NCBI GenBank assembly: GCA_017856455.1
Contig: JAFMEZ010000007.1
Span: forward strand, 1-57,000
Length of the DNA stretch: 57,000 nucleotides
Direction of reading: 5' to 3'
DNA from: Parafilimonas sp.
Lineage (GTDB): Bacteria; Bacteroidota; Bacteroidia; Chitinophagales; Chitinophagaceae
Shown: piece by piece, positions 1 through 57,000 of the stretch
Numbering within the stretch: the first letter of the stretch is position 1
Layout of the letters: each line of letters opens with the position of its first letter
Program-made: the position numbers and the translations under genes
The notes under the pieces: model-generated
Told to the model about the DNA's origin: nothing
Database searches by the model: none
What the model saw: the letters and a program-made list of their open reading frames with translations, nothing else

Positions 1-1322
1 ACCAATGAGCGGATGAATTCGTTGGAGGCTGCTGGATCAAGACTCCTGATTAATTTTTCTTTTTTCCATTGTTTTGCATGGAGGGGAACAAATCCCAATG
101 CTAGAAAATCATTTTTATCAATCAGTACACATGAATACTCTTTTTCATTCCTGCCCATGCCAAACAAAGCAAGTGATGGTTGTTCATATTGCAAAGACTG
201 AATTGCATTACTCACTTTCTTGTTGTACTGAGTGATATTTTCTTCATCCTCACAAACACCTTCACAAAAATTTTCTTCCCTGCCTACGCAAAAAACTTTT
301 TCGTCTTGAAGGAAGCACATCTTTGGACATAATGCATGTTCTCGTGCTATTTTATTCAAGATTCTAATCCCGTCAATTTGAAGCGGGAATGTATAATGAG
401 GATAGATGTTTTTTTTCTTCTTAACTATTCCCAAACGAACAATTCCCCTTTGGTCAGTATAACTGCAAATGCCAAATCTATTTTCGAATTTTTTTTGAGA
501 GCGATTGAATTGAGGCCAAATTTTTTTAATCTCAATACTTTCCATTACACTCATCATGATTTCATTTCCACACTCTTTGTAGCTTATTTTATGTACTAGT
601 CTGATCAATTCCTGCTTTCTCTTGCTGGTTGAATTATTGGAAAAGTGACTGATTACTCTTTTTTGCAAACGCTTTGCTTTACCTACATAAATAACTTTTC
701 CTTTTCCGTCATGAAAATAATAGATCCCAGGCGTGTTCGGCATTTTATCGAGATCTTCATTGTTCAAATGAATGGGCAAATAAGCGTCCCTGCTGCCTTT
801 TTTCAACATTTGCTGAATATGCTTGTGCTTGTCATTCTCCAACAATTGATGAAAAAGCTGAGCAGTGGCAAAAGCATCACCCATTGCACGATGTCTTTGC
901 TTGATACCAATATTGAGCGATCGGCATAGATTACCAAGACTATAACTGGGAAGATTTTGAAAGATTTTTCTACTCAATCGAACAGTGCAAAGTTTTCTGC
1001 TCTGCAAAAGCATACCATGTTGTGAAAGCTGATGAGCGATGAACGAGAAATCAAAATTTACATTGTGAGCAACAAATGTTTTGTGTTGAAGTAATTCAAA
1101 TACTTCTCTTGCTATTTGTCCGAATATCGGTGCATCCTTTACCATCTCATCTGAGATGCCAGTAAGTTTCTCAATGAAAAGTGGAATAGATTGAAGGGGG
1201 TTCACCAAACTATTGTAAGTATGCATGATTTCTTTACCATCTGTAATCACAATGGCAATTTCTGTGATACTGCCTGTGCTGGCATTTCCACCTGTTGTTT
1301 CTATATCAACAATTGCATACAT
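1..1322 (-). CDS. DEDDh 3'-5' exonuclease fused to a GIY-YIG nuclease domain (partial)
   Basis: The gene enters from its start at 1322 and runs off the left edge, so about 440 N-terminal residues are visible. Residues 1-160 form a DnaQ/epsilon-type exonuclease: DIETTGG (Asp6, Glu8), HNVNFDF (Asp91) and HRAMGDA (His144, Asp149) are the DEDDh catalytic motifs. After a short linker, PGIYYF (198-203) and IYVGKAKRLQKRV (211-223) open a GIY-YIG domain like the N-terminal nuclease of UvrC/Cho, with a later Glu in MESIEIKKIWPQFN. A Cys-bearing region of unknown role follows. This DnaQ-UvrC architecture occurs in several phyla, and a repair or DNA-end-processing role is inferred from the domains. Start: ATG at 1320-1322; a second in-frame ATG does not exist before the first catalytic Asp. 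A TAGTTTTG -7 box lies 18 bases upstream. Confidence 0.88.
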   Translation of the reverse strand, partial: MYAIVDIETTGGNASTGSITEIAIVITDGKEIMHTYNSLVNPLQSIPLFIEKLTGISDEMVKDAPIFGQIAREVFELLQHKTFVAHNVNFDFSFIAHQLSQHGMLLQSRKLCTVRLSRKIFQNLPSYSLGNLCRSLNIGIKQRHRAMGDAFATAQLFHQLLENDKHKHIQQMLKKGSRDAYLPIHLNNEDLDKMPNTPGIYYFHDGKGKVIYVGKAKRLQKRVISHFSNNSTSKRKQELIRLVHKISYKECGNEIMMSVMESIEIKKIWPQFNRSQKKFENRFGICSYTDQRGIVRLGIVKKKKNIYPHYTFPLQIDGIRILNKIAREHALCPKMCFLQDEKVFCVGREENFCEGVCEDEENITQYNKKVSNAIQSLQYEQPSLALFGMGRNEKEYSCVLIDKNDFLALGFVPLHAKQWKKEKLIRSLDPAASNEFIRSL

Positions 1323-1339
1323 CTTCGAGAAATAATTGT

Positions 1340-1347
1340 CAAAACTA
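1340..1347 (-). promoter_or_regulatory. Bacteroidota -7 promoter box for the exonuclease gene
   Basis: On the minus strand this reads TAGTTTTG, a full match to the Bacteroidota TAnnTTTG -7 element. Its end lies 17 bases before the ATG, which predicts a leader of about 12 bases. No clear TTTG -33 element was found at the expected spacing. Confidence 0.4.
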
Positions 1348-1382
1348 ATGACTAATATTTCTCGATGTACTTCTTTAGGTTC

Positions 1383-1817
1383 TTATTTAAAGTGAAAATT
1401 AAAATGTTTCTCCATTTCTGTCTCAATAGCACGAATAGGAATCTTTGAACAAGCCTTATTTTCAATCCATACCCCATTCATTGTCTTGCTTTTATTGATG
1501 GCATTTTGTAATTCAAATCTTGTATCACCTGAGCCTAAAATTAATATCGCATTCGCATGATCAAGATTTGAAACCACTTCTTTGATAAAATGGTGCAATG
1601 TGTTATTTTGTTTTCCCTGTAATTTCTTCTCTCTTGAAATTGTTGTGCCAAAGAGTCCTGTTTTGTTAGTGGTCTCACCCTTAAATCTTTGCAGAAAGGG
1701 GACATGCGATTTGATCTTGATGTAGTCTTTATTCCCGTCAGGCAATATCTTTATGATGGTGGCTTGCTTTTTGTCAATCCAAACACCATATCTGTTCTGT
1801 TGAACCGTTTTTTTCAT
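1383..1817 (-). CDS. Small soluble protein of unknown function
   Basis: I do not recognise this 144-residue protein with confidence. It has no signal peptide or membrane segment and is rich in Lys and Ile. It starts with a GVWIDKKQATII strand (about residues 11-22) and has a later GVWIENKAC segment, with ILILGSGDTRFELQNAI (about 93-109) between them. The Gly-x-x-Asp/Glu pattern and alternating strands faintly recall the peptide-release-factor domain 2-like (baeRF/host-attachment) fold. That is only a resemblance by eye. It lies alone between the exonuclease fusion (same strand, 60 bases downstream) and divergent valS. Start: ATG at 1815-1817, since the protein begins sensibly at MKKTVQQNRYG. 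Confidence 0.6.
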   Translation of the reverse strand: MKKTVQQNRYGVWIDKKQATIIKILPDGNKDYIKIKSHVPFLQRFKGETTNKTGLFGTTISREKKLQGKQNNTLHHFIKEVVSNLDHANAILILGSGDTRFELQNAINKSKTMNGVWIENKACSKIPIRAIETEMEKHFNFHFK

Positions 1818-1968
1818 ATAATAATTTGATTTTCATGTGATTAATTCATCTGCCAATGTATATTCTCTTTAACTTGTATTCAATGATTGCACTCATTCAT
1901 TCATATGATAATCCTCTGAGAGCCAAGATTTTATTGTTACCTTTACGCCCCAAAATAGATGCCTGAAG

Positions 1969-4629
1969 ATGGAGATGTCTAAAAATTTTGACTTCAAAGC
2001 TGCCGAGGCCAAGTGGTATCAACACTGGTTGGAGAAAAAGTATTTCGAGAGCACACCAGATGAACGTGAGCCATACACTGTTGTAATACCTCCACCTAAT
2101 GTTACAGGTATTCTGCACATGGGACATTGCCTCAACAATACCATACAAGATATATTGGTTCGTCGTGCCCGCATGATGGGTAAGAATGCATGTTGGGTCC
2201 CTGGTACAGATCATGCTTCAATTGCAACCGAAGCGAAGGTGGTTCAGATGCTCAGAGAGAGAGGTATTCAAAAAGCAAGTTTAAGCAGGGAAGAGTTTTT
2301 GAAATACGCGTGGGAATGGAAAGAAAAATATGGTGGAATCATCTTGCAGCAATTGAAAAAACTTGGCTGCTCGTTGGATTGGAATAGAACAAGTTTTACA
2401 ATGGATCCTGATTATTATCGATCAGTGATTCAGGTATTCAATGTTTTGTATGAGAAGGGATACATCTATCGCGGAAAACGAATGATCAATTGGGATCCCC
2501 GAGCCAAGACTGCGCTAAGCGATGAAGAGGTTATTTTCAAGGAAGTTCAAGGAAAATTATATCACTTAAAGTATCAACTGATCAATTCAAATGGTACTGA
2601 ATTGCCGTTATCAGAGCAGTCAATCATTATCGCAACTGTTCGACCAGAAACTATTTTAGGGGATGCCGCCATTGCTGTTCATCCTGATGATGAACGCTAC
2701 AAACATCTGATTGGCTCTCATGCGTTGGTTCCTTTGATTAAACGTAAGATTCCAATCATCGCTGATGAATATGTTGCAATGGATTTTGGAACTGGAGCGC
2801 TGAAAATTACGCCTGCTCATGATATGAATGACTATCAAATTGGGATCAAACATGGACTGGAAGTCTTTGAGATCCTCAATGAAGATGGCACACTCAATCA
2901 AGATGCCCAATTATTTGTTGGCAAAGACAGATTTGAAGCGAGAAAGGAGATTGTTACATTATTAGAATCACAAGGGCATGTAGAAAAAATTGAAGAATAT
3001 ACACACCAGGTTGGATTTTCTGAGAGAACTGATGTAGTGGTTGAACCACGATTATCTCTTCAATGGTGGGTGGACATGAAGAAGATTTCATCTCCTGCTT
3101 TGAATGCAGTGAATGACGGAGAGATAGACTTCCATCCAGCAAAATTCAAAAATCTTTACAGGCATTGGATGGAAAACATCAAAGACTGGTGTATATCACG
3201 TCAGTTATGGTGGGGCCATCAAATACCTGCATGGTATGATGATCAGGGAAGGTTTGTAGTTGCAATGGATGAGGCGGATGCCAAACAAAAATTTACTGCC
3301 CAATATAAAATTGAACATCCAATTTTAAAACAGGATGAAGATTGTCTTGATACTTGGTTCTCATCATGGCTATGGCCTTTTGAAGTATTTAAAGGATTAT
3401 CCAATCCTGGAAACAATGATGTAAAGTATTATTATCCAACTCAAACACTTGTTACTGCGCCAGAAATTATTTTCTTCTGGGTTGCACGTATGATTATGGC
3501 TGGATATGAATTCATAGGCGAGAAGCCATTTAAAGATGTTTATTTTACTGGAATTGTGCGTGACAATTTGGGTCGAAAAATGTCAAAGCAATTGGGTAAT
3601 TCACCTGATCTGCTTGAAATGATTGATGATATTGGTGCAGATGCAGTTCGATTTGGTATTTTGATTGCATCTCCAGCAGGTAACGATCTACTGTGGGATA
3701 AAGCTTCGAATGAACAGGGGAGAAATTTCATCAATAAAATTTGGAATGCACTTAAATTGATTCAGTTGTGGAAAGAGAGAGCCAAGACTGATCTCACAGC
3801 TGAAGAGATTTCTCTTTCAAATGATTGGCCACATCAATGGTTTGAAGCGCGCCTTCATCAAGCATTACAGGAAGTAGATCAATTGATGGATCAGTTTAAA
3901 CTGAGTGAAGCATTGAAGACGCTATATTCATTGATTTGGGATGATTATTGCAGTTGGTATCTGGAGTGGATCAAACCTGGTTTTGAGAAACCAATGGATC
4001 AAAAGCATATTGATAAAGCAATTGCCTATTTCGAAGTATTGCTTGAAAGACTCCATCCATTCATGCCATTTGTAACTGAAGAAATGTATCATCTTCTCAA
4101 AGATCAGTCTGTTGATATTTGTGTAAAACAGATTGATCAAAGCTATAAGGGGAAAACAGTGGATAGTAAAACCTTAAGCAATGGAGAAACGCTAAAGGAG
4201 GCTATAACAGCGATTCGTGATGCAAGGCTTAAGGCACAATTAAAAAATAAAGAATCGATAAATATTCATTGTAGTGCAAAAAATGCTGATCAATGGAATG
4301 CTATCAGTGAATTGCTTTCAAAACAGGTTAATGCTGCATCATTTGATTTTACCAACGATACAATTGGTGATTCTATTCAACTGGTAATTGGTGGGGATAA
4401 GTTTTTCATCACTTCAAATCAAGCGATTGATACATCCGGTCAGCGCAAACAATTGGAAAATGACCTTGCATATTACAAGGGTTTTCTTTCATCTGTTGAA
4501 AAGAAACTTTCCAATGAAAAGTTTGTTCAAAATGCCAAGCCAGATGTAGTGGAAATGGAAAAGAAAAAGCAAGCTGATGCATTAGAAAAAATAAAACTGA
4601 TTGAAGAGAGTCTTGCGAATCTCTCATAA
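1969..4629 (+). CDS. valS: Valyl-tRNA synthetase
   Basis: Class I aminoacyl-tRNA synthetase that charges tRNA-Val with valine in the cytoplasm. The HIGH motif appears as HMGH (about residues 50-53, after PPPNVTG) and the KMSKS motif as KMSKQ (537-541). Between them lies the CP1 editing domain, with the conserved threonine-rich TVRPETILGDAA stretch. After the catalytic core come the anticodon-binding helices and a C-terminal lysine-rich coiled coil (about 820-886) typical of ValRS. Length 886 is normal for the family. ATG 1969 gives MEMSKNF; ATG 1975 (MSKNF) is equally possible. A near-consensus -7 box TACCTTTA lies at 1938-1945. It is followed by a terminator-like hairpin that overlaps the start of the next gene. 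Confidence 0.97.
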   Translation: MEMSKNFDFKAAEAKWYQHWLEKKYFESTPDEREPYTVVIPPPNVTGILHMGHCLNNTIQDILVRRARMMGKNACWVPGTDHASIATEAKVVQMLRERGIQKASLSREEFLKYAWEWKEKYGGIILQQLKKLGCSLDWNRTSFTMDPDYYRSVIQVFNVLYEKGYIYRGKRMINWDPRAKTALSDEEVIFKEVQGKLYHLKYQLINSNGTELPLSEQSIIIATVRPETILGDAAIAVHPDDERYKHLIGSHALVPLIKRKIPIIADEYVAMDFGTGALKITPAHDMNDYQIGIKHGLEVFEILNEDGTLNQDAQLFVGKDRFEARKEIVTLLESQGHVEKIEEYTHQVGFSERTDVVVEPRLSLQWWVDMKKISSPALNAVNDGEIDFHPAKFKNLYRHWMENIKDWCISRQLWWGHQIPAWYDDQGRFVVAMDEADAKQKFTAQYKIEHPILKQDEDCLDTWFSSWLWPFEVFKGLSNPGNNDVKYYYPTQTLVTAPEIIFFWVARMIMAGYEFIGEKPFKDVYFTGIVRDNLGRKMSKQLGNSPDLLEMIDDIGADAVRFGILIASPAGNDLLWDKASNEQGRNFINKIWNALKLIQLWKERAKTDLTAEEISLSNDWPHQWFEARLHQALQEVDQLMDQFKLSEALKTLYSLIWDDYCSWYLEWIKPGFEKPMDQKHIDKAIAYFEVLLERLHPFMPFVTEEMYHLLKDQSVDICVKQIDQSYKGKTVDSKTLSNGETLKEAITAIRDARLKAQLKNKESINIHCSAKNADQWNAISELLSKQVNAASFDFTNDTIGDSIQLVIGGDKFFITSNQAIDTSGQRKQLENDLAYYKGFLSSVEKKLSNEKFVQNAKPDVVEMEKKKQADALEKIKLIEESLANLS

Positions 4630-4659
4630 AAGAAAGAAATCGATAAATCTTTTTATATT

Positions 4660-4692
4660 AGGTCTCAAATTATTCTAATGAGACCTTTTTTT
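4660..4692 (+). terminator. Rho-independent terminator overlapping the next start codon
   Basis: A perfect 8-bp stem (AGGTCTCA 4660-4667 with TGAGACCT 4679-4686) encloses an 11-base loop and is followed by seven Ts ending at 4692. Position and form fit the end of the valS transcript. The 3' arm and the T-tract are also the first codons of the amidohydrolase gene at 4678 (M-R-P-F-F). Confidence 0.75.
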
Positions 4693-6114
4693 GTACTGCT
4701 TATTTCATCATTCATTTCATTGATCACATTTGGTCAGGATCATTCAAAATCTATTTTGAAATTTCTTGATCAGCATCAATCCAGATTTGATTCAATGGCA
4801 TATACTATTTGGAAATGGGCTGAGCCTGGATTTCTGGAAGAGAAAACCACTTCTCTTATGCAAGATGAATTAAAAAAAGAAGGTTTCTCCATTCAAACTC
4901 AAATTGCAAATATTCCTACTGCATTTATTGCATCATATGGAACGGGAAAACCTATCATTGGCATATTGGCTGAGATGGATGCCTTACCTGGATTATCGCA
5001 AGAACCATCTGCTGAAAGAAAAGCAATTGTTGAGGGTGGTTATGGTCATGCATGTGGACATAATTTATTTGGAGCAGGGTCTATTGCAGCTGTCATCGCA
5101 TTGAAAAAATGGATGGAGGAGAATCATATCAATGGTACCATTAGATTGTATGGTACTCCAGCAGAAGAAGGAGCTGGTGGCGGGAAAACATATCTTGTGA
5201 GAGCTGGTGTTTTCAAAGATGTAGATGCAGTTCTTCACTGGCATCCTGGAGATCATAATAGTGCTAGTCCATCTTCAACACTTGCATATAAAGTTGCTAT
5301 GTTTAGATTCAAGGGACTCGCTGCGCATGCAGCAGCAGCACCAGATAAGGGAAGATCAGCATTGGATGGAGTAGAGGCCATGAACTATATGATGAATATG
5401 ATGAGAGAACATGTGCCTCAAGAAACGCGTATCCATTATGTAATTAAGAAAGGAGGCGTTACTTCAAATATTGTTCCTGATTTTGCTGAAGTGGAATACA
5501 CCATAAGAACACCAACTTTGAATGGACTAAAAAATATTTGGAATAGATTGACAAATGTTGCCGAAGCCGCAGCATTAGGAACTGGAACTACAGTAGCTCA
5601 TGAGGTGATGACGGGATTGTATAATACCTTGCCAAATGAAACACTTGCCAAGATGATGCAAAAGAATCTTGATTTGGTTGGTGGTATAAAGTATACTGAG
5701 TTTGAAACATTATTTGCAGATATGATCAGAAAAACAGTTTCATCCACTGATCTGCCACCAGTTGCATCAGCTGCACAAGTGGAGCCTTATGCTTTAAATG
5801 GACTCACTTCTGCTTCTACAGATGTTGGAGATGTAAGCTGGGTGGTGCCAACTGCTGGATTATCCACTGCAACATGGGTTCCAGGTGTCCCTGCGCATAG
5901 TTGGCAAGCAGTTGCATGCGACGGTATGTCAATTGGATTTAAGGGTATGCAAGTGGCTGCAAAAACAATTGCATTGACAGGGAAAGATATTTTCTTAAAA
6001 CCTGATGTATTGAAAACTGCCACTGATGAATTGAATAAAGCCAGGGGTGTAGACTTCAAATATGAATCACTTGCAGGAGACCGAAAAGCTCCTTTGGATT
6101 ACAGAAAGCAATAA
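4678..6114 (+). CDS. Secreted M20 family amidohydrolase (AbgB-like)
   Basis: Zinc-dependent M20D metallohydrolase of 478 residues, most like p-aminobenzoyl-glutamate hydrolase subunit B and related N-acyl-amino-acid hydrolases. A signal peptide occupies about residues 1-20 (MRPFFVLLISSF...TFGQ), so it is predicted periplasmic. Metal and catalytic motifs: EMDALPG (99-105), GHACGH (123-128), TPAEEGAGGG (161-170, with the Glu pair) and HWHPGDHN (188-195). The middle part with GLAAHAAAAPDKGRSALD is the dimerisation domain. The substrate cannot be told from sequence. The first codons coincide with the 3' arm of a terminator-like hairpin after valS. The gene ends base-to-base against convergent mtaB (stop 6114, opposite stop from 6115). 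Confidence 0.9.
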   Translation: MRPFFVLLISSFISLITFGQDHSKSILKFLDQHQSRFDSMAYTIWKWAEPGFLEEKTTSLMQDELKKEGFSIQTQIANIPTAFIASYGTGKPIIGILAEMDALPGLSQEPSAERKAIVEGGYGHACGHNLFGAGSIAAVIALKKWMEENHINGTIRLYGTPAEEGAGGGKTYLVRAGVFKDVDAVLHWHPGDHNSASPSSTLAYKVAMFRFKGLAAHAAAAPDKGRSALDGVEAMNYMMNMMREHVPQETRIHYVIKKGGVTSNIVPDFAEVEYTIRTPTLNGLKNIWNRLTNVAEAAALGTGTTVAHEVMTGLYNTLPNETLAKMMQKNLDLVGGIKYTEFETLFADMIRKTVSSTDLPPVASAAQVEPYALNGLTSASTDVGDVSWVVPTAGLSTATWVPGVPAHSWQAVACDGMSIGFKGMQVAAKTIALTGKDIFLKPDVLKTATDELNKARGVDFKYESLAGDRKAPLDYRKQ

Positions 6115-7380
6115 CTACAATTGCCATTCAATCTCTTGGTTTACCCAATCAGATCTGAATGGTGTAGATATTCTCAGATAATTATCTGTATAACCCTCCA
6201 TCATTCCGTTTTTATTTTCTTGTTCAAAAAGGACTTTCCTCTTGCTGCCTTGTTGAGATGCAGTAAAGTATTGTAATTTTTGATAGGAGAGGTTGCGCAA
6301 TATTTTGTTGCGCTGATTTCTTATTTGAATTGGAACAACTTCATTGATTTCAAGTGCTTTTGTATTGTCACGCTCTGAATAGGTAAATACATGTAAGTAG
6401 GATACATCAAGTGAATGAAGAAAATCAAAAGTTTCTTGAAATTCTTCTTCACCCTCAGAAGGGAATCCTACAATAACATCTACGCCAATCGCACATTCTG
6501 GCATCAAAGATTTAATGGTACTGACTTTTTCAGCATATAACTCTCTTTTATACCTTCTCCTCATTTTACCTAGAATAATATTGCTTCCACTTTGCAAGGG
6601 AATATGGAAATGCGGCATGAATTTTTTGCTCTTCGCAACCCATTCAATCAATTCATCCGTTAAGAGATTAGGCTCTATAGATGAGATCCTGTAACGTTGA
6701 ATGCCATCAACATGATCAAGCTCTTTACAAAGACTAAGAAAATCTGTTTCACGTTTACCATCAATCATTCCAAAGTCACCCAAGTTAACACCAGTGAGTA
6801 CGATTTCTTTTACACCTTGCGATGCTAATTTTTGTGCATCGTTAACTACATTTTGAATGGTATTGCTTCTGCTTTGACCCCTTGCCATTGGAATCGTGCA
6901 AAAAGAACAACTATAGTCGCATCCATCTTGAACTTTTAAAAATGTTCTGGTTCTGTCAGTCAATGAAAAAGAAGAATGAAATTTTTCAACTTCCTCTATA
7001 TCACAACTACAGATTTTAGTATCATCACCTTTTGTAAAGTCTTTTAAATGTTTCGGTAAATTAAATTTTTCTGCTGCACCCAAAACCAGATCTACACCTG
7101 GAATATTAGCAATTTCATCAGGCTTTAATTGCGCATAACATCCAGTAATTACAACAACTGCTTTTTCGTTTTTGCGTTGAATTCTTCGAACCAGTTGTCT
7201 GCATTCCTTATCGGCATTGTCTGTTACAGAACAGGTATTGATAACATAAATATCTGCTACATCATCAAATTCTTTTTTAACAAACCCTTCCTGCTCCATC
7301 ATACGTCCCAAAGTTGATGTCTCTGAAAAGTTCAGTTTACAGCCTAATGTATGCAGCGCTATGGTCTTTGATGTTTCCAA
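6115..7380 (-). CDS. mtaB: tRNA t6A37 methylthiotransferase MtaB
   Basis: Radical-SAM methylthiotransferase that adds a methylthio group to N6-threonylcarbamoyladenosine at tRNA position 37. An N-terminal UPF0004 domain begins at HTLGCKLNFSET and carries the three cysteines for one [4Fe-4S] cluster (the Cys in LGCK, INTCSV and TGCYAQ). The radical-SAM CxxxCxxC is in GCDYSCSFCTIP. HTLGCK with that spacing fits MtaB rather than MiaB or RimO. A C-terminal TRAM-like domain ends the protein. No ATG precedes HTLGCK in frame, so the start is a TTG. The open frame allows TTG at 7398, but that codon lies on the -7 box, so TTG 7380 (421 residues, L-E-T-S-K) is preferred. Divergent from plsC. Confidence 0.92.
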   Translation of the reverse strand: METSKTIALHTLGCKLNFSETSTLGRMMEQEGFVKKEFDDVADIYVINTCSVTDNADKECRQLVRRIQRKNEKAVVVITGCYAQLKPDEIANIPGVDLVLGAAEKFNLPKHLKDFTKGDDTKICSCDIEEVEKFHSSFSLTDRTRTFLKVQDGCDYSCSFCTIPMARGQSRSNTIQNVVNDAQKLASQGVKEIVLTGVNLGDFGMIDGKRETDFLSLCKELDHVDGIQRYRISSIEPNLLTDELIEWVAKSKKFMPHFHIPLQSGSNIILGKMRRRYKRELYAEKVSTIKSLMPECAIGVDVIVGFPSEGEEEFQETFDFLHSLDVSYLHVFTYSERDNTKALEINEVVPIQIRNQRNKILRNLSYQKLQYFTASQQGSKRKVLFEQENKNGMMEGYTDNYLRISTPFRSDWVNQEIEWQL

Positions 7381-7387
7381 ACGGCTG

Positions 7388-7395
7388 CAAAGATA
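7388..7395 (-). promoter_or_regulatory. -7 promoter box for mtaB
   Basis: Minus strand TATCTTTG matches TAnnTTTG exactly. Transcription would begin near 7381-7382, at or next to TTG 7380, implying a nearly leaderless mRNA. This also argues against the longer reading frame start at 7398. Confidence 0.5.
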
Positions 7396-7409
7396 CAACG
7401 CCTAAAGTG

Positions 7410-7417
7410 TATATTTG
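7410..7417 (+). promoter_or_regulatory. -7 promoter box for plsC-priA
   Basis: TATATTTG matches TAnnTTTG and ends 16 bases before the GTG of plsC. With the oppositely oriented box at 7388-7395 it makes a compact divergent promoter pair only 14 bases apart. Confidence 0.5.
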
Positions 7418-7433
7418 AACATAATATTGACTT

Positions 7434-8213
7434 GTGAAGTACCTTGTTTTACCATTTCAAATCATTTATTGCCTATATGCATATGCATTATTCATACTGA
7501 TTATTTTAATCCTTTTCCCTTGTGTGTTGATTTGCTTTCCTTTTGGAAGAGTTAAAGGGGGAAACATCATGTATGCGTTGTTTAGATTTTTTGGTGGATG
7601 GTGGTTTATGTTGGTTGGAATTCACCAACAGTATATTTATGAATCAACCCCCTCAAGAAATCAACAATATATATTTATTGCAAATCATATTGCATATGTC
7701 GATGCAATTATCACAATTTTATCCATCAAAAATCATTTTAGACCAATTGGTAAAGCAGAATTGCTAAAGGTGCCCATATTTGGTTTTATATACAAATTTT
7801 GTGTTGTTACTGTCAATCGCTCCAGTGCAGAAGATCGCGCACGTAGTCTTGATGATTTGAGAAAGATACTTGCAAGGGGGATTTCGGTGCTGGTTTTTCC
7901 TGAAGGAACTTTCAATATGGCTGATGGACCGGTCAAGGAAATGTATGATGGTGCATTCAAGCTGGCTGTTGAAACAGGCAAGCCGTTACAGCCCATTTTA
8001 TATTTAGACGCATTTGATCGCATGCACTATCGTCATTTCTTTACCTTAACTCCAGGTAAGTCAAGAGTGGTTTATCTTGAACCAATTCATCCTGCTGATT
8101 ATCCAAATGCTGACCATAAAGCATTAAAAAAAATTGCTGAGGAAAAAATGTCAAGTAAATTAATTGAATACAAAGCATCCTGGATCAATAAGAAATATTT
8201 TCACAAATCTTAG
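7434..8213 (+). CDS. plsC: 1-acyl-sn-glycerol-3-phosphate acyltransferase
   Basis: Membrane-bound acyltransferase of phospholipid synthesis that converts lysophosphatidic acid to phosphatidic acid. A long hydrophobic N-terminus (about residues 3-38) anchors it in the inner membrane. The catalytic NHxxxxD motif is NHIAYVD (His85, Asp90), and the phosphate-binding FPEGT motif is at 155-159. Length 259 is typical. The start is GTG at 7434 (GTG AAG TAC), 16 bases after a TATATTTG box; no ATG is available upstream in frame. priA follows after 8 bases, so the two are probably co-transcribed. It could also be a related lyso-ornithine-lipid acyltransferase, which has the same motifs. Confidence 0.88.
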   Translation: MKYLVLPFQIIYCLYAYALFILIILILFPCVLICFPFGRVKGGNIMYALFRFFGGWWFMLVGIHQQYIYESTPSRNQQYIFIANHIAYVDAIITILSIKNHFRPIGKAELLKVPIFGFIYKFCVVTVNRSSAEDRARSLDDLRKILARGISVLVFPEGTFNMADGPVKEMYDGAFKLAVETGKPLQPILYLDAFDRMHYRHFFTLTPGKSRVVYLEPIHPADYPNADHKALKKIAEEKMSSKLIEYKASWINKKYFHKS

Positions 8214-8221
8214 ATTTAAAC

Positions 8222-10666
8222 GTGTTCGCAGAAGTTATCATACCCATCCCGATTCCTAAAACGTATACTTACCATATTCCTCAGTCAATGGAATCCATGG
8301 CAGTGCCTGGCGTTCGTGTTGAAGTAAGTTTTGGCAAGAAAAAAAGATATGCAGGTGTTATAAAATCAATTACAGATACTCCTCCAAAAGGATTTGATCC
8401 AAAATCAATCCTTCAAATTCTTGATCCGGAACCTATATTATATGATGAGCAACTGAAATTATGGAACTGGATCGCAAATTATTACATGTGTTCAGAAGGT
8501 GAAGTAATGGGCGTAGCGCTTCCAACCCATCTGAAATTAAGCAGTGAAACAATCTTAATTTGGAATGATGAGTATGGCGAAGATTTTAGTGATTTAGATG
8601 ATAAAGAATACCTGGTTGCGGAAGGTTTGCTCTTGAAAAGAGAATTGAAGCTGGAAGAAGTACAGGAAATATTAGATGCAACATATGTTTATCCTGTTGT
8701 TAAGAGTTTATTAGAAAAAAAAGTATGTTTTGCATGGGAGTCATTGAAAGAGAAGTATGCAGTTAAAAAAGAAAACTTCATTCGACTACATCCTAAATTT
8801 CAAGATGAAGATGCGCTGTCTACATTATTAAATCAATGGTCGTCAAAAGCACCTAAACAGCTTGAGCTGCTTTTGGCATATTTGCATTTGCAAAAAAAAG
8901 ATGGCGTTGTAAAACAGGCGGAATTATTAAAAAAATCAGGTGCAAATAATGCTCAATTAAAGGGATTGATCGATAAAGAAATCTTATTGGTGACAAAAGA
9001 AAGTGTTGATCGTATTCAGTTGAAAGAAAAGGAGGTAATGATTGATTTTGAATTGACTCCAAAGCAGCAAGAAGCTTATTTTAATATCAAACAGGGGTTG
9101 TCTGATAAAAATATCTGTTTACTTCATGGTGTTACTTCAAGTGGAAAAACATTGCTTTATATCAAATTGATTGAAGAGCAAATTAAATTGGGTAAACAGG
9201 TGCTTTATTTGCTTCCAGAAATTGCACTGACTGCACAGATCATCAGGCGACTAGAAAAACATTTTGGTGGATATATCGCTATATATCACTCAAAGTTTAA
9301 TCCAAATGAAAGAGTGGAGCTTTGGAATAAAGTGAAAAATGGTGATATAAGAATTGTACTTGGAGCCAGGTCTGCTTTGTTTCTTCCTTTTTCGAGCCTT
9401 TCGCTGATTATTGTTGATGAGGAACAGGATGCTTCATTCAAACAACAGGATCCTGCACCACGATATAATGCACGTGATGCTGCATTATATTATGCAAAAC
9501 AGTGTGATGCAAAAGTAGTTTTAGGAAGTGCAACACCAAGTATAGAATCCTACGCTCAAGCGGTTAATGGAAAGTATGCGTTGGTTGAACTTTTTGAAAG
9601 GTTTGGTGGCGTTGAATTGCCCACCATCGAATTGGCCGATTTACGCACAATGGAAGGCAATAAGCTGGTCCGAAAGGTGATTTCCGATCATCTTAAAATT
9701 GCCATTGAGGAAACTTTACAAAATGGTAAACAGGTTATATTGTTCCAAAACAGAAGAGGATATGCGCCATATAAAATATGTGCAACTTGTGGTAATATTC
9801 CGCACTGTGAACATTGTGATGTTACACTGACCTACCATAAACTACAACATAAATTGCAATGTCATTATTGTGGAACTACCTATCCTGTTGTGCAAACCTG
9901 TGCTGCATGTGGTTCCAATAATTGGATTGAAAAAAACTTTGGTACAGAAAAAGTTGAAGAACTGTTGGGTGAAATGTTCCCTGATAATACCATAGCCAGA
10001 ATGGATGTTGATACCGTCAGGGGAAAGGCAGCTCATGAGGACCTGATTAGAAACTTTGAGCAGAAGCGAATGGATATTTTAGTTGGCACACAAATGGTAG
10101 TTAAGGGATTAGACTTTGATAATGTTACTTTGGTTGGAATATTAGATGCAGATGGCTTGCTTTCATTTACTGATTTTAGGGTAAATGAAAGAGCTTTTCA
10201 ATTGATGGAGCAGGTAAGTGGAAGAGCAGGCAGAAGAGGTGAAAGGGGTAGGGTTGTCATACAAGGAACACAACTTCAACATCCAGTGATAGAATGGGTG
10301 GTAGCACATGATTATAAGACGCTCTTTGAAAAAGAAATATCTTCAAGAAAGTTGTTTCACTATCCTCCTTATTCCAGACTTGTTCAGATTCTATTCAAAC
10401 ATACAGATAAATCAAAAGCATTGAATGCTGCATCATTCATAGCAACAAGATTGAATGCTTCATTTGGTGAGTATTTGATTGGGCCTGCTGAACCTGTTAT
10501 CAATCGAATCCGCAATAAATATATCTATGAGATTTTATTGAAACTTCCACGCAATAGTGAAAAAAATTCACAGGCAAGAATTCTTATACAGCAAAACCTA
10601 TTGATGTTGCAAGGTGAGACCACTCTTAAATCTGTGCATGTGCAAATCAATGTAGATCCGATCTAG
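8222..10666 (+). CDS. priA: Primosomal protein N' (replication restart helicase PriA)
   Basis: Superfamily 2 3'-5' DNA helicase that recognises stalled forks and loads the replisome. The N-terminal 3'-DNA-binding domain starts at FAEVIIPIPIPKTYTYHIP. Walker A is GVTSSGKT (303-310) and Walker B/DEAH-like is VDEEQD (398-403). Eight cysteines in four CxxC pairs (about 520-563, from CATCG through CHYC to CAAC) form the two zinc-binding sites inside the helicase core. Later helicase motifs include the QVSGRAGR segment. Length 814 is normal. Start is GTG 8222, eight bases after plsC; translational coupling is plausible. It converges on dnaG with only two bases between stops. Confidence 0.96.
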   Translation: MFAEVIIPIPIPKTYTYHIPQSMESMAVPGVRVEVSFGKKKRYAGVIKSITDTPPKGFDPKSILQILDPEPILYDEQLKLWNWIANYYMCSEGEVMGVALPTHLKLSSETILIWNDEYGEDFSDLDDKEYLVAEGLLLKRELKLEEVQEILDATYVYPVVKSLLEKKVCFAWESLKEKYAVKKENFIRLHPKFQDEDALSTLLNQWSSKAPKQLELLLAYLHLQKKDGVVKQAELLKKSGANNAQLKGLIDKEILLVTKESVDRIQLKEKEVMIDFELTPKQQEAYFNIKQGLSDKNICLLHGVTSSGKTLLYIKLIEEQIKLGKQVLYLLPEIALTAQIIRRLEKHFGGYIAIYHSKFNPNERVELWNKVKNGDIRIVLGARSALFLPFSSLSLIIVDEEQDASFKQQDPAPRYNARDAALYYAKQCDAKVVLGSATPSIESYAQAVNGKYALVELFERFGGVELPTIELADLRTMEGNKLVRKVISDHLKIAIEETLQNGKQVILFQNRRGYAPYKICATCGNIPHCEHCDVTLTYHKLQHKLQCHYCGTTYPVVQTCAACGSNNWIEKNFGTEKVEELLGEMFPDNTIARMDVDTVRGKAAHEDLIRNFEQKRMDILVGTQMVVKGLDFDNVTLVGILDADGLLSFTDFRVNERAFQLMEQVSGRAGRRGERGRVVIQGTQLQHPVIEWVVAHDYKTLFEKEISSRKLFHYPPYSRLVQILFKHTDKSKALNAASFIATRLNASFGEYLIGPAEPVINRIRNKYIYEILLKLPRNSEKNSQARILIQQNLLMLQGETTLKSVHVQINVDPI

Positions 10667-10668
10667 AT

Positions 10669-12603
10669 TTATTTGAAAATTACAGTGCCAATATTTCTCA
10701 TCAAATCCATCTCAAGTTCTTTTAAGTGACGATGTGTTTGTAAGAGAATGATCATATCATCTTCAGAAGGACCGTTTTCAAGGTCTCTTTGATTTTCTAT
10801 AATTAGCCTTTTGATTTTTTTCAATTTGAGGTATGTCATGCTTGAAATGACCTCCTCTTTGTATTTATCTTCTCGCGCTAAGATCTCACCTTTATAATAT
10901 TTTTCCCAATTTGGACTTATGCTGTGTTTTTCAGTGAGCAGCGAAACTGCCATTTGATTGATAGAAGAATCAGCATGGTATAAAAAATGTTTTTCACTGG
11001 GCGACTGGCCATTCATCAAAAGTGACTTGTACAATTGCAATAATCCAATTAAACTTTTGTTGTCGAATAATTCTTCAAGTCCGTCTCTTTCAATTTCTTC
11101 AAAAATATATTGTGCCACCGACCGCTCTTCATCCCATGATTTTGCACCAAACTCAATTAAAGAACGCAAGACAGCCTGTTCGTTCATTTCATCTTTGAAC
11201 AGTAAGTCTATTACAGCCTCCTGTTGTTCTTGGGCTGCAATATTTTCATTTAATACTTCTTCACGTTGAAGCTTTTTTTCTTCTTTACCAATTTTTTCGC
11301 GTGAAAATTTTTGGACCAATGCTGTAAGTCCTTGTTCATCTATCTTTAATAGGTGAGAACATTTTTTGATGTAATCTTGCTGTCTGGTAAAATCTTCAGC
11401 ACGATTCAGTTTTGAGATTGATTCAGCTATTTGGTTGACTACAGCAGCTTTCTTTGTACTGTCGTTGCCAGCATCTTTTAACGCAATATCAAGTTGAAAT
11501 AAAATGAAATCTTTCTTATTGTCTTTTACAAATGCCCTGAATGCATCTGCTCCAACTTTTTTGACATAGCTATCTGGATCTTCCTTGTCAGGAATTAAAA
11601 CCAGTTGAACGTTTAATCCTTCTTCAATGGCCAGATCCAATCCTCTTAGCGCAGCTTTGATACCAGCACTGTCACCATCATATATAATGGTAAGATTATT
11701 GGTATACTTTCTGATCAATCTTAACTGGTCTGTGGTAAGCGAAGTGCCACCAGAGGCAACTACATTTTCAATGCCTGATTGGTGCATCGCTGTCACATCA
11801 GTATACCCTTCAACCAAAAAGCATTCATCAAGTTTATCAATTGGATGTCTTGCGAAATAGGAGCCGTATAAAATTTTACTTTTAACGTACAACTCGTTTT
11901 CAGGTGTATTAATATACTTTGGACCACGGTCACTGCTACCAATAACCCTTGCTCCAAATCCAATAATTTTTCCACTCTGATTATGTATAGGAAAAATGAT
12001 TCGTCCACGATAGTTATCAACCAGCTGTCCGTTTCGCTCTGTTGAAAGTCCACTTTTCTTTAAAAGCTCAGCACTGTATTGTTGTTTGAGCGCTTCTGTG
12101 GTAAAGGCATCTCCTTTATCCGGGCAATAACCAATTTGAAACTTTTCGATGATAGTATCACTGAAACCTCTTTCTTTCAAATATTCTAATGCATTGGTTT
12201 GTCCCTCTTCAGTCTCCAATAATTGCGTTGCGAAGAACTTTGCAGCAAATTGATTGATGATATGCAGACTGTCAGCTACCTGTTGTTGTTCTTTGTACTC
12301 CGGACTACTTTCGGTCTCTTCAATCTCAATATTGTATCTATTGGCTAGCCATTTTAGTGCCTCTGGATAGGTGAGCTTTTCATGCTCCATAATGAAGCCT
12401 ATGGCGTTACCACTTTTCCCGCAACCAAAACATTTATATATTTCTTTTGATGGAGAAACAGTGAAGGAAGGAGTCTTCTCATTATGAAAAGGACAAAGAC
12501 CAAGATAGTTGGTTCCTCTTCGTTTGAGCTTGACATAGTTTCCTACAACATCTAAAATGTCAATTCTGCCCTGTATTTCCTGTATGGTCTGTTGGGAGAT
12601 CAA
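10669..12603 (-). CDS. dnaG: DNA primase
   Basis: Synthesises RNA primers for replication. The N-terminal CHC2 zinc-binding domain has Cys37, His40, Cys58 and Cys61 (CPFH and CFGC). The TOPRIM catalytic domain begins with the EGYTD motif (265-269) and continues with IYDGDSAG and DPD. The C-terminal part (about 440-644) is a charged, helical DnaB-interaction region. Length 644 is typical. The only start preceding the zinc domain is TTG at 12603 (L-I-S-Q-Q-T), unusual for an essential gene. It lies 22 bases downstream of the cytochrome gene at 12626 on the same strand, so it may be read through from that module; no separate promoter box is visible in the gap. Confidence 0.95.
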   Translation of the reverse strand: MISQQTIQEIQGRIDILDVVGNYVKLKRRGTNYLGLCPFHNEKTPSFTVSPSKEIYKCFGCGKSGNAIGFIMEHEKLTYPEALKWLANRYNIEIEETESSPEYKEQQQVADSLHIINQFAAKFFATQLLETEEGQTNALEYLKERGFSDTIIEKFQIGYCPDKGDAFTTEALKQQYSAELLKKSGLSTERNGQLVDNYRGRIIFPIHNQSGKIIGFGARVIGSSDRGPKYINTPENELYVKSKILYGSYFARHPIDKLDECFLVEGYTDVTAMHQSGIENVVASGGTSLTTDQLRLIRKYTNNLTIIYDGDSAGIKAALRGLDLAIEEGLNVQLVLIPDKEDPDSYVKKVGADAFRAFVKDNKKDFILFQLDIALKDAGNDSTKKAAVVNQIAESISKLNRAEDFTRQQDYIKKCSHLLKIDEQGLTALVQKFSREKIGKEEKKLQREEVLNENIAAQEQQEAVIDLLFKDEMNEQAVLRSLIEFGAKSWDEERSVAQYIFEEIERDGLEELFDNKSLIGLLQLYKSLLMNGQSPSEKHFLYHADSSINQMAVSLLTEKHSISPNWEKYYKGEILAREDKYKEEVISSMTYLKLKKIKRLIIENQRDLENGPSEDDMIILLQTHRHLKELEMDLMRNIGTVIFK

Positions 12604-12625
12604 TAGTCTGTATTAACCCGTGAAA

Positions 12626-14794
12626 TTAATAGAAAAACACTTCATCCACAAACACCCAGCCTTTTTCCTTCTTGCCAGGATGCCAGTTTGGTAACCGTTG
12701 CACATTGATGGCCTCAATTTCAACATAATGGTACTTACCTGGAATAAGATTTACAGATACCGGAATAATTCCAGCATTTCTCTGAGCAGTGGGTTGGGGA
12801 GGTTTTATTGTTGCAATGGTTGTTAAGTTCGACTTATTCAATCCTCCCTTTACAATAATTTTTTCTGGAGGGAAAACATAGGCGCCAGTATTATCTGCTA
12901 GGCTCAATACTACTGTTGAAATTGTTTCTGTACCATTGAAGTTGAAACCAGCTTTCATTGTTTGATCTCTGAAGCCGAGCCAATTTAAATTAAGATTAAT
13001 CGGTGTTCCTTTATTGAAATCAATCAAAGCTGTCGATCCGTTTGCCCTGTACCTCTCAGCCGGTTGATTGATAATGATGGCTGAATCAATTTTTATTCCT
13101 TTTACAAAAAAGGTAAAGTTGGATGAATTGCTGGTTAACCAGCCTTTAGAAACAGCTACTGCATTGATTTGCGTTAATCCACTGATGTCAAATGGTTTGG
13201 TATATAACATTCCATTGATCGAATCTGGTATCGTTCCATCTACAGTGTATCTAATTTGAGCTCCAGGGAGCGGGTGTTTTAATGCGACCTGTTCTCCCGG
13301 ATTTAAAATCATCTTTTCTGCATTTGATACTGTTGGTGGGGTTAATTTCAATAATTCTGTATCATCAGGAACGTAGCCAATATCCCATTTTATTTTGGGG
13401 AATTTAAGTTGCAATGATTTCAATGCTGTATCGGATACCTGGCTATTCCACAAATAAATATTTTTTAAAGAGGACATATTACCAATACTGTATAGATGCT
13501 TGGCTTGAATCTTGGTAGATGCAAGAGAAATGAATGCTAATTTTTTATTAGCACTGAGGGATCCCAATTTTTCGCCATTGATGAGTGTGCCATTCAGATT
13601 GAGTTTCTCCAAGTTTTCAAAATTTGACAATAGCTCAAATACTTTATCGTCAACTGGCATTGAAGAGAGATTTATCTCAATAATTTGTTTTGCGATCGGA
13701 GTACACTCTTCCAAAAGTTTTATGTTGAATTTTTCTTTGAGATAAAATTTTACAACAAGGGCAGGGGAGTTTACATCAATAGGAAGTACTCTTCTAAAAG
13801 GGGAATTCAATGATTTAATATCGTCTTCATTTGCTTTTTTAAAATCATAATGTTTAGTTGCTGATACTGATGACTTTATTTGAACAATTTTCTGGATAAT
13901 TGATCTCAATGTATCCTTCAAGTCTAGTTGATGAAATCTAATAGCTGTGTCTGCTTTTCTAATGATCCATTCTTTGAATAAGTAGATCTCCTCTTCTGTC
14001 AATTGTGCCTTACCTTTTGGCGGCATATGTTTTTTATCATCCAAAGAAAGTAGTGCTCTTTGAATAAAAAGACTTTTAGCCGGGTCTCCTGAAATAAATG
14101 CTGCACCTGATTTTCCGCCCTTTTGAAATTGTGCAAATGATGCAAGGTTAAGTCCACCTTTTGATTTTTTATCATTATGGCATTCTAAGCATTTATTGGT
14201 CAAGATTGCATTGACAACATCATCGTATATCAACGTAGAATCAGTTAATGGCTTGAAAGCAGCAGATTTGTCTTCAGATGAATTGAAATCCAAATAACCC
14301 TCTCCATGTGTAAGACTGCCTCCAAAATGACTTCCAATGATCATTGTAATTGCTGTTATCACTACAGCGAAAGACCATACTTTCTTATCATGACTTGTAT
14401 ACTGGTATATATAAATGAGTATATGGGTGAGCAAAGCTGTTGCAATACTTAGCCATTTGTGTTTAATCAATAGCTCTTTATCGTAATCATTTGATGAGGC
14501 TGCAAGCAATCCTAATAATGCAGTAATCGTAGCCAAAAGTGCAGTGTAATGAAGGAACAGATTAAAAAGATAAGCTTCTTGATGTTTTGAATTGTTGATA
14601 AAAATTGAAATAGGAATCAGTAATATGATAAACGAAATTGGCAAGTGAAGCAATACAGGATGAAGGTTGCCAGTCAGCTTTAGCCATTGAGGAATGTCAG
14701 TAAGGGATGCAAATGATACGACTAACATCAATGCTTGTAGCAGCATCAATAAAGCGCCTAATATCTGAATGTGCAGGGTTTTATTTTTCATCAT
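12626..14794 (-). CDS. Multi-domain membrane cytochrome with LRR-like and chitobiase C-terminal-like domains
   Basis: A 722-residue mosaic and the last gene of the three-gene cytochrome/DUF1501 module. Residues 1-160 hold about five membrane segments, including a DUF2231-like LHPVLLHLPI (44-53). A planctomycete-type cytochrome c domain follows, with heme motif CLECH (202-206) and a likely axial Met in HMPP (257). Residues about 385-470 resemble degenerate leucine-rich repeats (LEKLNLNGT, LAFISLAST, LKNIYLWNS). About 495-575 resembles the chitobiase/FN3-associated domain (GAQIRYTVDGTIPDS). The C-terminal 140 residues look like a beta-sandwich, perhaps carbohydrate-binding. Its start codon overlaps the stop of the DUF1501 gene (ATGA). 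An envelope redox or polysaccharide-related role is suggested, but function is unknown. Confidence 0.85.
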   Translation of the reverse strand: MMKNKTLHIQILGALLMLLQALMLVVSFASLTDIPQWLKLTGNLHPVLLHLPISFIILLIPISIFINNSKHQEAYLFNLFLHYTALLATITALLGLLAASSNDYDKELLIKHKWLSIATALLTHILIYIYQYTSHDKKVWSFAVVITAITMIIGSHFGGSLTHGEGYLDFNSSEDKSAAFKPLTDSTLIYDDVVNAILTNKCLECHNDKKSKGGLNLASFAQFQKGGKSGAAFISGDPAKSLFIQRALLSLDDKKHMPPKGKAQLTEEEIYLFKEWIIRKADTAIRFHQLDLKDTLRSIIQKIVQIKSSVSATKHYDFKKANEDDIKSLNSPFRRVLPIDVNSPALVVKFYLKEKFNIKLLEECTPIAKQIIEINLSSMPVDDKVFELLSNFENLEKLNLNGTLINGEKLGSLSANKKLAFISLASTKIQAKHLYSIGNMSSLKNIYLWNSQVSDTALKSLQLKFPKIKWDIGYVPDDTELLKLTPPTVSNAEKMILNPGEQVALKHPLPGAQIRYTVDGTIPDSINGMLYTKPFDISGLTQINAVAVSKGWLTSNSSNFTFFVKGIKIDSAIIINQPAERYRANGSTALIDFNKGTPINLNLNWLGFRDQTMKAGFNFNGTETISTVVLSLADNTGAYVFPPEKIIVKGGLNKSNLTTIATIKPPQPTAQRNAGIIPVSVNLIPGKYHYVEIEAINVQRLPNWHPGKKEKGWVFVDEVFFY

Positions 14795-16248
14795 GCAATA
14801 ACTCCTTGAACAACTTCGCCTGCAATGTCAGTCAATCTATATCTTCTGCCAAGGTGCTTATATGTCAGTTGTTCATGATTGATCCCCATCAAATGCAAGA
14901 CAGTTGCATGAAAATCATGCACACTTACTGGGTCTTTAATTATGTTGTAGCCAAATTCATCTGTTTCACCGTATATGGTTCCTGGTTTAGTACCACCTCC
15001 AGCCATCCAGAGTGAAAAACATTTAGGGTGATGGTCTCTTCCGTAGTTTTCTTTTGTCAGCTTACCCTGACAATAATTTGTTCTTCCGAATTCTCCTCCC
15101 CAAATCACTAAAGTTTCATCTAGTAATCCTCTTTGTTTTAAATCCTTGATGAGTCCTGCACTTGCACGGTCAACATCTTCTGCCTGCATACGCATATCAC
15201 CTTCAAGATTTCCATGTGTGTCCCAACCTTGATGATAGAGTTGTACAAACCTTACGCCAGATTCAGATAATTTTCTTGCAAGCAAACAGTTGGCTGCATA
15301 GGTTCCAGGAACCAGACAATCTGGTCCGTATAATTTAATTGTATTGGTAGATTCTTTGCTGAAATCTGTTAGCTCTGGTACCGCACTTTGCATTCGATAA
15401 GACATTTCATATTGTTGGATCCTGGTTTTGATTTCTGGATCACCAATATTTTCAAATGACTCTGCATTGAATTTAGCAAGCATATCGAGCATATCTCTTC
15501 TGCTTTGTTTGTCATGCCCTTCTGGATTATTTAAATAAAGAACTGGGTCTTCTCCACTGCTAAAGACAACGCCTTGATGCAAGCTATCTAGAAAGCCATT
15601 GGTCCATAGTTTCGAATAAACACCTTGTCCATTTCCTCTCCCTCTGGATAACAATACGCAATAAGAGGGGAGGTTTTCATTTTCACTTCCAAGTCCATAG
15701 CTCATCCAAGCACCCATGCTTGGTCTGTTTCCTTGTTGAGCACCTGTTTGAAAAAATGTCAATGCAGGATCGTGGTTGATGGCCTCTGTATGCATTGTTT
15801 TTATGAAACATAGATCATCGACAATAGAGGCCATGTGGGGAAATAATTCTGAAACCCATGCACCTGATTGTCCATGTTGCGCGAAATTGAATGTTGAACC
15901 TACCAAAGGAAATTTTTCTTGGTTGGATGTCATTCCTGTTAATCTTTGTCCCATTCTTATTGACGCAGGCAATTCCTCTCCATGCATCTTATTAAGCAAT
16001 GGTTTATAATCAAATGTTTCAAGTTGAGAAGGTGCTCCGTTTTGGAACAGGTATATAATTCTTTTAGCCTTAGGAGCAAATTGTGCAATTCCCAATTGCA
16101 TTGCTGCTTGGTCATTGGCACCAATGAATTGATCTTTAAAAAGTAATCCACCTAGTGCTGCACCACCTAATCCTAATCCAGCTTTTGTGAGAAAATGTCT
16201 GCGTGTGACATTTAATCTGAATTCTTTTTCTTGCTGTTCCATTTTCAT
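14791..16248 (-). CDS. DUF1501 family (sulfatase-like) protein with Tat signal
   Basis: A 485-residue member of the DUF1501 family, which shares the alkaline-phosphatase/sulfatase fold but has no established activity. A twin-arginine signal (TRRHFLTKAGLGLGG, residues 15-29) predicts export of the folded protein, possibly with a bound metal. Family landmarks include FQNGAPSQLETFDYKP, QLYHQGWDTHGN, WGGEFGRTNY and GRDHHPKCFSLWMAGGG, whose Asp/His/Glu residues could be metal ligands. No Cys-type formylglycine motif (CxPxR) is visible, so it is not a standard sulfatase. It overlaps both neighbours by four bases (ATGA), which signals translational coupling in a single operon. Start M1 (16248) or M3 is possible. 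Confidence 0.9.
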   Translation of the reverse strand: MKMEQQEKEFRLNVTRRHFLTKAGLGLGGAALGGLLFKDQFIGANDQAAMQLGIAQFAPKAKRIIYLFQNGAPSQLETFDYKPLLNKMHGEELPASIRMGQRLTGMTSNQEKFPLVGSTFNFAQHGQSGAWVSELFPHMASIVDDLCFIKTMHTEAINHDPALTFFQTGAQQGNRPSMGAWMSYGLGSENENLPSYCVLLSRGRGNGQGVYSKLWTNGFLDSLHQGVVFSSGEDPVLYLNNPEGHDKQSRRDMLDMLAKFNAESFENIGDPEIKTRIQQYEMSYRMQSAVPELTDFSKESTNTIKLYGPDCLVPGTYAANCLLARKLSESGVRFVQLYHQGWDTHGNLEGDMRMQAEDVDRASAGLIKDLKQRGLLDETLVIWGGEFGRTNYCQGKLTKENYGRDHHPKCFSLWMAGGGTKPGTIYGETDEFGYNIIKDPVSVHDFHATVLHLMGINHEQLTYKHLGRRYRLTDIAGEVVQGVIA

Positions 16249-18596
16249 TTTACAGTTGTTTCATCTAGGTTAAATAAAAGTTGGTTCACCTGCATTAATG
16301 CTGCTGTTTCTCCCAAATCTCTCGTTTTGATTTGTGCATATTCACCTGCCTTGATAAAAGTTGATGCCTTTACTTTGTTCTGATTGAATTTTATCTTTTC
16401 TTGTAGATAATAGGCCTTCAACATTTCTATTTCTTTTTTATTTGGCATTCTGCATATAATCAATTGAAACAATCTGATTATTTTTTCATCTTCACTCAAG
16501 TTCAGGTTTGCAGTGTTTTGAGCGAGCACTCTTGCTGCCTCTAATATTTGCGGATCGTTCATTAATACCAGTGCTTGTAACGGGGTATTGGTTCTTGATC
16601 TTGTCACCTCACATTGGTCTCTTGTACTGGCATCCATAATAAGAAGGGCAGGTGGTGGGGCAGTTCTTTTAATAAAATTGTATAATCCTCTTCTGTAAAG
16701 TTTATCTCCTTTGTCTTGTACATATCTTGCCAATTCACCTCTGCCGGACGTTGTTGATTCCCAAACACCTTTGGGTTGGTATGGCTTTACACTTGGTCCA
16801 CCTATTTCAGTATTTAATATACCTGCAGCAGATAAAATCAAGTCTCTTTGTAATTCTGCACTTAGTCTTAGTCTTGGATAATAACTTAAAAATTTATTGT
16901 CTGGATCTTTTTGCAATTTTCTGGCACTTCTATTTGTGCTTTGTCTATATGTTGTTGATGTAACAATCATTTTAACGAGACGTTTGATGTTCCATCCATT
17001 TTCCATAAAATCTACTGCCAACCAATCCAGTAATTCAGGATGACTTGGTAATTCTCCTTGCATACCAAAGTCTCCAACTGTTTTTACGATTCCCCTTCCA
17101 AAAAATTCATTCCAAATTCTGTTTACAAAAACTCTAGCGGTAAGTGGATTTTTCGGGTCAGTCATCCATTTTGCTAGTCCAAGTCTGTTTTTTTCAAATG
17201 TTGATTGATTGAATGCCAATATGCTTGCAGGGGTATTGGCAACAACTGTATCTGCGGGTTGATCATAATTTCCTCTTCTTAATAATCTAGTTGGACGAAT
17301 GCCAACACTATCCTTCATCACCATTACAACAACTGGTGCTGTATCTTTTTTATTGATGAATTGCATAATATTTCTAACATCTTCAGTGGTAATCTTCATG
17401 TTTGGAGGATCACCAGGAGATGCCAATTGTATATCACCCACTAAACCTTTTTCAGGAACCTGATTGAAAAAAGCGAACATGCTGTAATAATCTTTCTGAG
17501 AAACAGGATCATATTTATGATCATGGCATTTAGCACATTCCAATGTGATTGACAGAAATGCTTTTCCAAAGGTATTCGTCCTGTCTGTTACATATTCAAT
17601 TCTATACTCTTCATCGATTACACCACCTTCCTGTGTGATCTTATGGTTGCGGTTGAATCCTGTTGCCAAAAACATTTCTTTTGTTGGATTGGGAAGCAGG
17701 TCGCCGGCCAATTGCCATGTGATGAATTTTGAGAAGGGATAATTTTCATTGAAAGCATGAATTACCCAATCTCTCCAAGGCCACATGGTCCTGTAACCAT
17801 CATCCTGATACCCATGACTATCTGCATACCTGGCAAGATCCATCCAAGGAATGGCCATTTTTTCTCCGTAATGCTTGCTCTTTAATAATTCATCCACCAA
17901 CTTTTCATAAGCATTCAATGATTGATCATTTAAAAACTTTTTCTGCATCTCGATACTGGGTGGTAGTCCAGTTATATCCATACAAACCCTCTTAAGCAAG
18001 GATTCTTTGCTGGTCTCTTCATTTGGTTCTAATCCAACTTCTTCCTGCTTGCTGAAAACAAAATGGTCAATTTCATTTCGCGGATTGAAATCTTCATCAA
18101 CTGTTGGAATTTTAGTTTTTACTGGGGGGATGAAGGCCCAATGTTTTTTATAAATTGCTCCTTGTTTGATCCATTTTCTTATCACTTCAATTTCTCTTTC
18201 ATTCAATGACAAGTTAGATGATGGAGGAGGCATCAACTCAGACGTGTCGGTGCTGATGATTCTTGTATATAATGCAGAAGCCATCGGATCACCTGGAACA
18301 ATAACATGTTTTGAGAGATCATCTTTTAATGCTGCAAAAGCTCCTTCTTCTGTATCAAGACGAAGATTTGCTTCGCGTTTATTGGCATCCGGACCATGAC
18401 ATTTAAAACAGCGGTCTGACAGTATCGGCCTTACATGAAAATTGAAATCGACAACATCTGGAATTTTTTCATCACTCTCTTCTTCATTAAAAAGAAAAAA
18501 TGCACTGATGGCAGAAAGTGTAATTAATAAAAATGAGATGATATACACCTTCTTCTTTTGAACTGGCATGTAGAATCTTAGTTTCATTGAAAGCAT
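16245..18596 (-). CDS. Cytochrome c (PSCyt1) - DUF1549 - DUF1553 protein
   Basis: First gene of the module, 783 residues. A membrane or signal segment lies at about 17-36. The planctomycete-type cytochrome c domain carries CFKCH (63-67) with LMPPP (121-125) as likely Met ligand. DUF1549 follows (about 170-380) and ends with a second heme-like motif CAKCH (354-358) just before DHKYDPVSQKDYY. DUF1553 fills about 440-740 (NPLTARVFVNRIWNEFFGRG, ELPSHPELLDWLA, RRGLYNFIKRT). This arrangement is abundant in Planctomycetota and Verrucomicrobiota and scattered in Bacteroidota. It always travels with DUF1501 proteins, but its reaction is unknown. Starts at ATG 18596, 18587 and 18569 are all in frame; the last sits closest to the membrane segment. 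Confidence 0.88.
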   Translation of the reverse strand: MLSMKLRFYMPVQKKKVYIISFLLITLSAISAFFLFNEEESDEKIPDVVDFNFHVRPILSDRCFKCHGPDANKREANLRLDTEEGAFAALKDDLSKHVIVPGDPMASALYTRIISTDTSELMPPPSSNLSLNEREIEVIRKWIKQGAIYKKHWAFIPPVKTKIPTVDEDFNPRNEIDHFVFSKQEEVGLEPNEETSKESLLKRVCMDITGLPPSIEMQKKFLNDQSLNAYEKLVDELLKSKHYGEKMAIPWMDLARYADSHGYQDDGYRTMWPWRDWVIHAFNENYPFSKFITWQLAGDLLPNPTKEMFLATGFNRNHKITQEGGVIDEEYRIEYVTDRTNTFGKAFLSITLECAKCHDHKYDPVSQKDYYSMFAFFNQVPEKGLVGDIQLASPGDPPNMKITTEDVRNIMQFINKKDTAPVVVMVMKDSVGIRPTRLLRRGNYDQPADTVVANTPASILAFNQSTFEKNRLGLAKWMTDPKNPLTARVFVNRIWNEFFGRGIVKTVGDFGMQGELPSHPELLDWLAVDFMENGWNIKRLVKMIVTSTTYRQSTNRSARKLQKDPDNKFLSYYPRLRLSAELQRDLILSAAGILNTEIGGPSVKPYQPKGVWESTTSGRGELARYVQDKGDKLYRRGLYNFIKRTAPPPALLIMDASTRDQCEVTRSRTNTPLQALVLMNDPQILEAARVLAQNTANLNLSEDEKIIRLFQLIICRMPNKKEIEMLKAYYLQEKIKFNQNKVKASTFIKAGEYAQIKTRDLGETAALMQVNQLLFNLDETTVK

Positions 18597-18684
18597 TCGT
18601 TCGGATTTCTAAGTTAATGAATTTTTTAGCACAGTTTGTTGATTTTCAAGGCCGAATTATCAAGAGTCTGAATAACATTTGAGC

Positions 18685-18692
18685 TAAATTTG
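18685..18692 (+). promoter_or_regulatory. -7 promoter box for PEP carboxykinase
   Basis: TAAATTTG matches TAnnTTTG and ends 18 bases before ATG 18711. It overlaps a TTG in frame with the gene, so translation from that TTG is unlikely. Confidence 0.45.
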
Positions 18693-18710
18693 CAAAAGAA
18701 ATTACCCGCC

Positions 18711-20555
18711 ATGAAAACGAATCAACCAGCAGATGTGAAGAATAAAGATCTTATCAAATTTGTGACAGAAATGGCAGAAGTATGCACACCAGATAATATC
18801 TATTGGTGTGATGGAAGCAAAGAAGAATACGATAGTTTATGCAACCTTCTGGTACAAAACGGAACATTCACAAAACTCAATCAGGAGCGCTGGCCCAATT
18901 CTTACGCATGTAATTCAGATCCAAGTGATGTTGCTAGAGTAGAAGATAAAACTTTTATCTGCAGTAGAAGAAAAGAAGATGCAGGACCAACCAATAATTG
19001 GGTGGATCCAAAAGAGATGAAAATGAAGATGAAGGAGTTGTTCAAAGGTTCAATGAAGGGAAGAACGATGTATGTAATTCCTTTTTGTATGGGGCCATTG
19101 GGTTCTCCACTATCGAAAATGGCAGTTCAGGTTTCTGATTCACCATATGTTGTGGTCAACATGCATATCATGACGAGAGTAGGTAAGAAAGTGTTGGATT
19201 TGATTGGAGATGACGGTGAATATATTAAATGCCTGCATTCATTGGGCGCACCTTTGGAGCTCGGACAAAAAGATGTTCCTTGGCCATGTAATCCACAAGT
19301 GAAATATATTGTTCATTATCCAGAAGATCGCTCAATTGTTTCTTATGGTTCTGGTTATGGGGGTAATGCACTGCTCGGTAAAAAATGTTTTGCGTTACGA
19401 ATAGCATCTGTGATGGCAAAAGAAGAGGGATGGTTAGCAGAACATATGCTTATTCTGGGAGTTGAAGATCCTAAAGGCCGCAAAACATATGTTGCTGCTG
19501 CATTCCCAAGTGCATGCGGTAAAACAAACTTCGCAATGTTGATTCCTCCTGGTGATATGAAAGGTTGGAAAGTGACAACAGTTGGAGATGATATCGCTTG
19601 GATAAAGCCAGGTAAAGATGGCAAGTTGTATGCAATCAATCCGGAATATGGTTACTTTGGTGTAGCACCAGGTACGAATGCAAAAACAAATCCAAATGCA
19701 ATTGCCGCATTATCCAAAAACAGCATTTTCACCAATGTGGGTGTCACGCCAGAGGGAGATGTATGGTGGGAGGGACTCACAAAAGAGGTACCAAAAGATA
19801 TTGTGAATTGGAAGGGAGAAAAACATAATCCAGCTTCAGGAAATCCTGTTGCACATCCAAATGCAAGGTTTACTGCACCTGCTCATCAATGTCCGAGTAT
19901 TGATCCTGCATGGGAAAATCCAGAGGGAGTTCCCATCAGTGCTTTCATTTTTGGTGGAAGAAGAAGCAATACTGTACCACTTTTATACCAAGCGTTTAAT
20001 TGGAATTTTGGTGTTTACCTCGCTGCAACAATGGGTTCAGAAACCACTGCTGCTGCTTTTGGAGAAGTTGGAAAAGTGAGAAGAGATCCTTTTGCAATGC
20101 TTCCATTTTGCGGTTATCACATGGCAGATTATTTTAATCATTGGTTGCAATTGGGAAGAAACATTCCAAATCCACCAAGAATATTTGGTGTAAACTGGTT
20201 TAGAAAAGACAAAGACGGAAATTTCTTGTGGCCTGGATTCGGCGACAATATGCGCATGTTGAAGTGGGTTGTAGAAAGAGTTTATGGCGAGAGAGTTTCT
20301 ATAGAAAGTCCTATTGGATGGGTTCCACTTTATGAAGATATAGATTGGGGCGAATTGAATTTCTCCAAAGAACAATATGATGCTGTTATGAGTGTTGATC
20401 GTGAATTGTGGAAGAATGAAATTCTTGCACATGAAGAACTTTTTTCAAAAATGTTTGATAAACTCCCAAAAGAGTTCTTCTTCATGCGTGAATTGTTGCT
20501 CTCTGGTTTATGGCGATCACCAGAGCATTGGTCTCTTGCTCCTGAAATTCATTAG
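18711..20555 (+). CDS. pckG: Phosphoenolpyruvate carboxykinase (GTP)
   Basis: Converts oxaloacetate plus GTP to phosphoenolpyruvate, CO2 and GDP, the entry step of gluconeogenesis. Family-specific motifs for the GTP enzyme are present: FPSACGKTN (265-273), a P-loop containing the reactive Cys269, and VGDDIAW (kinase-2 type, Asp293/Asp294). The N-terminal substrate-binding region has [19 protein letters not shown] with the conserved Arg, and [11 protein letters not shown] comes later. 614 residues from ATG 18711 is normal. An in-frame TTG at 18690 exists but lies on the -7 box. The ATP-dependent enzyme (about 530 residues, different P-loop) is excluded. Confidence 0.96.
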
Positions 20556-20577
20556 TTTGCATCTAAAATCAGTTTAA

Positions 20578-22587
20578 ATGCAAAAAATTCTTCTAACCAT
20601 TTTGATCATGATACAAGGGCTATTTGGTTTTAGTCAATATTTCAATCCTGAAAAATACCCTGTATACAATGGAAGTGATTTGGGATTGACATATTCTTCA
20701 TCATCTTCAACTTTTAAAATATGGAGTCCAACTGCTGAAAAAGTAACATTGATATTATACAAGCATTCTTTAGGAGGTACGCCTATTGAAGAAATTGAAA
20801 TGGAGAAAAGTTTGCAAGGTACCTGGACCAAAACAGTATATAAAAATTTAAAAGGTGTTTATTATGTGTTTAAAATTTATACACATGGCAAATGGTTGAG
20901 TGAAGTTCCAGATCCATATGCAAAAGCAGTTGGCACCAATGGAAAGCGAGCAGTTGTGATTGACTTGAAAGACACTAATCCCATCAACTGGCAATTGGAT
21001 AAATCTCCTACTTTCAGTAACAGAAAAAATCTTGCAGCAAATTTAGGTGGACTCCCAACAGATGCTATTATTTATGAAATGCATTTGAGGGATTTTACTG
21101 TAGATAAACAATCTGGTATTCAAGCTGGGGGAAAGTATTTGGGACTGACAGAAGTTGCTACAATGAATATTGCAGGTGTACAAACCGGATTAGATCATTT
21201 GCAGGAATTGGGTGTTACACATGTTCACTTGTTGCCAGTTTATGATTTTTACAGTGTTGATGAAAGTAAAAAAGACAGCAGTCAATACAATTGGGGTTAT
21301 GATCCTTTAAATTATAATACTCCTGAAGGATCATATTCAAGTAATCCAGACGATGGGGTAACAAGAATCAAGGAATTTAAAGAAGTTGTAAAAGCACTAC
21401 ACCAAAAAAATATTCGTGTGGTAATGGATGTTGTGTACAATCATACCATGCTCACGGAAAATTCTTATTTCAATCAACTTGTACCTGGATATTATTATAG
21501 GCAAAAAGAAGATGGATCATTTTCGAATGCCTCAGCTTGTGGAAATGAAACGGCAAGTGAAAGGCCCATGATGAGAAAGTTCATGCTTGAATCTTTAAAG
21601 TATTGGGTGAAAGAATATCATATTGATGGATTTCGGTTTGATTTGATGGGTATTCATGATATTGAAACCATGAACAAGATTTCAAATGAACTTCGTGCAA
21701 TTAAACCTGATATTTTGCTCTATGGAGAAGGTTGGACAGCAGGATCTTCCCCTTTGCCCGACTCAATACGCGCCTTGAAAAAAAATGCATATCAACTTTC
21801 AAACATTGCAGTATTCAGTGATGATTTGAGAGATGCCATCAAAGGAAGTGTTTTTGAAAAATTAGATAAAGGATTTGCAACGGGTAAAGCTTATATGGAA
21901 GAGTCGATTAAATTTGGAATCACAGCTGCATGTCAACATCCACAGGTAGATTATTCAAAAGTTAATTATTCGAAAGCGCCATATGCAAAAAATCCTTCTC
22001 AGGTAATCAGCTATGTTGACTGCCACGACAACAATATTTTATGGGATAAACTGGCCATTTCAAATGCAACAGATACTGTTACAGTCAGAAAAGAGATGCA
22101 TAAGTTGGCGTTGACAATTGTGCTCACTTCACAAGGCATACCATTTTTACATGCTGGAACAGAATTTCTCAGGTCTAAGCAAGGAGTAGAAAATTCTTTT
22201 AACTCACCTGATGACATCAATAAAATAAATTGGTTTGATAAGGCAGATAATTCTGATGTCTATCATTATGTTAGAGCTCTTGTAAATATGAGAAAGCATC
22301 ATCCAGTTTTCAGACTGACATCTCAAAAGGAGATCGCCAGTTTAATCGATTTCAAAAAAGCTGAAAAGGGAGTAATTGTCTATGAACTCAAGGGTTCTTC
22401 CGTTGGGGATGAATGGAAAAAGATATTGGTTGTATTAAACGGATCTGGAGAATTAAAGGAGTTGGAAATCCCCCAAGGAAACTGGAATGCTTACGTTGTT
22501 AGCAATCAGATTGCTGGTTCTGGTGTCAAATTTGAGGGCAAATTGAGCGTAAATCCTCACTCAGCCTGTATTTTATATCAGCAATAA
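20578..22587 (+). CDS. pulA: Secreted type I pullulanase (GH13)
   Basis: Hydrolyses alpha-1,6 branch linkages in pullulan, glycogen or starch. A signal peptide (about 1-19, ILLTILIMIQGLFGFSQ) predicts export. An N-terminal CBM48-like beta domain (about 30-130, with FKIWSPTAEKVTLILY) precedes the GH13 barrel. YNWGYDP (237-243) is the signature of type I pullulanases. Catalytic residues are Asp355 (GFRFDLMG), Glu384 (LYGEGWTAG) and Asp484 (DCHDNN). A C-terminal beta domain closes the 669-residue protein. A 7-bp hairpin (TTTGCAT 20556-20562 with ATGCAAA 20578-20584) would pair with the start codon. It follows PEP carboxykinase by 22 bases; no SusC/D genes adjoin it. Confidence 0.93.
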   Translation: MQKILLTILIMIQGLFGFSQYFNPEKYPVYNGSDLGLTYSSSSSTFKIWSPTAEKVTLILYKHSLGGTPIEEIEMEKSLQGTWTKTVYKNLKGVYYVFKIYTHGKWLSEVPDPYAKAVGTNGKRAVVIDLKDTNPINWQLDKSPTFSNRKNLAANLGGLPTDAIIYEMHLRDFTVDKQSGIQAGGKYLGLTEVATMNIAGVQTGLDHLQELGVTHVHLLPVYDFYSVDESKKDSSQYNWGYDPLNYNTPEGSYSSNPDDGVTRIKEFKEVVKALHQKNIRVVMDVVYNHTMLTENSYFNQLVPGYYYRQKEDGSFSNASACGNETASERPMMRKFMLESLKYWVKEYHIDGFRFDLMGIHDIETMNKISNELRAIKPDILLYGEGWTAGSSPLPDSIRALKKNAYQLSNIAVFSDDLRDAIKGSVFEKLDKGFATGKAYMEESIKFGITAACQHPQVDYSKVNYSKAPYAKNPSQVISYVDCHDNNILWDKLAISNATDTVTVRKEMHKLALTIVLTSQGIPFLHAGTEFLRSKQGVENSFNSPDDINKINWFDKADNSDVYHYVRALVNMRKHHPVFRLTSQKEIASLIDFKKAEKGVIVYELKGSSVGDEWKKILVVLNGSGELKELEIPQGNWNAYVVSNQIAGSGVKFEGKLSVNPHSACILYQQ

Positions 22588-22615
22588 AGGGCTTAAACCT
22601 CGCTGTCTTACAAAT

Positions 22616-22647
22616 TTTGCAGAAGTCCGCATTCTGCAATATTTTTG
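22616..22647 (+). promoter_or_regulatory. Consensus promoter with inverted repeat in the spacer, upstream of pdhB
   Basis: TTTG (22616-22619), a spacer of exactly 20 bases, and TATTTTTG (22640-22647) match the complete Bacteroidota vegetative promoter TTTG-N19-21-TAnnTTTG. The spacer region holds a perfect inverted repeat, TTGCAGAA (22617-22624) and TTCTGCAA (22632-22639), with a 7-base centre. The repeat could be an operator. It could also act as a weak terminator for pulA, though the T-tract after it is interrupted. Predicted start of transcription is near 22653, about 16 bases before pdhB. Confidence 0.65.
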
Positions 22648-22668
22648 CATCTCTTTTAAAATGAATTT

Positions 22669-23655
22669 ATGTCTAGAATCATAGCATTTCGTGAAGCACT
22701 TAGAGAAGCCATGCAGGAAGAGATGAGAAGAGATGAGAGAGTGTTTCTCATGGGGGAAGAGGTTGCTGAATACAATGGCGCTTACAAAGTAAGTCAGGGT
22801 ATGCTGGATGAATTCGGACCGAAAAGAGTAATTGATACCCCAATCGCTGAACTTGGTTTTACGGCTGTTGCTGTAGGTGCAGCACAAAATGGTTTGAGAC
22901 CGATTGTGGAATACATGACCTGGAACTTTGCTGTATTGCCACTCGATCAAATATTGAATACTGCATCAAAGATGTTGGCGATGAGTGGTGGACAAGTTGG
23001 TTGTCCGATTGTGTTTCGTGGTGCAAATGGTTCAGCAGGACAATTAGGAGCACAACACTCCACAGCTTTTGAAAGCATGTATGCGAACATACCTGGATTA
23101 AAAGTAATCTCAGTTTCTAATCCATATGATGCTAAGGGCTTACTTAAAAGTGCAATTCGTGATGATGATCCAGTTGTTTTCATGGAAAGTGAGGTGATGT
23201 ATGGTGATAAAGGTGAAGTTCCTGAAGAAGAATACCTTATTCCAATTGGAAAAGCTGATATCAAAAGACCAGGTAGAGATGTTACCATTGTTTCATTCAA
23301 TAAGATGATGAAAGTGGCGTTGGGTGCTGCAGAAGAATTAGAGAAAGAAGGGATCAGTGCTGAAGTAATCGATCTTAGAACGATTCGTCCACTTGATTGG
23401 ATGACTATCTTGGAAAGCGTTAAAAAAACAAATCGATTGGTTATTGTTGAGGAACAGTGGCCATTTGCATCTGTTTCTTCAGAAATCACCTACCGCATCC
23501 AAAAAGAAGGCTTTGACTATCTTGATGCTCCTATCAGAAGAATCACTGCAGCTGATGCACCAATGCACTATGCACCAAACCTAGTGGCTGCATATTTGCC
23601 TGATGTTTCAAGAACTGTTAAGTTGATCAAAGAAGTGATGTACATCAAAAAATAA
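22669..23655 (+). CDS. pdhB: Pyruvate dehydrogenase E1 component, beta subunit
   Basis: Beta chain of the thiamine-diphosphate-dependent E1 enzyme of the pyruvate dehydrogenase complex. The N-terminal pyrimidine-binding domain contains FLMGEEVAEYNGAYKVSQG with the catalytic Glu, and the C-terminal transketolase-C domain contains VIDLRTIRPLDWMTI and IVEEQWPFASV. Length 328 is that of the beta subunit of the alpha2-beta2 type. Branched-chain oxoacid dehydrogenase beta is the nearest alternative, but the overall sequence reads as PdhB. The alpha subunit, E2 and E3 are not in the window, so the complex is encoded at scattered loci. The next gene begins on the very next base after the TAA. Confidence 0.93.
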   Translation: MSRIIAFREALREAMQEEMRRDERVFLMGEEVAEYNGAYKVSQGMLDEFGPKRVIDTPIAELGFTAVAVGAAQNGLRPIVEYMTWNFAVLPLDQILNTASKMLAMSGGQVGCPIVFRGANGSAGQLGAQHSTAFESMYANIPGLKVISVSNPYDAKGLLKSAIRDDDPVVFMESEVMYGDKGEVPEEEYLIPIGKADIKRPGRDVTIVSFNKMMKVALGAAEELEKEGISAEVIDLRTIRPLDWMTILESVKKTNRLVIVEEQWPFASVSSEITYRIQKEGFDYLDAPIRRITAADAPMHYAPNLVAAYLPDVSRTVKLIKEVMYIKK

Positions 23656-25722
23656 ATGACGCACTTGAAAAGAATACTATTTGTCTTTTCAATACTTATC
23701 TCTTTCTCACTACAGTCGCAGGAAACAACTGACAGCACTAAAACATTAGAAGCTGTAGTTGTAAAAGGGTATGAGTCAAACACTTCTCTTTTAAAAGTAC
23801 CTGCTTCCATTTCAAAAATTGGCAAAGTAGAATTAAATGCCGCATCGAATGCTTCAATGCTTCCTGCGGTGAATACGATCAGTGGGGTAAGAATGGAAGA
23901 GCGCTCTCCTGGGAGTTTCAGGTTGTCCATCCGCGGCAGTTTACTAAGATCACCTTTTGGCATCAGAAATGTCAAGGTATATTATGATGATTTCATACTT
24001 ACTGATGCAGGCGGTAATACCTATTTAAATTTACTTGACATCAATTCAATCAACAGCCTGGAAATTATAAAAGGTCCTGCTGGAAGTCTTTATGGTGCTG
24101 GAACTGGGGGAGCTATGCTTTTAAATGGATTTGGAAAGACCAATGATAGTGCGGATTTGAAATTGAAAATAATTGGAGGAAGTTTCGGAACGTTCAATCA
24201 GTCAGTTCAGTATTTACGCCATTCAAAAAATGTTCAACTATTTGTAGGGCAAGGTCATTTGCAGTCAGACGGGTACCGTGTACAAAGTAGAATGCGTAAG
24301 GATAATTTGCAATTTAATATGCGTATCAATAGCAATGACCGGCTGACTTCTGATTTTATTTTTTTCTACACAGATTTATTTTATCAAACTCCAGGTGGAT
24401 TGACATTTGCACAATTCAATGCTAATCCTCGTCAATCAAGACCGGCAACGCCTACACTTCCATCGGTAGTTGATCAAAAAACTGCTATATACAACAAAAC
24501 TGGATTTGTGGGATTTTCCAATACGTATAAGATTAATAACAATTGGAAAACCATTTCCTCCATAACCAATTCGCTGACTGGATTTAAAAATCCATTTATC
24601 ACAAACTATGAAAGGCGTAAAGAAAATAATCTCGGACTCCGTTCTAAATTGGTATATGAAAACAATTTACCGTTTCCTGTTCAATGGGTAACTGGATTTG
24701 AAATTCAAAAAGGAGATTATGTAATTGATAGCAGTGGAAACCAAAAAGGTATTCCAGACGCGAATAAAGTCTCAGATCAAATTGTGGCAAGGCAGCAATT
24801 TGTATTCTCACAATTGAATGTTAGTCCTTTGAAATTTTTTCAGATCCAGGCTGGTGCAAGCGTCAATAAATTTCTTTACTCCATTGAAAGAACGCTAGGG
24901 TTGCCCTCTAATGGAAAGAAGACATTGAATTTCAATCGTCAGCTTTTACCAAGGGTTGCCGTATTGTTGACTCCTGTACAACAAATTTCAATGTATGTAC
25001 AAATGTCAAAGGGGTATTCATCTCCAACCATTGCAGAAATAAGACCTTCAGCCGGAGGAATTTCATCAGATCTACAGGCAGAATATGGATGGAACAAAGA
25101 AGTTGGCATTAAAATTTCTGCACTTAGAAATAAATTTTATCTGAATGCAGCTGTATTTCAATACGATTTGAGGGATGCAATTGTAAGACGCGTAAATAAT
25201 GTTGGAGCCGAGTATTTCGTTAATGAAGGAGATGTAAAACAAAAGGGTGTTGAAATTGAATACCAATATATATTGTTTAATACAGGTAAACAAAAAATAT
25301 TTAGGTCGCTTAAATGGGCTCAATCCATTACTTTGAATGATTTCAGGTTTATCAATTACAAGAACAATTTGAGCAGCTTTGCAGGTAATAAATTAACGGG
25401 TGTTGCAGATAAAATTTTGGTGTCTAATCTTTCTCTTGATGTAACGAATAATTTTTACTGGAACATACAATTTAGTTATGTTGGGAAAATGCCATTGAAT
25501 GATGCAAATACATTTTTCAGTGCTCCATACCGTCTGTGGCAGTCAAAATTTGGATGGAAGCTAAATCTTAAAAAGATTCCTCTGGAACTATTTGTATTGA
25601 TGGATAATATCACTAATGAAAAGTACTCATTGGGATTTGATATCAATGCATTTGGAAACAGATTCTATAATCCTTCGCCAAGCAGAAATTTTCAAGCCGG
25701 ACTGGTAATTGACTTGAAATAA
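23656..25722 (+). CDS. TonB-dependent outer-membrane receptor
   Basis: A 688-residue TonB-dependent receptor. Signal peptide about 1-21 (LKRILFVFSILISFSLQSQ). The plug domain begins at KTLEAVVVKGYE, which doubles as a TonB-box-like segment, and continues through MEERSPGSFRLSIRGS to LEIIKGPAGSLYGAGTGGAM. The rest is a beta-barrel with paired aromatic strands ending in a C-terminal aromatic segment. There is no N-terminal carboxypeptidase-regulatory-like domain and no SusD partner, so it is not a SusC transporter. A metal-chelate or siderophore substrate is a general expectation, not shown here. It abuts pdhB (stop TAA then ATG) and converges on the esterase with no gap. Confidence 0.92.
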   Translation: MTHLKRILFVFSILISFSLQSQETTDSTKTLEAVVVKGYESNTSLLKVPASISKIGKVELNAASNASMLPAVNTISGVRMEERSPGSFRLSIRGSLLRSPFGIRNVKVYYDDFILTDAGGNTYLNLLDINSINSLEIIKGPAGSLYGAGTGGAMLLNGFGKTNDSADLKLKIIGGSFGTFNQSVQYLRHSKNVQLFVGQGHLQSDGYRVQSRMRKDNLQFNMRINSNDRLTSDFIFFYTDLFYQTPGGLTFAQFNANPRQSRPATPTLPSVVDQKTAIYNKTGFVGFSNTYKINNNWKTISSITNSLTGFKNPFITNYERRKENNLGLRSKLVYENNLPFPVQWVTGFEIQKGDYVIDSSGNQKGIPDANKVSDQIVARQQFVFSQLNVSPLKFFQIQAGASVNKFLYSIERTLGLPSNGKKTLNFNRQLLPRVAVLLTPVQQISMYVQMSKGYSSPTIAEIRPSAGGISSDLQAEYGWNKEVGIKISALRNKFYLNAAVFQYDLRDAIVRRVNNVGAEYFVNEGDVKQKGVEIEYQYILFNTGKQKIFRSLKWAQSITLNDFRFINYKNNLSSFAGNKLTGVADKILVSNLSLDVTNNFYWNIQFSYVGKMPLNDANTFFSAPYRLWQSKFGWKLNLKKIPLELFVLMDNITNEKYSLGFDINAFGNRFYNPSPSRNFQAGLVIDLK

Positions 25723-26517
25723 TTATTTGACTGATGTGAGTTTTTGAGCAAACAGCCACGAAAGCAAAGATGGCTCAGCAAAAGCATTTTTCCAGCTATC
25801 ATGATTCACACCTGCATATTCAGTATATTTTGCATTTGGATTCGTTTTCTTTAAAATGCCATAAATCAATCTGCTATTGGACACATTGATCACAGCATCT
25901 TTATCACCATGGAAAATCCAGATGGGTAAATTTTTTCTATAGTCTTTTAATTTGTTTGGGTTTGTTGCACCGCAAATTGGAAATGCAGCTGCGAATGTTT
26001 GAGGTCTTCTCCAAAGCAACTCAAGCGTTCCAAATCCACCCATTGACAATCCACCGATATAAACTCTTTTCTTGTCAACCTGATTGGATTGAAGCAGTGT
26101 ATCAATGAAGTCGCTCACAAGTTTGAGGGATTTTCGCATTGCTGCAACTTCTGAATATTCATAACCTGTGCTGTCTTTTAAAGAATTTTTATTGTATTCA
26201 GACCACTTGTCATTTGAAGGGCATTGTGGAAAAATTACAATCGCTGGAAATTTAATGCGGTTGGCTGAATCCAAAAATAAATCTGCACCCCAGGTTAATT
26301 GCGATTCGTTGTCGTTTCCTCTTTCACCCGCTCCATGTAAAAAGATAAGCAATGGATATTTTTTACTTGCATCAAAATTAATCGGCGTTAAGATTCTACA
26401 GGGTAGAGTGTCCTCACCTGAAATGAATAACTGTTTTTCAAAAAGTTCTTTATCCTGTGAATTCAGGGAAGAGGAAATAAGCAGCAGGAAAAACGCAAGG
26501 GAGAAAGTGATTTTCAT
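25723..26517 (-). CDS. Secreted alpha/beta-hydrolase (esterase/depolymerase-like)
   Basis: A 264-residue alpha/beta-hydrolase with signal peptide (about 1-20, SLAFFLLLISSSLNSQ). The nucleophile elbow is GGLSMGG (Ser158). The likely acid is Asp207 (HGDKDAV), and the base is His239 (GVNHDSW). LIFLHGAGERG (about 57-67) forms the oxyanion loop. The layout matches predicted peptidase/phospholipase-like esterases (COG4099), often annotated as polyhydroxybutyrate or feruloyl-type esterases. The substrate is unknown. It is a single gene, convergent to the TonB receptor; tgt lies upstream on the same strand 33 bases away, so the two may share a transcript. Confidence 0.85.
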   Translation of the reverse strand: MKITFSLAFFLLLISSSLNSQDKELFEKQLFISGEDTLPCRILTPINFDASKKYPLLIFLHGAGERGNDNESQLTWGADLFLDSANRIKFPAIVIFPQCPSNDKWSEYNKNSLKDSTGYEYSEVAAMRKSLKLVSDFIDTLLQSNQVDKKRVYIGGLSMGGFGTLELLWRRPQTFAAAFPICGATNPNKLKDYRKNLPIWIFHGDKDAVINVSNSRLIYGILKKTNPNAKYTEYAGVNHDSWKNAFAEPSLLSWLFAQKLTSVK

Positions 26518-26550
26518 TGTAGGATGCTTTCTATAAATTTAATATTAAGA

Positions 26551-27690
26551 TTATAAACGTCTGTTGATAATAGGCAAAATATTTTCTTTCCACTGTTTGA
26601 AGTTCCCATCGATAATTTTAGTTCTTGCTTCTTTTACGAGCCATAGGTAGAATGACAAATTTTGTATGCTTGCGATGGTGAGACCAAGGATTTCTTTGCT
26701 TTTGATCAAATGCCTTAAGTATGATTTTGAATAATAGTTTGAATAGTCATTGTTCAACACCGGATCGATAACGGAGTGATCAAATTCCCATTTTTTATTA
26801 TCAATGTTGATGATACCTTCTGAAGTAAATAACATGGCATTTCTTCCATTCCTTGTAGGCATTACGCAGTCAAACATATCCACACCGAATGAAATACATT
26901 CAAGTAAATCTTGAGGAGTGCCAACGCCCATAAGGTATCTTGGTTTGTTAACAGGTAAATGTTCACACGACCATGCACACATTTCATAAATCAATTCTGT
27001 GGGTTCTCCTACGCTAAGTCCACCAATTGCATTACCAACCGCATTTTTAGATGAGATGAATTCACAAGATGCTTTTCTCAAATCTTTTTCTGTACCTCCT
27101 TGTGCAATGGGGAATAGATTTTGATCATAGTTGTAAAGTCCTGATGTACTTCCAAATTGTTCAAAGCATCTGTCGAGCCACCTGTGCGTGAGAAGCATAG
27201 AATCTTTTACATATTTGTATTCGCTGGGGTAGGGTGGGCATTCATCAAATGCCATAATGATATCCCCGCCGATGATTCTTTGTATATCAATTGCTTTTTC
27301 TGGTGTAAAAAGATGTTTAGATCCATCAATATGGCTTTGAAAAACCACTCCCTCTTCGCTGATCTTTCTATTGGAGGCGAGAGAAAAAACCTGATATCCT
27401 CCACTATCAGTTAATATGGGTTTATCCCAATGATTGAATTGATGTAATCCTCCAGCAGACTTCAATACATCTAAACCTGGACGCAAGTATAAATGATAGG
27501 TATTCCCAAGTATGATCTCTGCTTTTATATTTTCCTTGAGTTGTTGTTGTGTAACTGCTTTTACTGTTCCCGCTGTACCCACTGGCATGAAAATGGGTGT
27601 TTGTATAACCCCATGGTCCGTTACAATTGTTCCAGCCCTTGCGTTGGTTGACTGATCTTTTTTTTCGATCTGAAAGGAGAGTGGAGGCAT
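26551..27690 (-). CDS. tgt: tRNA-guanine transglycosylase lacking the zinc cysteines
   Basis: Exchanges guanine for preQ1 at position 34 of GUN-anticodon tRNAs in queuosine synthesis. Active-site residues are intact: Asp95 (LTDSGGYQ), the FDE motif (148-150), QGGT (197-200), LSVGE, and the nucleophile Asp274 in FDCVMPTR. The usual structural zinc site, CxCxxC plus His near the C-terminus, is altered. The aligned stretch reads DPVLNNDYSNYYSKSYLRHL, so the three Cys positions are Leu312, Asn314 and Ser317, while His327 remains. The rest of the C-terminal helix region aligns without gaps. Length 379 is typical. Start ATG 27688-27690. I believe this loss is common in the phylum, but cannot check it here. 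Confidence 0.95.
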   Translation of the reverse strand: MPPLSFQIEKKDQSTNARAGTIVTDHGVIQTPIFMPVGTAGTVKAVTQQQLKENIKAEIILGNTYHLYLRPGLDVLKSAGGLHQFNHWDKPILTDSGGYQVFSLASNRKISEEGVVFQSHIDGSKHLFTPEKAIDIQRIIGGDIIMAFDECPPYPSEYKYVKDSMLLTHRWLDRCFEQFGSTSGLYNYDQNLFPIAQGGTEKDLRKASCEFISSKNAVGNAIGGLSVGEPTELIYEMCAWSCEHLPVNKPRYLMGVGTPQDLLECISFGVDMFDCVMPTRNGRNAMLFTSEGIINIDNKKWEFDHSVIDPVLNNDYSNYYSKSYLRHLIKSKEILGLTIASIQNLSFYLWLVKEARTKIIDGNFKQWKENILPIINRRL

Positions 27691-27765
27691 GCTGCAAGTT
27701 ACTCAGAAAGCATGATCAAAATTGGTAAGGTTGTTTTACTTTTGATGAAATCTAAAACTGCAATT

Positions 27766-28233
27766 ATGGAAACAGGATTATTGCATTTGCATAACCTATT
27801 GCGCTGGATCATTCTTGTGTTGTTGGTATTATCAATTGTAAAAGCGTATACTGGCTGGAAATCAAATAAAGCTTTCAGTGCAGCTGATAAAAAAACTTGG
27901 TTGTTTACCATGATTGCTGCACATGTTACTTTATTGTTGGGGATATATCAATGGACCTTGGGAAGATTTGGACTTTTCACCTTTGTGAAACCGGAGGGAG
28001 TTTCCATGATGAAAGACGCTACGTTAAGATTTTATCAGATGGAACATCCTGTGATGATGATTGTATCAATTCTTTTGATAACCCTAGCACATGGCATGTC
28101 GAAAAAATCTGTTGCTGATCAGGTGAAGTATAAGAAGGCCTTCCAATACTTCCTCTTGGCATTGCTCTTGATTTTAGTGGCAATCCCTTGGCCTTTTAGG
28201 GAAATTGGCCGCCCTTTGTTCCCTGGAATGTAG
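27766..28233 (+). CDS. Four-helix membrane protein with conserved histidines (cytochrome b-like)
   Basis: A 155-residue integral membrane protein with four predicted transmembrane helices: WIILVLLVLSIVKAY, the segment from LFTMIAAHVTLLLGIYQW, MMIVSILLITLAHGM, and YFLLALLLILVAIPW. Each helix is preceded by or contains a His (LHNLLRW, AAHVTLL, MEHPVMM, LAHGMS), a layout reminiscent of small b-type cytochromes, so heme binding is possible but not shown. Similar proteins are common and uncharacterised in Bacteroidota. ATG 27766 (METGLLHLHNLLRW) is preferred over ATG 27712 because the extra 18 residues look like leader sequence. Divergent from tgt, and 150 bases upstream of the infA operon. Confidence 0.75.
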   Translation: METGLLHLHNLLRWIILVLLVLSIVKAYTGWKSNKAFSAADKKTWLFTMIAAHVTLLLGIYQWTLGRFGLFTFVKPEGVSMMKDATLRFYQMEHPVMMIVSILLITLAHGMSKKSVADQVKYKKAFQYFLLALLLILVAIPWPFREIGRPLFPGM

Positions 28234-28361
28234 TTTTAAGGTAGGGGTCCCAGCACCATTTCATATTGTATTGATTTTCAGTATTTTACGTAATTCTGGA
28301 CAATTTGACCGGTTCATTAGGAATTATTGGCAACTAATTTTTCAAATTCCGTTGATTTACT

Positions 28362-28369
28362 TATCTTTG
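28362..28369 (+). promoter_or_regulatory. -7 promoter box for the infA-rplQ operon
   Basis: TATCTTTG matches TAnnTTTG and ends 14 bases before infA ATG 28384, predicting a leader of about 8-10 bases. The rest of the 150-base gap after 28233 holds only a weak GGAATT/AATTCC inverted repeat (around 28320 and 28345); no gene is seen there. Confidence 0.55.
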
Positions 28370-28383
28370 CGCTCCCAAAAACT

Positions 28384-28602
28384 ATGGCCAAACAGGATCT
28401 CATTAAACAGGACGGAACGATTGTCGAAGCGCTGAGCAACGCAATGTTCAAAGTGAAATTGGAAAATGGACATGAGATTTTAGCAACCATTTCAGGAAAA
28501 ATGAGGATGCACTACATCAGAATTCTTCCTGGGGATAAAGTCGGAGTGGAAATGAGTCCATACGATTTAACCAGGGGCAGAATTATTTTCCGTTATAAAT
28601 AA
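28384..28602 (+). CDS. infA: Translation initiation factor IF-1
   Basis: A 72-residue single S1/OB-fold protein that binds the ribosomal A site during initiation. The sequence [17 protein letters not shown], then [16 protein letters not shown] and [20 protein letters not shown], is diagnostic and full length. The frame is open upstream to 28327, but conservation begins exactly at ATG 28384, which sits just after a TATCTTTG -7 box. First gene of the ribosomal operon; rpmJ follows after 31 bases. In most bacteria secY or map precedes infA; here an unrelated membrane protein does, so this cluster is separated from the spc operon. Confidence 0.97.
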
Positions 28603-28633
28603 TTAAACACTCACAGGAGCAAAAAATAGAGAT

Positions 28634-28750
28634 ATGAAAGTAAGAGCATCTATTAAAAAGCGTAGTGCAGACTGCAAAATTGTGCGTCGCAAGGGTAAGT
28701 TGTATGTTATCAACAAAAAGAACCCACGATTTAAGCAGCGTCAAGGTTAA
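28634..28750 (+). CDS. rpmJ: 50S ribosomal protein L36, zinc-less form
   Basis: A 38-residue L36, starting MKVRASIKK and ending FKQRQG. In the zinc-binding form Cys11, Cys14, Cys27 and His33 hold the metal. Here those positions are Ser11, Cys14, Asn27 and Phe33, so only one ligand remains and zinc binding is not expected (C-minus type). Placement between infA and rpsM is the standard order. It is too short for common length cut-offs, yet the frame, start and stop are unambiguous. Confidence 0.97.
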
Positions 28751-28785
28751 TCAACATTTTAAAAGCTAAAACTTAACAAAGAAAT

Positions 28786-29166
28786 ATGGCTCGTATTGCA
28801 GGTATAGATTTGCCAAAGAACAAAAGAGGTGAGATTGGACTCACATACATCTTCGGAATTGGACGTGCAACTGCACAGTACATTCTAGATAAAGCTGGAA
28901 TTGACTACAACAAAAAAGTTAACCAGTGGAATGATGATGAGTTGAATGCAATCAGAAATATCATTACCAATGAATTCAAGGTTGAAGGTCAGCTTCGTTC
29001 TGAGGTTCAAATGTCTATCAAGCGATTATTAGATATCGCCTGCTACCGTGGATTGCGTCATCGTAAGGGATTGCCAGTACGTGGACAAAGAACCAAAACA
29101 AATTCTCGTACAAGAAAGGGTAAGAGAAAAACAGTTGCCGGTAAAAAGAAGGCACCTAAGAAATAA
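28786..29166 (+). CDS. rpsM: 30S ribosomal protein S13
   Basis: A 126-residue S13 of the small-subunit head, contacting 16S rRNA, tRNA and the B1 intersubunit bridges. It begins [21 protein letters not shown] and contains [10 protein letters not shown], the helix-two-turn-helix region, and the basic tail [19 protein letters not shown] followed by a Lys/Arg-rich end. Length is normal. ATG 28786 is preceded by an A-rich tract. A 133-base structured gap separates it from rpsK. Confidence 0.97.
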
Positions 29167-29171
29167 GATCT

Positions 29172-29195
29172 AAGGAAGTGCTGATGCACTTCTTT
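29172..29195 (+). other. Hairpin after rpsM
   Basis: GAAGTGC (29175-29181) pairs with GCACTTC (29186-29192) around a TGAT loop; A/G-T pairs can extend it to 29172-29195. Only three Ts follow, so it is at best a weak terminator or an mRNA processing or stability element within the operon. Confidence 0.5.
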
Positions 29196-29201
29196 GATAT
29201 A

Positions 29202-29254
29202 TGCACCATAAACTGTTCAAAGCTGGAAACCAGGTGCAGGTGAGGGTTGAACAG
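29202..29254 (+). ncRNA. Candidate pseudoknotted leader RNA upstream of rpsK
   Basis: Two perfect stems interleave in the classical H-type pseudoknot order. Stem 1 is TGCACC (29202-29207) with GGTGCA (29233-29238). Stem 2 is CTGTTCAA (29213-29220) with TTGAACAG (29247-29254). Loops of 5, 12 and 8 bases are long enough for both stems to form together. A smaller CTGG/CCAG hairpin (29223-29233) competes with stem 1. The element ends 45 bases before the rpsK start. An autogenous ribosomal-protein binding site is inferred from context. Confidence 0.5.
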
Positions 29255-29299
29255 GGTCTGAAAAGGCTGACAGAATTTTGAGTACCTATTTAAAAGATT

Positions 29300-29707
29300 A
29301 TGGCAAAAGCACAACAACAAAACAGCGCAAAAGCTGCTGCGAAGAAAAGAGTGGTAAAAGTTGACAGTTTCGGAGACGCTCACATCAACGCCACTTTCAA
29401 CAACCTCATTATCAGTTTAACAAACAAATCTGGACAAGTTATTTCTTGGAGCAGTGCAGGTAAAATGGGATTCAGAGGTTCTAAGAAGAATACTCCATAT
29501 GCAGCTCAGATGGCTGCTCAGGATGCTGCACGTGTAGCATTTGATGCAGGATTGAAAAGAGTGGATGTATATGTTAAAGGTCCTGGTGCCGGTAGAGAAG
29601 GTGCTATCCGCGCACTCGCTAACTCTGGTATTGAAGTAGTGATGATCAAGGATATTACTCCATTGCCACACAATGGTTGTCGTCCTCCTAAAAAACGTCG
29701 TGTATAA
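29300..29707 (+). CDS. rpsK: 30S ribosomal protein S11
   Basis: A 135-residue S11 of the small-subunit platform. After a Lys/Ala-rich N-terminal extension (about 1-16) the conserved core starts at [15 protein letters not shown] and includes [36 protein letters not shown] and the terminal [16 protein letters not shown]. Length is slightly longer than the usual 129 because of the N-terminus. The upstream 133-base gap holds a hairpin and a candidate pseudoknot; the downstream gap before rpsD holds another structured element. Confidence 0.97.
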
Positions 29708-29722
29708 TATTTATTCATAAAG

Positions 29723-29784
29723 GACAGCAGATTCAGTTTTTTGATTTTTTTATAATCTGTTGTCTGTAATAAAAAATCAAAAAA
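29723..29784 (+). ncRNA. Candidate bistable leader RNA upstream of rpsD
   Basis: Stem 1: GACAGCAGATT (29723-29733) pairs with AATCTGTTGTC (29754-29764), 11 pairs with one G-U. Stem 2: TTTTTTGATTTTTT (29737-29750) pairs perfectly over 14 positions with AAAAAATCAAAAAA (29771-29784). The stems interleave, but connecting loops of 3, 3 and 6 bases are too short for both to form fully, so they are better read as alternative folds. Stem 2 buries the A-rich tract ending 7 bases before the rpsD ATG; stem 1 would free it. S4 (RpsD) is a known autoregulator in E. coli and B. subtilis, making an S4-responsive switch the leading idea. Confidence 0.55.
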
Positions 29785-29791
29785 GAAAACT

Positions 29792-30397
29792 ATGGCTCGT
29801 TACACTGGACCCAAAACAAAAATTTCAAGAATCTTCGGTGAACCTATTTTAGGTAACGGAAAGTATCTTGATAAAAACAGCAATCCTCCTGGTCAGCATG
29901 GTGCTTCCCGCAAGCGTAAATCACTTGGAGAATATGCTATTCAGTTGAAAGAAAAACAAAAAGCTAAATACACTTATGGTGTATTAGAGCGTCAATTCCG
30001 CAAGACTTTCGAAGAGGCAGCTCGTTTGAAAGGTGTTACAGGTGAAAACCTGATCAAATTGTTGGAAGCACGTTTGGACAATACGGTTTACCGTATGGGA
30101 ATTGCTCCTTCTCGTCCAGCTGCTCGTCAGCTTGTTTCTCATAAGCACATCATGGTAAATGATGTTGTAGTAAATATTCCTTCTTTCCAGTTGAAGCCAG
30201 GTGATGTGATCACTGTTGCTGGCAAGAGCAAGGAAAGCGAAAGCTTCAAAGCATTGATGAGACCTAAAAATCCAAAAATTGGATGGGTTGATTTCAATGA
30301 AGCATCATTGACAGGCACTTTTGTGGCTTATCCTGAAAGAGAGAGCGTTCCTGAAAATATCAAGGAGCAACTCATTGTCGAATTGTATTCTAAGTAA
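29792..30397 (+). CDS. rpsD: 30S ribosomal protein S4
   Basis: A 201-residue S4, a primary 16S rRNA-binding protein that nucleates the 30S body and often represses its own operon. N-terminal domain MARYTGPKTKISRIFGEP lacks the zinc-binding cysteines (C-minus form). The S4 RNA-binding domain lies at about 92-155 (LDNTVYRMGIAPSRPAARQ, VSHKHIMVND). Length is normal for Bacteroidota. The start lies 7 bases after the 3' strand of a strong alternative stem, so access to the initiation region may be regulated. rpoA follows after a second structured gap. Confidence 0.97.
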   Translation: MARYTGPKTKISRIFGEPILGNGKYLDKNSNPPGQHGASRKRKSLGEYAIQLKEKQKAKYTYGVLERQFRKTFEEAARLKGVTGENLIKLLEARLDNTVYRMGIAPSRPAARQLVSHKHIMVNDVVVNIPSFQLKPGDVITVAGKSKESESFKALMRPKNPKIGWVDFNEASLTGTFVAYPERESVPENIKEQLIVELYSK

Positions 30398-30412
30398 TCT
30401 GCCCGGGCTGGC

Positions 30413-30480
30413 ATTTCAGCTCAGGGTCTTTATATCACCCTTCTGAAGCAATTCAGAAGATTAACAAGTAAAACTGAAAT
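30413..30480 (+). other. Structured gap upstream of rpoA
   Basis: An outer stem ATTTCAG (30413-30419) with CTGAAAT (30474-30480) closes a region holding a perfect 8-bp hairpin, CTTCTGAA (30440-30447) with TTCAGAAG (30452-30459), capped by a GCAA tetraloop. A short GGGT/ACCC helix (30424-30427 with 30437-30440) competes at one base. The closing strand ends 6 bases before the rpoA ATG. Confidence 0.45.
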
Positions 30481-30486
30481 TTAAAT

Positions 30487-31488
30487 ATGGCCATTTTAAA
30501 TTTCCAACAACCGGAAAAAATCGTACTTCAGAAAGTAACTGATTTTGAAGCTCAGTTTGAGTTTAAGCCTCTTGAACCAGGATATGGTGTTACCATTGGT
30601 AACGCACTTCGCAGAGTTCTTTTGAATTCTTTAGAAGGTTATGCTATATCTGGCATCGCTATTGAAGGTGCAGATCATGAATTTGCAACTTTAAAAGGTG
30701 TTGTTGAAGATGTAACTGAAATCATCTTGAACTTAAAGCAAATCAGATTCAAGAAAATTCTTGATCACGATGTACAGAACGAAAAACTTACATTGTCCAT
30801 CAAAGGAAAATCAGAATTTACTGCTGGTATGATCGACGAAGTAACTGGAACATTCCAAGTAATGAATCCAGAGCTTTTGATCTGCAGCATGGATCCTTCA
30901 GCAAAACTGAATATTGAACTTTACATCACAAAGGGTAGAGGTTATGTTCCAGCTGAAGACAATAAAATAAAAGAAGCTCCATTTGGATATATTCCTATCG
31001 ATTCAATTTACACTCCAATAAAGAATGTAAAGTATGCTATTGAGAACACGCGTGTTGAACAGCGTACTGATTTCGAAAAACTTTTGTTGGATGTTGTAAC
31101 TGATGGAACCATTCATCCTGAAGAAGCTGTTAAACAAGCTTCAAGAATTCTTATTCAACATTTGATGATCATCACTGATGAGAATATCACTTTTGATAAT
31201 AAGGAAGAAAAGAAGGAAGATTTGGTAGATGAGCAAACATTGCAACTCAGAAAAGTATTGAAGACTCCATTGGAAGATCTAGATCTTTCAGTTCGTGCCT
31301 TCAATTGCTTAAAAGCTGCTAAAATCAATAGCTTGAGCCAACTTGTACAATACGAGCAAGAAGATTTGATGAAGTTTAGAAACTTCGGACAAAAATCACT
31401 TTCTGAAATTGAGCAGGTTTTGCAAGAGAGAGGACTTCACTTTGGCATGGATCTCGCCAAATTGGGTATTGATGTAGATGAGTTTTAA
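30487..31488 (+). CDS. rpoA: DNA-directed RNA polymerase subunit alpha
   Basis: A 333-residue alpha subunit whose dimer starts RNA polymerase assembly. The N-terminal domain (about 1-235) includes FKPLEPGYGVTIGNALRRVLL and YAIENTRVEQRTDFEKL. A Lys/Glu-rich linker (about 238-250) leads to the C-terminal domain (about 258-333; LDLSVRAFNCLKAAKINSL, FRNFGQKSLSEIEQVL) that contacts promoter DNA and activators. Length is normal. It is placed between rpsD and rplQ in the conserved alpha-operon order. Confidence 0.98.
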   Translation: MAILNFQQPEKIVLQKVTDFEAQFEFKPLEPGYGVTIGNALRRVLLNSLEGYAISGIAIEGADHEFATLKGVVEDVTEIILNLKQIRFKKILDHDVQNEKLTLSIKGKSEFTAGMIDEVTGTFQVMNPELLICSMDPSAKLNIELYITKGRGYVPAEDNKIKEAPFGYIPIDSIYTPIKNVKYAIENTRVEQRTDFEKLLLDVVTDGTIHPEEAVKQASRILIQHLMIITDENITFDNKEEKKEDLVDEQTLQLRKVLKTPLEDLDLSVRAFNCLKAAKINSLSQLVQYEQEDLMKFRNFGQKSLSEIEQVLQERGLHFGMDLAKLGIDVDEF

Positions 31489-31503
31489 TTATTAATTATA
31501 ATC

Positions 31504-31532
31504 AAGCTGTAATTCCTGACACGGTACAGCTT
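31504..31532 (+). other. Hairpin upstream of rplQ
   Basis: AAGCTGTA (31504-31511) pairs perfectly with TACAGCTT (31525-31532) around a 13-base loop. Loop bases TGAC (31517-31520) could pair with GTCA (31544-31547), which includes the A of the rplQ start codon. No T-tract follows, so it is not a terminator. Confidence 0.45.
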
Positions 31533-31546
31533 CTAAACAAACAGTC

Positions 31547-32068
31547 ATGCGTCACGGAGACAAAATCAACAATCTAGGCCGAAAAAAGGCACACCGCGAG
31601 GCCCTCATGGGTAACCTTGCCAGTCAATTGATCACGTACAAGCGAATCGTTACAACTCTTGCAAAAGCAAAGGCGTTGAGAACATTCATTGAACCTTTGA
31701 TTACAAAGACTAAAAAATCTGCAAGCAAAGAGCAAATCATGCACAATCACCGTATTGTATTCTCTTATTTGCAAGACAAATCAGCTGTAAAGGAACTTTT
31801 TACCAATATCGCTCCAAAAGTTGCTGGTCGTCCTGGTGGATATACCCGCATCATCAAGTTAGGTATTCGTATTGGTGACAATGCTGAAAGAGCTATGATT
31901 GAATTGGTTGATTTCAATGAAATCTATGGTAAGGGTAAAGGTGAAGCTGCTGCTCCTGCAAAGAAAACCAGAAGAAGCGGTGGAGCAAAGAAGAAAGCTG
32001 CTCCAGCTGAAGCACCTGCTGCTGAAACACCATCAGCATCAACTGAAGAAACAACAGCATCTGAATAA
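31547..32068 (+). CDS. rplQ: 50S ribosomal protein L17 with C-terminal tail
   Basis: A 173-residue L17. The conserved core (about 1-118) begins [17 protein letters not shown] and contains [21 protein letters not shown] and [20 protein letters not shown]. Beyond the core is a low-complexity tail of about 45 residues rich in Lys, Ala, Pro, Glu and Thr ([19 protein letters not shown]...), absent from the 127-residue E. coli protein; such tails are common in Bacteroidota L17. Last gene of the ribosomal operon, followed by a strong terminator. Confidence 0.96.
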
Positions 32069-32093
32069 GAAAATGTTGATAAATTATCATATG

Positions 32094-32123
32094 AAAGGCA
32101 GGTCATTTGACACTGCCTTTTTT
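32094..32123 (+). terminator. Rho-independent terminator of the ribosomal operon
   Basis: AAAGGCAG (32094-32101) pairs with CTGCCTTT (32113-32120), continued after a bulged A by GTC/GAC around an ATTT loop. Ts run to 32123 and beyond. It lies 26 bases after rplQ and 24 before carA. Confidence 0.85.
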
Positions 32124-32143
32124 ATTTTGTAAAAAATTTGATC

Positions 32144-33253
32144 ATGCCCACACAAGAAGCAAAATCAGTCCCTGCAGTTTTGGTTTTAGAAGATGGTATG
32201 GTATTTCACGGAAAATCATTTGGGAAAATAGGAACTACCTCAGGTGAACTCTGCTTCAATACAGGAATGACTGGATACCAAGAAGTATTCACTGATCCAA
32301 GCTACTATGGACAAGTACTGATCATGAATAATGTGCATACTGGAAATTATGGTGTGAAGCCAGAAGATGTTGAAAGTGATACAGTAAAAATTAAAGGACT
32401 CATTGGAAGGAACCTTGAAGAGAAATACAGCAGGATCATGGCGAATGACTCCCTGCAGCACTATTTGGTTGAACAGCATGTGGTAGCCATTCAAGATGTT
32501 GATACACGTGCATTGGTAACCCATATACGTGAAAAAGGTGCAATGAACTGCATCATATCCTCTGAAACGACAGATGTAGAAAAATTAAAAGAGGACCTAA
32601 AAAAGGTCCCTTCAATGGATGGTTTGGAGCTTGCTTCCATTGTAACAACCGATAAGGTGTATCATATGGGAGATCCCAATGCTGCCATTAGAATTGCTGT
32701 GCTTGATTTTGGCGTGAAAAGAAATATCATCAAATGCATGGCTGATCGTGGAGCTTATGTGCGCGTTCATCCAGCAAAAACTTCTTTTGAAGAATTAATC
32801 AAATTCGAGCCACATGGCTTCTTTATCTCAAATGGCCCTGGTGATCCTTCAACAATGTCTTATGCAGTAGATACTGTCAAAAAAATACTCGATACAAAAA
32901 AACCAGTATTTGGAATTTGTCTTGGTCATCAATTGTTGGCTCTTGCAAATGGAATCCCAACATTTAAAATGCATCATGGACACCGTGGATTGAATCATCC
33001 TGTTAAAAACCTGATGACCGGCTTGTGTGAAATCACAACACAAAATCATGGATTCGCTGTTGATCCAGATGCAGTTCGTAAATCAGACAAGATCGAAATA
33101 ACTCACGTTAATCTGAATGATAATTCTATTGAAGGCATCAAGATAAAAGATCGACCAGCATTTTCAGTTCAATACCATCCTGAAGCAACACCTGGTCCGC
33201 ATGACAGCAGATATCTTTTCGATGATTTCATCCAATTGATCAATAATAACTAG
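32144..33253 (+). CDS. carA: Carbamoyl-phosphate synthase small subunit
   Basis: Glutaminase subunit that supplies ammonia to the large subunit for carbamoyl phosphate, the precursor of arginine and pyrimidines. The N-terminal CPSase small-chain domain (PAVLVLEDGMVFHGKSFG, FNTGMTGYQEVFTDPSY) is followed by a class I glutamine amidotransferase with nucleophile Cys in FGICLGHQLLA and the His/Glu pair near the end in VQYHPEATPGPHD. ATG 32144 (MPTQEAK, 369 residues) is chosen; a TTG six bases earlier is also in frame. The large subunit is not in the window. aroQ follows after 10 bases. Confidence 0.96.
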   Translation: MPTQEAKSVPAVLVLEDGMVFHGKSFGKIGTTSGELCFNTGMTGYQEVFTDPSYYGQVLIMNNVHTGNYGVKPEDVESDTVKIKGLIGRNLEEKYSRIMANDSLQHYLVEQHVVAIQDVDTRALVTHIREKGAMNCIISSETTDVEKLKEDLKKVPSMDGLELASIVTTDKVYHMGDPNAAIRIAVLDFGVKRNIIKCMADRGAYVRVHPAKTSFEELIKFEPHGFFISNGPGDPSTMSYAVDTVKKILDTKKPVFGICLGHQLLALANGIPTFKMHHGHRGLNHPVKNLMTGLCEITTQNHGFAVDPDAVRKSDKIEITHVNLNDNSIEGIKIKDRPAFSVQYHPEATPGPHDSRYLFDDFIQLINNN

Positions 33254-33263
33254 CTTTATTCTA

Positions 33264-33686
33264 TTGAAAAAGATCACCATTATCAACGGTCCTAATTTGA
33301 ACCTTCTTGGAAAAAGAGAGCCATCAATCTATGGTTCAGAGGGATTCGAAACATATTTGGATAAATTGAAATCGGCTTATCCTGAATTTGAAATTTCATA
33401 TTTCCAAAGTAATATAGAAGGGGAGTTGATTGATGCTGTGCAAAAAGCTGGATTTTCACAAGATGGAATAATTATCAATCCTGGTGGATATACCCATACT
33501 TCTGTTGCATTGGGAGACGCTATTGCTGCAATTACATCACCTGTAATTGAAGTACATATTTCAAATATCCATGCAAGAGAGGAATTCAGAAAGATCTCTC
33601 ATGTATCCGCAAAAGCCAAAGGAACAATCGCAGGATTGGGCCTCGACGGTTATGCCTTGGCCCTTGATTATTTTAAACGTCAGTGA
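33264..33686 (+). CDS. aroQ: 3-dehydroquinate dehydratase, type II
   Basis: Third step of the shikimate pathway, converting 3-dehydroquinate to 3-dehydroshikimate. The 140-residue dodecamer-forming type II fold is clear: IINGPNLNLLGKREPSIYG at the start (with the catalytic Arg and Tyr), IINPGGYTHTSVAL, the active-site loop VEVHISN-like EVHISNIHAREEFR, and a terminal GLGLDGY. The start is TTG 33264; there is no ATG near, and conservation begins at this codon. It is 10 bases after carA and probably cotranscribed with it. It converges on aconitase with three bases between stops. Confidence 0.96.
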   Translation: MKKITIINGPNLNLLGKREPSIYGSEGFETYLDKLKSAYPEFEISYFQSNIEGELIDAVQKAGFSQDGIIINPGGYTHTSVALGDAIAAITSPVIEVHISNIHAREEFRKISHVSAKAKGTIAGLGLDGYALALDYFKRQ

Positions 33687-33689
33687 TAT

Positions 33690-35957
33690 TTACTTCGACA
33701 TTGCTGCTCTGATCACATTCAATGCACCACCTGATTTGAACCATTCAATTTGCTGAGCATTGTAGCTGTGATTTGCAACAATGGTATCAGATGAACCATC
33801 CTTGTGGTTTAAAACGACTTCCAATGTTTTACCCGGACTGAAAGTAGTGAGTCCAACAACATCAATCACATCATCCTCTAGTATTTTATTATAGTCGTCT
33901 TTATTCGCGAAAGTCAACGCCAACATACCTTGTTTCTTCAAGTTAGTTTCATGAATACGCGCAAATGACTTCACCATAACTACGCGAACGCCAAGATGAC
34001 GAGGCTCCATTGCCGCGTGCTCCCTTGAAGATCCTTCACCGTAGTTTTCATCACCCACAACAATTGATCCAATGTTAGAAGCTTTGTAGGCACGTTGTGT
34101 AGCTGGAACAGCTCCATATTCTCCAGTCAATTGATTCTTAACTGAATCAGTTTTTTCATTGAAGAAATTCACTGCACCGATCAGCATATTATTACTGATA
34201 TTATCAAGGTGACCACGGAACTTTAACCATGGTCCTGCCATTGAAATATGATCTGTAGTACATTTTCCTTTTGCCTTGATAAGCAACTTCAGTCCTTTCA
34301 AATCAGTTCCTTCCCATGATGCAAAAGGATAGAGCAGTTGTAAACGCTTACTGTCTGATTTTACATTGATCTGCACTTTGCTGCCATCCTCTGCTGGTGC
34401 TTGATAACCCGCATCTTCAACTGAGAAACCTTTTTTAGGAAGTTCATCACCTGAAGGTGGATCCAACTTAACCTGTTCGCCTTTCTCATTGGTAAGCGTA
34501 TCAGTAATTGGGTTGAAAGTTAAGTCACCTGCAATCGCAAGAGCGGTTACCAACTCCGGACTAGCAACGAATGCGAGGGTGTTTGGATTTCCATCAGCAC
34601 GCTTTGCAAAGTTTCTGTTGAACGAGTGAACGATGGTATTTCTTTCCTGTTTTTCTGCACCCATACGATCCCACATGCCAATACATGGTCCACATGCATT
34701 TGCAAACACTCTGGCACCAATCTGATCAAAAGTGTCAAGGAATCCATCTCTTTCAATAGTATATCTCACCAATTCACTTCCTGGTGTAATGGTAAATTCT
34801 GCCTTTGTTTTTAAGCCCTTTTCTGCAACCTGTTTAGCTAAACTAACAGCACGACTGATGTCTTCATAAGATGAGTTAGTACAGCTTCCAATCAATCCAA
34901 CCTCTACTTTAGTTGGCCAATTGTTTTTCGCTGCTGCCTCTTTCATTTGTGAAATAGGAGTTGCCAAATCTGGAGTAAAAGGTCCATTTAAATGTGGTTC
35001 TAATTCACTCAGGTTGATTTCAATTACTTTATCAAAGTATTTTTCAGGATTGGCATAAACTTCAGGATCTCCTGTCAAATAAGATTTGACCTGATCTGCA
35101 GCTTCTGCAACTTCAGATCTTCCAGTTGAGCGAAGATATCTAGCCATGCTTTCATCATATCCAAAAGTTGAAGTTGTTGCTCCAATTTCCGCACCCATAT
35201 TACATATAGTGCCTTTTCCTGTACAGCTCATGCTTGTTGCACCTTCTCCAAAGTATTCAACAATAGCATTTGTCCCACCCTTAACCGTTAAAATACCAGC
35301 AACTTTCAGGATTACATCTTTAGGCGAAGTCCATCCATTTAATTTGCCAGTAAGTTTAACGCCAATTAATTTCGGCATTAATAATTCCCAGCTCAATCCA
35401 GCCATTACATCACAGGCATCTGCACCTCCAACACCAATGGCAATCATACCCAATCCACCTGCATTCACTGTGTGAGAGTCAGTTCCAATCATCATTCCAC
35501 CTGGGAATGCATAGTTTTCTAAAACTACCTGGTGAATAATACCTGCACCTGGTTTCCAGAATCCAATACCATATTTGTTTGAAATCGATGAGAGAAAATT
35601 ATATACCTCATCGTTCTCAGTAATTGCTTTTTGTAAATCCGATTTACTTTCATCTTTTGCAACAATCAGGTGGTCGCAATGTACTGTTGAAGGAACAGCT
35701 ACTTTCTTTCTCCCTGTAGTATCAAATTGCAGTAATGCCATCTGTGCTGTTGCGTCTTGCATGGCAACGCGGTCTGGCGCAAAATCTACATAAGCTTTGC
35801 CTCTCTCAAAATCCTTGATTTCAACTCCTTTCCATAAATGGGCAAACAGAATTTTCTCTGCAAGCGTGAGGGGTCTTCCCAATGCTTTTTTGGCAGCATC
35901 AACTTTTGCAGGCATTTCACTGTACGTCTTCTTGATGAGGTCTAAATCGAATACCAT
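33690..35957 (-). CDS. Aconitate hydratase (mitochondrial-type)
   Basis: TCA-cycle enzyme interconverting citrate and isocitrate. At 755 residues it resembles mitochondrial aconitase, not the roughly 890-residue AcnA/IRP1 type or the AcnB type. The [4Fe-4S] ligands are Cys359 ([10 protein letters not shown]), Cys422 and Cys425 (ACGPCIGMW). Substrate-binding landmarks include [13 protein letters not shown] near residue 160 and the swivel-domain [15 protein letters not shown]. Start ATG 35957, preceded by a TAATTTTG box. It stands alone between convergent aroQ and the divergent PspC-like gene. Confidence 0.95.
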
Positions 35958-35978
35958 AATTTATGTTTTTAGGCACCG

Positions 35979-35986
35979 CAAAATTA
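35979..35986 (-). promoter_or_regulatory. -7 promoter box for aconitase
   Basis: Minus-strand TAATTTTG fits TAnnTTTG and ends 21 bases before the ATG at 35957. Confidence 0.4.
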
Positions 35987-36035
35987 ATCATTTCATAAGG
36001 CCTTACCAACTGTTCTGGGAATAATGGGGATTTTT

Positions 36036-36043
36036 TATATTTG
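36036..36043 (+). promoter_or_regulatory. -7 promoter box immediately before the PspC-like gene
   Basis: TATATTTG fits TAnnTTTG, and only four bases separate it from ATG 36048. If used, transcription would begin at about the A of the start codon, giving a leaderless mRNA. Confidence 0.45.
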
Positions 36044-36047
36044 ACAT

Positions 36048-36269
36048 ATGAACGGACTGAGAAACTTCATCGAATGGCATGTTTTTGGGGTTTGTACCCG
36101 TTTGGGTGAGGTGCTTGGAATCCCGACCACCACCATCCGTAAGTACTTTATTTACATTTCCTGCCTCACTTTCGGATCACCGGCAATTTTCTACCTGATG
36201 TTTGCATTTTGGATGAACATCAAAAGCTATTTTGTTCAGTCCAGAAGAAATCCCCTGAAATACAATTAA
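36048..36269 (+). CDS. Small PspC-like membrane protein
   Basis: A 73-residue protein consisting almost only of a PspC domain: an N-terminal segment FGVCTRLGEVLGIPTTTIRKYF and a membrane helix, about 38-58 (IYISCLTFGSPAIFYLMFAFW), then a basic tail. Phage-shock protein C homologues sense envelope stress. Stand-alone short versions like this are common in Bacteroidota and are often mislabelled as transcriptional regulators; their role is not established. Its stop overlaps the end of convergent kdsA by four bases. Confidence 0.8.
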   Translation: MNGLRNFIEWHVFGVCTRLGEVLGIPTTTIRKYFIYISCLTFGSPAIFYLMFAFWMNIKSYFVQSRRNPLKYN

Positions 36270-37087
36270 ACTATCGCTTTTCTGATTTTGACAAGCTGAT
36301 GTAATAAATGCTCAAGGTGATCAAGCCTTAGCATATTTGCACCATCACTCATTGCCTTCGATGGGTCAGGATGTGTTTCAATAAAGAGGCCATCCGCGCC
36401 AGTTGCAATTGCAGCTTTTGCCATGGTTGAAATGAGGGTTGGATTTCCCCCGGTAATGCCTGAAGATTGATTGGGTTGCTGTAATGAGTGTGTGCAATCA
36501 ACCACAACTGGAACCCCATGTGATTGCATGATGGGGATATTTCTATAATCTACAATCAGATCCTGGTAACCAAAAGTGGTTCCTCTTTCTGTAAGCATTA
36601 TTTTTTGATTGCCTGTCTTCATGATTTTGTCCACCGCAAATTTCATGGCTTCACCACTAACAAATTGTCCCTTTTTTATGTTTACAATTTTATTCGTTTC
36701 ACCAGCAGCTAACAATAAGTCAGTTTGCCTGCAAAGAAAAGCGGGTATTTGTAAAATATCTGTAAATGAAGCAGCAAAGGAAGCTTCTGTTGCTGCATGA
36801 ATATCTGTTGTGGTAGGAAGACCATATTTAAGACCAGTCTTTTTTAAGAGGGTTAAACCTTCCTGATCCCCAATTCCAGAAAAAGAATTTGCACTTGTTC
36901 TATTTGCTTTTCTGTATGATGCTTTGAAAATATAGGGGATACCCAATGTAGTACATATAGAGGAAACTTTAGCAGCTACTTCATCCAATAATTCTTCATT
37001 TTCAACTACACAAGGACCAGCAATTAGGAAAAAAGATTTTTTGTCATAGTCCTGCCCATTGAAAAGATCTGCCAAAAAAATTTGCAT
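36266..37087 (-). CDS. kdsA: 3-deoxy-8-phosphooctulonate synthase
   Basis: Condenses phosphoenolpyruvate and arabinose-5-phosphate to KDO-8-phosphate for lipopolysaccharide core synthesis. The 273-residue TIM barrel shows FLIAGPCVVEN, FKASYRKANRTSANSFSG, LTERGTTFGYQDLIVD, VVDCTHSLQQP and LFIETHPDP, all typical of the family. Start ATG 37085-37087 follows a TATCTTTG box by four bases, so a leaderless or nearly leaderless mRNA is predicted. It converges on and overlaps the PspC-like gene by four bases. With lpxB further on, it shows that the organism makes LPS. Confidence 0.96.
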   Translation of the reverse strand: MQIFLADLFNGQDYDKKSFFLIAGPCVVENEELLDEVAAKVSSICTTLGIPYIFKASYRKANRTSANSFSGIGDQEGLTLLKKTGLKYGLPTTTDIHAATEASFAASFTDILQIPAFLCRQTDLLLAAGETNKIVNIKKGQFVSGEAMKFAVDKIMKTGNQKIMLTERGTTFGYQDLIVDYRNIPIMQSHGVPVVVDCTHSLQQPNQSSGITGGNPTLISTMAKAAIATGADGLFIETHPDPSKAMSDGANMLRLDHLEHLLHQLVKIRKAIV

Positions 37088-37091
37088 GTCG

Positions 37092-37099
37092 CAAAGATA
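37092..37099 (-). promoter_or_regulatory. -7 promoter box for kdsA
   Basis: Minus-strand TATCTTTG is a perfect TAnnTTTG match ending four bases before the kdsA ATG. It pairs with a divergent box at 37116-37123. Confidence 0.5.
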
Positions 37100-37115
37100 A
37101 GATGCCCGTATTAAC

Positions 37116-37123
37116 TAAGTTTG
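37116..37123 (+). promoter_or_regulatory. -7 promoter box for the threonine-dehydrogenase-like gene
   Basis: TAAGTTTG fits TAnnTTTG and ends 17 bases before ATG 37141. It forms a divergent pair with the kdsA box, with 16 bases between them. Confidence 0.45.
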
Positions 37124-37140
37124 CGAAATAAGATTGTTTC

Positions 37141-38079
37141 ATGAAAAAAGAAAAAATTCTCGTCATAGGAGCATGCGGACAAATCGGGGTAGAGTTAACC
37201 TTAGCGCTCAGAAAAATATATGGTGGAACAAATGTTGTTGCATCTGATTTGAGAGAAGAAAATGATTTGCTTAAAGGCACTGGTCCATATGTGAGCATAG
37301 ATGTCATGAACAAAGAGATGTTACATGTACAGGTGATCCGACAAAATATTACGCAGATTTATTTATTGGCTGCAATTCTTTCAGCAACTGGTGAGAAAAA
37401 TCCACCACTTGCATGGCATTTGAATACCCAATCATTGTTAAACGTATTAGATATTGCCAAAGAGGAGAAACTCGCTAAAGTGTATTGGCCCAGTAGTATA
37501 GCTGTATTTGGTCCAACTTCTCCTAAAGAGAATTGCCCGCAGCAAACCATCATCGAACCAACAACAGTTTATGGCATCAGTAAATATGCTGGTGAATTTT
37601 GGTGTAATTATTTTCACCATCGGTATGGTGTGGATGTTAGAAGTATCAGGTATCCAGGACTCATTAGTTATAAATCAGCTCCAGGGGGTGGAACAACAGA
37701 TTATGCAGTAGAGATCTATCATGAGGCAAAAGAAAAAAATAAATACACATCATTTCTTGAAGCCGATACCAAGCTTCCAATGATGTACATGCCTGATGCG
37801 ATTCGCGCAACGATTGAATTGATGGAAGCACCCGCAGATAAAATATCTGTTCGCACATCATACAATTTAGCTGCCATGAGTTTTTCTCCTGAAGAAATTG
37901 CAACATCGATCAAGAAAATCATACCATCATTCGAGATTTCATACAAAACTGATTATCGCCAACAGATTGCAAATAGCTGGCCAAAAAGTATCGACGATTC
38001 AAAAGCACGATCAGATTGGGGCTGGAAGCATGAGTATGACTTGGATAAAATGACGGCCGATATGTTTAAAAACATTTAA
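37141..38079 (+). CDS. NAD-dependent epimerase-type L-threonine dehydrogenase
   Basis: A 312-residue extended short-chain dehydrogenase. The Rossmann motif is VIGACGQIG (8-16), and the YxxxK catalytic pair is in TVYGISKYAGE. Also visible are WPSSIAVFGP and IRYPGLISYKSAPGGGTTDYAV. These strings are characteristic of the UDP-galactose-epimerase-like L-threonine 3-dehydrogenases found in Flavobacterium and relatives, which oxidise threonine to 2-amino-3-oxobutyrate. The partner 2-amino-3-ketobutyrate ligase is not in the window, so a sugar-nucleotide epimerase remains possible but less likely. The next gene starts two bases after its stop. Confidence 0.82.
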   Translation: MKKEKILVIGACGQIGVELTLALRKIYGGTNVVASDLREENDLLKGTGPYVSIDVMNKEMLHVQVIRQNITQIYLLAAILSATGEKNPPLAWHLNTQSLLNVLDIAKEEKLAKVYWPSSIAVFGPTSPKENCPQQTIIEPTTVYGISKYAGEFWCNYFHHRYGVDVRSIRYPGLISYKSAPGGGTTDYAVEIYHEAKEKNKYTSFLEADTKLPMMYMPDAIRATIELMEAPADKISVRTSYNLAAMSFSPEEIATSIKKIIPSFEISYKTDYRQQIANSWPKSIDDSKARSDWGWKHEYDLDKMTADMFKNI

Positions 38080-38081
38080 TC

Positions 38082-39302
38082 ATGAAGAAGTTAACTGTTT
38101 CATTGATCACAGTATTATCTATAATAATGTCTGCCCATGCTCAGACCACCTCAGTTAAATGGCGTGCTCAAATCAATAGAAAAGATGGCAGGAATATCAT
38201 TTTTAATATCGATGAATTGAGAATAGGTAAAAAAATGTCTTGGGTCATCAGAAATGCAGATGAACGGCTAACAATAAATGATTTTAAAGAGACGAAAGAT
38301 TCATTGATTGTTGCTCTTCCTTTTTTTGCAGCAGAACTCTATCTAAAGAAATCAAGTACTGGATTTACTGGCCAATGGAAAAAGGCTGGTTCAAAAGGTG
38401 ATATATACACACCAATTGAAATTACAAAAGGTGCTCAGAGATACTCATTGCCAATCACTAAAAATGTTTCTAATTTATCTGGAAGGTGGCGTGCCATTTT
38501 TACAAATGCGGAGGGTAAATCTTCTGATGCAATTGCAGAATTCAAACAAGTAGGTAGTAAGCTTACAGGTAGTATTCTTACAACTACTGGTGACTACAGA
38601 TTTTTAGAGGGGCAAGCAAATGGAAATTCTCTGGTGATGTCAACTTTTGATGGTACACATGCATTTTATTTTTCTGCAAAAATTTCAAGTGATGGCACAC
38701 TAAAAGATGGAATATTTGCCAGTGGGGCATCATCAATAGAAGCCTGGATTGCCAAACGGGATGCTAGTGTTGAATTGGATGAATCGGATGTATTGATGCG
38801 CGTGAAAGAGCCAATACAGAAACTTAATTTTAAATTTCCTGATCTAAACGGAAATCCTGTTTCAATAGAGGATGAAAGGTTTAAGGGGAAAGTTGTAATC
38901 ATTCAGATTATGGGTTCATGGTGTCCAAATTGCATGGACGAGACAGCTTTTCTCAGTAAGTATTATCAAGAGCATAAAAAATCTGGTATTGAGGTAATTG
39001 GATTAGCATATGAGTATTCAACTGATTTCGAAAAAGCTAAAAATAATCTCATGAGGTTTAAAACCAGGTTCAATGTTGAGTATCCAATGTTGATTACTGG
39101 AGTTACTTCATCAGATCCATTAAGGACGGAAAAAACATTACCACAAATGACACCGATCAAAGCTTTTCCATCGATGATCATCATTGGGAAAGACGGTTTG
39201 GTGAAAAAAACTCATGCAGGCTATTCCGGTCCTGCAACAGGAATTCATCACGAAAAATTCAAGCGCGAATTTGATGAGTTGATAATGGAATTGCTTAAAT
39301 AA
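38082..39302 (+). CDS. Periplasmic TlpA-like thioredoxin-fold protein
   Basis: A 406-residue exported protein. Signal peptide about 1-20 (LTVSLITVLSIIMSAHAQ). Residues about 21-245 form a beta-rich region with repeated lipocalin-like strands (GRWRAIFTNAEGKSSDAIAEF, LTGSILTTTGDYRFLEG). The C-terminal 150 residues are a TlpA/AhpC-type thioredoxin domain with active site WCPNC (280-284) and a cis-proline segment KAFPSMIII. It probably reduces disulfides or helps envelope maturation. Its substrate is not evident. It is close behind the dehydrogenase (two bases), so probably one transcript, and converges on the fRMsr gene. Confidence 0.85.
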   Translation: MKKLTVSLITVLSIIMSAHAQTTSVKWRAQINRKDGRNIIFNIDELRIGKKMSWVIRNADERLTINDFKETKDSLIVALPFFAAELYLKKSSTGFTGQWKKAGSKGDIYTPIEITKGAQRYSLPITKNVSNLSGRWRAIFTNAEGKSSDAIAEFKQVGSKLTGSILTTTGDYRFLEGQANGNSLVMSTFDGTHAFYFSAKISSDGTLKDGIFASGASSIEAWIAKRDASVELDESDVLMRVKEPIQKLNFKFPDLNGNPVSIEDERFKGKVVIIQIMGSWCPNCMDETAFLSKYYQEHKKSGIEVIGLAYEYSTDFEKAKNNLMRFKTRFNVEYPMLITGVTSSDPLRTEKTLPQMTPIKAFPSMIIIGKDGLVKKTHAGYSGPATGIHHEKFKREFDELIMELLK

Positions 39303-39313
39303 GCAACTTACGG

Positions 39314-39784
39314 TTAATGCAACAAGGAGAGTATCTCGCTGAGATATAATGCATCTGTTTCATCAAAACTGTTGTATTGGTCACTGTCAACATCCAGCAC
39401 GCCAATCAATGCATTTGATTGATAAAGTGGAAGTACAATTTCACTTTTAGATAAACTGCTGCATGCTATATGACCTGGGAAGGCGTCGACATCAGGAACA
39501 ATAATGATTTCTTCTTTCTCCCAGCTGCTTCCACAAACACCTTTTCCTTTTTTAATTCTGGTACATGCAATTGGTCCTTGAAATGGACCTAATACCAGTT
39601 CTGTTTGATCAACCAAATAAAATCCAACCCAAAAGAAATCAAATTGTTGTTTTAGTGCTGCTGCAATATTTGCAAGATTTGCAATCAGATTCTTTTCACC
39701 TTCGATGATTGCTTTGATTTGTGGGATTAATTCTAAATATTTTTCTTTCTTGCTTCCAGTTGAAAGCACCAATTCCTCTGCCAT
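39314..39784 (-). CDS. msrC: Free methionine-(R)-sulfoxide reductase (GAF domain)
   Basis: A 156-residue single GAF-domain enzyme that reduces free methionine-R-sulfoxide. All three redox cysteines of the family are present: Cys74 (PIACTRI), Cys84 (KGVCGSSW) and Cys108 (HIACSS), in the same spacing as E. coli fRMsr Cys84, Cys94 and Cys118. FWVGFYLVD and IGVLDVDS are family hallmarks. It is the last gene of the minus-strand run from parA, five bases after the Rrf2 regulator, which suggests joint expression and possibly redox control. Confidence 0.93.
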   Translation of the reverse strand: MAEELVLSTGSKKEKYLELIPQIKAIIEGEKNLIANLANIAAALKQQFDFFWVGFYLVDQTELVLGPFQGPIACTRIKKGKGVCGSSWEKEEIIIVPDVDAFPGHIACSSLSKSEIVLPLYQSNALIGVLDVDSDQYNSFDETDALYLSEILSLLH

Positions 39785-39789
39785 TTAAA

Positions 39790-40200
39790 TTATTTTTTTA
39801 ATAGATCAGCAATGGATTTATTATCGAGTACTTTTAGTGTTGCGTCCCTTACCAATACCATTGTGTCATGGAGTCCGCAATGTTTTTCATCACAATTCTT
39901 ACATCTTTCGTAAAAGTATAGACTGGCACAAGGTAGCATTGCAATGGGACCTTCAATTTTTCGGATGATTTCAGAGAGGGGAGTTTTCAATGCATTAGAC
40001 TTGATAAAATAACCACCACCTTTTCCTTTCTTGCTCTCTAAAATTTCTGCTTTTTTGAGCTCCAATAATATATTCTCAAGAAATTTAAGTGGGATCTTTT
40101 TCTTTTTGGCAATGTCTGCAATAAGCACCGGACCATCATCTTTATGCTCTGCCAAATACATGAGCGCCTGGAATGCGTATTGTGTTTTTTTGTTTAACAT
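39790..40200 (-). CDS. Rrf2-family regulator with four-cysteine motif
   Basis: A 136-residue winged-helix regulator. MLNKKTQYAFQALMYLA and the recognition region IPLKFLENILLELKKAEILESKKGKGGGY are typical Rrf2. Cysteines at 91, 100, 103 and 108 (LPCASLYFYERCKNCDEKHC) match the Fe-S-binding region of IscR/NsrR-type sensors, so an iron-sulfur sensor is likely. The target genes are unknown. It sits between dapB (5 bases) and the fRMsr gene (5 bases), making those two, or its own transcript, possible targets. Confidence 0.9.
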   Translation of the reverse strand: MLNKKTQYAFQALMYLAEHKDDGPVLIADIAKKKKIPLKFLENILLELKKAEILESKKGKGGGYFIKSNALKTPLSEIIRKIEGPIAMLPCASLYFYERCKNCDEKHCGLHDTMVLVRDATLKVLDNKSIADLLKK

Positions 40201-40205
40201 GGTAA

Positions 40206-40928
40206 TTAATTTCCAAAACCAAGAACATCTTTCATGGTAAAGATACCTTTTCTCTTTGCAATAAATTCTGCAGCCAAAACAGCACCTAGCGCAAATCCAT
40301 TCCTGCTGTGTGCATTATGTATGATTTGTATTTCATCAATTGCTGAAGAATATGTCACTTCGTGCAGACCAGGGTAGGGATCAATTCTTTCGCTTTTGAT
40401 AAATAATTGTTCTTTTGACACTGGGGTATCATTTACCCAGTTTTCTTTGCTGCTATTGTTGGCTAAGATTTGTTCAGCAAGTGTGATGGCTGTGCCACTG
40501 GGAGCGTCTTTTTTCTGTGTATGGTGAATTTCTTTGATCGAAATATCATATTGATTTTTTCCTTCCATCAATTGTGCTAACTTTTTATTGACTTCAAAGA
40601 AAATATTTACACCCACACTGAAATTGCTGGCATAAAGAAAGCTTCCATCCTTTTTGGTGCATCTTGATTCAACATCAGACAAGTGTTCAAGCCATCCTGT
40701 TGAGCCACTAACAATCGGTTTTCCAAACTCAATGCACTTGATAATGTTATTGTAGGCTGTATGCGGAGCAGTAAATTCAATGGCAACATCAATGGAGTCA
40801 AAATTCTGTTGATTGAAATCGTCAAGATTATTGAGATCGATTTTAACCTTTACATGATGTCCTCTTTCGATAGCAACCTGCTCGATGATTTTTCCCATTT
40901 TACCATAACCAATCAATGCAATATTCAT
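40206..40928 (-). CDS. dapB: 4-hydroxy-tetrahydrodipicolinate reductase
   Basis: Lysine and diaminopimelate pathway enzyme. At 240 residues it is of the short type. The N-terminal nucleotide-binding motif is IALIGYGKMGKI, and the catalytic region shows SGSTGW, YASNFSVGVNIF and EIHHTQKKDAPSGTA with the His/Lys of the active site. Start ATG 40928, 13 bases after the DUF5683 gene. Its position next to parAB and DUF5683 is a recurring Bacteroidota arrangement. Confidence 0.96.
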   Translation of the reverse strand: MNIALIGYGKMGKIIEQVAIERGHHVKVKIDLNNLDDFNQQNFDSIDVAIEFTAPHTAYNNIIKCIEFGKPIVSGSTGWLEHLSDVESRCTKKDGSFLYASNFSVGVNIFFEVNKKLAQLMEGKNQYDISIKEIHHTQKKDAPSGTAITLAEQILANNSSKENWVNDTPVSKEQLFIKSERIDPYPGLHEVTYSSAIDEIQIIHNAHSRNGFALGAVLAAEFIAKRKGIFTMKDVLGFGN

Positions 40929-40941
40929 AATATAATTATTG

Positions 40942-41517
40942 TCAAAAGTTTAATGTTGCAGATAATCCTAGTCCATACTGTAAATTTCTGCTACTGGGTT
41001 GAATACTCATACTGATATCATCAGAGATATTAAATGTTCTCAGATGACCGTCGACTGTTGCATCTACAATATTTAATCCCCACATAAGCAGTAATCCCAA
41101 TACAGAAAAATCCATATTTTTTCTAAAACTGTTTCTATAAGTTCTCAATGCTTCTGTTGAAATAGGTTGAAGTTCGCGGGCAATATTTTTAAAATTTGCT
41201 GTATCATTTGTTACCCTCACTGAATAGGCGAATCTTGTTTTATCATACCAGTCGCTATTGTATCTAAAAGTAGAAATGGGGATGGCAAGAGCACCATAAA
41301 CAAGCGGAATTTTCCAATATTTTTTATTGTATGCTTGTCCAAGTCCAGGTAAAATAGCTGACCTCAAAGCAGCTTTAGCTGCAATTGATTTAACTTTTTT
41401 TACCGTGTCGGTGCTCGAATTAATTTCAGATTTAATTTGTGAGGTACCTGTTGTCGTGCATAAAACGACAAAAAAAATGGGGGTTAGAATATTTCTGATG
41501 TAAGTACATGTCAACAT
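40942..41517 (-). CDS. DUF5683 family envelope protein
   Basis: A 191-residue protein with an N-terminal signal or anchor (about 8-25, IRNILTPIFFVVLCTTTG) and the DUF5683 core: AAKAALRSAILPGLGQAYNKKYWKIPLVYGALAI, then a membrane-like GLLLMWGLNIVDATVDGHL near 140. Function is unknown. The family is confined largely to Bacteroidota and is nearly always next to parB and dapB. Its ATG overlaps the parB stop by one base (TAATG), which indicates translational coupling. Confidence 0.88.
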   Translation of the reverse strand: MLTCTYIRNILTPIFFVVLCTTTGTSQIKSEINSSTDTVKKVKSIAAKAALRSAILPGLGQAYNKKYWKIPLVYGALAIPISTFRYNSDWYDKTRFAYSVRVTNDTANFKNIARELQPISTEALRTYRNSFRKNMDFSVLGLLLMWGLNIVDATVDGHLRTFNISDDISMSIQPSSRNLQYGLGLSATLNF

Positions 41518-42437
41518 TAGTGGATCGTTACTTTCATTTTTTCAAGTAAGCTATTGAGTTCTTCAACTGAAAAATATTCAAGTACTATTTTACCTCTACC
41601 GGTTTTATGATGTTCCAGTTTAACCTTTGTTCCTAGCTGAGAAGATATTTGCTGTTGAATATGACTAAAGTTATTTTTTTGATTTGCAGATGCAGCCTCT
41701 TTCTTTTTGGCTGGCTTATACAATTGTTTTACCAGATCTTCTGTTTGTCGTACAGATAATTTTTTTGAAATGATGGTGTTATAAACGAACAATTGTTTGT
41801 CGACTTCACCTGCATTAATTAGTGCACGTGCGTGTCCCATACTCAAACTTCCATTGCGTACAGCAACTATAATATCGGGAGGTAGCTTAAGCATTCTGAT
41901 GTAGTTGGAGACAGTACTTCTGTCCATTCCCATCCTTGTTGCAACCTCCTCCTGTGTCATGGCACATTCATCCATTAATCGCTGATATCCCAGACCGATT
42001 TCAATTGCATTTAAATTTTCTCTTTGGAGGTTTTCCAATAATGCGAGCTCTAGAACTTGTTTGTCATCTGCTTCTCGCACATATGCTGGAACATCTTTCA
42101 ATCCAGCTATTTTCGCTGCCCTCCATCTTCTCTCACCAGCAATCAATTTGAATTTGCCATTGCTCAATGGAGTAATTGTGAGTGGTTGGATAATATCATG
42201 CTGGCGCATAGATTGTGCCAACTCTTCAATTGCTTTTTGATCGAAATCCTGGCGTGGTTGTCTGGGGTTTGGAATGATATCGCTTAAAGGAATTCTACTG
42301 ATGGATGTGTTTTTAGCAACAACTTCAGATTTGAGTGTTCCTGTTGCTGGATTTTTAAGTTCTGTATCAATACTACCCAATAGAGATCTTATACCTCTAT
42401 TCAGTGCGTCTTTTTTATTGGAAGGATTATTGCTCAT
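41517..42437 (-). CDS. parB: Chromosome partitioning protein ParB
   Basis: CTPase and parS-binding DNA clamp for chromosome segregation, 306 residues. The N-terminal ParB/Srx domain (about 50-150) has IIPNPRQPRQDFD, GERRWRAAKIAG and ENLQRENLNAIE. The helix-turn-helix is in TQEEVATRMGMDRSTVSNYIRML. A C-terminal dimerisation domain ends the protein. No consensus parS (TGTTTCACGTGAAACA) was noticed in the window. It overlaps parA by 11 bases and DUF5683 by one. Confidence 0.96.
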   Translation of the reverse strand: MSNNPSNKKDALNRGIRSLLGSIDTELKNPATGTLKSEVVAKNTSISRIPLSDIIPNPRQPRQDFDQKAIEELAQSMRQHDIIQPLTITPLSNGKFKLIAGERRWRAAKIAGLKDVPAYVREADDKQVLELALLENLQRENLNAIEIGLGYQRLMDECAMTQEEVATRMGMDRSTVSNYIRMLKLPPDIIVAVRNGSLSMGHARALINAGEVDKQLFVYNTIISKKLSVRQTEDLVKQLYKPAKKKEAASANQKNNFSHIQQQISSQLGTKVKLEHHKTGRGKIVLEYFSVEELNSLLEKMKVTIH

Positions 42438-43242
42438 CGTCTAGGTTTAAAGTTCTTTCCGCCTCTTTGATCTTTGTTAAATTGTTTTTCTGTAAAATTT
42501 CTTTTGCAAGATTGAGGTAGTTGATTGCACCTTTACTATCTGCATCATATAAGATCACCGGTTTTCCGACACTCGGTGCTTCACTCAAACGAGAGTTTCG
42601 ATGTATCAGTGTGTCAAAGACCATGTCCTCGAAATGTTTCCTTACCTCACTTACAATTTGATTGCAAAGTCTGAGTCTTACATCATACATTGTCATCAAT
42701 ATACCTTCAATTGAAAGGGATGTGTTGAGTCTGTTTTGTACAATTTTGATCGTATTCAGCAATTTACCCAATCCTTCTAATGCAAAAAATTCAGCTTGTA
42801 CAGGGATGACAACTGAATCCGCTGCAACCAGTGCATTGACTGTGATTAATCCCAATGAAGGTGAACAGTCAACCACAATAAAATCATAATCATCCCTTAA
42901 ATCATCGAGTATGTTTTTGATGACATTCTCGCGATTTGGATAGTTGATCATCTCAAGTTCAGCACCCACCAGATCAATATGTGATGGAATAAGGTCTAAA
43001 TTGGGAATTTCTGTTTTTAAAATTGTATCTCTCGCTTTTGCATCGCCAACCATGCAGTCATATATACTTTGCTGAATGTTTTGCAGGTCAAATCCAACAC
43101 CTGAAGTGCTGTTTGCCTGAGGATCAGCATCAACCAATAATGTTTTGAATTCCAATACAGCTAAACTGGCTGCAAGATTAATGGCCGTGGTTGTTTTTCC
43201 AACCCCACCTTTCTGATTCGCTACGCCTATGATTCTGGCCAT
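42427..43242 (-). CDS. parA: Chromosome partitioning ATPase ParA
   Basis: A deviant Walker-A ATPase that moves ParB-bound origins. KGGVGKTTT (11-19) is the P-loop with signature Lys, and VDADPQANSTSG and FIVVDCSPSLG are Walker A' and B. Length 271 is that of the short chromosomal Soj type, without an N-terminal HTH. The gene heads the minus-strand run parA-parB-DUF5683-dapB-Rrf2-fRMsr. A TAAATTTG box lies 34 bases upstream. Confidence 0.97.
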   Translation of the reverse strand: MARIIGVANQKGGVGKTTTAINLAASLAVLEFKTLLVDADPQANSTSGVGFDLQNIQQSIYDCMVGDAKARDTILKTEIPNLDLIPSHIDLVGAELEMINYPNRENVIKNILDDLRDDYDFIVVDCSPSLGLITVNALVAADSVVIPVQAEFFALEGLGKLLNTIKIVQNRLNTSLSIEGILMTMYDVRLRLCNQIVSEVRKHFEDMVFDTLIHRNSRLSEAPSVGKPVILYDADSKGAINYLNLAKEILQKNNLTKIKEAERTLNLDDEQ

Positions 43243-43276
43243 TGATTTTGATCTTTTTGTTAAAATGACAGGATGA

Positions 43277-43284
43277 CAAATTTA
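43277..43284 (-). promoter_or_regulatory. -7 promoter box for the parA operon
   Basis: Minus-strand TAAATTTG fits TAnnTTTG and ends 34 bases before the parA ATG at 43242. Confidence 0.4.
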
Positions 43285-43361
43285 CAATTTCGGCACCATT
43301 TTAGGGAACATAATGGCTAAATTAATGTTAGAGTAGCAGGCATTTAATAATAGTTATCAAC

Positions 43362-44606
43362 ATGAAAAGGCTCTTAGGTTCTTGGATCTTCATCATAATA
43401 ATGGTTTTGATTGATTTATATGTATTTCAATCCCTTAAACTGGTTACTTCATCACTATCCACCAAGCTCAGAATGAGCATCCATTTAGCCTATTGGAGCT
43501 TCACTGCTGCTGCTGTTATATTGTTTTTGGTCATTCCATATATACAGTTTGAAACATTGCCAAAATTTATTCGTGTTTATGTGATTGCTATTTTATTCGG
43601 ATTTTTCATAGCGAAGTTCATTGCAATGATTTTCTTTTTGGTGGATGACTTAAGAAGAGTGTTGCAGTGGGGTGGGATGAAGACTTATCAAATGGTTAAA
43701 GGTGGAGAATCTTCAGTTGATGCTATCAGTAGATCACTTTTTCTATCTTGGCTGGGGATTGGTGTTGGAGGCGGACTTTTTGGGACTTTACTCTATGGAT
43801 TTGGTAATAAATATCGTTATAGGGTAGAAAAACTAAAATTGAATTTCGACAATTTGCCTTCAGCATTCAAAGGAATTAAAATTATTCAGATTTCTGATAT
43901 ACATAGTGGTAGTTTGGATGATCATGCAGCTGTCGAAAAAGGGATTAAGAAAATCAATGATCTCAATCCAGATTTGATTTTTTTCACCGGTGATCTTGTC
44001 AATAATGCCGCAAAAGAAATGGAAGGGAAGATTGAATTATTCTCTTCACTAAAAGCATCAATGGGTGTTTACAGCATACTAGGCAATCATGATTATGGCG
44101 ATTACGTTTCATGGCCTAGCCAGGAGGCAAAAAAAGAAAACCTTGAAACGTTAAAGAGCATTCATGCGCAAATGGGGTGGCGTTTGTTGATCAACGAAAA
44201 TCTGATCATTGAAAAAGATGGTGAATCCATTTGTGTCATTGGTGTTGAAAATTGGGGTGCAAGAGCAAACTTTCCCAAATACGGGGATCTTAAAAAAGCA
44301 TATGAAGGTTCAGAAAAACATCCTTTCAAAATACTATTGAGTCATGATCCTAGTCACTGGGATGCAGAAGTATGCAAAGAATATGGCGATATTGATTTGA
44401 CATTATCAGGACACACACATGGTATGCAGTTTGGCGTTGAAATACCCGGATTTAGATGGAGCCCAGTCCAATATGTATATAAACAATGGGGAGGATTGTA
44501 TAAAAAGGAAAAACAGCATCTGTATGTTAACCGTGGATTTGGATTTTTAGGATATCCTGGTAGAGTTGGTATCCTTCCAGAGATTACGATGTTTGAACTG
44601 ACTTAG
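43362..44606 (+). CDS. Membrane-anchored metallophosphoesterase
   Basis: A 414-residue calcineurin-like phosphoesterase. The first 150 residues hold about four membrane helices (WIFIIIMVLIDLYVF, the AAAVILFLVIPYI segment, AILFGFFIAKFIAMIFFLV, WLGIGVGGGLFGTLLYG). The catalytic domain follows with QISDIHSG (about 176-183), FFTGDLVNN, LGNHDYGDY, LLSHDPSHWD and LSGHTHGMQ as the five metal-binding blocks. The domain layout matches YkuE/YaeI-type enzymes, some of which act on UDP-diacylglucosamine or phosphoesters; the substrate is not predictable here. No partner genes are evident. Confidence 0.9.
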   Translation: MKRLLGSWIFIIIMVLIDLYVFQSLKLVTSSLSTKLRMSIHLAYWSFTAAAVILFLVIPYIQFETLPKFIRVYVIAILFGFFIAKFIAMIFFLVDDLRRVLQWGGMKTYQMVKGGESSVDAISRSLFLSWLGIGVGGGLFGTLLYGFGNKYRYRVEKLKLNFDNLPSAFKGIKIIQISDIHSGSLDDHAAVEKGIKKINDLNPDLIFFTGDLVNNAAKEMEGKIELFSSLKASMGVYSILGNHDYGDYVSWPSQEAKKENLETLKSIHAQMGWRLLINENLIIEKDGESICVIGVENWGARANFPKYGDLKKAYEGSEKHPFKILLSHDPSHWDAEVCKEYGDIDLTLSGHTHGMQFGVEIPGFRWSPVQYVYKQWGGLYKKEKQHLYVNRGFGFLGYPGRVGILPEITMFELT

Positions 44607-44651
44607 TTTTAACAGATCATTTATAAATTCATTGTAACTTACCACTCAATA

Positions 44652-44674
44652 TTCGGTCTAACTTATACACCGAA
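44652..44674 (+). repeat. Inverted repeat before the outer-membrane protein gene
   Basis: TTCGGT (44652-44657) and ACCGAA (44669-44674) form a perfect 6-bp inverted repeat with an 11-base centre, 11 bases before ATG 44685. It may be an operator or a leader hairpin. Short enough to be chance. Confidence 0.25.
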
Positions 44675-44684
44675 GTCCAAAACA

Positions 44685-45704
44685 ATGCTGCGTCCAAAAA
44701 TTTCAATTTTACTTACTGCATGTTTTCTTTTTACAGTAAAACCATTTGCTCAGGAGCGTGTGTCTGATTCTACTGCTGTTGTCAACGATCTTTCAATGAT
44801 GAAAAATGATAGCTTAATTGCTGAACTCAGAAATATGCTGGATTCATTGAAAACACCTAAAAGTTTTTTTTCAGTTACAACGTCATTTAGCAATAGGCTT
44901 TTCAGTACAAACAATAATGTACTGAATGCACAACAATCAACAACCAGTGCTACTGCGTTCATGCCCAGCGTTGCTTACTTTCATAAATCAGGATTAGGGT
45001 TCAGTACAATGGGGTATGTTAGAAATATTGGAAATTCAATCAGATGGTATCAAACTGCATTTACACCTTCATATGATAAAATTTCAAAAAATATCATGTA
45101 TGGAATTTCTTATTCATACTATATGAAAGGAAAAGTTCAAGATACCAGTAGAATTTCCCCCTTTAATCATGATGTATATGCCTACGTTCAAGGTAGGAAA
45201 ACTTGGTTAAGACCTTCTCTATCAATCGGGTATGGTGATGGTAATTACAGTGATAGTTATGTGGTTCCAAGACGTATGCCAAATGGCATGGTGAAGTACG
45301 TACTGGATTCATATAAAGTACATATCAGAGACCTTTCAATCAGTATGGGCGTATCTCATTCCTTTACAAAGGCTTCTTTATTATTAAAAGATGATATGTT
45401 CAGTTTTATTCCACAAATCAGTTTGATCAGTGGAATCCAATCAACCATCACTGAAAGTGCTACCACAAATGAAAGACTCAGGAATCAATTAGAAGATCGA
45501 AAAAGAATGGAAGCATTTTACAGGGTTAGCCAAAATACATTATCTGGATTTGGGTTCAGGACAGCAGCAGTTTCTGCAAATATTTCTTGGTTTAAAGATG
45601 CGCTATCAATTTCTGCTGGTTATTTCTTGGGTTACTATTTTCAATCCTCTTCTTCGAACAAGGTTTCAAACATTTTTAATATCAGTGCAGGTGTCACATT
45701 TTAA
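44685..45704 (+). CDS. Predicted outer-membrane beta-barrel protein
   Basis: I do not recognise a named family. The 339-residue protein has a signal peptide (about 1-23, ISILLTACFLFTVKPFAQ), a short charged segment (about 30-60), and then alternating aromatic/polar strands (SFFSVTTSFSNRLFS, GLGFSTMGYVRNIG, IMYGISYSYYMKG, LSISAGYFLGYYF) through to the C-terminus, as expected for an outer-membrane barrel. The next gene, 58 bases on, also encodes a barrel-like protein, so the pair may work or be expressed together. Start ATG 44685 gives a normal signal peptide. Confidence 0.65.
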   Translation: MLRPKISILLTACFLFTVKPFAQERVSDSTAVVNDLSMMKNDSLIAELRNMLDSLKTPKSFFSVTTSFSNRLFSTNNNVLNAQQSTTSATAFMPSVAYFHKSGLGFSTMGYVRNIGNSIRWYQTAFTPSYDKISKNIMYGISYSYYMKGKVQDTSRISPFNHDVYAYVQGRKTWLRPSLSIGYGDGNYSDSYVVPRRMPNGMVKYVLDSYKVHIRDLSISMGVSHSFTKASLLLKDDMFSFIPQISLISGIQSTITESATTNERLRNQLEDRKRMEAFYRVSQNTLSGFGFRTAAVSANISWFKDALSISAGYFLGYYFQSSSSNKVSNIFNISAGVTF

Positions 45705-45762
45705 TGTAATGAAGTACGAAAGAATAAAGATGTAATTTTAAAAAAAATAAAAAACACCCAAC

Positions 45763-46335
45763 ATGAAAAAGATTGTCTCTATCATTATTTGCTTGATCGC
45801 TATCACAAATATTCAGGCACAGGGACTTAAACTCGGCATCAAGGCTGGTGGTAACTTTACAACCAATACAAGTGCTTCATTTCAAAGTAATTACCAAGGA
45901 GGATTTCATGCTGGAGTATTCGCAAGAGTTAAAGCATCAGATATTATAGGCATACAAGTTGAAGGCTTGGTGAGCAGTTTAAATTTAAAAGTAACTCCCA
46001 GTACAGCAATCTTCCGAAATGGTTTAACTGATTTGAAGGCAACCTATTTGCATATTCCAATTTTATTGAATATCAGTCCAATTCCATTGCTTTCAATTCA
46101 AGCTGGTCCACAAATTGGCATGACCATCAATCAAACATCTGATGCATTGAGAGTGGCTGGCGATGCACTTAAAAATAAAGACTTTAGTTTGTTGGCTGGA
46201 GTTCAGCTCAATCTCTCAAAATTGAGTGTCTTTGGAAGGTACTCATTTGGATTATCAGATATTAAAAACTTTACATCAACTGATGCCCCTTGGAAATCAA
46301 AAATGATCCAGGCTGGGGTGGGAATTTCACTCTAA
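45763..46335 (+). CDS. Porin-family (PorT-like) outer-membrane protein
   Basis: A 190-residue protein with signal peptide (about 1-19, KIVSIIICLIAITNIQAQ) and the outer-membrane beta-barrel pattern of the Bacteroidota PorT-like/OMP_b-brl_2 family: LKLGIKAGGNFTTN at the start, YLHIPILLNISPIPLLSIQAGPQIG in the middle and a C-terminal strand MIQAGVGISL. Such proteins are abundant and mostly uncharacterised. It is directly followed by a strong terminator. Confidence 0.78.
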   Translation: MKKIVSIIICLIAITNIQAQGLKLGIKAGGNFTTNTSASFQSNYQGGFHAGVFARVKASDIIGIQVEGLVSSLNLKVTPSTAIFRNGLTDLKATYLHIPILLNISPIPLLSIQAGPQIGMTINQTSDALRVAGDALKNKDFSLLAGVQLNLSKLSVFGRYSFGLSDIKNFTSTDAPWKSKMIQAGVGISL

Positions 46336-46353
46336 AAAATACTTTTTCAATAT

Positions 46354-46385
46354 AAAAAGCCCTGTTTTATGACCAGGGCTTTTTT
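46354..46385 (+). terminator. Rho-independent terminator after the porin-family gene
   Basis: An 11-bp perfect stem (AAAAAGCCCTG 46354-46364 with CAGGGCTTTTT 46374-46384) around a 9-base loop, flanked by a T-tract. It ends the 44685-46335 unit and separates it from lon. Confidence 0.9.
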
Positions 46386-46475
46386 ATTGGCATTAAAGTT
46401 GGACTACATAGTATATATTTATCTGGAGGCCCTTTTTGAGGTCTTCCGATGACATATTGTCGTAAAAGTAGAACT

Positions 46476-48878
46476 ATGGGATTGAATATAAAATTAATGC
46501 CGCAAGAGGAAGAACTGGATTTCATGCCCATCATACCTCTTAATGAGGGAGATGAAGAAAATGGTGAAAAGATTGTAATTCCAGAGGAAATACCCTTGCT
46601 GCCTCTCCGAAATACAGTGTTGTTTCCAGGAGTTGTAATTCCTATAACAGTAGGGAGGGATAAATCCATCAAGGCTATTGAAGAGGCTTATAAAACTGAC
46701 AAATTGGTAGGGGTCTTATCTCAGAAAGACAGCAATATAGAAGACCCAGGAGTTAGTGATCTTGTTGGTGTTGGAACAGTTGCTAAAATTGTCAAACTGA
46801 TAAAAATGCCTGATGGTGGAACCACTGCGATTTTGCAAGGCAAAAAAAGGTTTCAGTTATTGCGTATAAGTTCAGAAGATCCTTTTTTCAAAGGTGCAGT
46901 ACTTGCACTTGAAGAGCAAATCGTAAAAGATGATCAGGCTTTCCAGGCATCGGTTGCTTCAATTAAAGACCTCGCTGCTCAAATCATACAACTCTCTCCA
47001 AATATACCAACTGAGGCTTCAATCATTTTAAGAAACATTGAAAATCCTGCATTTCTTATTCATTTTGTAGGAAGCAATCTTAATTGTGAGCTGATTGAAA
47101 AGCAATCATTGCTTGAAATGAACGACATGCGCCAACGCGCAGAATTATTGCTCAAACTCCTTCAAAAAGAATTGCAATTTGTGGAGTTGAAGAATAAAGT
47201 AACAACCAAAACGAAAACTGAACTTGATAAACAACAAAGAGAATACTTTCTTCAACAACAATTGAAAAGTATCAAGGAAGAATTGGGGGGTGATAGTAAT
47301 GATCGTGAGATCCAGGAAATGAAGAAGAAAGCTGAATCTAAAAAATGGTCATCTGCAGCAAAAGAATTGTTCCAAAAAGAAATAGAAAAATTGGAACGCA
47401 TGCATCCAAGCACACCAGATTATTCTACTGTATACAATCATGTTGATCTCATGCTTGATCTTCCATGGGACGACTGCACTAAGGATAGTTATGATTTAAA
47501 GAAAGCTAAGAAAGTACTTGATAAAGACCATTACGGAATGGAGAAAATCAAGGAGAGAATATTGGAATATTTAGCAGTACTGAAATTAAAAGGGGATATG
47601 AAGAGTCCGATTCTTTGCTTTGTAGGTCCCCCTGGTATTGGAAAAACTTCTCTTGGAAAAAGTATCGCAAGCGCAATTGGAAGAAAGTATGTTCGATTTA
47701 GTTTAGGCGGACTCCATGATGAGAGTGAAATACGTGGGCACCGTAAAACATATATTGGGGCTATGCCCGGAAGGATTTTGCAGTCTATCCGAAAGGTAAA
47801 ATCATCTAACCCGGTTATGATCTTGGATGAGATTGATAAAGTTGGAAAAGATTTTAGAGGAGATCCTTCATCAGCATTGTTAGAAGTATTAGATCCTGAG
47901 CAGAACAATACTTTTTATGACAATTACCTGGAATTAGAATATGATTTGAGTCGCGTTTTATTCATTGCAACCGCAAATGATATGCAAAGTATTCAACCTG
48001 CATTGCGTGATCGTTTGGAGATAATTGATTTGACTGGATATGCGGTTGAAGAAAAAGAAAAAATAGCTCAAACACATTTGTTGCCCAAACAGAAAGAGTT
48101 GCACGGACTCAAAGACTATGACCTGAAGATGAATCAACAGGTAATGACATACCTGATAGAAAACTATACCCGTGAGAGCGGCGTGAGGGAGTTGGACCGA
48201 CAAATTGCAAGCATCATGAGAAGCTATGCAAAAGATGTTGCCATAAAAGGAAAGGTCAAATCAAACATCACACAGAATGATGTTACAAGAATATTAGGTA
48301 GGCCAAAATATTCGAATGAAATGTATAAAACTGCAAACATGCCTGGGGTTGCAGTTGGACTAGCATGGACTTATGTTGGAGGAGATATATTGTTTATTGA
48401 AACTACTTTGAGTGAAGGGAAGGGTGATTTACAATTAACTGGTAATCTCGGAACAGTAATGAAGGAAAGTGCTTCAACTGCATTTACTTATTTACAGGCC
48501 AACGCCAAAAAGGTTGGTATAGACGCTGAAATGTTCAAAAAGAAAAATATTCATATCCACGTTCCAGAGGGAGCAGTTCCTAAAGATGGCCCAAGTGCTG
48601 GAATCACGATGATGACTGCATTGGCATCAGCATTTACTGGAAGAAAGATAAAGCCATTTCTGGCGATGACAGGGGAGATTACTTTACGTGGACAGGTATT
48701 GCCAGTTGGAGGAATTAAAGAAAAAGTGCTGGCAGCAAAGCGAGCAGGATTAAAAGAGATCATACTTTGCTGTCAAAATGAAAAAGATGTTCAAGAAATC
48801 AATGCTGAATTCATCAAAGGCATGCGTTTCCACTATGTGAAAACAATGCAACAAGTACTTGAATTGGCGCTGGTTTAA
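46476..48878 (+). CDS. lon: ATP-dependent protease Lon
   Basis: AAA+ serine protease for damaged and regulatory proteins. The N-terminal LON domain (from [19 protein letters not shown]) is followed by a coiled-coil region. Walker A is [12 protein letters not shown] (about 384-395), and Walker B is [11 protein letters not shown]. The proteolytic dyad is Ser707 (PKDGPSAGI) and Lys750 ([11 protein letters not shown]). Length is about 800. Three in-frame ATGs are possible: 46449, 46476 and 46497. 46476 is chosen because codons before it look like leader, but this is not certain. A near-consensus TATATTTA lies around 46410. The end of the transcript is a hairpin that overlaps the next gene's start. 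Confidence 0.96.
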
Positions 48879-48910
48879 TTTTTAATATTGAAGGCACCTT
48901 ACTAATTTCG

Positions 48911-48942
48911 GGCATGCGCTTTTTTGCATGCCTGTTTTTTTT
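48911..48942 (+). terminator. Rho-independent terminator overlapping the porQ start
   Basis: GGCATGC (48911-48917) pairs perfectly with GCATGCC (48926-48932) around an 8-base loop. After TG there are eight Ts (48935-48942). It lies 33 bases after the lon stop. The ATG of porQ (48914-48916) is inside the 5' arm, and the loop and T-tract encode its Phe-rich signal peptide. Confidence 0.7.
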
Positions 48943-49939
48943 GAATCTTTTTTTGGTTGATGTCAGTGCTCAAACATTGGGCGGATCATCGACATATAAT
49001 TTTCTGAGGATGCAATGGACTCCGCAGGCAAATGTGCTTGGCGGTAGGAATATTTCACTGTTTAATAATGACATTGGTTTGTATTTGGATAATCCGGCTT
49101 TGTTGCGAGAGAGTCATCATGGTAATATCTCTGCAAACTTTACATCAATTGCTCCAACCATAAAGGGACTCTTTGGTACTGGGGCATATTATCATGAAAG
49201 GTTAAATACCACATTTGCAGGAGGTATTGCACATTTGCTTTATGGTAATGAAATTCAAACTGATGCTGCTGGAAATATCATGGGAAATTTTACTGCCTAT
49301 GATCAAATGATTTCAATCGCAGCGTCACGACAGTATGAAGAAAGATGGTTCTATGGTGCAAATATTAAATTCATCAATTCACGATATGGAGCCTATTCAA
49401 GTTTGGGATTGGCAGCAGATATTGGAATCAATTATTATGACGAAGAGCGTATGCTCCAAGCAGGATTTGCTGCAAGGAACATGGGGGTACAAGTAAAAAC
49501 ATATGCAAATCAGTCAGAAGATCTTCCTTTTGATCTTTTGCTAGGCGTTACCAAACAACTTGAAAAAGCACCCATTCGTTTTTCATTGACTGCACAGCGT
49601 TTGCATCAATTTGATTTGTTATACAATGATCAGGTGTTTAATATTGATAATTATGGAGCAACTGTCAAAAATGGATTTGGTTCAAAAATTCTAAGCCATT
49701 TAATTGCAGGTACAGATTTAATCGTTGGTGAAAAAATCGTCCTCTCACTTGGGTATAATTTTCTCAGAAGAAAGGAATTACAAATTCGCAATCTGGCAAG
49801 CGGATTAACAGGATTTGGGTATGGCCTAAGACTTAATTTAAATAGCTTACAGTTTCAATACGCCAGAACCCATTACCAGTCTACATACTCACAACACCAA
49901 GCTTCTATTGTTTACAAACTTGTCAATTATGAAAAATAA
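48914..49939 (+). CDS. porQ: Type IX secretion system protein PorQ
   Basis: A 341-residue outer-membrane beta-barrel of the PorV/FadL-like group. Signal peptide about 1-19 (FFACLFFLNLFLVDVSAQ). The mature start TLGGSSTYNFLRMQWTPQ, then NVLGGRNISLFNNDIGLYLDNPALL, is characteristic of PorQ, which with PorU, PorV and PorZ forms the attachment complex for cargo proteins with a C-terminal sorting domain. No other secretion-system genes and no obvious cargo are in the window. Start codon and signal sequence coincide with a terminator-type hairpin. It overlaps the convergent M42 gene by 13 bases. Confidence 0.88.
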   Translation: MRFFACLFFLNLFLVDVSAQTLGGSSTYNFLRMQWTPQANVLGGRNISLFNNDIGLYLDNPALLRESHHGNISANFTSIAPTIKGLFGTGAYYHERLNTTFAGGIAHLLYGNEIQTDAAGNIMGNFTAYDQMISIAASRQYEERWFYGANIKFINSRYGAYSSLGLAADIGINYYDEERMLQAGFAARNMGVQVKTYANQSEDLPFDLLLGVTKQLEKAPIRFSLTAQRLHQFDLLYNDQVFNIDNYGATVKNGFGSKILSHLIAGTDLIVGEKIVLSLGYNFLRRKELQIRNLASGLTGFGYGLRLNLNSLQFQYARTHYQSTYSQHQASIVYKLVNYEK

Positions 49940-51036
49940 CTCAAATTGGTTTTAGGTGTGATGCTGACAAGTGTTTCGTACATCAACCTTATTGTATTTT
50001 CAATGTCATCCTTGTGAAGCATCTCAACAGTAGTATGCATGTACTTAAGTGGAATGGAAATTAAAACAGATGGACATCCATCATTTGCATAAGCAAAAGA
50101 ATCAGTATCTGTTCCAGTACTGCGTGACACTGTTCTCATTTGAACAGGAATTTTTTTCTTTGCGGCTACATTTTCAACCACAGAAAGTAATTTATTATGA
50201 ACCGCTGGTCCGAATGCCAGCGATGGACCTTTTCCGCATGCCACATCACCTTCAATGATCTTATTTACCATTGGAGTTGTGGTGTCATGTGTAACATCTG
50301 TAATAATTGCAACATCGGGTTTTATTCTTCTGGCAATCATCTCTGCTCCTCTGAGTCCAATTTCTTCTTGTACAGCATTTACAACATAAAGGGAGTAGGG
50401 CAACTTTACCTTATTTGTTCTGATCATTTTCGCCACTTCAGCAATCATGAATCCACCTATTCTGTTATCCATTGCTCTTCCAATCAAATAATTATAGGCG
50501 AGTTCATCAAAACCTTCCTCATAAGTTGCAACTGCACCAATATGGATACCAAGTGTTTCAACTTCTTTTCTGTTTTTTGCTCCACAGTCGAGGAACAAGT
50601 TTTCAACTGCCGGCTGAGGATCTTTTCTCTCACCGCCACCAATTCTGGTATGAATTGCCGGCCATCCAAAAACAGCTTTAACTGATCCTTTTTTTCCGTG
50701 AATGAGCACTCTTTTTCCGGGTGCAATTTGATGATCAACGCCACCATTGCGTTTTAGATAAATCAATCCGTTTTCTGATATATAATTTACGAACCAGCTG
50801 ATCTCGTCGGCATGTGCTTCAATAACGACTTTGAATTTTTCTTTTGGATTGATGATTCCAGCTACAGAGCCATAGGGATCCGTCATGATATCATCAACAT
50901 GTTGCTGAATATACTTCAGCCATAATTTTTGTCCACCAGACTCAAATCCAGTTGGAGAGGGGGTGTTGATATATTCTTTCAAAAATGCATATGATGCATC
51001 ACTCAATAATCTTTTTGATTTGATTGACTTTGCCAT
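49927..51036 (-). CDS. M42 family metallopeptidase
   Basis: A 369-residue glutamyl-aminopeptidase/endoglucanase-type M42 enzyme, predicted cytoplasmic. Metal and catalytic motifs: EAHADEISWFV (first His/Asp), RAMDNRIGG (bridging Asp), VNAVQEEIGLRGAEM (catalytic Glu pair), DVTHDTTTP and a late MHTTVEML with the final His. Related enzymes form large tetrahedral aminopeptidases or de-blocking peptidases. It is eight bases behind the lipoprotein gene and so probably shares its promoter. Confidence 0.92.
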   Translation of the reverse strand: MAKSIKSKRLLSDASYAFLKEYINTPSPTGFESGGQKLWLKYIQQHVDDIMTDPYGSVAGIINPKEKFKVVIEAHADEISWFVNYISENGLIYLKRNGGVDHQIAPGKRVLIHGKKGSVKAVFGWPAIHTRIGGGERKDPQPAVENLFLDCGAKNRKEVETLGIHIGAVATYEEGFDELAYNYLIGRAMDNRIGGFMIAEVAKMIRTNKVKLPYSLYVVNAVQEEIGLRGAEMIARRIKPDVAIITDVTHDTTTPMVNKIIEGDVACGKGPSLAFGPAVHNKLLSVVENVAAKKKIPVQMRTVSRSTGTDTDSFAYANDGCPSVLISIPLKYMHTTVEMLHKDDIENTIRLMYETLVSITPKTNLSYFS

Positions 51037-51044
51037 AAAAATAT

Positions 51045-51476
51045 TTATCTCGAAATTATAATAGGGGATGTTTTAACTGTATCGCTTTTATTGCCTTTCT
51101 CATCTTTTACCCAAAAGCTGAATGTGGTTGTATCACTTGAAAAACAGCGAGGCTGAAGAACAACACTGTAATTAAGGGTAAGAATTAATTCTGCACTGAA
51201 ATTTTTTGTTCTTGGTAAGTCAGACGGAATTTGAAATAGGCTTGAATCAGTAAAATTACTTCTTGTACAAGTGGTGGTTGATTTTTTGATCCAGATGGTA
51301 TCTAAAAAGTCGCCTTCCAAATCGCTCAATTGTAATTTGATTTGAAGGTCCTCGCCAGCAAAAATTTTATTTGCACTGATGCTGTTGATTTTAAGAGAAG
51401 GTTTTGATTCAAAGTTGTCTTTCTCGCATCCAACCATAAAAATCGCCAACAATATGTACAGGAAGATTTTTCTCAT
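51045..51476 (-). CDS. Predicted lipoprotein
   Basis: A 143-residue protein with a lipoprotein signal ending in MVGC (Cys17) followed by EKDNFES. The rest is beta-rich and could be an immunoglobulin-like domain (LKINSISANKIFAGEDLQIKL, FSFWVKDEKGNKSDTVKT). No named family is recognised. It precedes the M42 peptidase by eight bases on the same strand. A TAATTTTG box lies 17 bases upstream of the ATG, inside a divergent promoter region shared with the acyltransferase gene. Confidence 0.75.
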   Translation of the reverse strand: MRKIFLYILLAIFMVGCEKDNFESKPSLKINSISANKIFAGEDLQIKLQLSDLEGDFLDTIWIKKSTTTCTRSNFTDSSLFQIPSDLPRTKNFSAELILTLNYSVVLQPRCFSSDTTTFSFWVKDEKGNKSDTVKTSPIIISR

Positions 51477-51477
51477 G

Positions 51478-51485
51478 TAACTTTG
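51478..51485 (+). promoter_or_regulatory. -7 promoter box at the acyltransferase start
   Basis: TAACTTTG matches TAnnTTTG and contains the TTG at 51483 that would otherwise be the first start codon. If this box is used, the true start must lie further downstream. Confidence 0.35.
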
Positions 51486-52520
51486 CTCCAGTTCAAAATT
51501 AACCGATTCGGGACGAAAAACCTATTCCATTTCAACCATTTTAAACAACCTTTAACCTTGTCTGATCAAAGATTTTTGGAAGATGCCTTGCGGTTGTTTA
51601 CCTATCAATCAGAAGCCAACCCATTGTATAAGAAATTCCTTCAAGGGCTTCATGTTGATCCACATAATATTACCAGTTTAGAAGCAATTCCATGCTTACC
51701 CATTTCTTTTTTTAAAACTCATGAGGTTAAGACAGGAGAATTTGATCCAGCTATCTGTTTTGAGAGTAGTGGAACAACTGGCATGGTAAATAGTAAACAC
51801 TGTATCAGTGATTTGATGCAATATTTGAACAATACAGTTGAAATTTTTAAAGAACAATATGGTGATCCATCAGCGTTCTGTTTCCTTGGGTTACTGCCTT
51901 CTTATTTGGAAAGATCAAATTCTTCATTGGTTGCCATGGTTGATCATCTGATTCATTTGAGTAACCATCCATCAAGTGGATTTTTCCTGAATGATTTCAG
52001 TCGCCTGAATGAGGTCTTGAAAGCGTTAGAAGCTAAACAACAAAAAACAATTCTAATCGGTGTCACTTATGCACTGTTGGATTTTGTAGAATCCTTTCCC
52101 TCAAAGTTGAATCATACGATCATCATGGAAACAGGTGGAATGAAAGGGAGAAAAAAAGAGATCACAAGAGACGAATTGCATCAAACATTGAAATCAGGAT
52201 TTGGGGTGGATGCCATTCATGCTGAATATGGAATGACAGAATTGATGTCTCAGGCCTATTCAAAAGGGAATGGAATTTACTATTCTAATGATAAATTAAA
52301 AGTAATATTGAGGTCGACAGACGATCCTTTTGAGACATGGAATCAAAATGAACATATTCATCGAACAGGTGTTATCAATGTAATTGATCTTGCGAATCGT
52401 GATAGTGTAAGCTTTATTGCAACAGATGACTTGGCAAGGTTTACAGGTGATGGTGGATTTGAAATGATGGGAAGAATCGATCGCAGTGATATTCGCGGAT
52501 GTAGTTTATTGACTGCCTAA
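51483..52520 (+). CDS. LuxE/PaaK-like acyl-protein synthetase or acyltransferase
   Basis: Up to 345 residues of the acyl-protein synthetase (LuxE) family. The AMP/phosphate-binding-like signature is CFESSGTTGMVNSKH (about 97-111), followed by ILIGVTYALLDF, IIMETGGMKGRKKEITRDEL and a C-terminal FEMMGRIDRSDIRGCSL, which resembles adenylate-forming enzymes. The IPCLPISFFKTHEV segment is also typical. Bacteroidota homologues often lie in surface-polysaccharide or lipid loci, but the substrate here is unknown. The start is unsure: no ATG is available; TTG 51483 overlaps a -7 box and TTG 51558 is an alternative. Confidence 0.8.
   Translation: MLQFKINRFGTKNLFHFNHFKQPLTLSDQRFLEDALRLFTYQSEANPLYKKFLQGLHVDPHNITSLEAIPCLPISFFKTHEVKTGEFDPAICFESSGTTGMVNSKHCISDLMQYLNNTVEIFKEQYGDPSAFCFLGLLPSYLERSNSSLVAMVDHLIHLSNHPSSGFFLNDFSRLNEVLKALEAKQQKTILIGVTYALLDFVESFPSKLNHTIIMETGGMKGRKKEITRDELHQTLKSGFGVDAIHAEYGMTELMSQAYSKGNGIYYSNDKLKVILRSTDDPFETWNQNEHIHRTGVINVIDLANRDSVSFIATDDLARFTGDGGFEMMGRIDRSDIRGCSLLTA
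51494..51501 (-). promoter_or_regulatory. -7 promoter box for the lipoprotein-M42 pair
   Basis: Minus-strand TAATTTTG fits TAnnTTTG and ends 17 bases before the lipoprotein ATG at 51476. Confidence 0.4.
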
Positions 52521-52531
52521 AAATAAAAGTT

Positions 52532-52699
52532 ATGGGTATCTGGAAGCAAATTGCAACGTATCTCTACTTGAGAAAAAAAGATGAAGATACACCCAATACA
52601 ACATGGGTGAAGTACATGCATGGCATCAATAGATTGTCGATCCTTTTGTTTCTTTTTGCAATAATTGTAATTATTGTAAGGCTCTTTTTCAAAAAATAA
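52532..52699 (+). CDS. Small single-span membrane protein
   Basis: A 55-residue frame starting MGIWKQIATYLYLRKKDED and containing TTWVKYMHGINRLSILL before a hydrophobic helix (about 36-51, ILLFLFAIIVIIVRLF) and a Lys-rich end. The amphipathic start, the MHGINR motif and the single helix resemble short conserved Bacteroidota proteins (DUF6728-like, from memory). It begins 11 bases after the acyltransferase stop and is probably in its transcript. It ends five bases before the convergent lpxB stop. Confidence 0.75.
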   Translation: MGIWKQIATYLYLRKKDEDTPNTTWVKYMHGINRLSILLFLFAIIVIIVRLFFKK

Positions 52700-52704
52700 A
52701 TGAA

Positions 52705-53832
52705 TCAATTGTTCAGTAATTGCTGAATCAATTTAGCTGCATTTACTGACGCATTTCCTCCAGGTAAGAGGATGTTTCGAAGTTCTTCAAATGATTTTTT
52801 CATTTGAATATTCACATGAGTATCGTTCAAAATTTTTCCCAGTTCTCTTGTGATAGATGCTGAATCTAATTCATCTTGAATCAATTCTTTTACGATTGCT
52901 TTATTCATGATTAAATTGACCAAAGAGATATATGGTACTTTGATAAAATATTTTCCAAGTGCATAGGATACGCTAGAGGTTTTATAGCAAACAATTTCCG
53001 GCACGCCAAATAGCGCTGTTTCAAGTGTTGCAGTACCTGAGGTGGCCATCGCAGCATCTGCAATGGAGAGGAGTTGATAAGTTCTGTCTTTCCAAATAGA
53101 AATATTCTCGAAGCCTTTGATGTAATCATTGATGTATGAATCATCGATTCCGGGTGCTTGTGCGATGATGAATTCAATATCATGAAACTTTTTTGTTGCA
53201 TCCAGCATGATAGGAAGTTTTTTCTCAATTTCCTGTTTTCTGGATCCCGGTAGTATCGCTACGATTTTTTTAGACTGATTGCTTTTAAAATGATTTGAAA
53301 ATGAAATATGCGCTGGATCATTTTTAAAGTTTTCAATGATCTCAATGAGTGGATGACCAACATATTCAACCTTATAGTTCCATTTTTCGTAAAATGATTT
53401 TTCAAATGGAAGAATGACCAACATCAGATCAATTGCTTTTTTAATAAGGTTAACTCTTTTTTCCTTCCATGCCCAAACCTGGGGTGAAATATAATAGACT
53501 GTTTTATATCCTTGTGCCTTAGCAAATTTTGCAATGGGAAGATTAAATCCTGGATAATCGATAAATATTACTGCATCTGGTTGAAAAGATTTGATGTCAC
53601 TCTTGCAGAAAGAAAGATTGGATAGAACGGTTAATATATTTTTCAGGACTTCAATAAATCCCATGAAAGCGAGTTCACGATAGTGTTTGACGAGTACTGC
53701 ACCCTCTGCTTGCATCAAATCTCCTCCCCAAGCGCGAAATTGAGCATTGGGGTCATTTTTTTTGATGGCATGAATAAGTCTGCTTCCATGTAAATCACCT
53801 GATGCTTCCCCGGCAATGATGTAATATTTCAT
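52705..53832 (-). CDS. lpxB: Lipid-A-disaccharide synthase
   Basis: GT19 glycosyltransferase that joins UDP-diacylglucosamine and lipid X in lipid A synthesis at the inner membrane. The 375-residue sequence begins YYIIAGEASGDLHGSRLI and shows ELAFMGFIEVL, FIDYPGFNLPIAKFAK, YYISPQVWAWKEKRV, LPFEKSFYEKW, ILPGSRKQEIEKKLP and TSGTATLETALFGVPEIVCYK, all diagnostic. It is the last gene of surE-(membrane protein)-lpxB, nine bases after the middle gene. Confidence 0.97.
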   Translation of the reverse strand: MKYYIIAGEASGDLHGSRLIHAIKKNDPNAQFRAWGGDLMQAEGAVLVKHYRELAFMGFIEVLKNILTVLSNLSFCKSDIKSFQPDAVIFIDYPGFNLPIAKFAKAQGYKTVYYISPQVWAWKEKRVNLIKKAIDLMLVILPFEKSFYEKWNYKVEYVGHPLIEIIENFKNDPAHISFSNHFKSNQSKKIVAILPGSRKQEIEKKLPIMLDATKKFHDIEFIIAQAPGIDDSYINDYIKGFENISIWKDRTYQLLSIADAAMATSGTATLETALFGVPEIVCYKTSSVSYALGKYFIKVPYISLVNLIMNKAIVKELIQDELDSASITRELGKILNDTHVNIQMKKSFEELRNILLPGGNASVNAAKLIQQLLNN

Positions 53833-53841
53833 CCACTTATT

Positions 53842-54141
53842 TTATGATAAAAATTTAAACAGCAGGGCAGAGACGGCATAGATAATAGAGATGATAAAAA
53901 TTCCTTTTGCTGTTTTGTCTTTTCTTCCATTGATAAACAATGTGAAGAAAACAATATTCAATAGTAAACAAGGAATGCTTAATGCAGTAACAAGGGATTT
54001 GTTTTGTGATAGTAATTCAATGAATTCATTGAAACTAAACAGGCTGAATTTCCAGTAATAGTATCCGAAAAAACTCAACACGGGTAATATCGCCCCAATG
54101 AAAAGTCCGAGTAAATAATTATCCTTCGATTTCATTACCAA
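53842..54141 (-). CDS. Small three-helix membrane protein
   Basis: A 99-residue protein with about three predicted transmembrane helices (LLGLFIGAILPVLSFFGYYY, ALSIPCLLLNIVFFTLFI, GIFIISIIYAVSALLFKFL). No named domain is recognised. Its start overlaps surE by seven bases and lpxB starts nine bases beyond its end, so it is locked into this operon; comparable small proteins sit between surE and lpxB in other Bacteroidota as far as I recall. Starts at M1 or M3. Confidence 0.7.
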   Translation of the reverse strand: MVMKSKDNYLLGLFIGAILPVLSFFGYYYWKFSLFSFNEFIELLSQNKSLVTALSIPCLLLNIVFFTLFINGRKDKTAKGIFIISIIYAVSALLFKFLS

Positions 54142-54926
54142 GTATAATCTTTTTCAATTTTCTTTTTCAAGGCATAGTTGGTCAGATCATATTGAACTGG
54201 AACAACGCTTACATAATTGTTTTGTAGGGCCCAAACATCTGTGTCTTTGCTCTTTTCAAGGTTCAGGAACTCACCAGTAAGCCAATAGTATTTTTTCCCA
54301 ATTGGATCCTTTCTTTCCTTAAAGTCTTCTTGATACTTAGCATATGCCTGCTTACAAACCTTTACACCTTTGATCAATGCAACATCGCCTGAAGGAATGT
54401 TTACATTCAGGCACATATGTTTGTCGGCCTTTTTTGAAAGCATCCTTTCCACAATCATTCTTGCATACTTTTTCGCTCCACTGAAATCCGCTTCTAAGCT
54501 GTGATCGAGTAGGGAGAATCCAACTGAAGGGATATTTTCAATGGATGCTTCAATGGCAGCACTCATGGTACCTGAGTAAATGACATTGATGGAGTGATTT
54601 GCACCATGATTAATCCCGCTTAAACAAATATCTGGTTTGCGGTGAAGTACTTTGTCAACTGCGAGTTTTACACAATCAACAGGTGTGCCACTACATCCCC
54701 ATGCTTCGACATCTGCTGGAATATGGGTTTTATGTAACCTGAGGGGATAGCCGATGGTAATGGCATGTCCCATGCCCGATTGAGGTTTATCAGGTGCAAC
54801 CACCACAACACGTCCTAAATCTTTAACTGCTTCCACAAGGTGATTGATACCAGGAGCACTCACACCATCATCGTTTACTACAAGTATGATCGGTTTCTCC
54901 CGACCAGTATTTTTCTTTTTTGTCAT
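54135..54926 (-). CDS. surE: 5'/3'-nucleotidase SurE
   Basis: Metal-dependent nucleotidase acting on nucleoside monophosphates and short polyphosphates. 263 residues with the family's motifs VVNDDGVSAPGI (metal-binding Asp pair), VVVAPDKPQSGMGHAIT (Ser), CLSGINHGANHSINVIYSGTM (Asn) and a late PSVGFSL. Start ATG 54924-54926, after an upstream Lys-rich N-terminus MTKKKNTGREKP. First gene of the operon with lpxB, divergent from the S24 repressor gene across a 127-base gap. Confidence 0.96.
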   Translation of the reverse strand: MTKKKNTGREKPIILVVNDDGVSAPGINHLVEAVKDLGRVVVVAPDKPQSGMGHAITIGYPLRLHKTHIPADVEAWGCSGTPVDCVKLAVDKVLHRKPDICLSGINHGANHSINVIYSGTMSAAIEASIENIPSVGFSLLDHSLEADFSGAKKYARMIVERMLSKKADKHMCLNVNIPSGDVALIKGVKVCKQAYAKYQEDFKERKDPIGKKYYWLTGEFLNLEKSKDTDVWALQNNYVSVVPVQYDLTNYALKKKIEKDYTW

Positions 54927-55006
54927 AGCGAAATCGAAAATACCACATATTTATAAGTCGGTTTTTATTTGCATCAAATCTCATTTTGAAAAAAAACTTA
55001 GCAAAA

Positions 55007-55031
55007 TAGTTTGAAAACTAAAATATTTAGT
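55007..55031 (+). promoter_or_regulatory. Overlapping palindromes, candidate operator of the XRE-S24 repressor
   Basis: Two perfect inverted repeats share bases: TAGTTT-GA-AAACTA (55007-55020) and ACTAAA-ATA-TTTAGT (55017-55031). TATATTGC (55031-55038) is a degenerate -7 box directly after them, and TTTG (55010-55013) could be the -33 element at 17 bases. A TTAGTAT copy recurs at 55029 and just before the ATG at 55050. Placement over the promoter, 22 bases before the repressor's start, suggests autoregulation. Confidence 0.55.
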
Positions 55032-55053
55032 ATATTGCCCCAAAATCATTAGT

Positions 55054-55809
55054 ATGTCACAGTCATTTGCAGGACAAAATTTGAAATATCTGCGCAAGTT
55101 AAAGGGACTCACACAGGAGGAATTTGCACAAAAAATTCAAATCAAGCGTTCATTGCTTGGGGCTTATGAAGAGGAACGCGCGGAGCCCAGGGTGGATGTA
55201 TTGGAGGTAGTTAGTGATTTATTTAGGGTGAGTCTGGATGATTTGCTGAGGAGGGATCTTAGCGAATCGAAGGGCAATTATCTTGCAAAAAGACGTCAGA
55301 TGAAAATGGCAGGTGAAAACAACCTGATTCATTTTGTCCCAATGAAAGCTGCTGCAGGATATCTGGCAGGATATGCTGATGATGAGTTTATAGATGAATT
55401 AAATACGTTTACGCTTCCGATGTTAGGAAGTGGAAATTTCAGGGCATTTGAAATTATAGGTGACAGTATGTTGCCAACGCCAAGTGGGTCGATAATTGTG
55501 GGACAAAAAATGGATTCGCTGGATGACATAAAGCAAAATGCTGCTTGTATTGTTGTCAGTAGAAATGAAGGAATTGTTTACAAGCGTGTTTCACGATCAG
55601 TAAAAGCTAAAAATAAAGTCACCCTTACAAGTGATAATCCATCTTTTCAGCCATATCAGATCAATGCTGAAGATATTTTAGAAATATGGCAGGCTCAAAT
55701 GGTGATATCAAAAGTAGCGCAGCAACAACGTTGGGATGTTGGTCAGCTTGCTCAATTGGTAAATAATTTGCAGGAGCAGGTTAGTACGATCAAAAAGCGC
55801 ATGAACTGA
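55054..55809 (+). CDS. XRE-type repressor with S24/LexA-like autoprotease domain
   Basis: A 251-residue regulator. The N-terminal helix-turn-helix (about 8-63) reads LKYLRKLKGLTQEEFAQKI and IKRSLLGAYEEERAEP. The C-terminal domain is LexA/CI-like with Ser138 (GDSM) and Lys177 (VYKRV) 39 residues apart as the catalytic dyad. An Ala-Gly pair at 101-102 (KAAAGYL), 37 residues before the Ser, is in the place of the LexA cleavage bond; a second Ala-Gly is at 105-106. A final coiled coil (about 225-250) is likely for oligomerisation. A damage-response role is inferred from the domain. It lies 133 bases upstream of parE on the same strand, with overlapping palindromes before its start. Confidence 0.9.
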   Translation: MSQSFAGQNLKYLRKLKGLTQEEFAQKIQIKRSLLGAYEEERAEPRVDVLEVVSDLFRVSLDDLLRRDLSESKGNYLAKRRQMKMAGENNLIHFVPMKAAAGYLAGYADDEFIDELNTFTLPMLGSGNFRAFEIIGDSMLPTPSGSIIVGQKMDSLDDIKQNAACIVVSRNEGIVYKRVSRSVKAKNKVTLTSDNPSFQPYQINAEDILEIWQAQMVISKVAQQQRWDVGQLAQLVNNLQEQVSTIKKRMN

Positions 55810-55881
55810 TTGATTTACATGCCCGTTTAATTATACACACTGCGTTGATAACCTGCATTATATTGGCAGGATTCATTCATT

Positions 55882-55889
55882 TATCTTTG
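55882..55889 (+). promoter_or_regulatory. -7 promoter box for parE
   Basis: TATCTTTG is an exact TAnnTTTG match, 53 bases before ATG 55943. An ATTG lies 16 bases upstream, a short spacing for the -33 element. The leader carries GAGGTGAG about eight bases before the ATG, an unusual Shine-Dalgarno-like stretch in this window. Confidence 0.5.
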
Positions 55890-55942
55890 GGAACCAAGGC
55901 ATTATGTGCACTGGCTAAAAATCAAGATTGAGGTGAGAATTT

Positions 55943-57000
55943 ATGGCTAAACAACAGGACAGTAATTTATTTGAATACAACGAGGATTCTATAAAGAGCC
56001 TCGACTGGAAAGAACATATCCGTCTCCGTCCAGGTATGTACATTGGAAAATTGGGGGATGGAAGCAGTCAGGATGATGGTATTTATGTGTTGCTGAAAGA
56101 AGTAATGGATAACTGCATCGATGAGCACATGATGGGTTATGGAAAGCAAATTGATCTTGAGCTGAATGGAAAGCAGGTAATGATTCGTGATTATGGTCGT
56201 GGTATCCCTTTGGGTAAATTAGTGGATGTCGTAAGCAAGATCAATACGGGAGCAAAATATGATAGTAAGGTTTTTCAAAAGAGTGTTGGTCTAAACGGCG
56301 TAGGAACAAAAGCTGTGAATGCGCTGAGTGAATATTTTAAAGTGAGGGCCTTCAGAGAAGGAAGAGAAAAAACTGCAGAATTCACAAGGGGTGCGCTTTC
56401 AAAAGAGCATAAAGAAACTTCAAGTAGTGAATCGAACGGAACAGAAGTGAATTTCATTCCAGATGATCAGATCTTTCGTAACTACCATTTCATTCCTGAT
56501 TACATTGAAAAGCAACTTTGGAATTATTGCTATTTGAACGCAGGACTGGTTATTAATTTCAATGGCAAAAAATTTGTCAGTAAAAACGGATTGCTAGACT
56601 TGCTTCATAGAAATACCAATGAGGATGAATTGAGGTATCCTGTGATCCATTTGAAAGGAGAAGATATTGAAGTTGCCATTTCTCATAACAATGAATACGG
56701 AGAAGATATTTACAGTTTTGTAAATGGTCAGTATACCACTCAAGGTGGAACGCATGTCATTGCATTCAGGGAAGCAATTGTGAAAACGGTACGTGATTTT
56801 TTCAAAAAAGATTACGATACTTCAGACATCAGACAAAGCATCGTTGCAGCAATCGCTGTAAGGGTTCAAGAGCCAGTTTTTGAATCGCAAACCAAAACAA
56901 AGTTGGGTTCACAGTTTATGTTTGAAGGTGGACCATCCATGAAAAATTTTGTTGCAGATTTCTTTGCAAAAGAATTAGACAATTATTTGCATAAAAATCC
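55943..57000 (+). CDS. parE: DNA topoisomerase IV subunit B (partial)
   Basis: ATPase subunit of the type IIA topoisomerase that decatenates chromosomes. The first 352 residues are visible before the right edge. GHKL ATPase motifs are EVMDNCIDE (53-61, with the Asn that binds Mg-ATP), [10 protein letters not shown] (83-92) and [16 protein letters not shown] (114-129). The GLNGVG form and the missing GyrB-type GGLHGVG favour ParE over GyrB. QGGTHV and the QTKTKLGS segment of the transducer domain follow. Start ATG 55943 ([10 protein letters not shown]). Confidence 0.92.

Follow-up and report, generated by a model that had tools for sequence, protein, structure and literature searches.

We describe a conserved, covarying RNA that lies directly upstream of rpsK, the gene of ribosomal protein uS11, in Chitinophagaceae and that has one strong copy per genome. 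In our view, its best explanation (rough probability 0.55) is that of a cis-acting ribosomal-protein leader for rpsK, through which surplus r-protein, most likely uS11, would repress translation. This leader RNA is absent from Rfam 15 and from the literature searched, while r-protein leaders as a kind are already known.

A covarying pseudoknot precedes rpsK

The window (the whole stretch of 57,000 nt of DNA analysed here) comes from a Bacteroidota genome of 1.94 Mb in 102 contigs. Its nearest named uS11 loci are those of Chitinophagales and Chitinophagaceae. The family sample corresponds to GTDB Chitinophagaceae, as inferred from its named members Segetibacter, Niabella, Puia, Flavisolibacter, Sediminibacterium and Chitinophaga. 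Gene order at the locus is infA-rpmJ-rpsM-rpsK-rpsD-rpoA-rplQ, and NCBIfam confirms the identities of the uS13, uS11 and uS4 genes. A sequence-only reading of this DNA had pointed to a gap of 133 bases between rpsM and rpsK; the gap indeed spans 29167-29299 and its flanking genes are those of uS13 and uS11. Gaps at this place measure 5-11 nt in most Flavobacterium loci, 10 nt in Tannerella loci and 80-230 nt in most Chitinophagaceae.

The same reading had proposed an H-type pseudoknot made of TGCACC/GGTGCA and CTGTTCAA/TTGAACAG. Both pairs form, in interleaved order (Table 1). Among 5000 dinucleotide shuffles of the gap, 12 gave H-type pairs of 6 + 8 Watson-Crick base pairs with loops of at most 16 nt. 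The fold of the 151-nt stretch stands out from shuffles, with a z of -2.6. Beyond what had been proposed, the window also holds a short P2, a purine internal loop and the sequence GAGUACCU.

Table 1. Features of the rpsM-rpsK region in the window
Feature	Positions	Strand	Basis or remark
rpsM (uS13), upstream gene	28786-29166	+	ORF; NCBIfam TIGR03631, 176 bits
5' hairpin P0, GAAGTGC/GCACTTC	29175-29192	+	fold; in many but not all relatives; outside the conserved core
Pseudoknot helix, 5' strand UGCACC	29202-29207	+	pairs with 29233-29238
Stem P1, 5' strand CUGUUCAA	29213-29220	+	sequence; covariation
Internal loop, conserved 5' side (family GCCGGAU; here GCUGGAA)	29222-29228	+	alignments A1 and A2
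Stem P2, 5' strand ACC	29229-29231	+	fold; covariation; model match
Pseudoknot helix, 3' strand GGUGCA, inside the P2 loop	29233-29238	+	sequence; covariation in congeners
Stem P2, 3' strand GGU	29239-29241	+	fold; covariation; model match
Internal loop, conserved 3' side (family GGAGG; here GAGGG)	29242-29246	+	alignments; sequence
Stem P1, 3' strand UUGAACAG	29247-29254	+	sequence; covariation; match to model R1 at 29215-29252, 22 bits, E 1.4e-4
Variable downstream hairpin P3, GUCU/AGGC type	29256-29267	+	sequence; similar hairpins in relatives
GAnUACCU element, here GAGUACCU	29280-29287	+	20 nt ahead of the rpsK start
rpsK (uS11), presumed regulated gene	29300-29707	+	ORF; NCBIfam NF003698 and TIGR03632

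The pseudoknot before rpsK is real. An alignment of 23 congeners (A3), which spans the region from the pseudoknot strand through the end of P1, pairs in 90.4% of cells over the whole structure, with two-sided changes at 12 of the 18 pairs; when the 3' partners are slid, pairing falls from 90% to 36-44%. The pseudoknot helix taken alone is paired in 94.2% of cells (27-66% when slid) and shows two-sided changes at four of its six pairs, and P1 is paired in 94% of cells with such changes at six of seven pairs. Within the genus, the helix occurs as UGCACC/GGUGCA, UGCAUC/GAUGCA, UACACC/GGUGUA and AACACC with GGUGU. The H-type interpretation, which stems unconserved in close relatives would have undermined, thus survives: both stems are kept and both carry compensatory changes.

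These data also bear on the possibility that the complementarity is due to chance and has no function, to which we give almost no credence. The nested-only fold of the 53 nt is unremarkable (z -0.36) and no more stable than shuffles, as chance would predict, but covariation at the level of the genus and of the family and the genome-wide specificity described below refute it.

One RNA element in the Chitinophagaceae

About 190 rpsM-rpsK gaps were read. The consensus comes from a search by descriptor and, after it, from A2, an anchored alignment of 35 diverse sequences. A2 superseded a first MAFFT alignment (A1), in which part of P1 was one column off register. The gap in Chitinophagaceae holds one conserved RNA that consists of P1, an internal loop (C-R-G-A-U / G-G-A-G) and P2, followed by GAnUACCU. 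In the A2 consensus, the 7 bp of P1 are followed by one unpaired base, the pairs C9-G39 and C10-G38, a bulged purine, G-A opposite A-G, and P2. The G-A opposite A-G may form tandem sheared pairs. P1, counted with the two inner pairs, is paired in 95.8% of cells and P2 in 82.2%. For P1 and P2 together, two-sided changes are found at 12 of 13 pairs and 91.9% of cells are paired versus 29-48% in slid controls; because the script that picked the stems favours paired positions, more weight belongs to the controls (slid and shuffled) than to the raw percentage. The covariation score is 0.733, against 0.06-0.15 after sliding and 0.247 after shuffling.

The strand in the P2 loop has two alternative partners: it pairs upstream, as a pseudoknot, in about half of the species and is part of a longer local hairpin in the others. 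This replacement of the helix by a hairpin in many relatives, like the conservation of the internal loop and the GAnUACCU element, was not visible to the sequence-only reading. Pseudoknot runs of at least six consecutive Watson-Crick pairs occur in 55 of 132 leaders, against 4.5% when the upstream strand is shuffled and 11% when it is swapped between leaders, the latter figure being high because UGCACC is common. The helix sequences are diverse (UGCACC, GACUUA, GGCUUAU, AGGCUUCA, ACAUCCA, GAUCUG, GGCCU). A tree of uS13 and uS11 implies 19 changes between pseudoknot and hairpin forms and eight for presence or absence of the leader; it is a quick tree of modest support, and if only its starred branches are counted, the pseudoknot label must change about 6-7 times and presence three times. 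The next gene is rpsK at every locus examined. The leader is restricted to one family, some genera of which do not have it.

The leader was also searched for in whole genomes with a covariance model, R1, which finds the copy in the window (Table 1). Over 117 family genomes, R1 points to one strong place per genome. All of the 20 places that were fetched lie between rpsM and rpsK and carry GAnUACCU, although they are partly non-independent, a few of them being from organisms of earlier loci (e.g. L233 and L047). Only 60 of the 117 genomes reach E<=1, the window's own genome being among those missed, because R1 is short and the scan filters are stricter. In a scan of 247 genomes across the phylum, R1 gave six weak matches outside the family (E 0.001-0.01), none of them near rpsM or rpsK; we take them as chance and reject the presence of the leader outside Chitinophagaceae.

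Comparison with known RNA families

No credible Rfam family was found at the leader, either at gathering score or at E up to 10; in the latter search, only a human scaRNA model overlapped it, scoring well short of its own cut-off. The E. coli alpha operon is controlled by uS4 with an entrapment mechanism (PMC10931766). Its target site (Alpha_RBS, RF00140) shares with the element of the window a pseudoknot and a location in the same operon, and acts on translation in E. coli. However, it lies before rpsM, overlaps the rpsM start and binds uS4, whereas the element described here is 3' of rpsM (29202-29287). In the window, Alpha_RBS has nothing at gathering score and a sole sub-threshold match before rpsM (28727-28818, 19.6 of 38 bits). 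The distinction that the sequence-only reading had drawn between the two therefore holds, there being no Alpha_RBS match in the rpsM-rpsK gap. A displaced E. coli S4 site was rejected on the same ground, and S4-type leaders are located before rpsD here.

Within the phylum, the S4 leaders listed in a survey by Eckert and Weinberg precede rpsD in Bacteroidia and Flavobacteria, and the survey has no leader for rpsK by itself (PMC7247131). These leaders (S4-Bacteroidia, RF03139; S4-Flavobacteria, RF03141) belong to the same operon, but they are hairpins before rpsD (PMC7247131), whereas the rpsK leader is larger and has a pseudoknot or a second helix. Their models match the rpsD gap in Flavobacteria and Tannerella loci, and give no match in the window or in any Chitinophagaceae locus scanned. 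Our literature searches, made in open-licence papers, found no rpsK leader in Bacteroidota.

The GAnUACCU element

GAnUACCU is located about 20 nt ahead of the rpsK AUG (mode 20-21). Among 136 aligned distinct elements, ACCU is present in all 136, GA in 133-134 and U in 124. The element is found in 132 of the 147 gaps with a descriptor fit to the core. Furthermore, the genera that lack the core also lack GAnUACCU (Chitinophaga loci L064, L166, L168, L176 and L178; loci L187-L189 of genus g24).

In 16S rRNA, the sole high-scoring site for GAnUACCU is the 3' tail GAAUACCU (12.8 versus 5.6 for the next-best site), with 0.07 sites at such a score expected by chance per 16S. This tail is identical in 35 of 35 Chitinophagaceae genomes with a match. 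The likeness covers 8 nt, and two sites complementary to GAnUACCU in a locus containing 23S score about equally. As an observation apart, the 16S tail reads GGAAUACCUCC in every Chitinophagaceae genome with a match (35), and in most bacteria GGAUCACCUCC.

Two other roles were considered for this element and rejected. As the partner of the core GGAG in a cis hairpin of the SD/anti-SD type, its complementarity is 4.40 versus 4.74 in shuffled leaders and is no longer than theirs. The possibility that it signals translation in general was tested with ATTACCT-N(9-13)-ATGGC, whose occurrence in six genomes does not clearly exceed that of the reversed control.

The conservation of this element and of the internal loop also bears on whether a protein reads the leader at all. 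The RNA could be a processing or stability element, a stand-by site for the ribosome or a transcription attenuator that splits rpsM from rpsK. Its intergenic position within a single operon would suit such a role, as would the 5' hairpin that many relatives carry ahead of a U-rich stretch. However, the search for an intrinsic terminator found none on the + strand of the gap, the 5' hairpin is absent from several genera that retain the core, and a near-invariant internal loop with an 8-nt element at a fixed distance from the AUG points to specific recognition. We therefore regard a leader without protein ligand as quite unlikely.

S6:S18 leaders contain a CCG trinucleotide. They share with the rpsK leader a hairpin and a conserved internal loop with CCG-like bases, but they belong to another gene, and here the CCG is not fixed (the third base of C-C-R being G or A) and there is no Rfam match. 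The platform proteins of the 30S subunit to which the 16S 3' tail is bound in Bacteroidia, namely bS21, bS18 and bS6, could also read the leader, with GAnUACCU as a decoy of the tail. The fit of the element to GAAUACCU is compatible with such a decoy, as is the finding that the 16S tail of Flavobacterium is lodged in a pocket of bS21, bS18 and bS6 (PMC9976891). We hold this to be very unlikely, since no strong second R1 match was found elsewhere in the scanned genomes and since, besides the variable third base, the first base of the trinucleotide is paired and covaries. Flavobacterium rpsU, which encodes bS21, is autoregulated via an extended SD (PMC9976891). This case, too, links an r-protein gene of Bacteroidia to the 16S 3' tail; however, the rpsU mRNA is complementary to the tail, whereas the rpsK leader carries the same sequence as the tail.

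Other elements of the operon

The rpsK-rpsD gap (29722-29779) holds a second covarying pseudoknot, which occurs widely in Chitinophagaceae, also where a genus has no rpsK leader. Within its hairpin (29722-29733/29754-29765), the loop contributes the strand UGAUUUUUU (29742-29750), whose partner is AAAAAAUCA (29771-29779) beside the rpsD start. In relatives, this helix occurs as ACGCUUUU/AAAAGCGU, CCGCUUU/AAAGCGG, AAGCUUUUU/AAAAAGCUU and others. Runs of at least seven pairs are found in 130 of 149 rpsK-rpsD gaps versus 3% of shuffled ones, some of these runs being the hairpin stem and not the pseudoknot. The rpsD leader occupies the position that the S4 leaders of Rfam have in sister classes, but their models do not match it.

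Between rpoA and rplQ (31504-31532), a hairpin with a covarying 7-bp stem surrounds a near-invariant AAUUCCUGACACGGU shortly before rplQ. It has no Rfam match and no clear rRNA likeness, and is a candidate bL17 leader. A different conserved hairpin, of the UUCAUAUUUUGCUCUCC...GCAAGAUGAAG type, precedes rplQ in the rpoA-rplQ gap of L066 and many other Flavobacterium loci. The rpsD-rpoA gap (30398-30486) contains AUAUCACCC, a hairpin and AACAAGUAAAACUGAAAUUUAAAUAUG, which runs into the rpoA start; this arrangement is common to many congeners.

Binding of uS4 to the leader before rpsK, as in the E. coli alpha operon, would allow one internal site to coordinate rpsK, rpsD, rpoA and rplQ. This protein is the proven regulator of that operon in E. 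coli, where it acts via a pseudoknot (PMC10931766), and rpsD is located downstream here. However, in Chitinophagaceae a separate covarying pseudoknot leader lies directly before rpsD, as do the Rfam S4 leaders of sister classes, and it is retained in genera without the rpsK leader (L064). Moreover, neither Alpha_RBS nor the S4 families match the rpsK leader. With a pseudoknot leader already at rpsD and a separate hairpin at rplQ, S4 is less likely to act at rpsK, and we consider this reading unlikely.

A proposed leader of rpsK and its probable ligand

The element before rpsK has the anatomy of an r-protein leader since it lies 5' of one r-protein gene, covaries and has invariant unpaired positions near the start codon. 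A conserved structured RNA directly 5' of an r-protein gene is the general mark of such leaders. In the mechanism that we propose, the RNA would fold into P1, the purine-rich internal loop and P2. The last of these would be completed in one of two ways, with a pseudoknot to an upstream strand (the form in the window) or with a longer hairpin formed locally. Free surplus r-protein, most likely uS11, would bind the core together with GAnUACCU, unpaired and just ahead of the start codon. The bound protein would cover the landing site of the 30S subunit and rpsK translation would be repressed until uS11 is taken up by 16S rRNA. Entrapment and competition are both compatible with the data on the rpsK leader.

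We favour uS11 on indirect grounds: it is encoded by the adjacent gene, the downstream r-protein genes have their own elements, and GAnUACCU fits the 16S 3' tail. The leader contains an element that matches this tail (GAAUACCU), and the contact between uS11 and the tail is taken from the yeast 40S subunit, where the C-terminus of uS11 lies buried between h23 and the 3' end of 18S rRNA (PMC5148605). The likeness to the tail is short, the complementary sites in the 23S-containing locus score about equally and the core has no detectable rRNA relative; uS11, although the likeliest ligand, is therefore to be taken as a lead rather than as a result. Mimicry of rRNA by the folded core found no support: with filters off, R1 gave only noise on two 16S and two 23S loci (best E 0.38). 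By eye, the core shows only a short likeness (CGGA.../...GGA) to the base of h23, where uS11 sits on 16S rRNA.

The passages found in a 2023 update on extraribosomal functions of r-proteins do not mention regulation by uS11. In yeast, uS11 controls its own RNA, the RPS14B pre-mRNA, by autoregulation at splicing. This system shares with our proposal the action of uS11 on its own RNA, but it is eukaryotic and operates at splicing. It is possible, if still doubtful, that the whole arrangement holds as proposed. The leader would then be the first site of uS11 autoregulation in a bacterium and would offer the protein a copy of the 16S tail (GAnUACCU) right before the rpsK start. Separate leaders of rpsK, rpsD and rplQ would, in this operon, replace the single S4 control point known from E. 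coli.

Biological significance

The rpsK leader is an RNA family that is uncatalogued, well supported and tied to one precise target gene. The exchange of pseudoknot and local hairpin, which takes place at one position around a preserved core, is a clear example of structural replacement in an RNA regulator. Should uS11 prove to be the ligand, this would be, as far as the literature searches showed, the first leader for this protein in bacteria; it would also offer a natural means to study uS11 recognition of the 16S 3' end where the anti-Shine-Dalgarno is sequestered. Confirmation of this ligand would make the element more than a new member of the r-protein leaders. Together, the elements of rpsK, rpsD and rplQ suggest that the alpha operon of Chitinophagaceae is controlled gene by gene.
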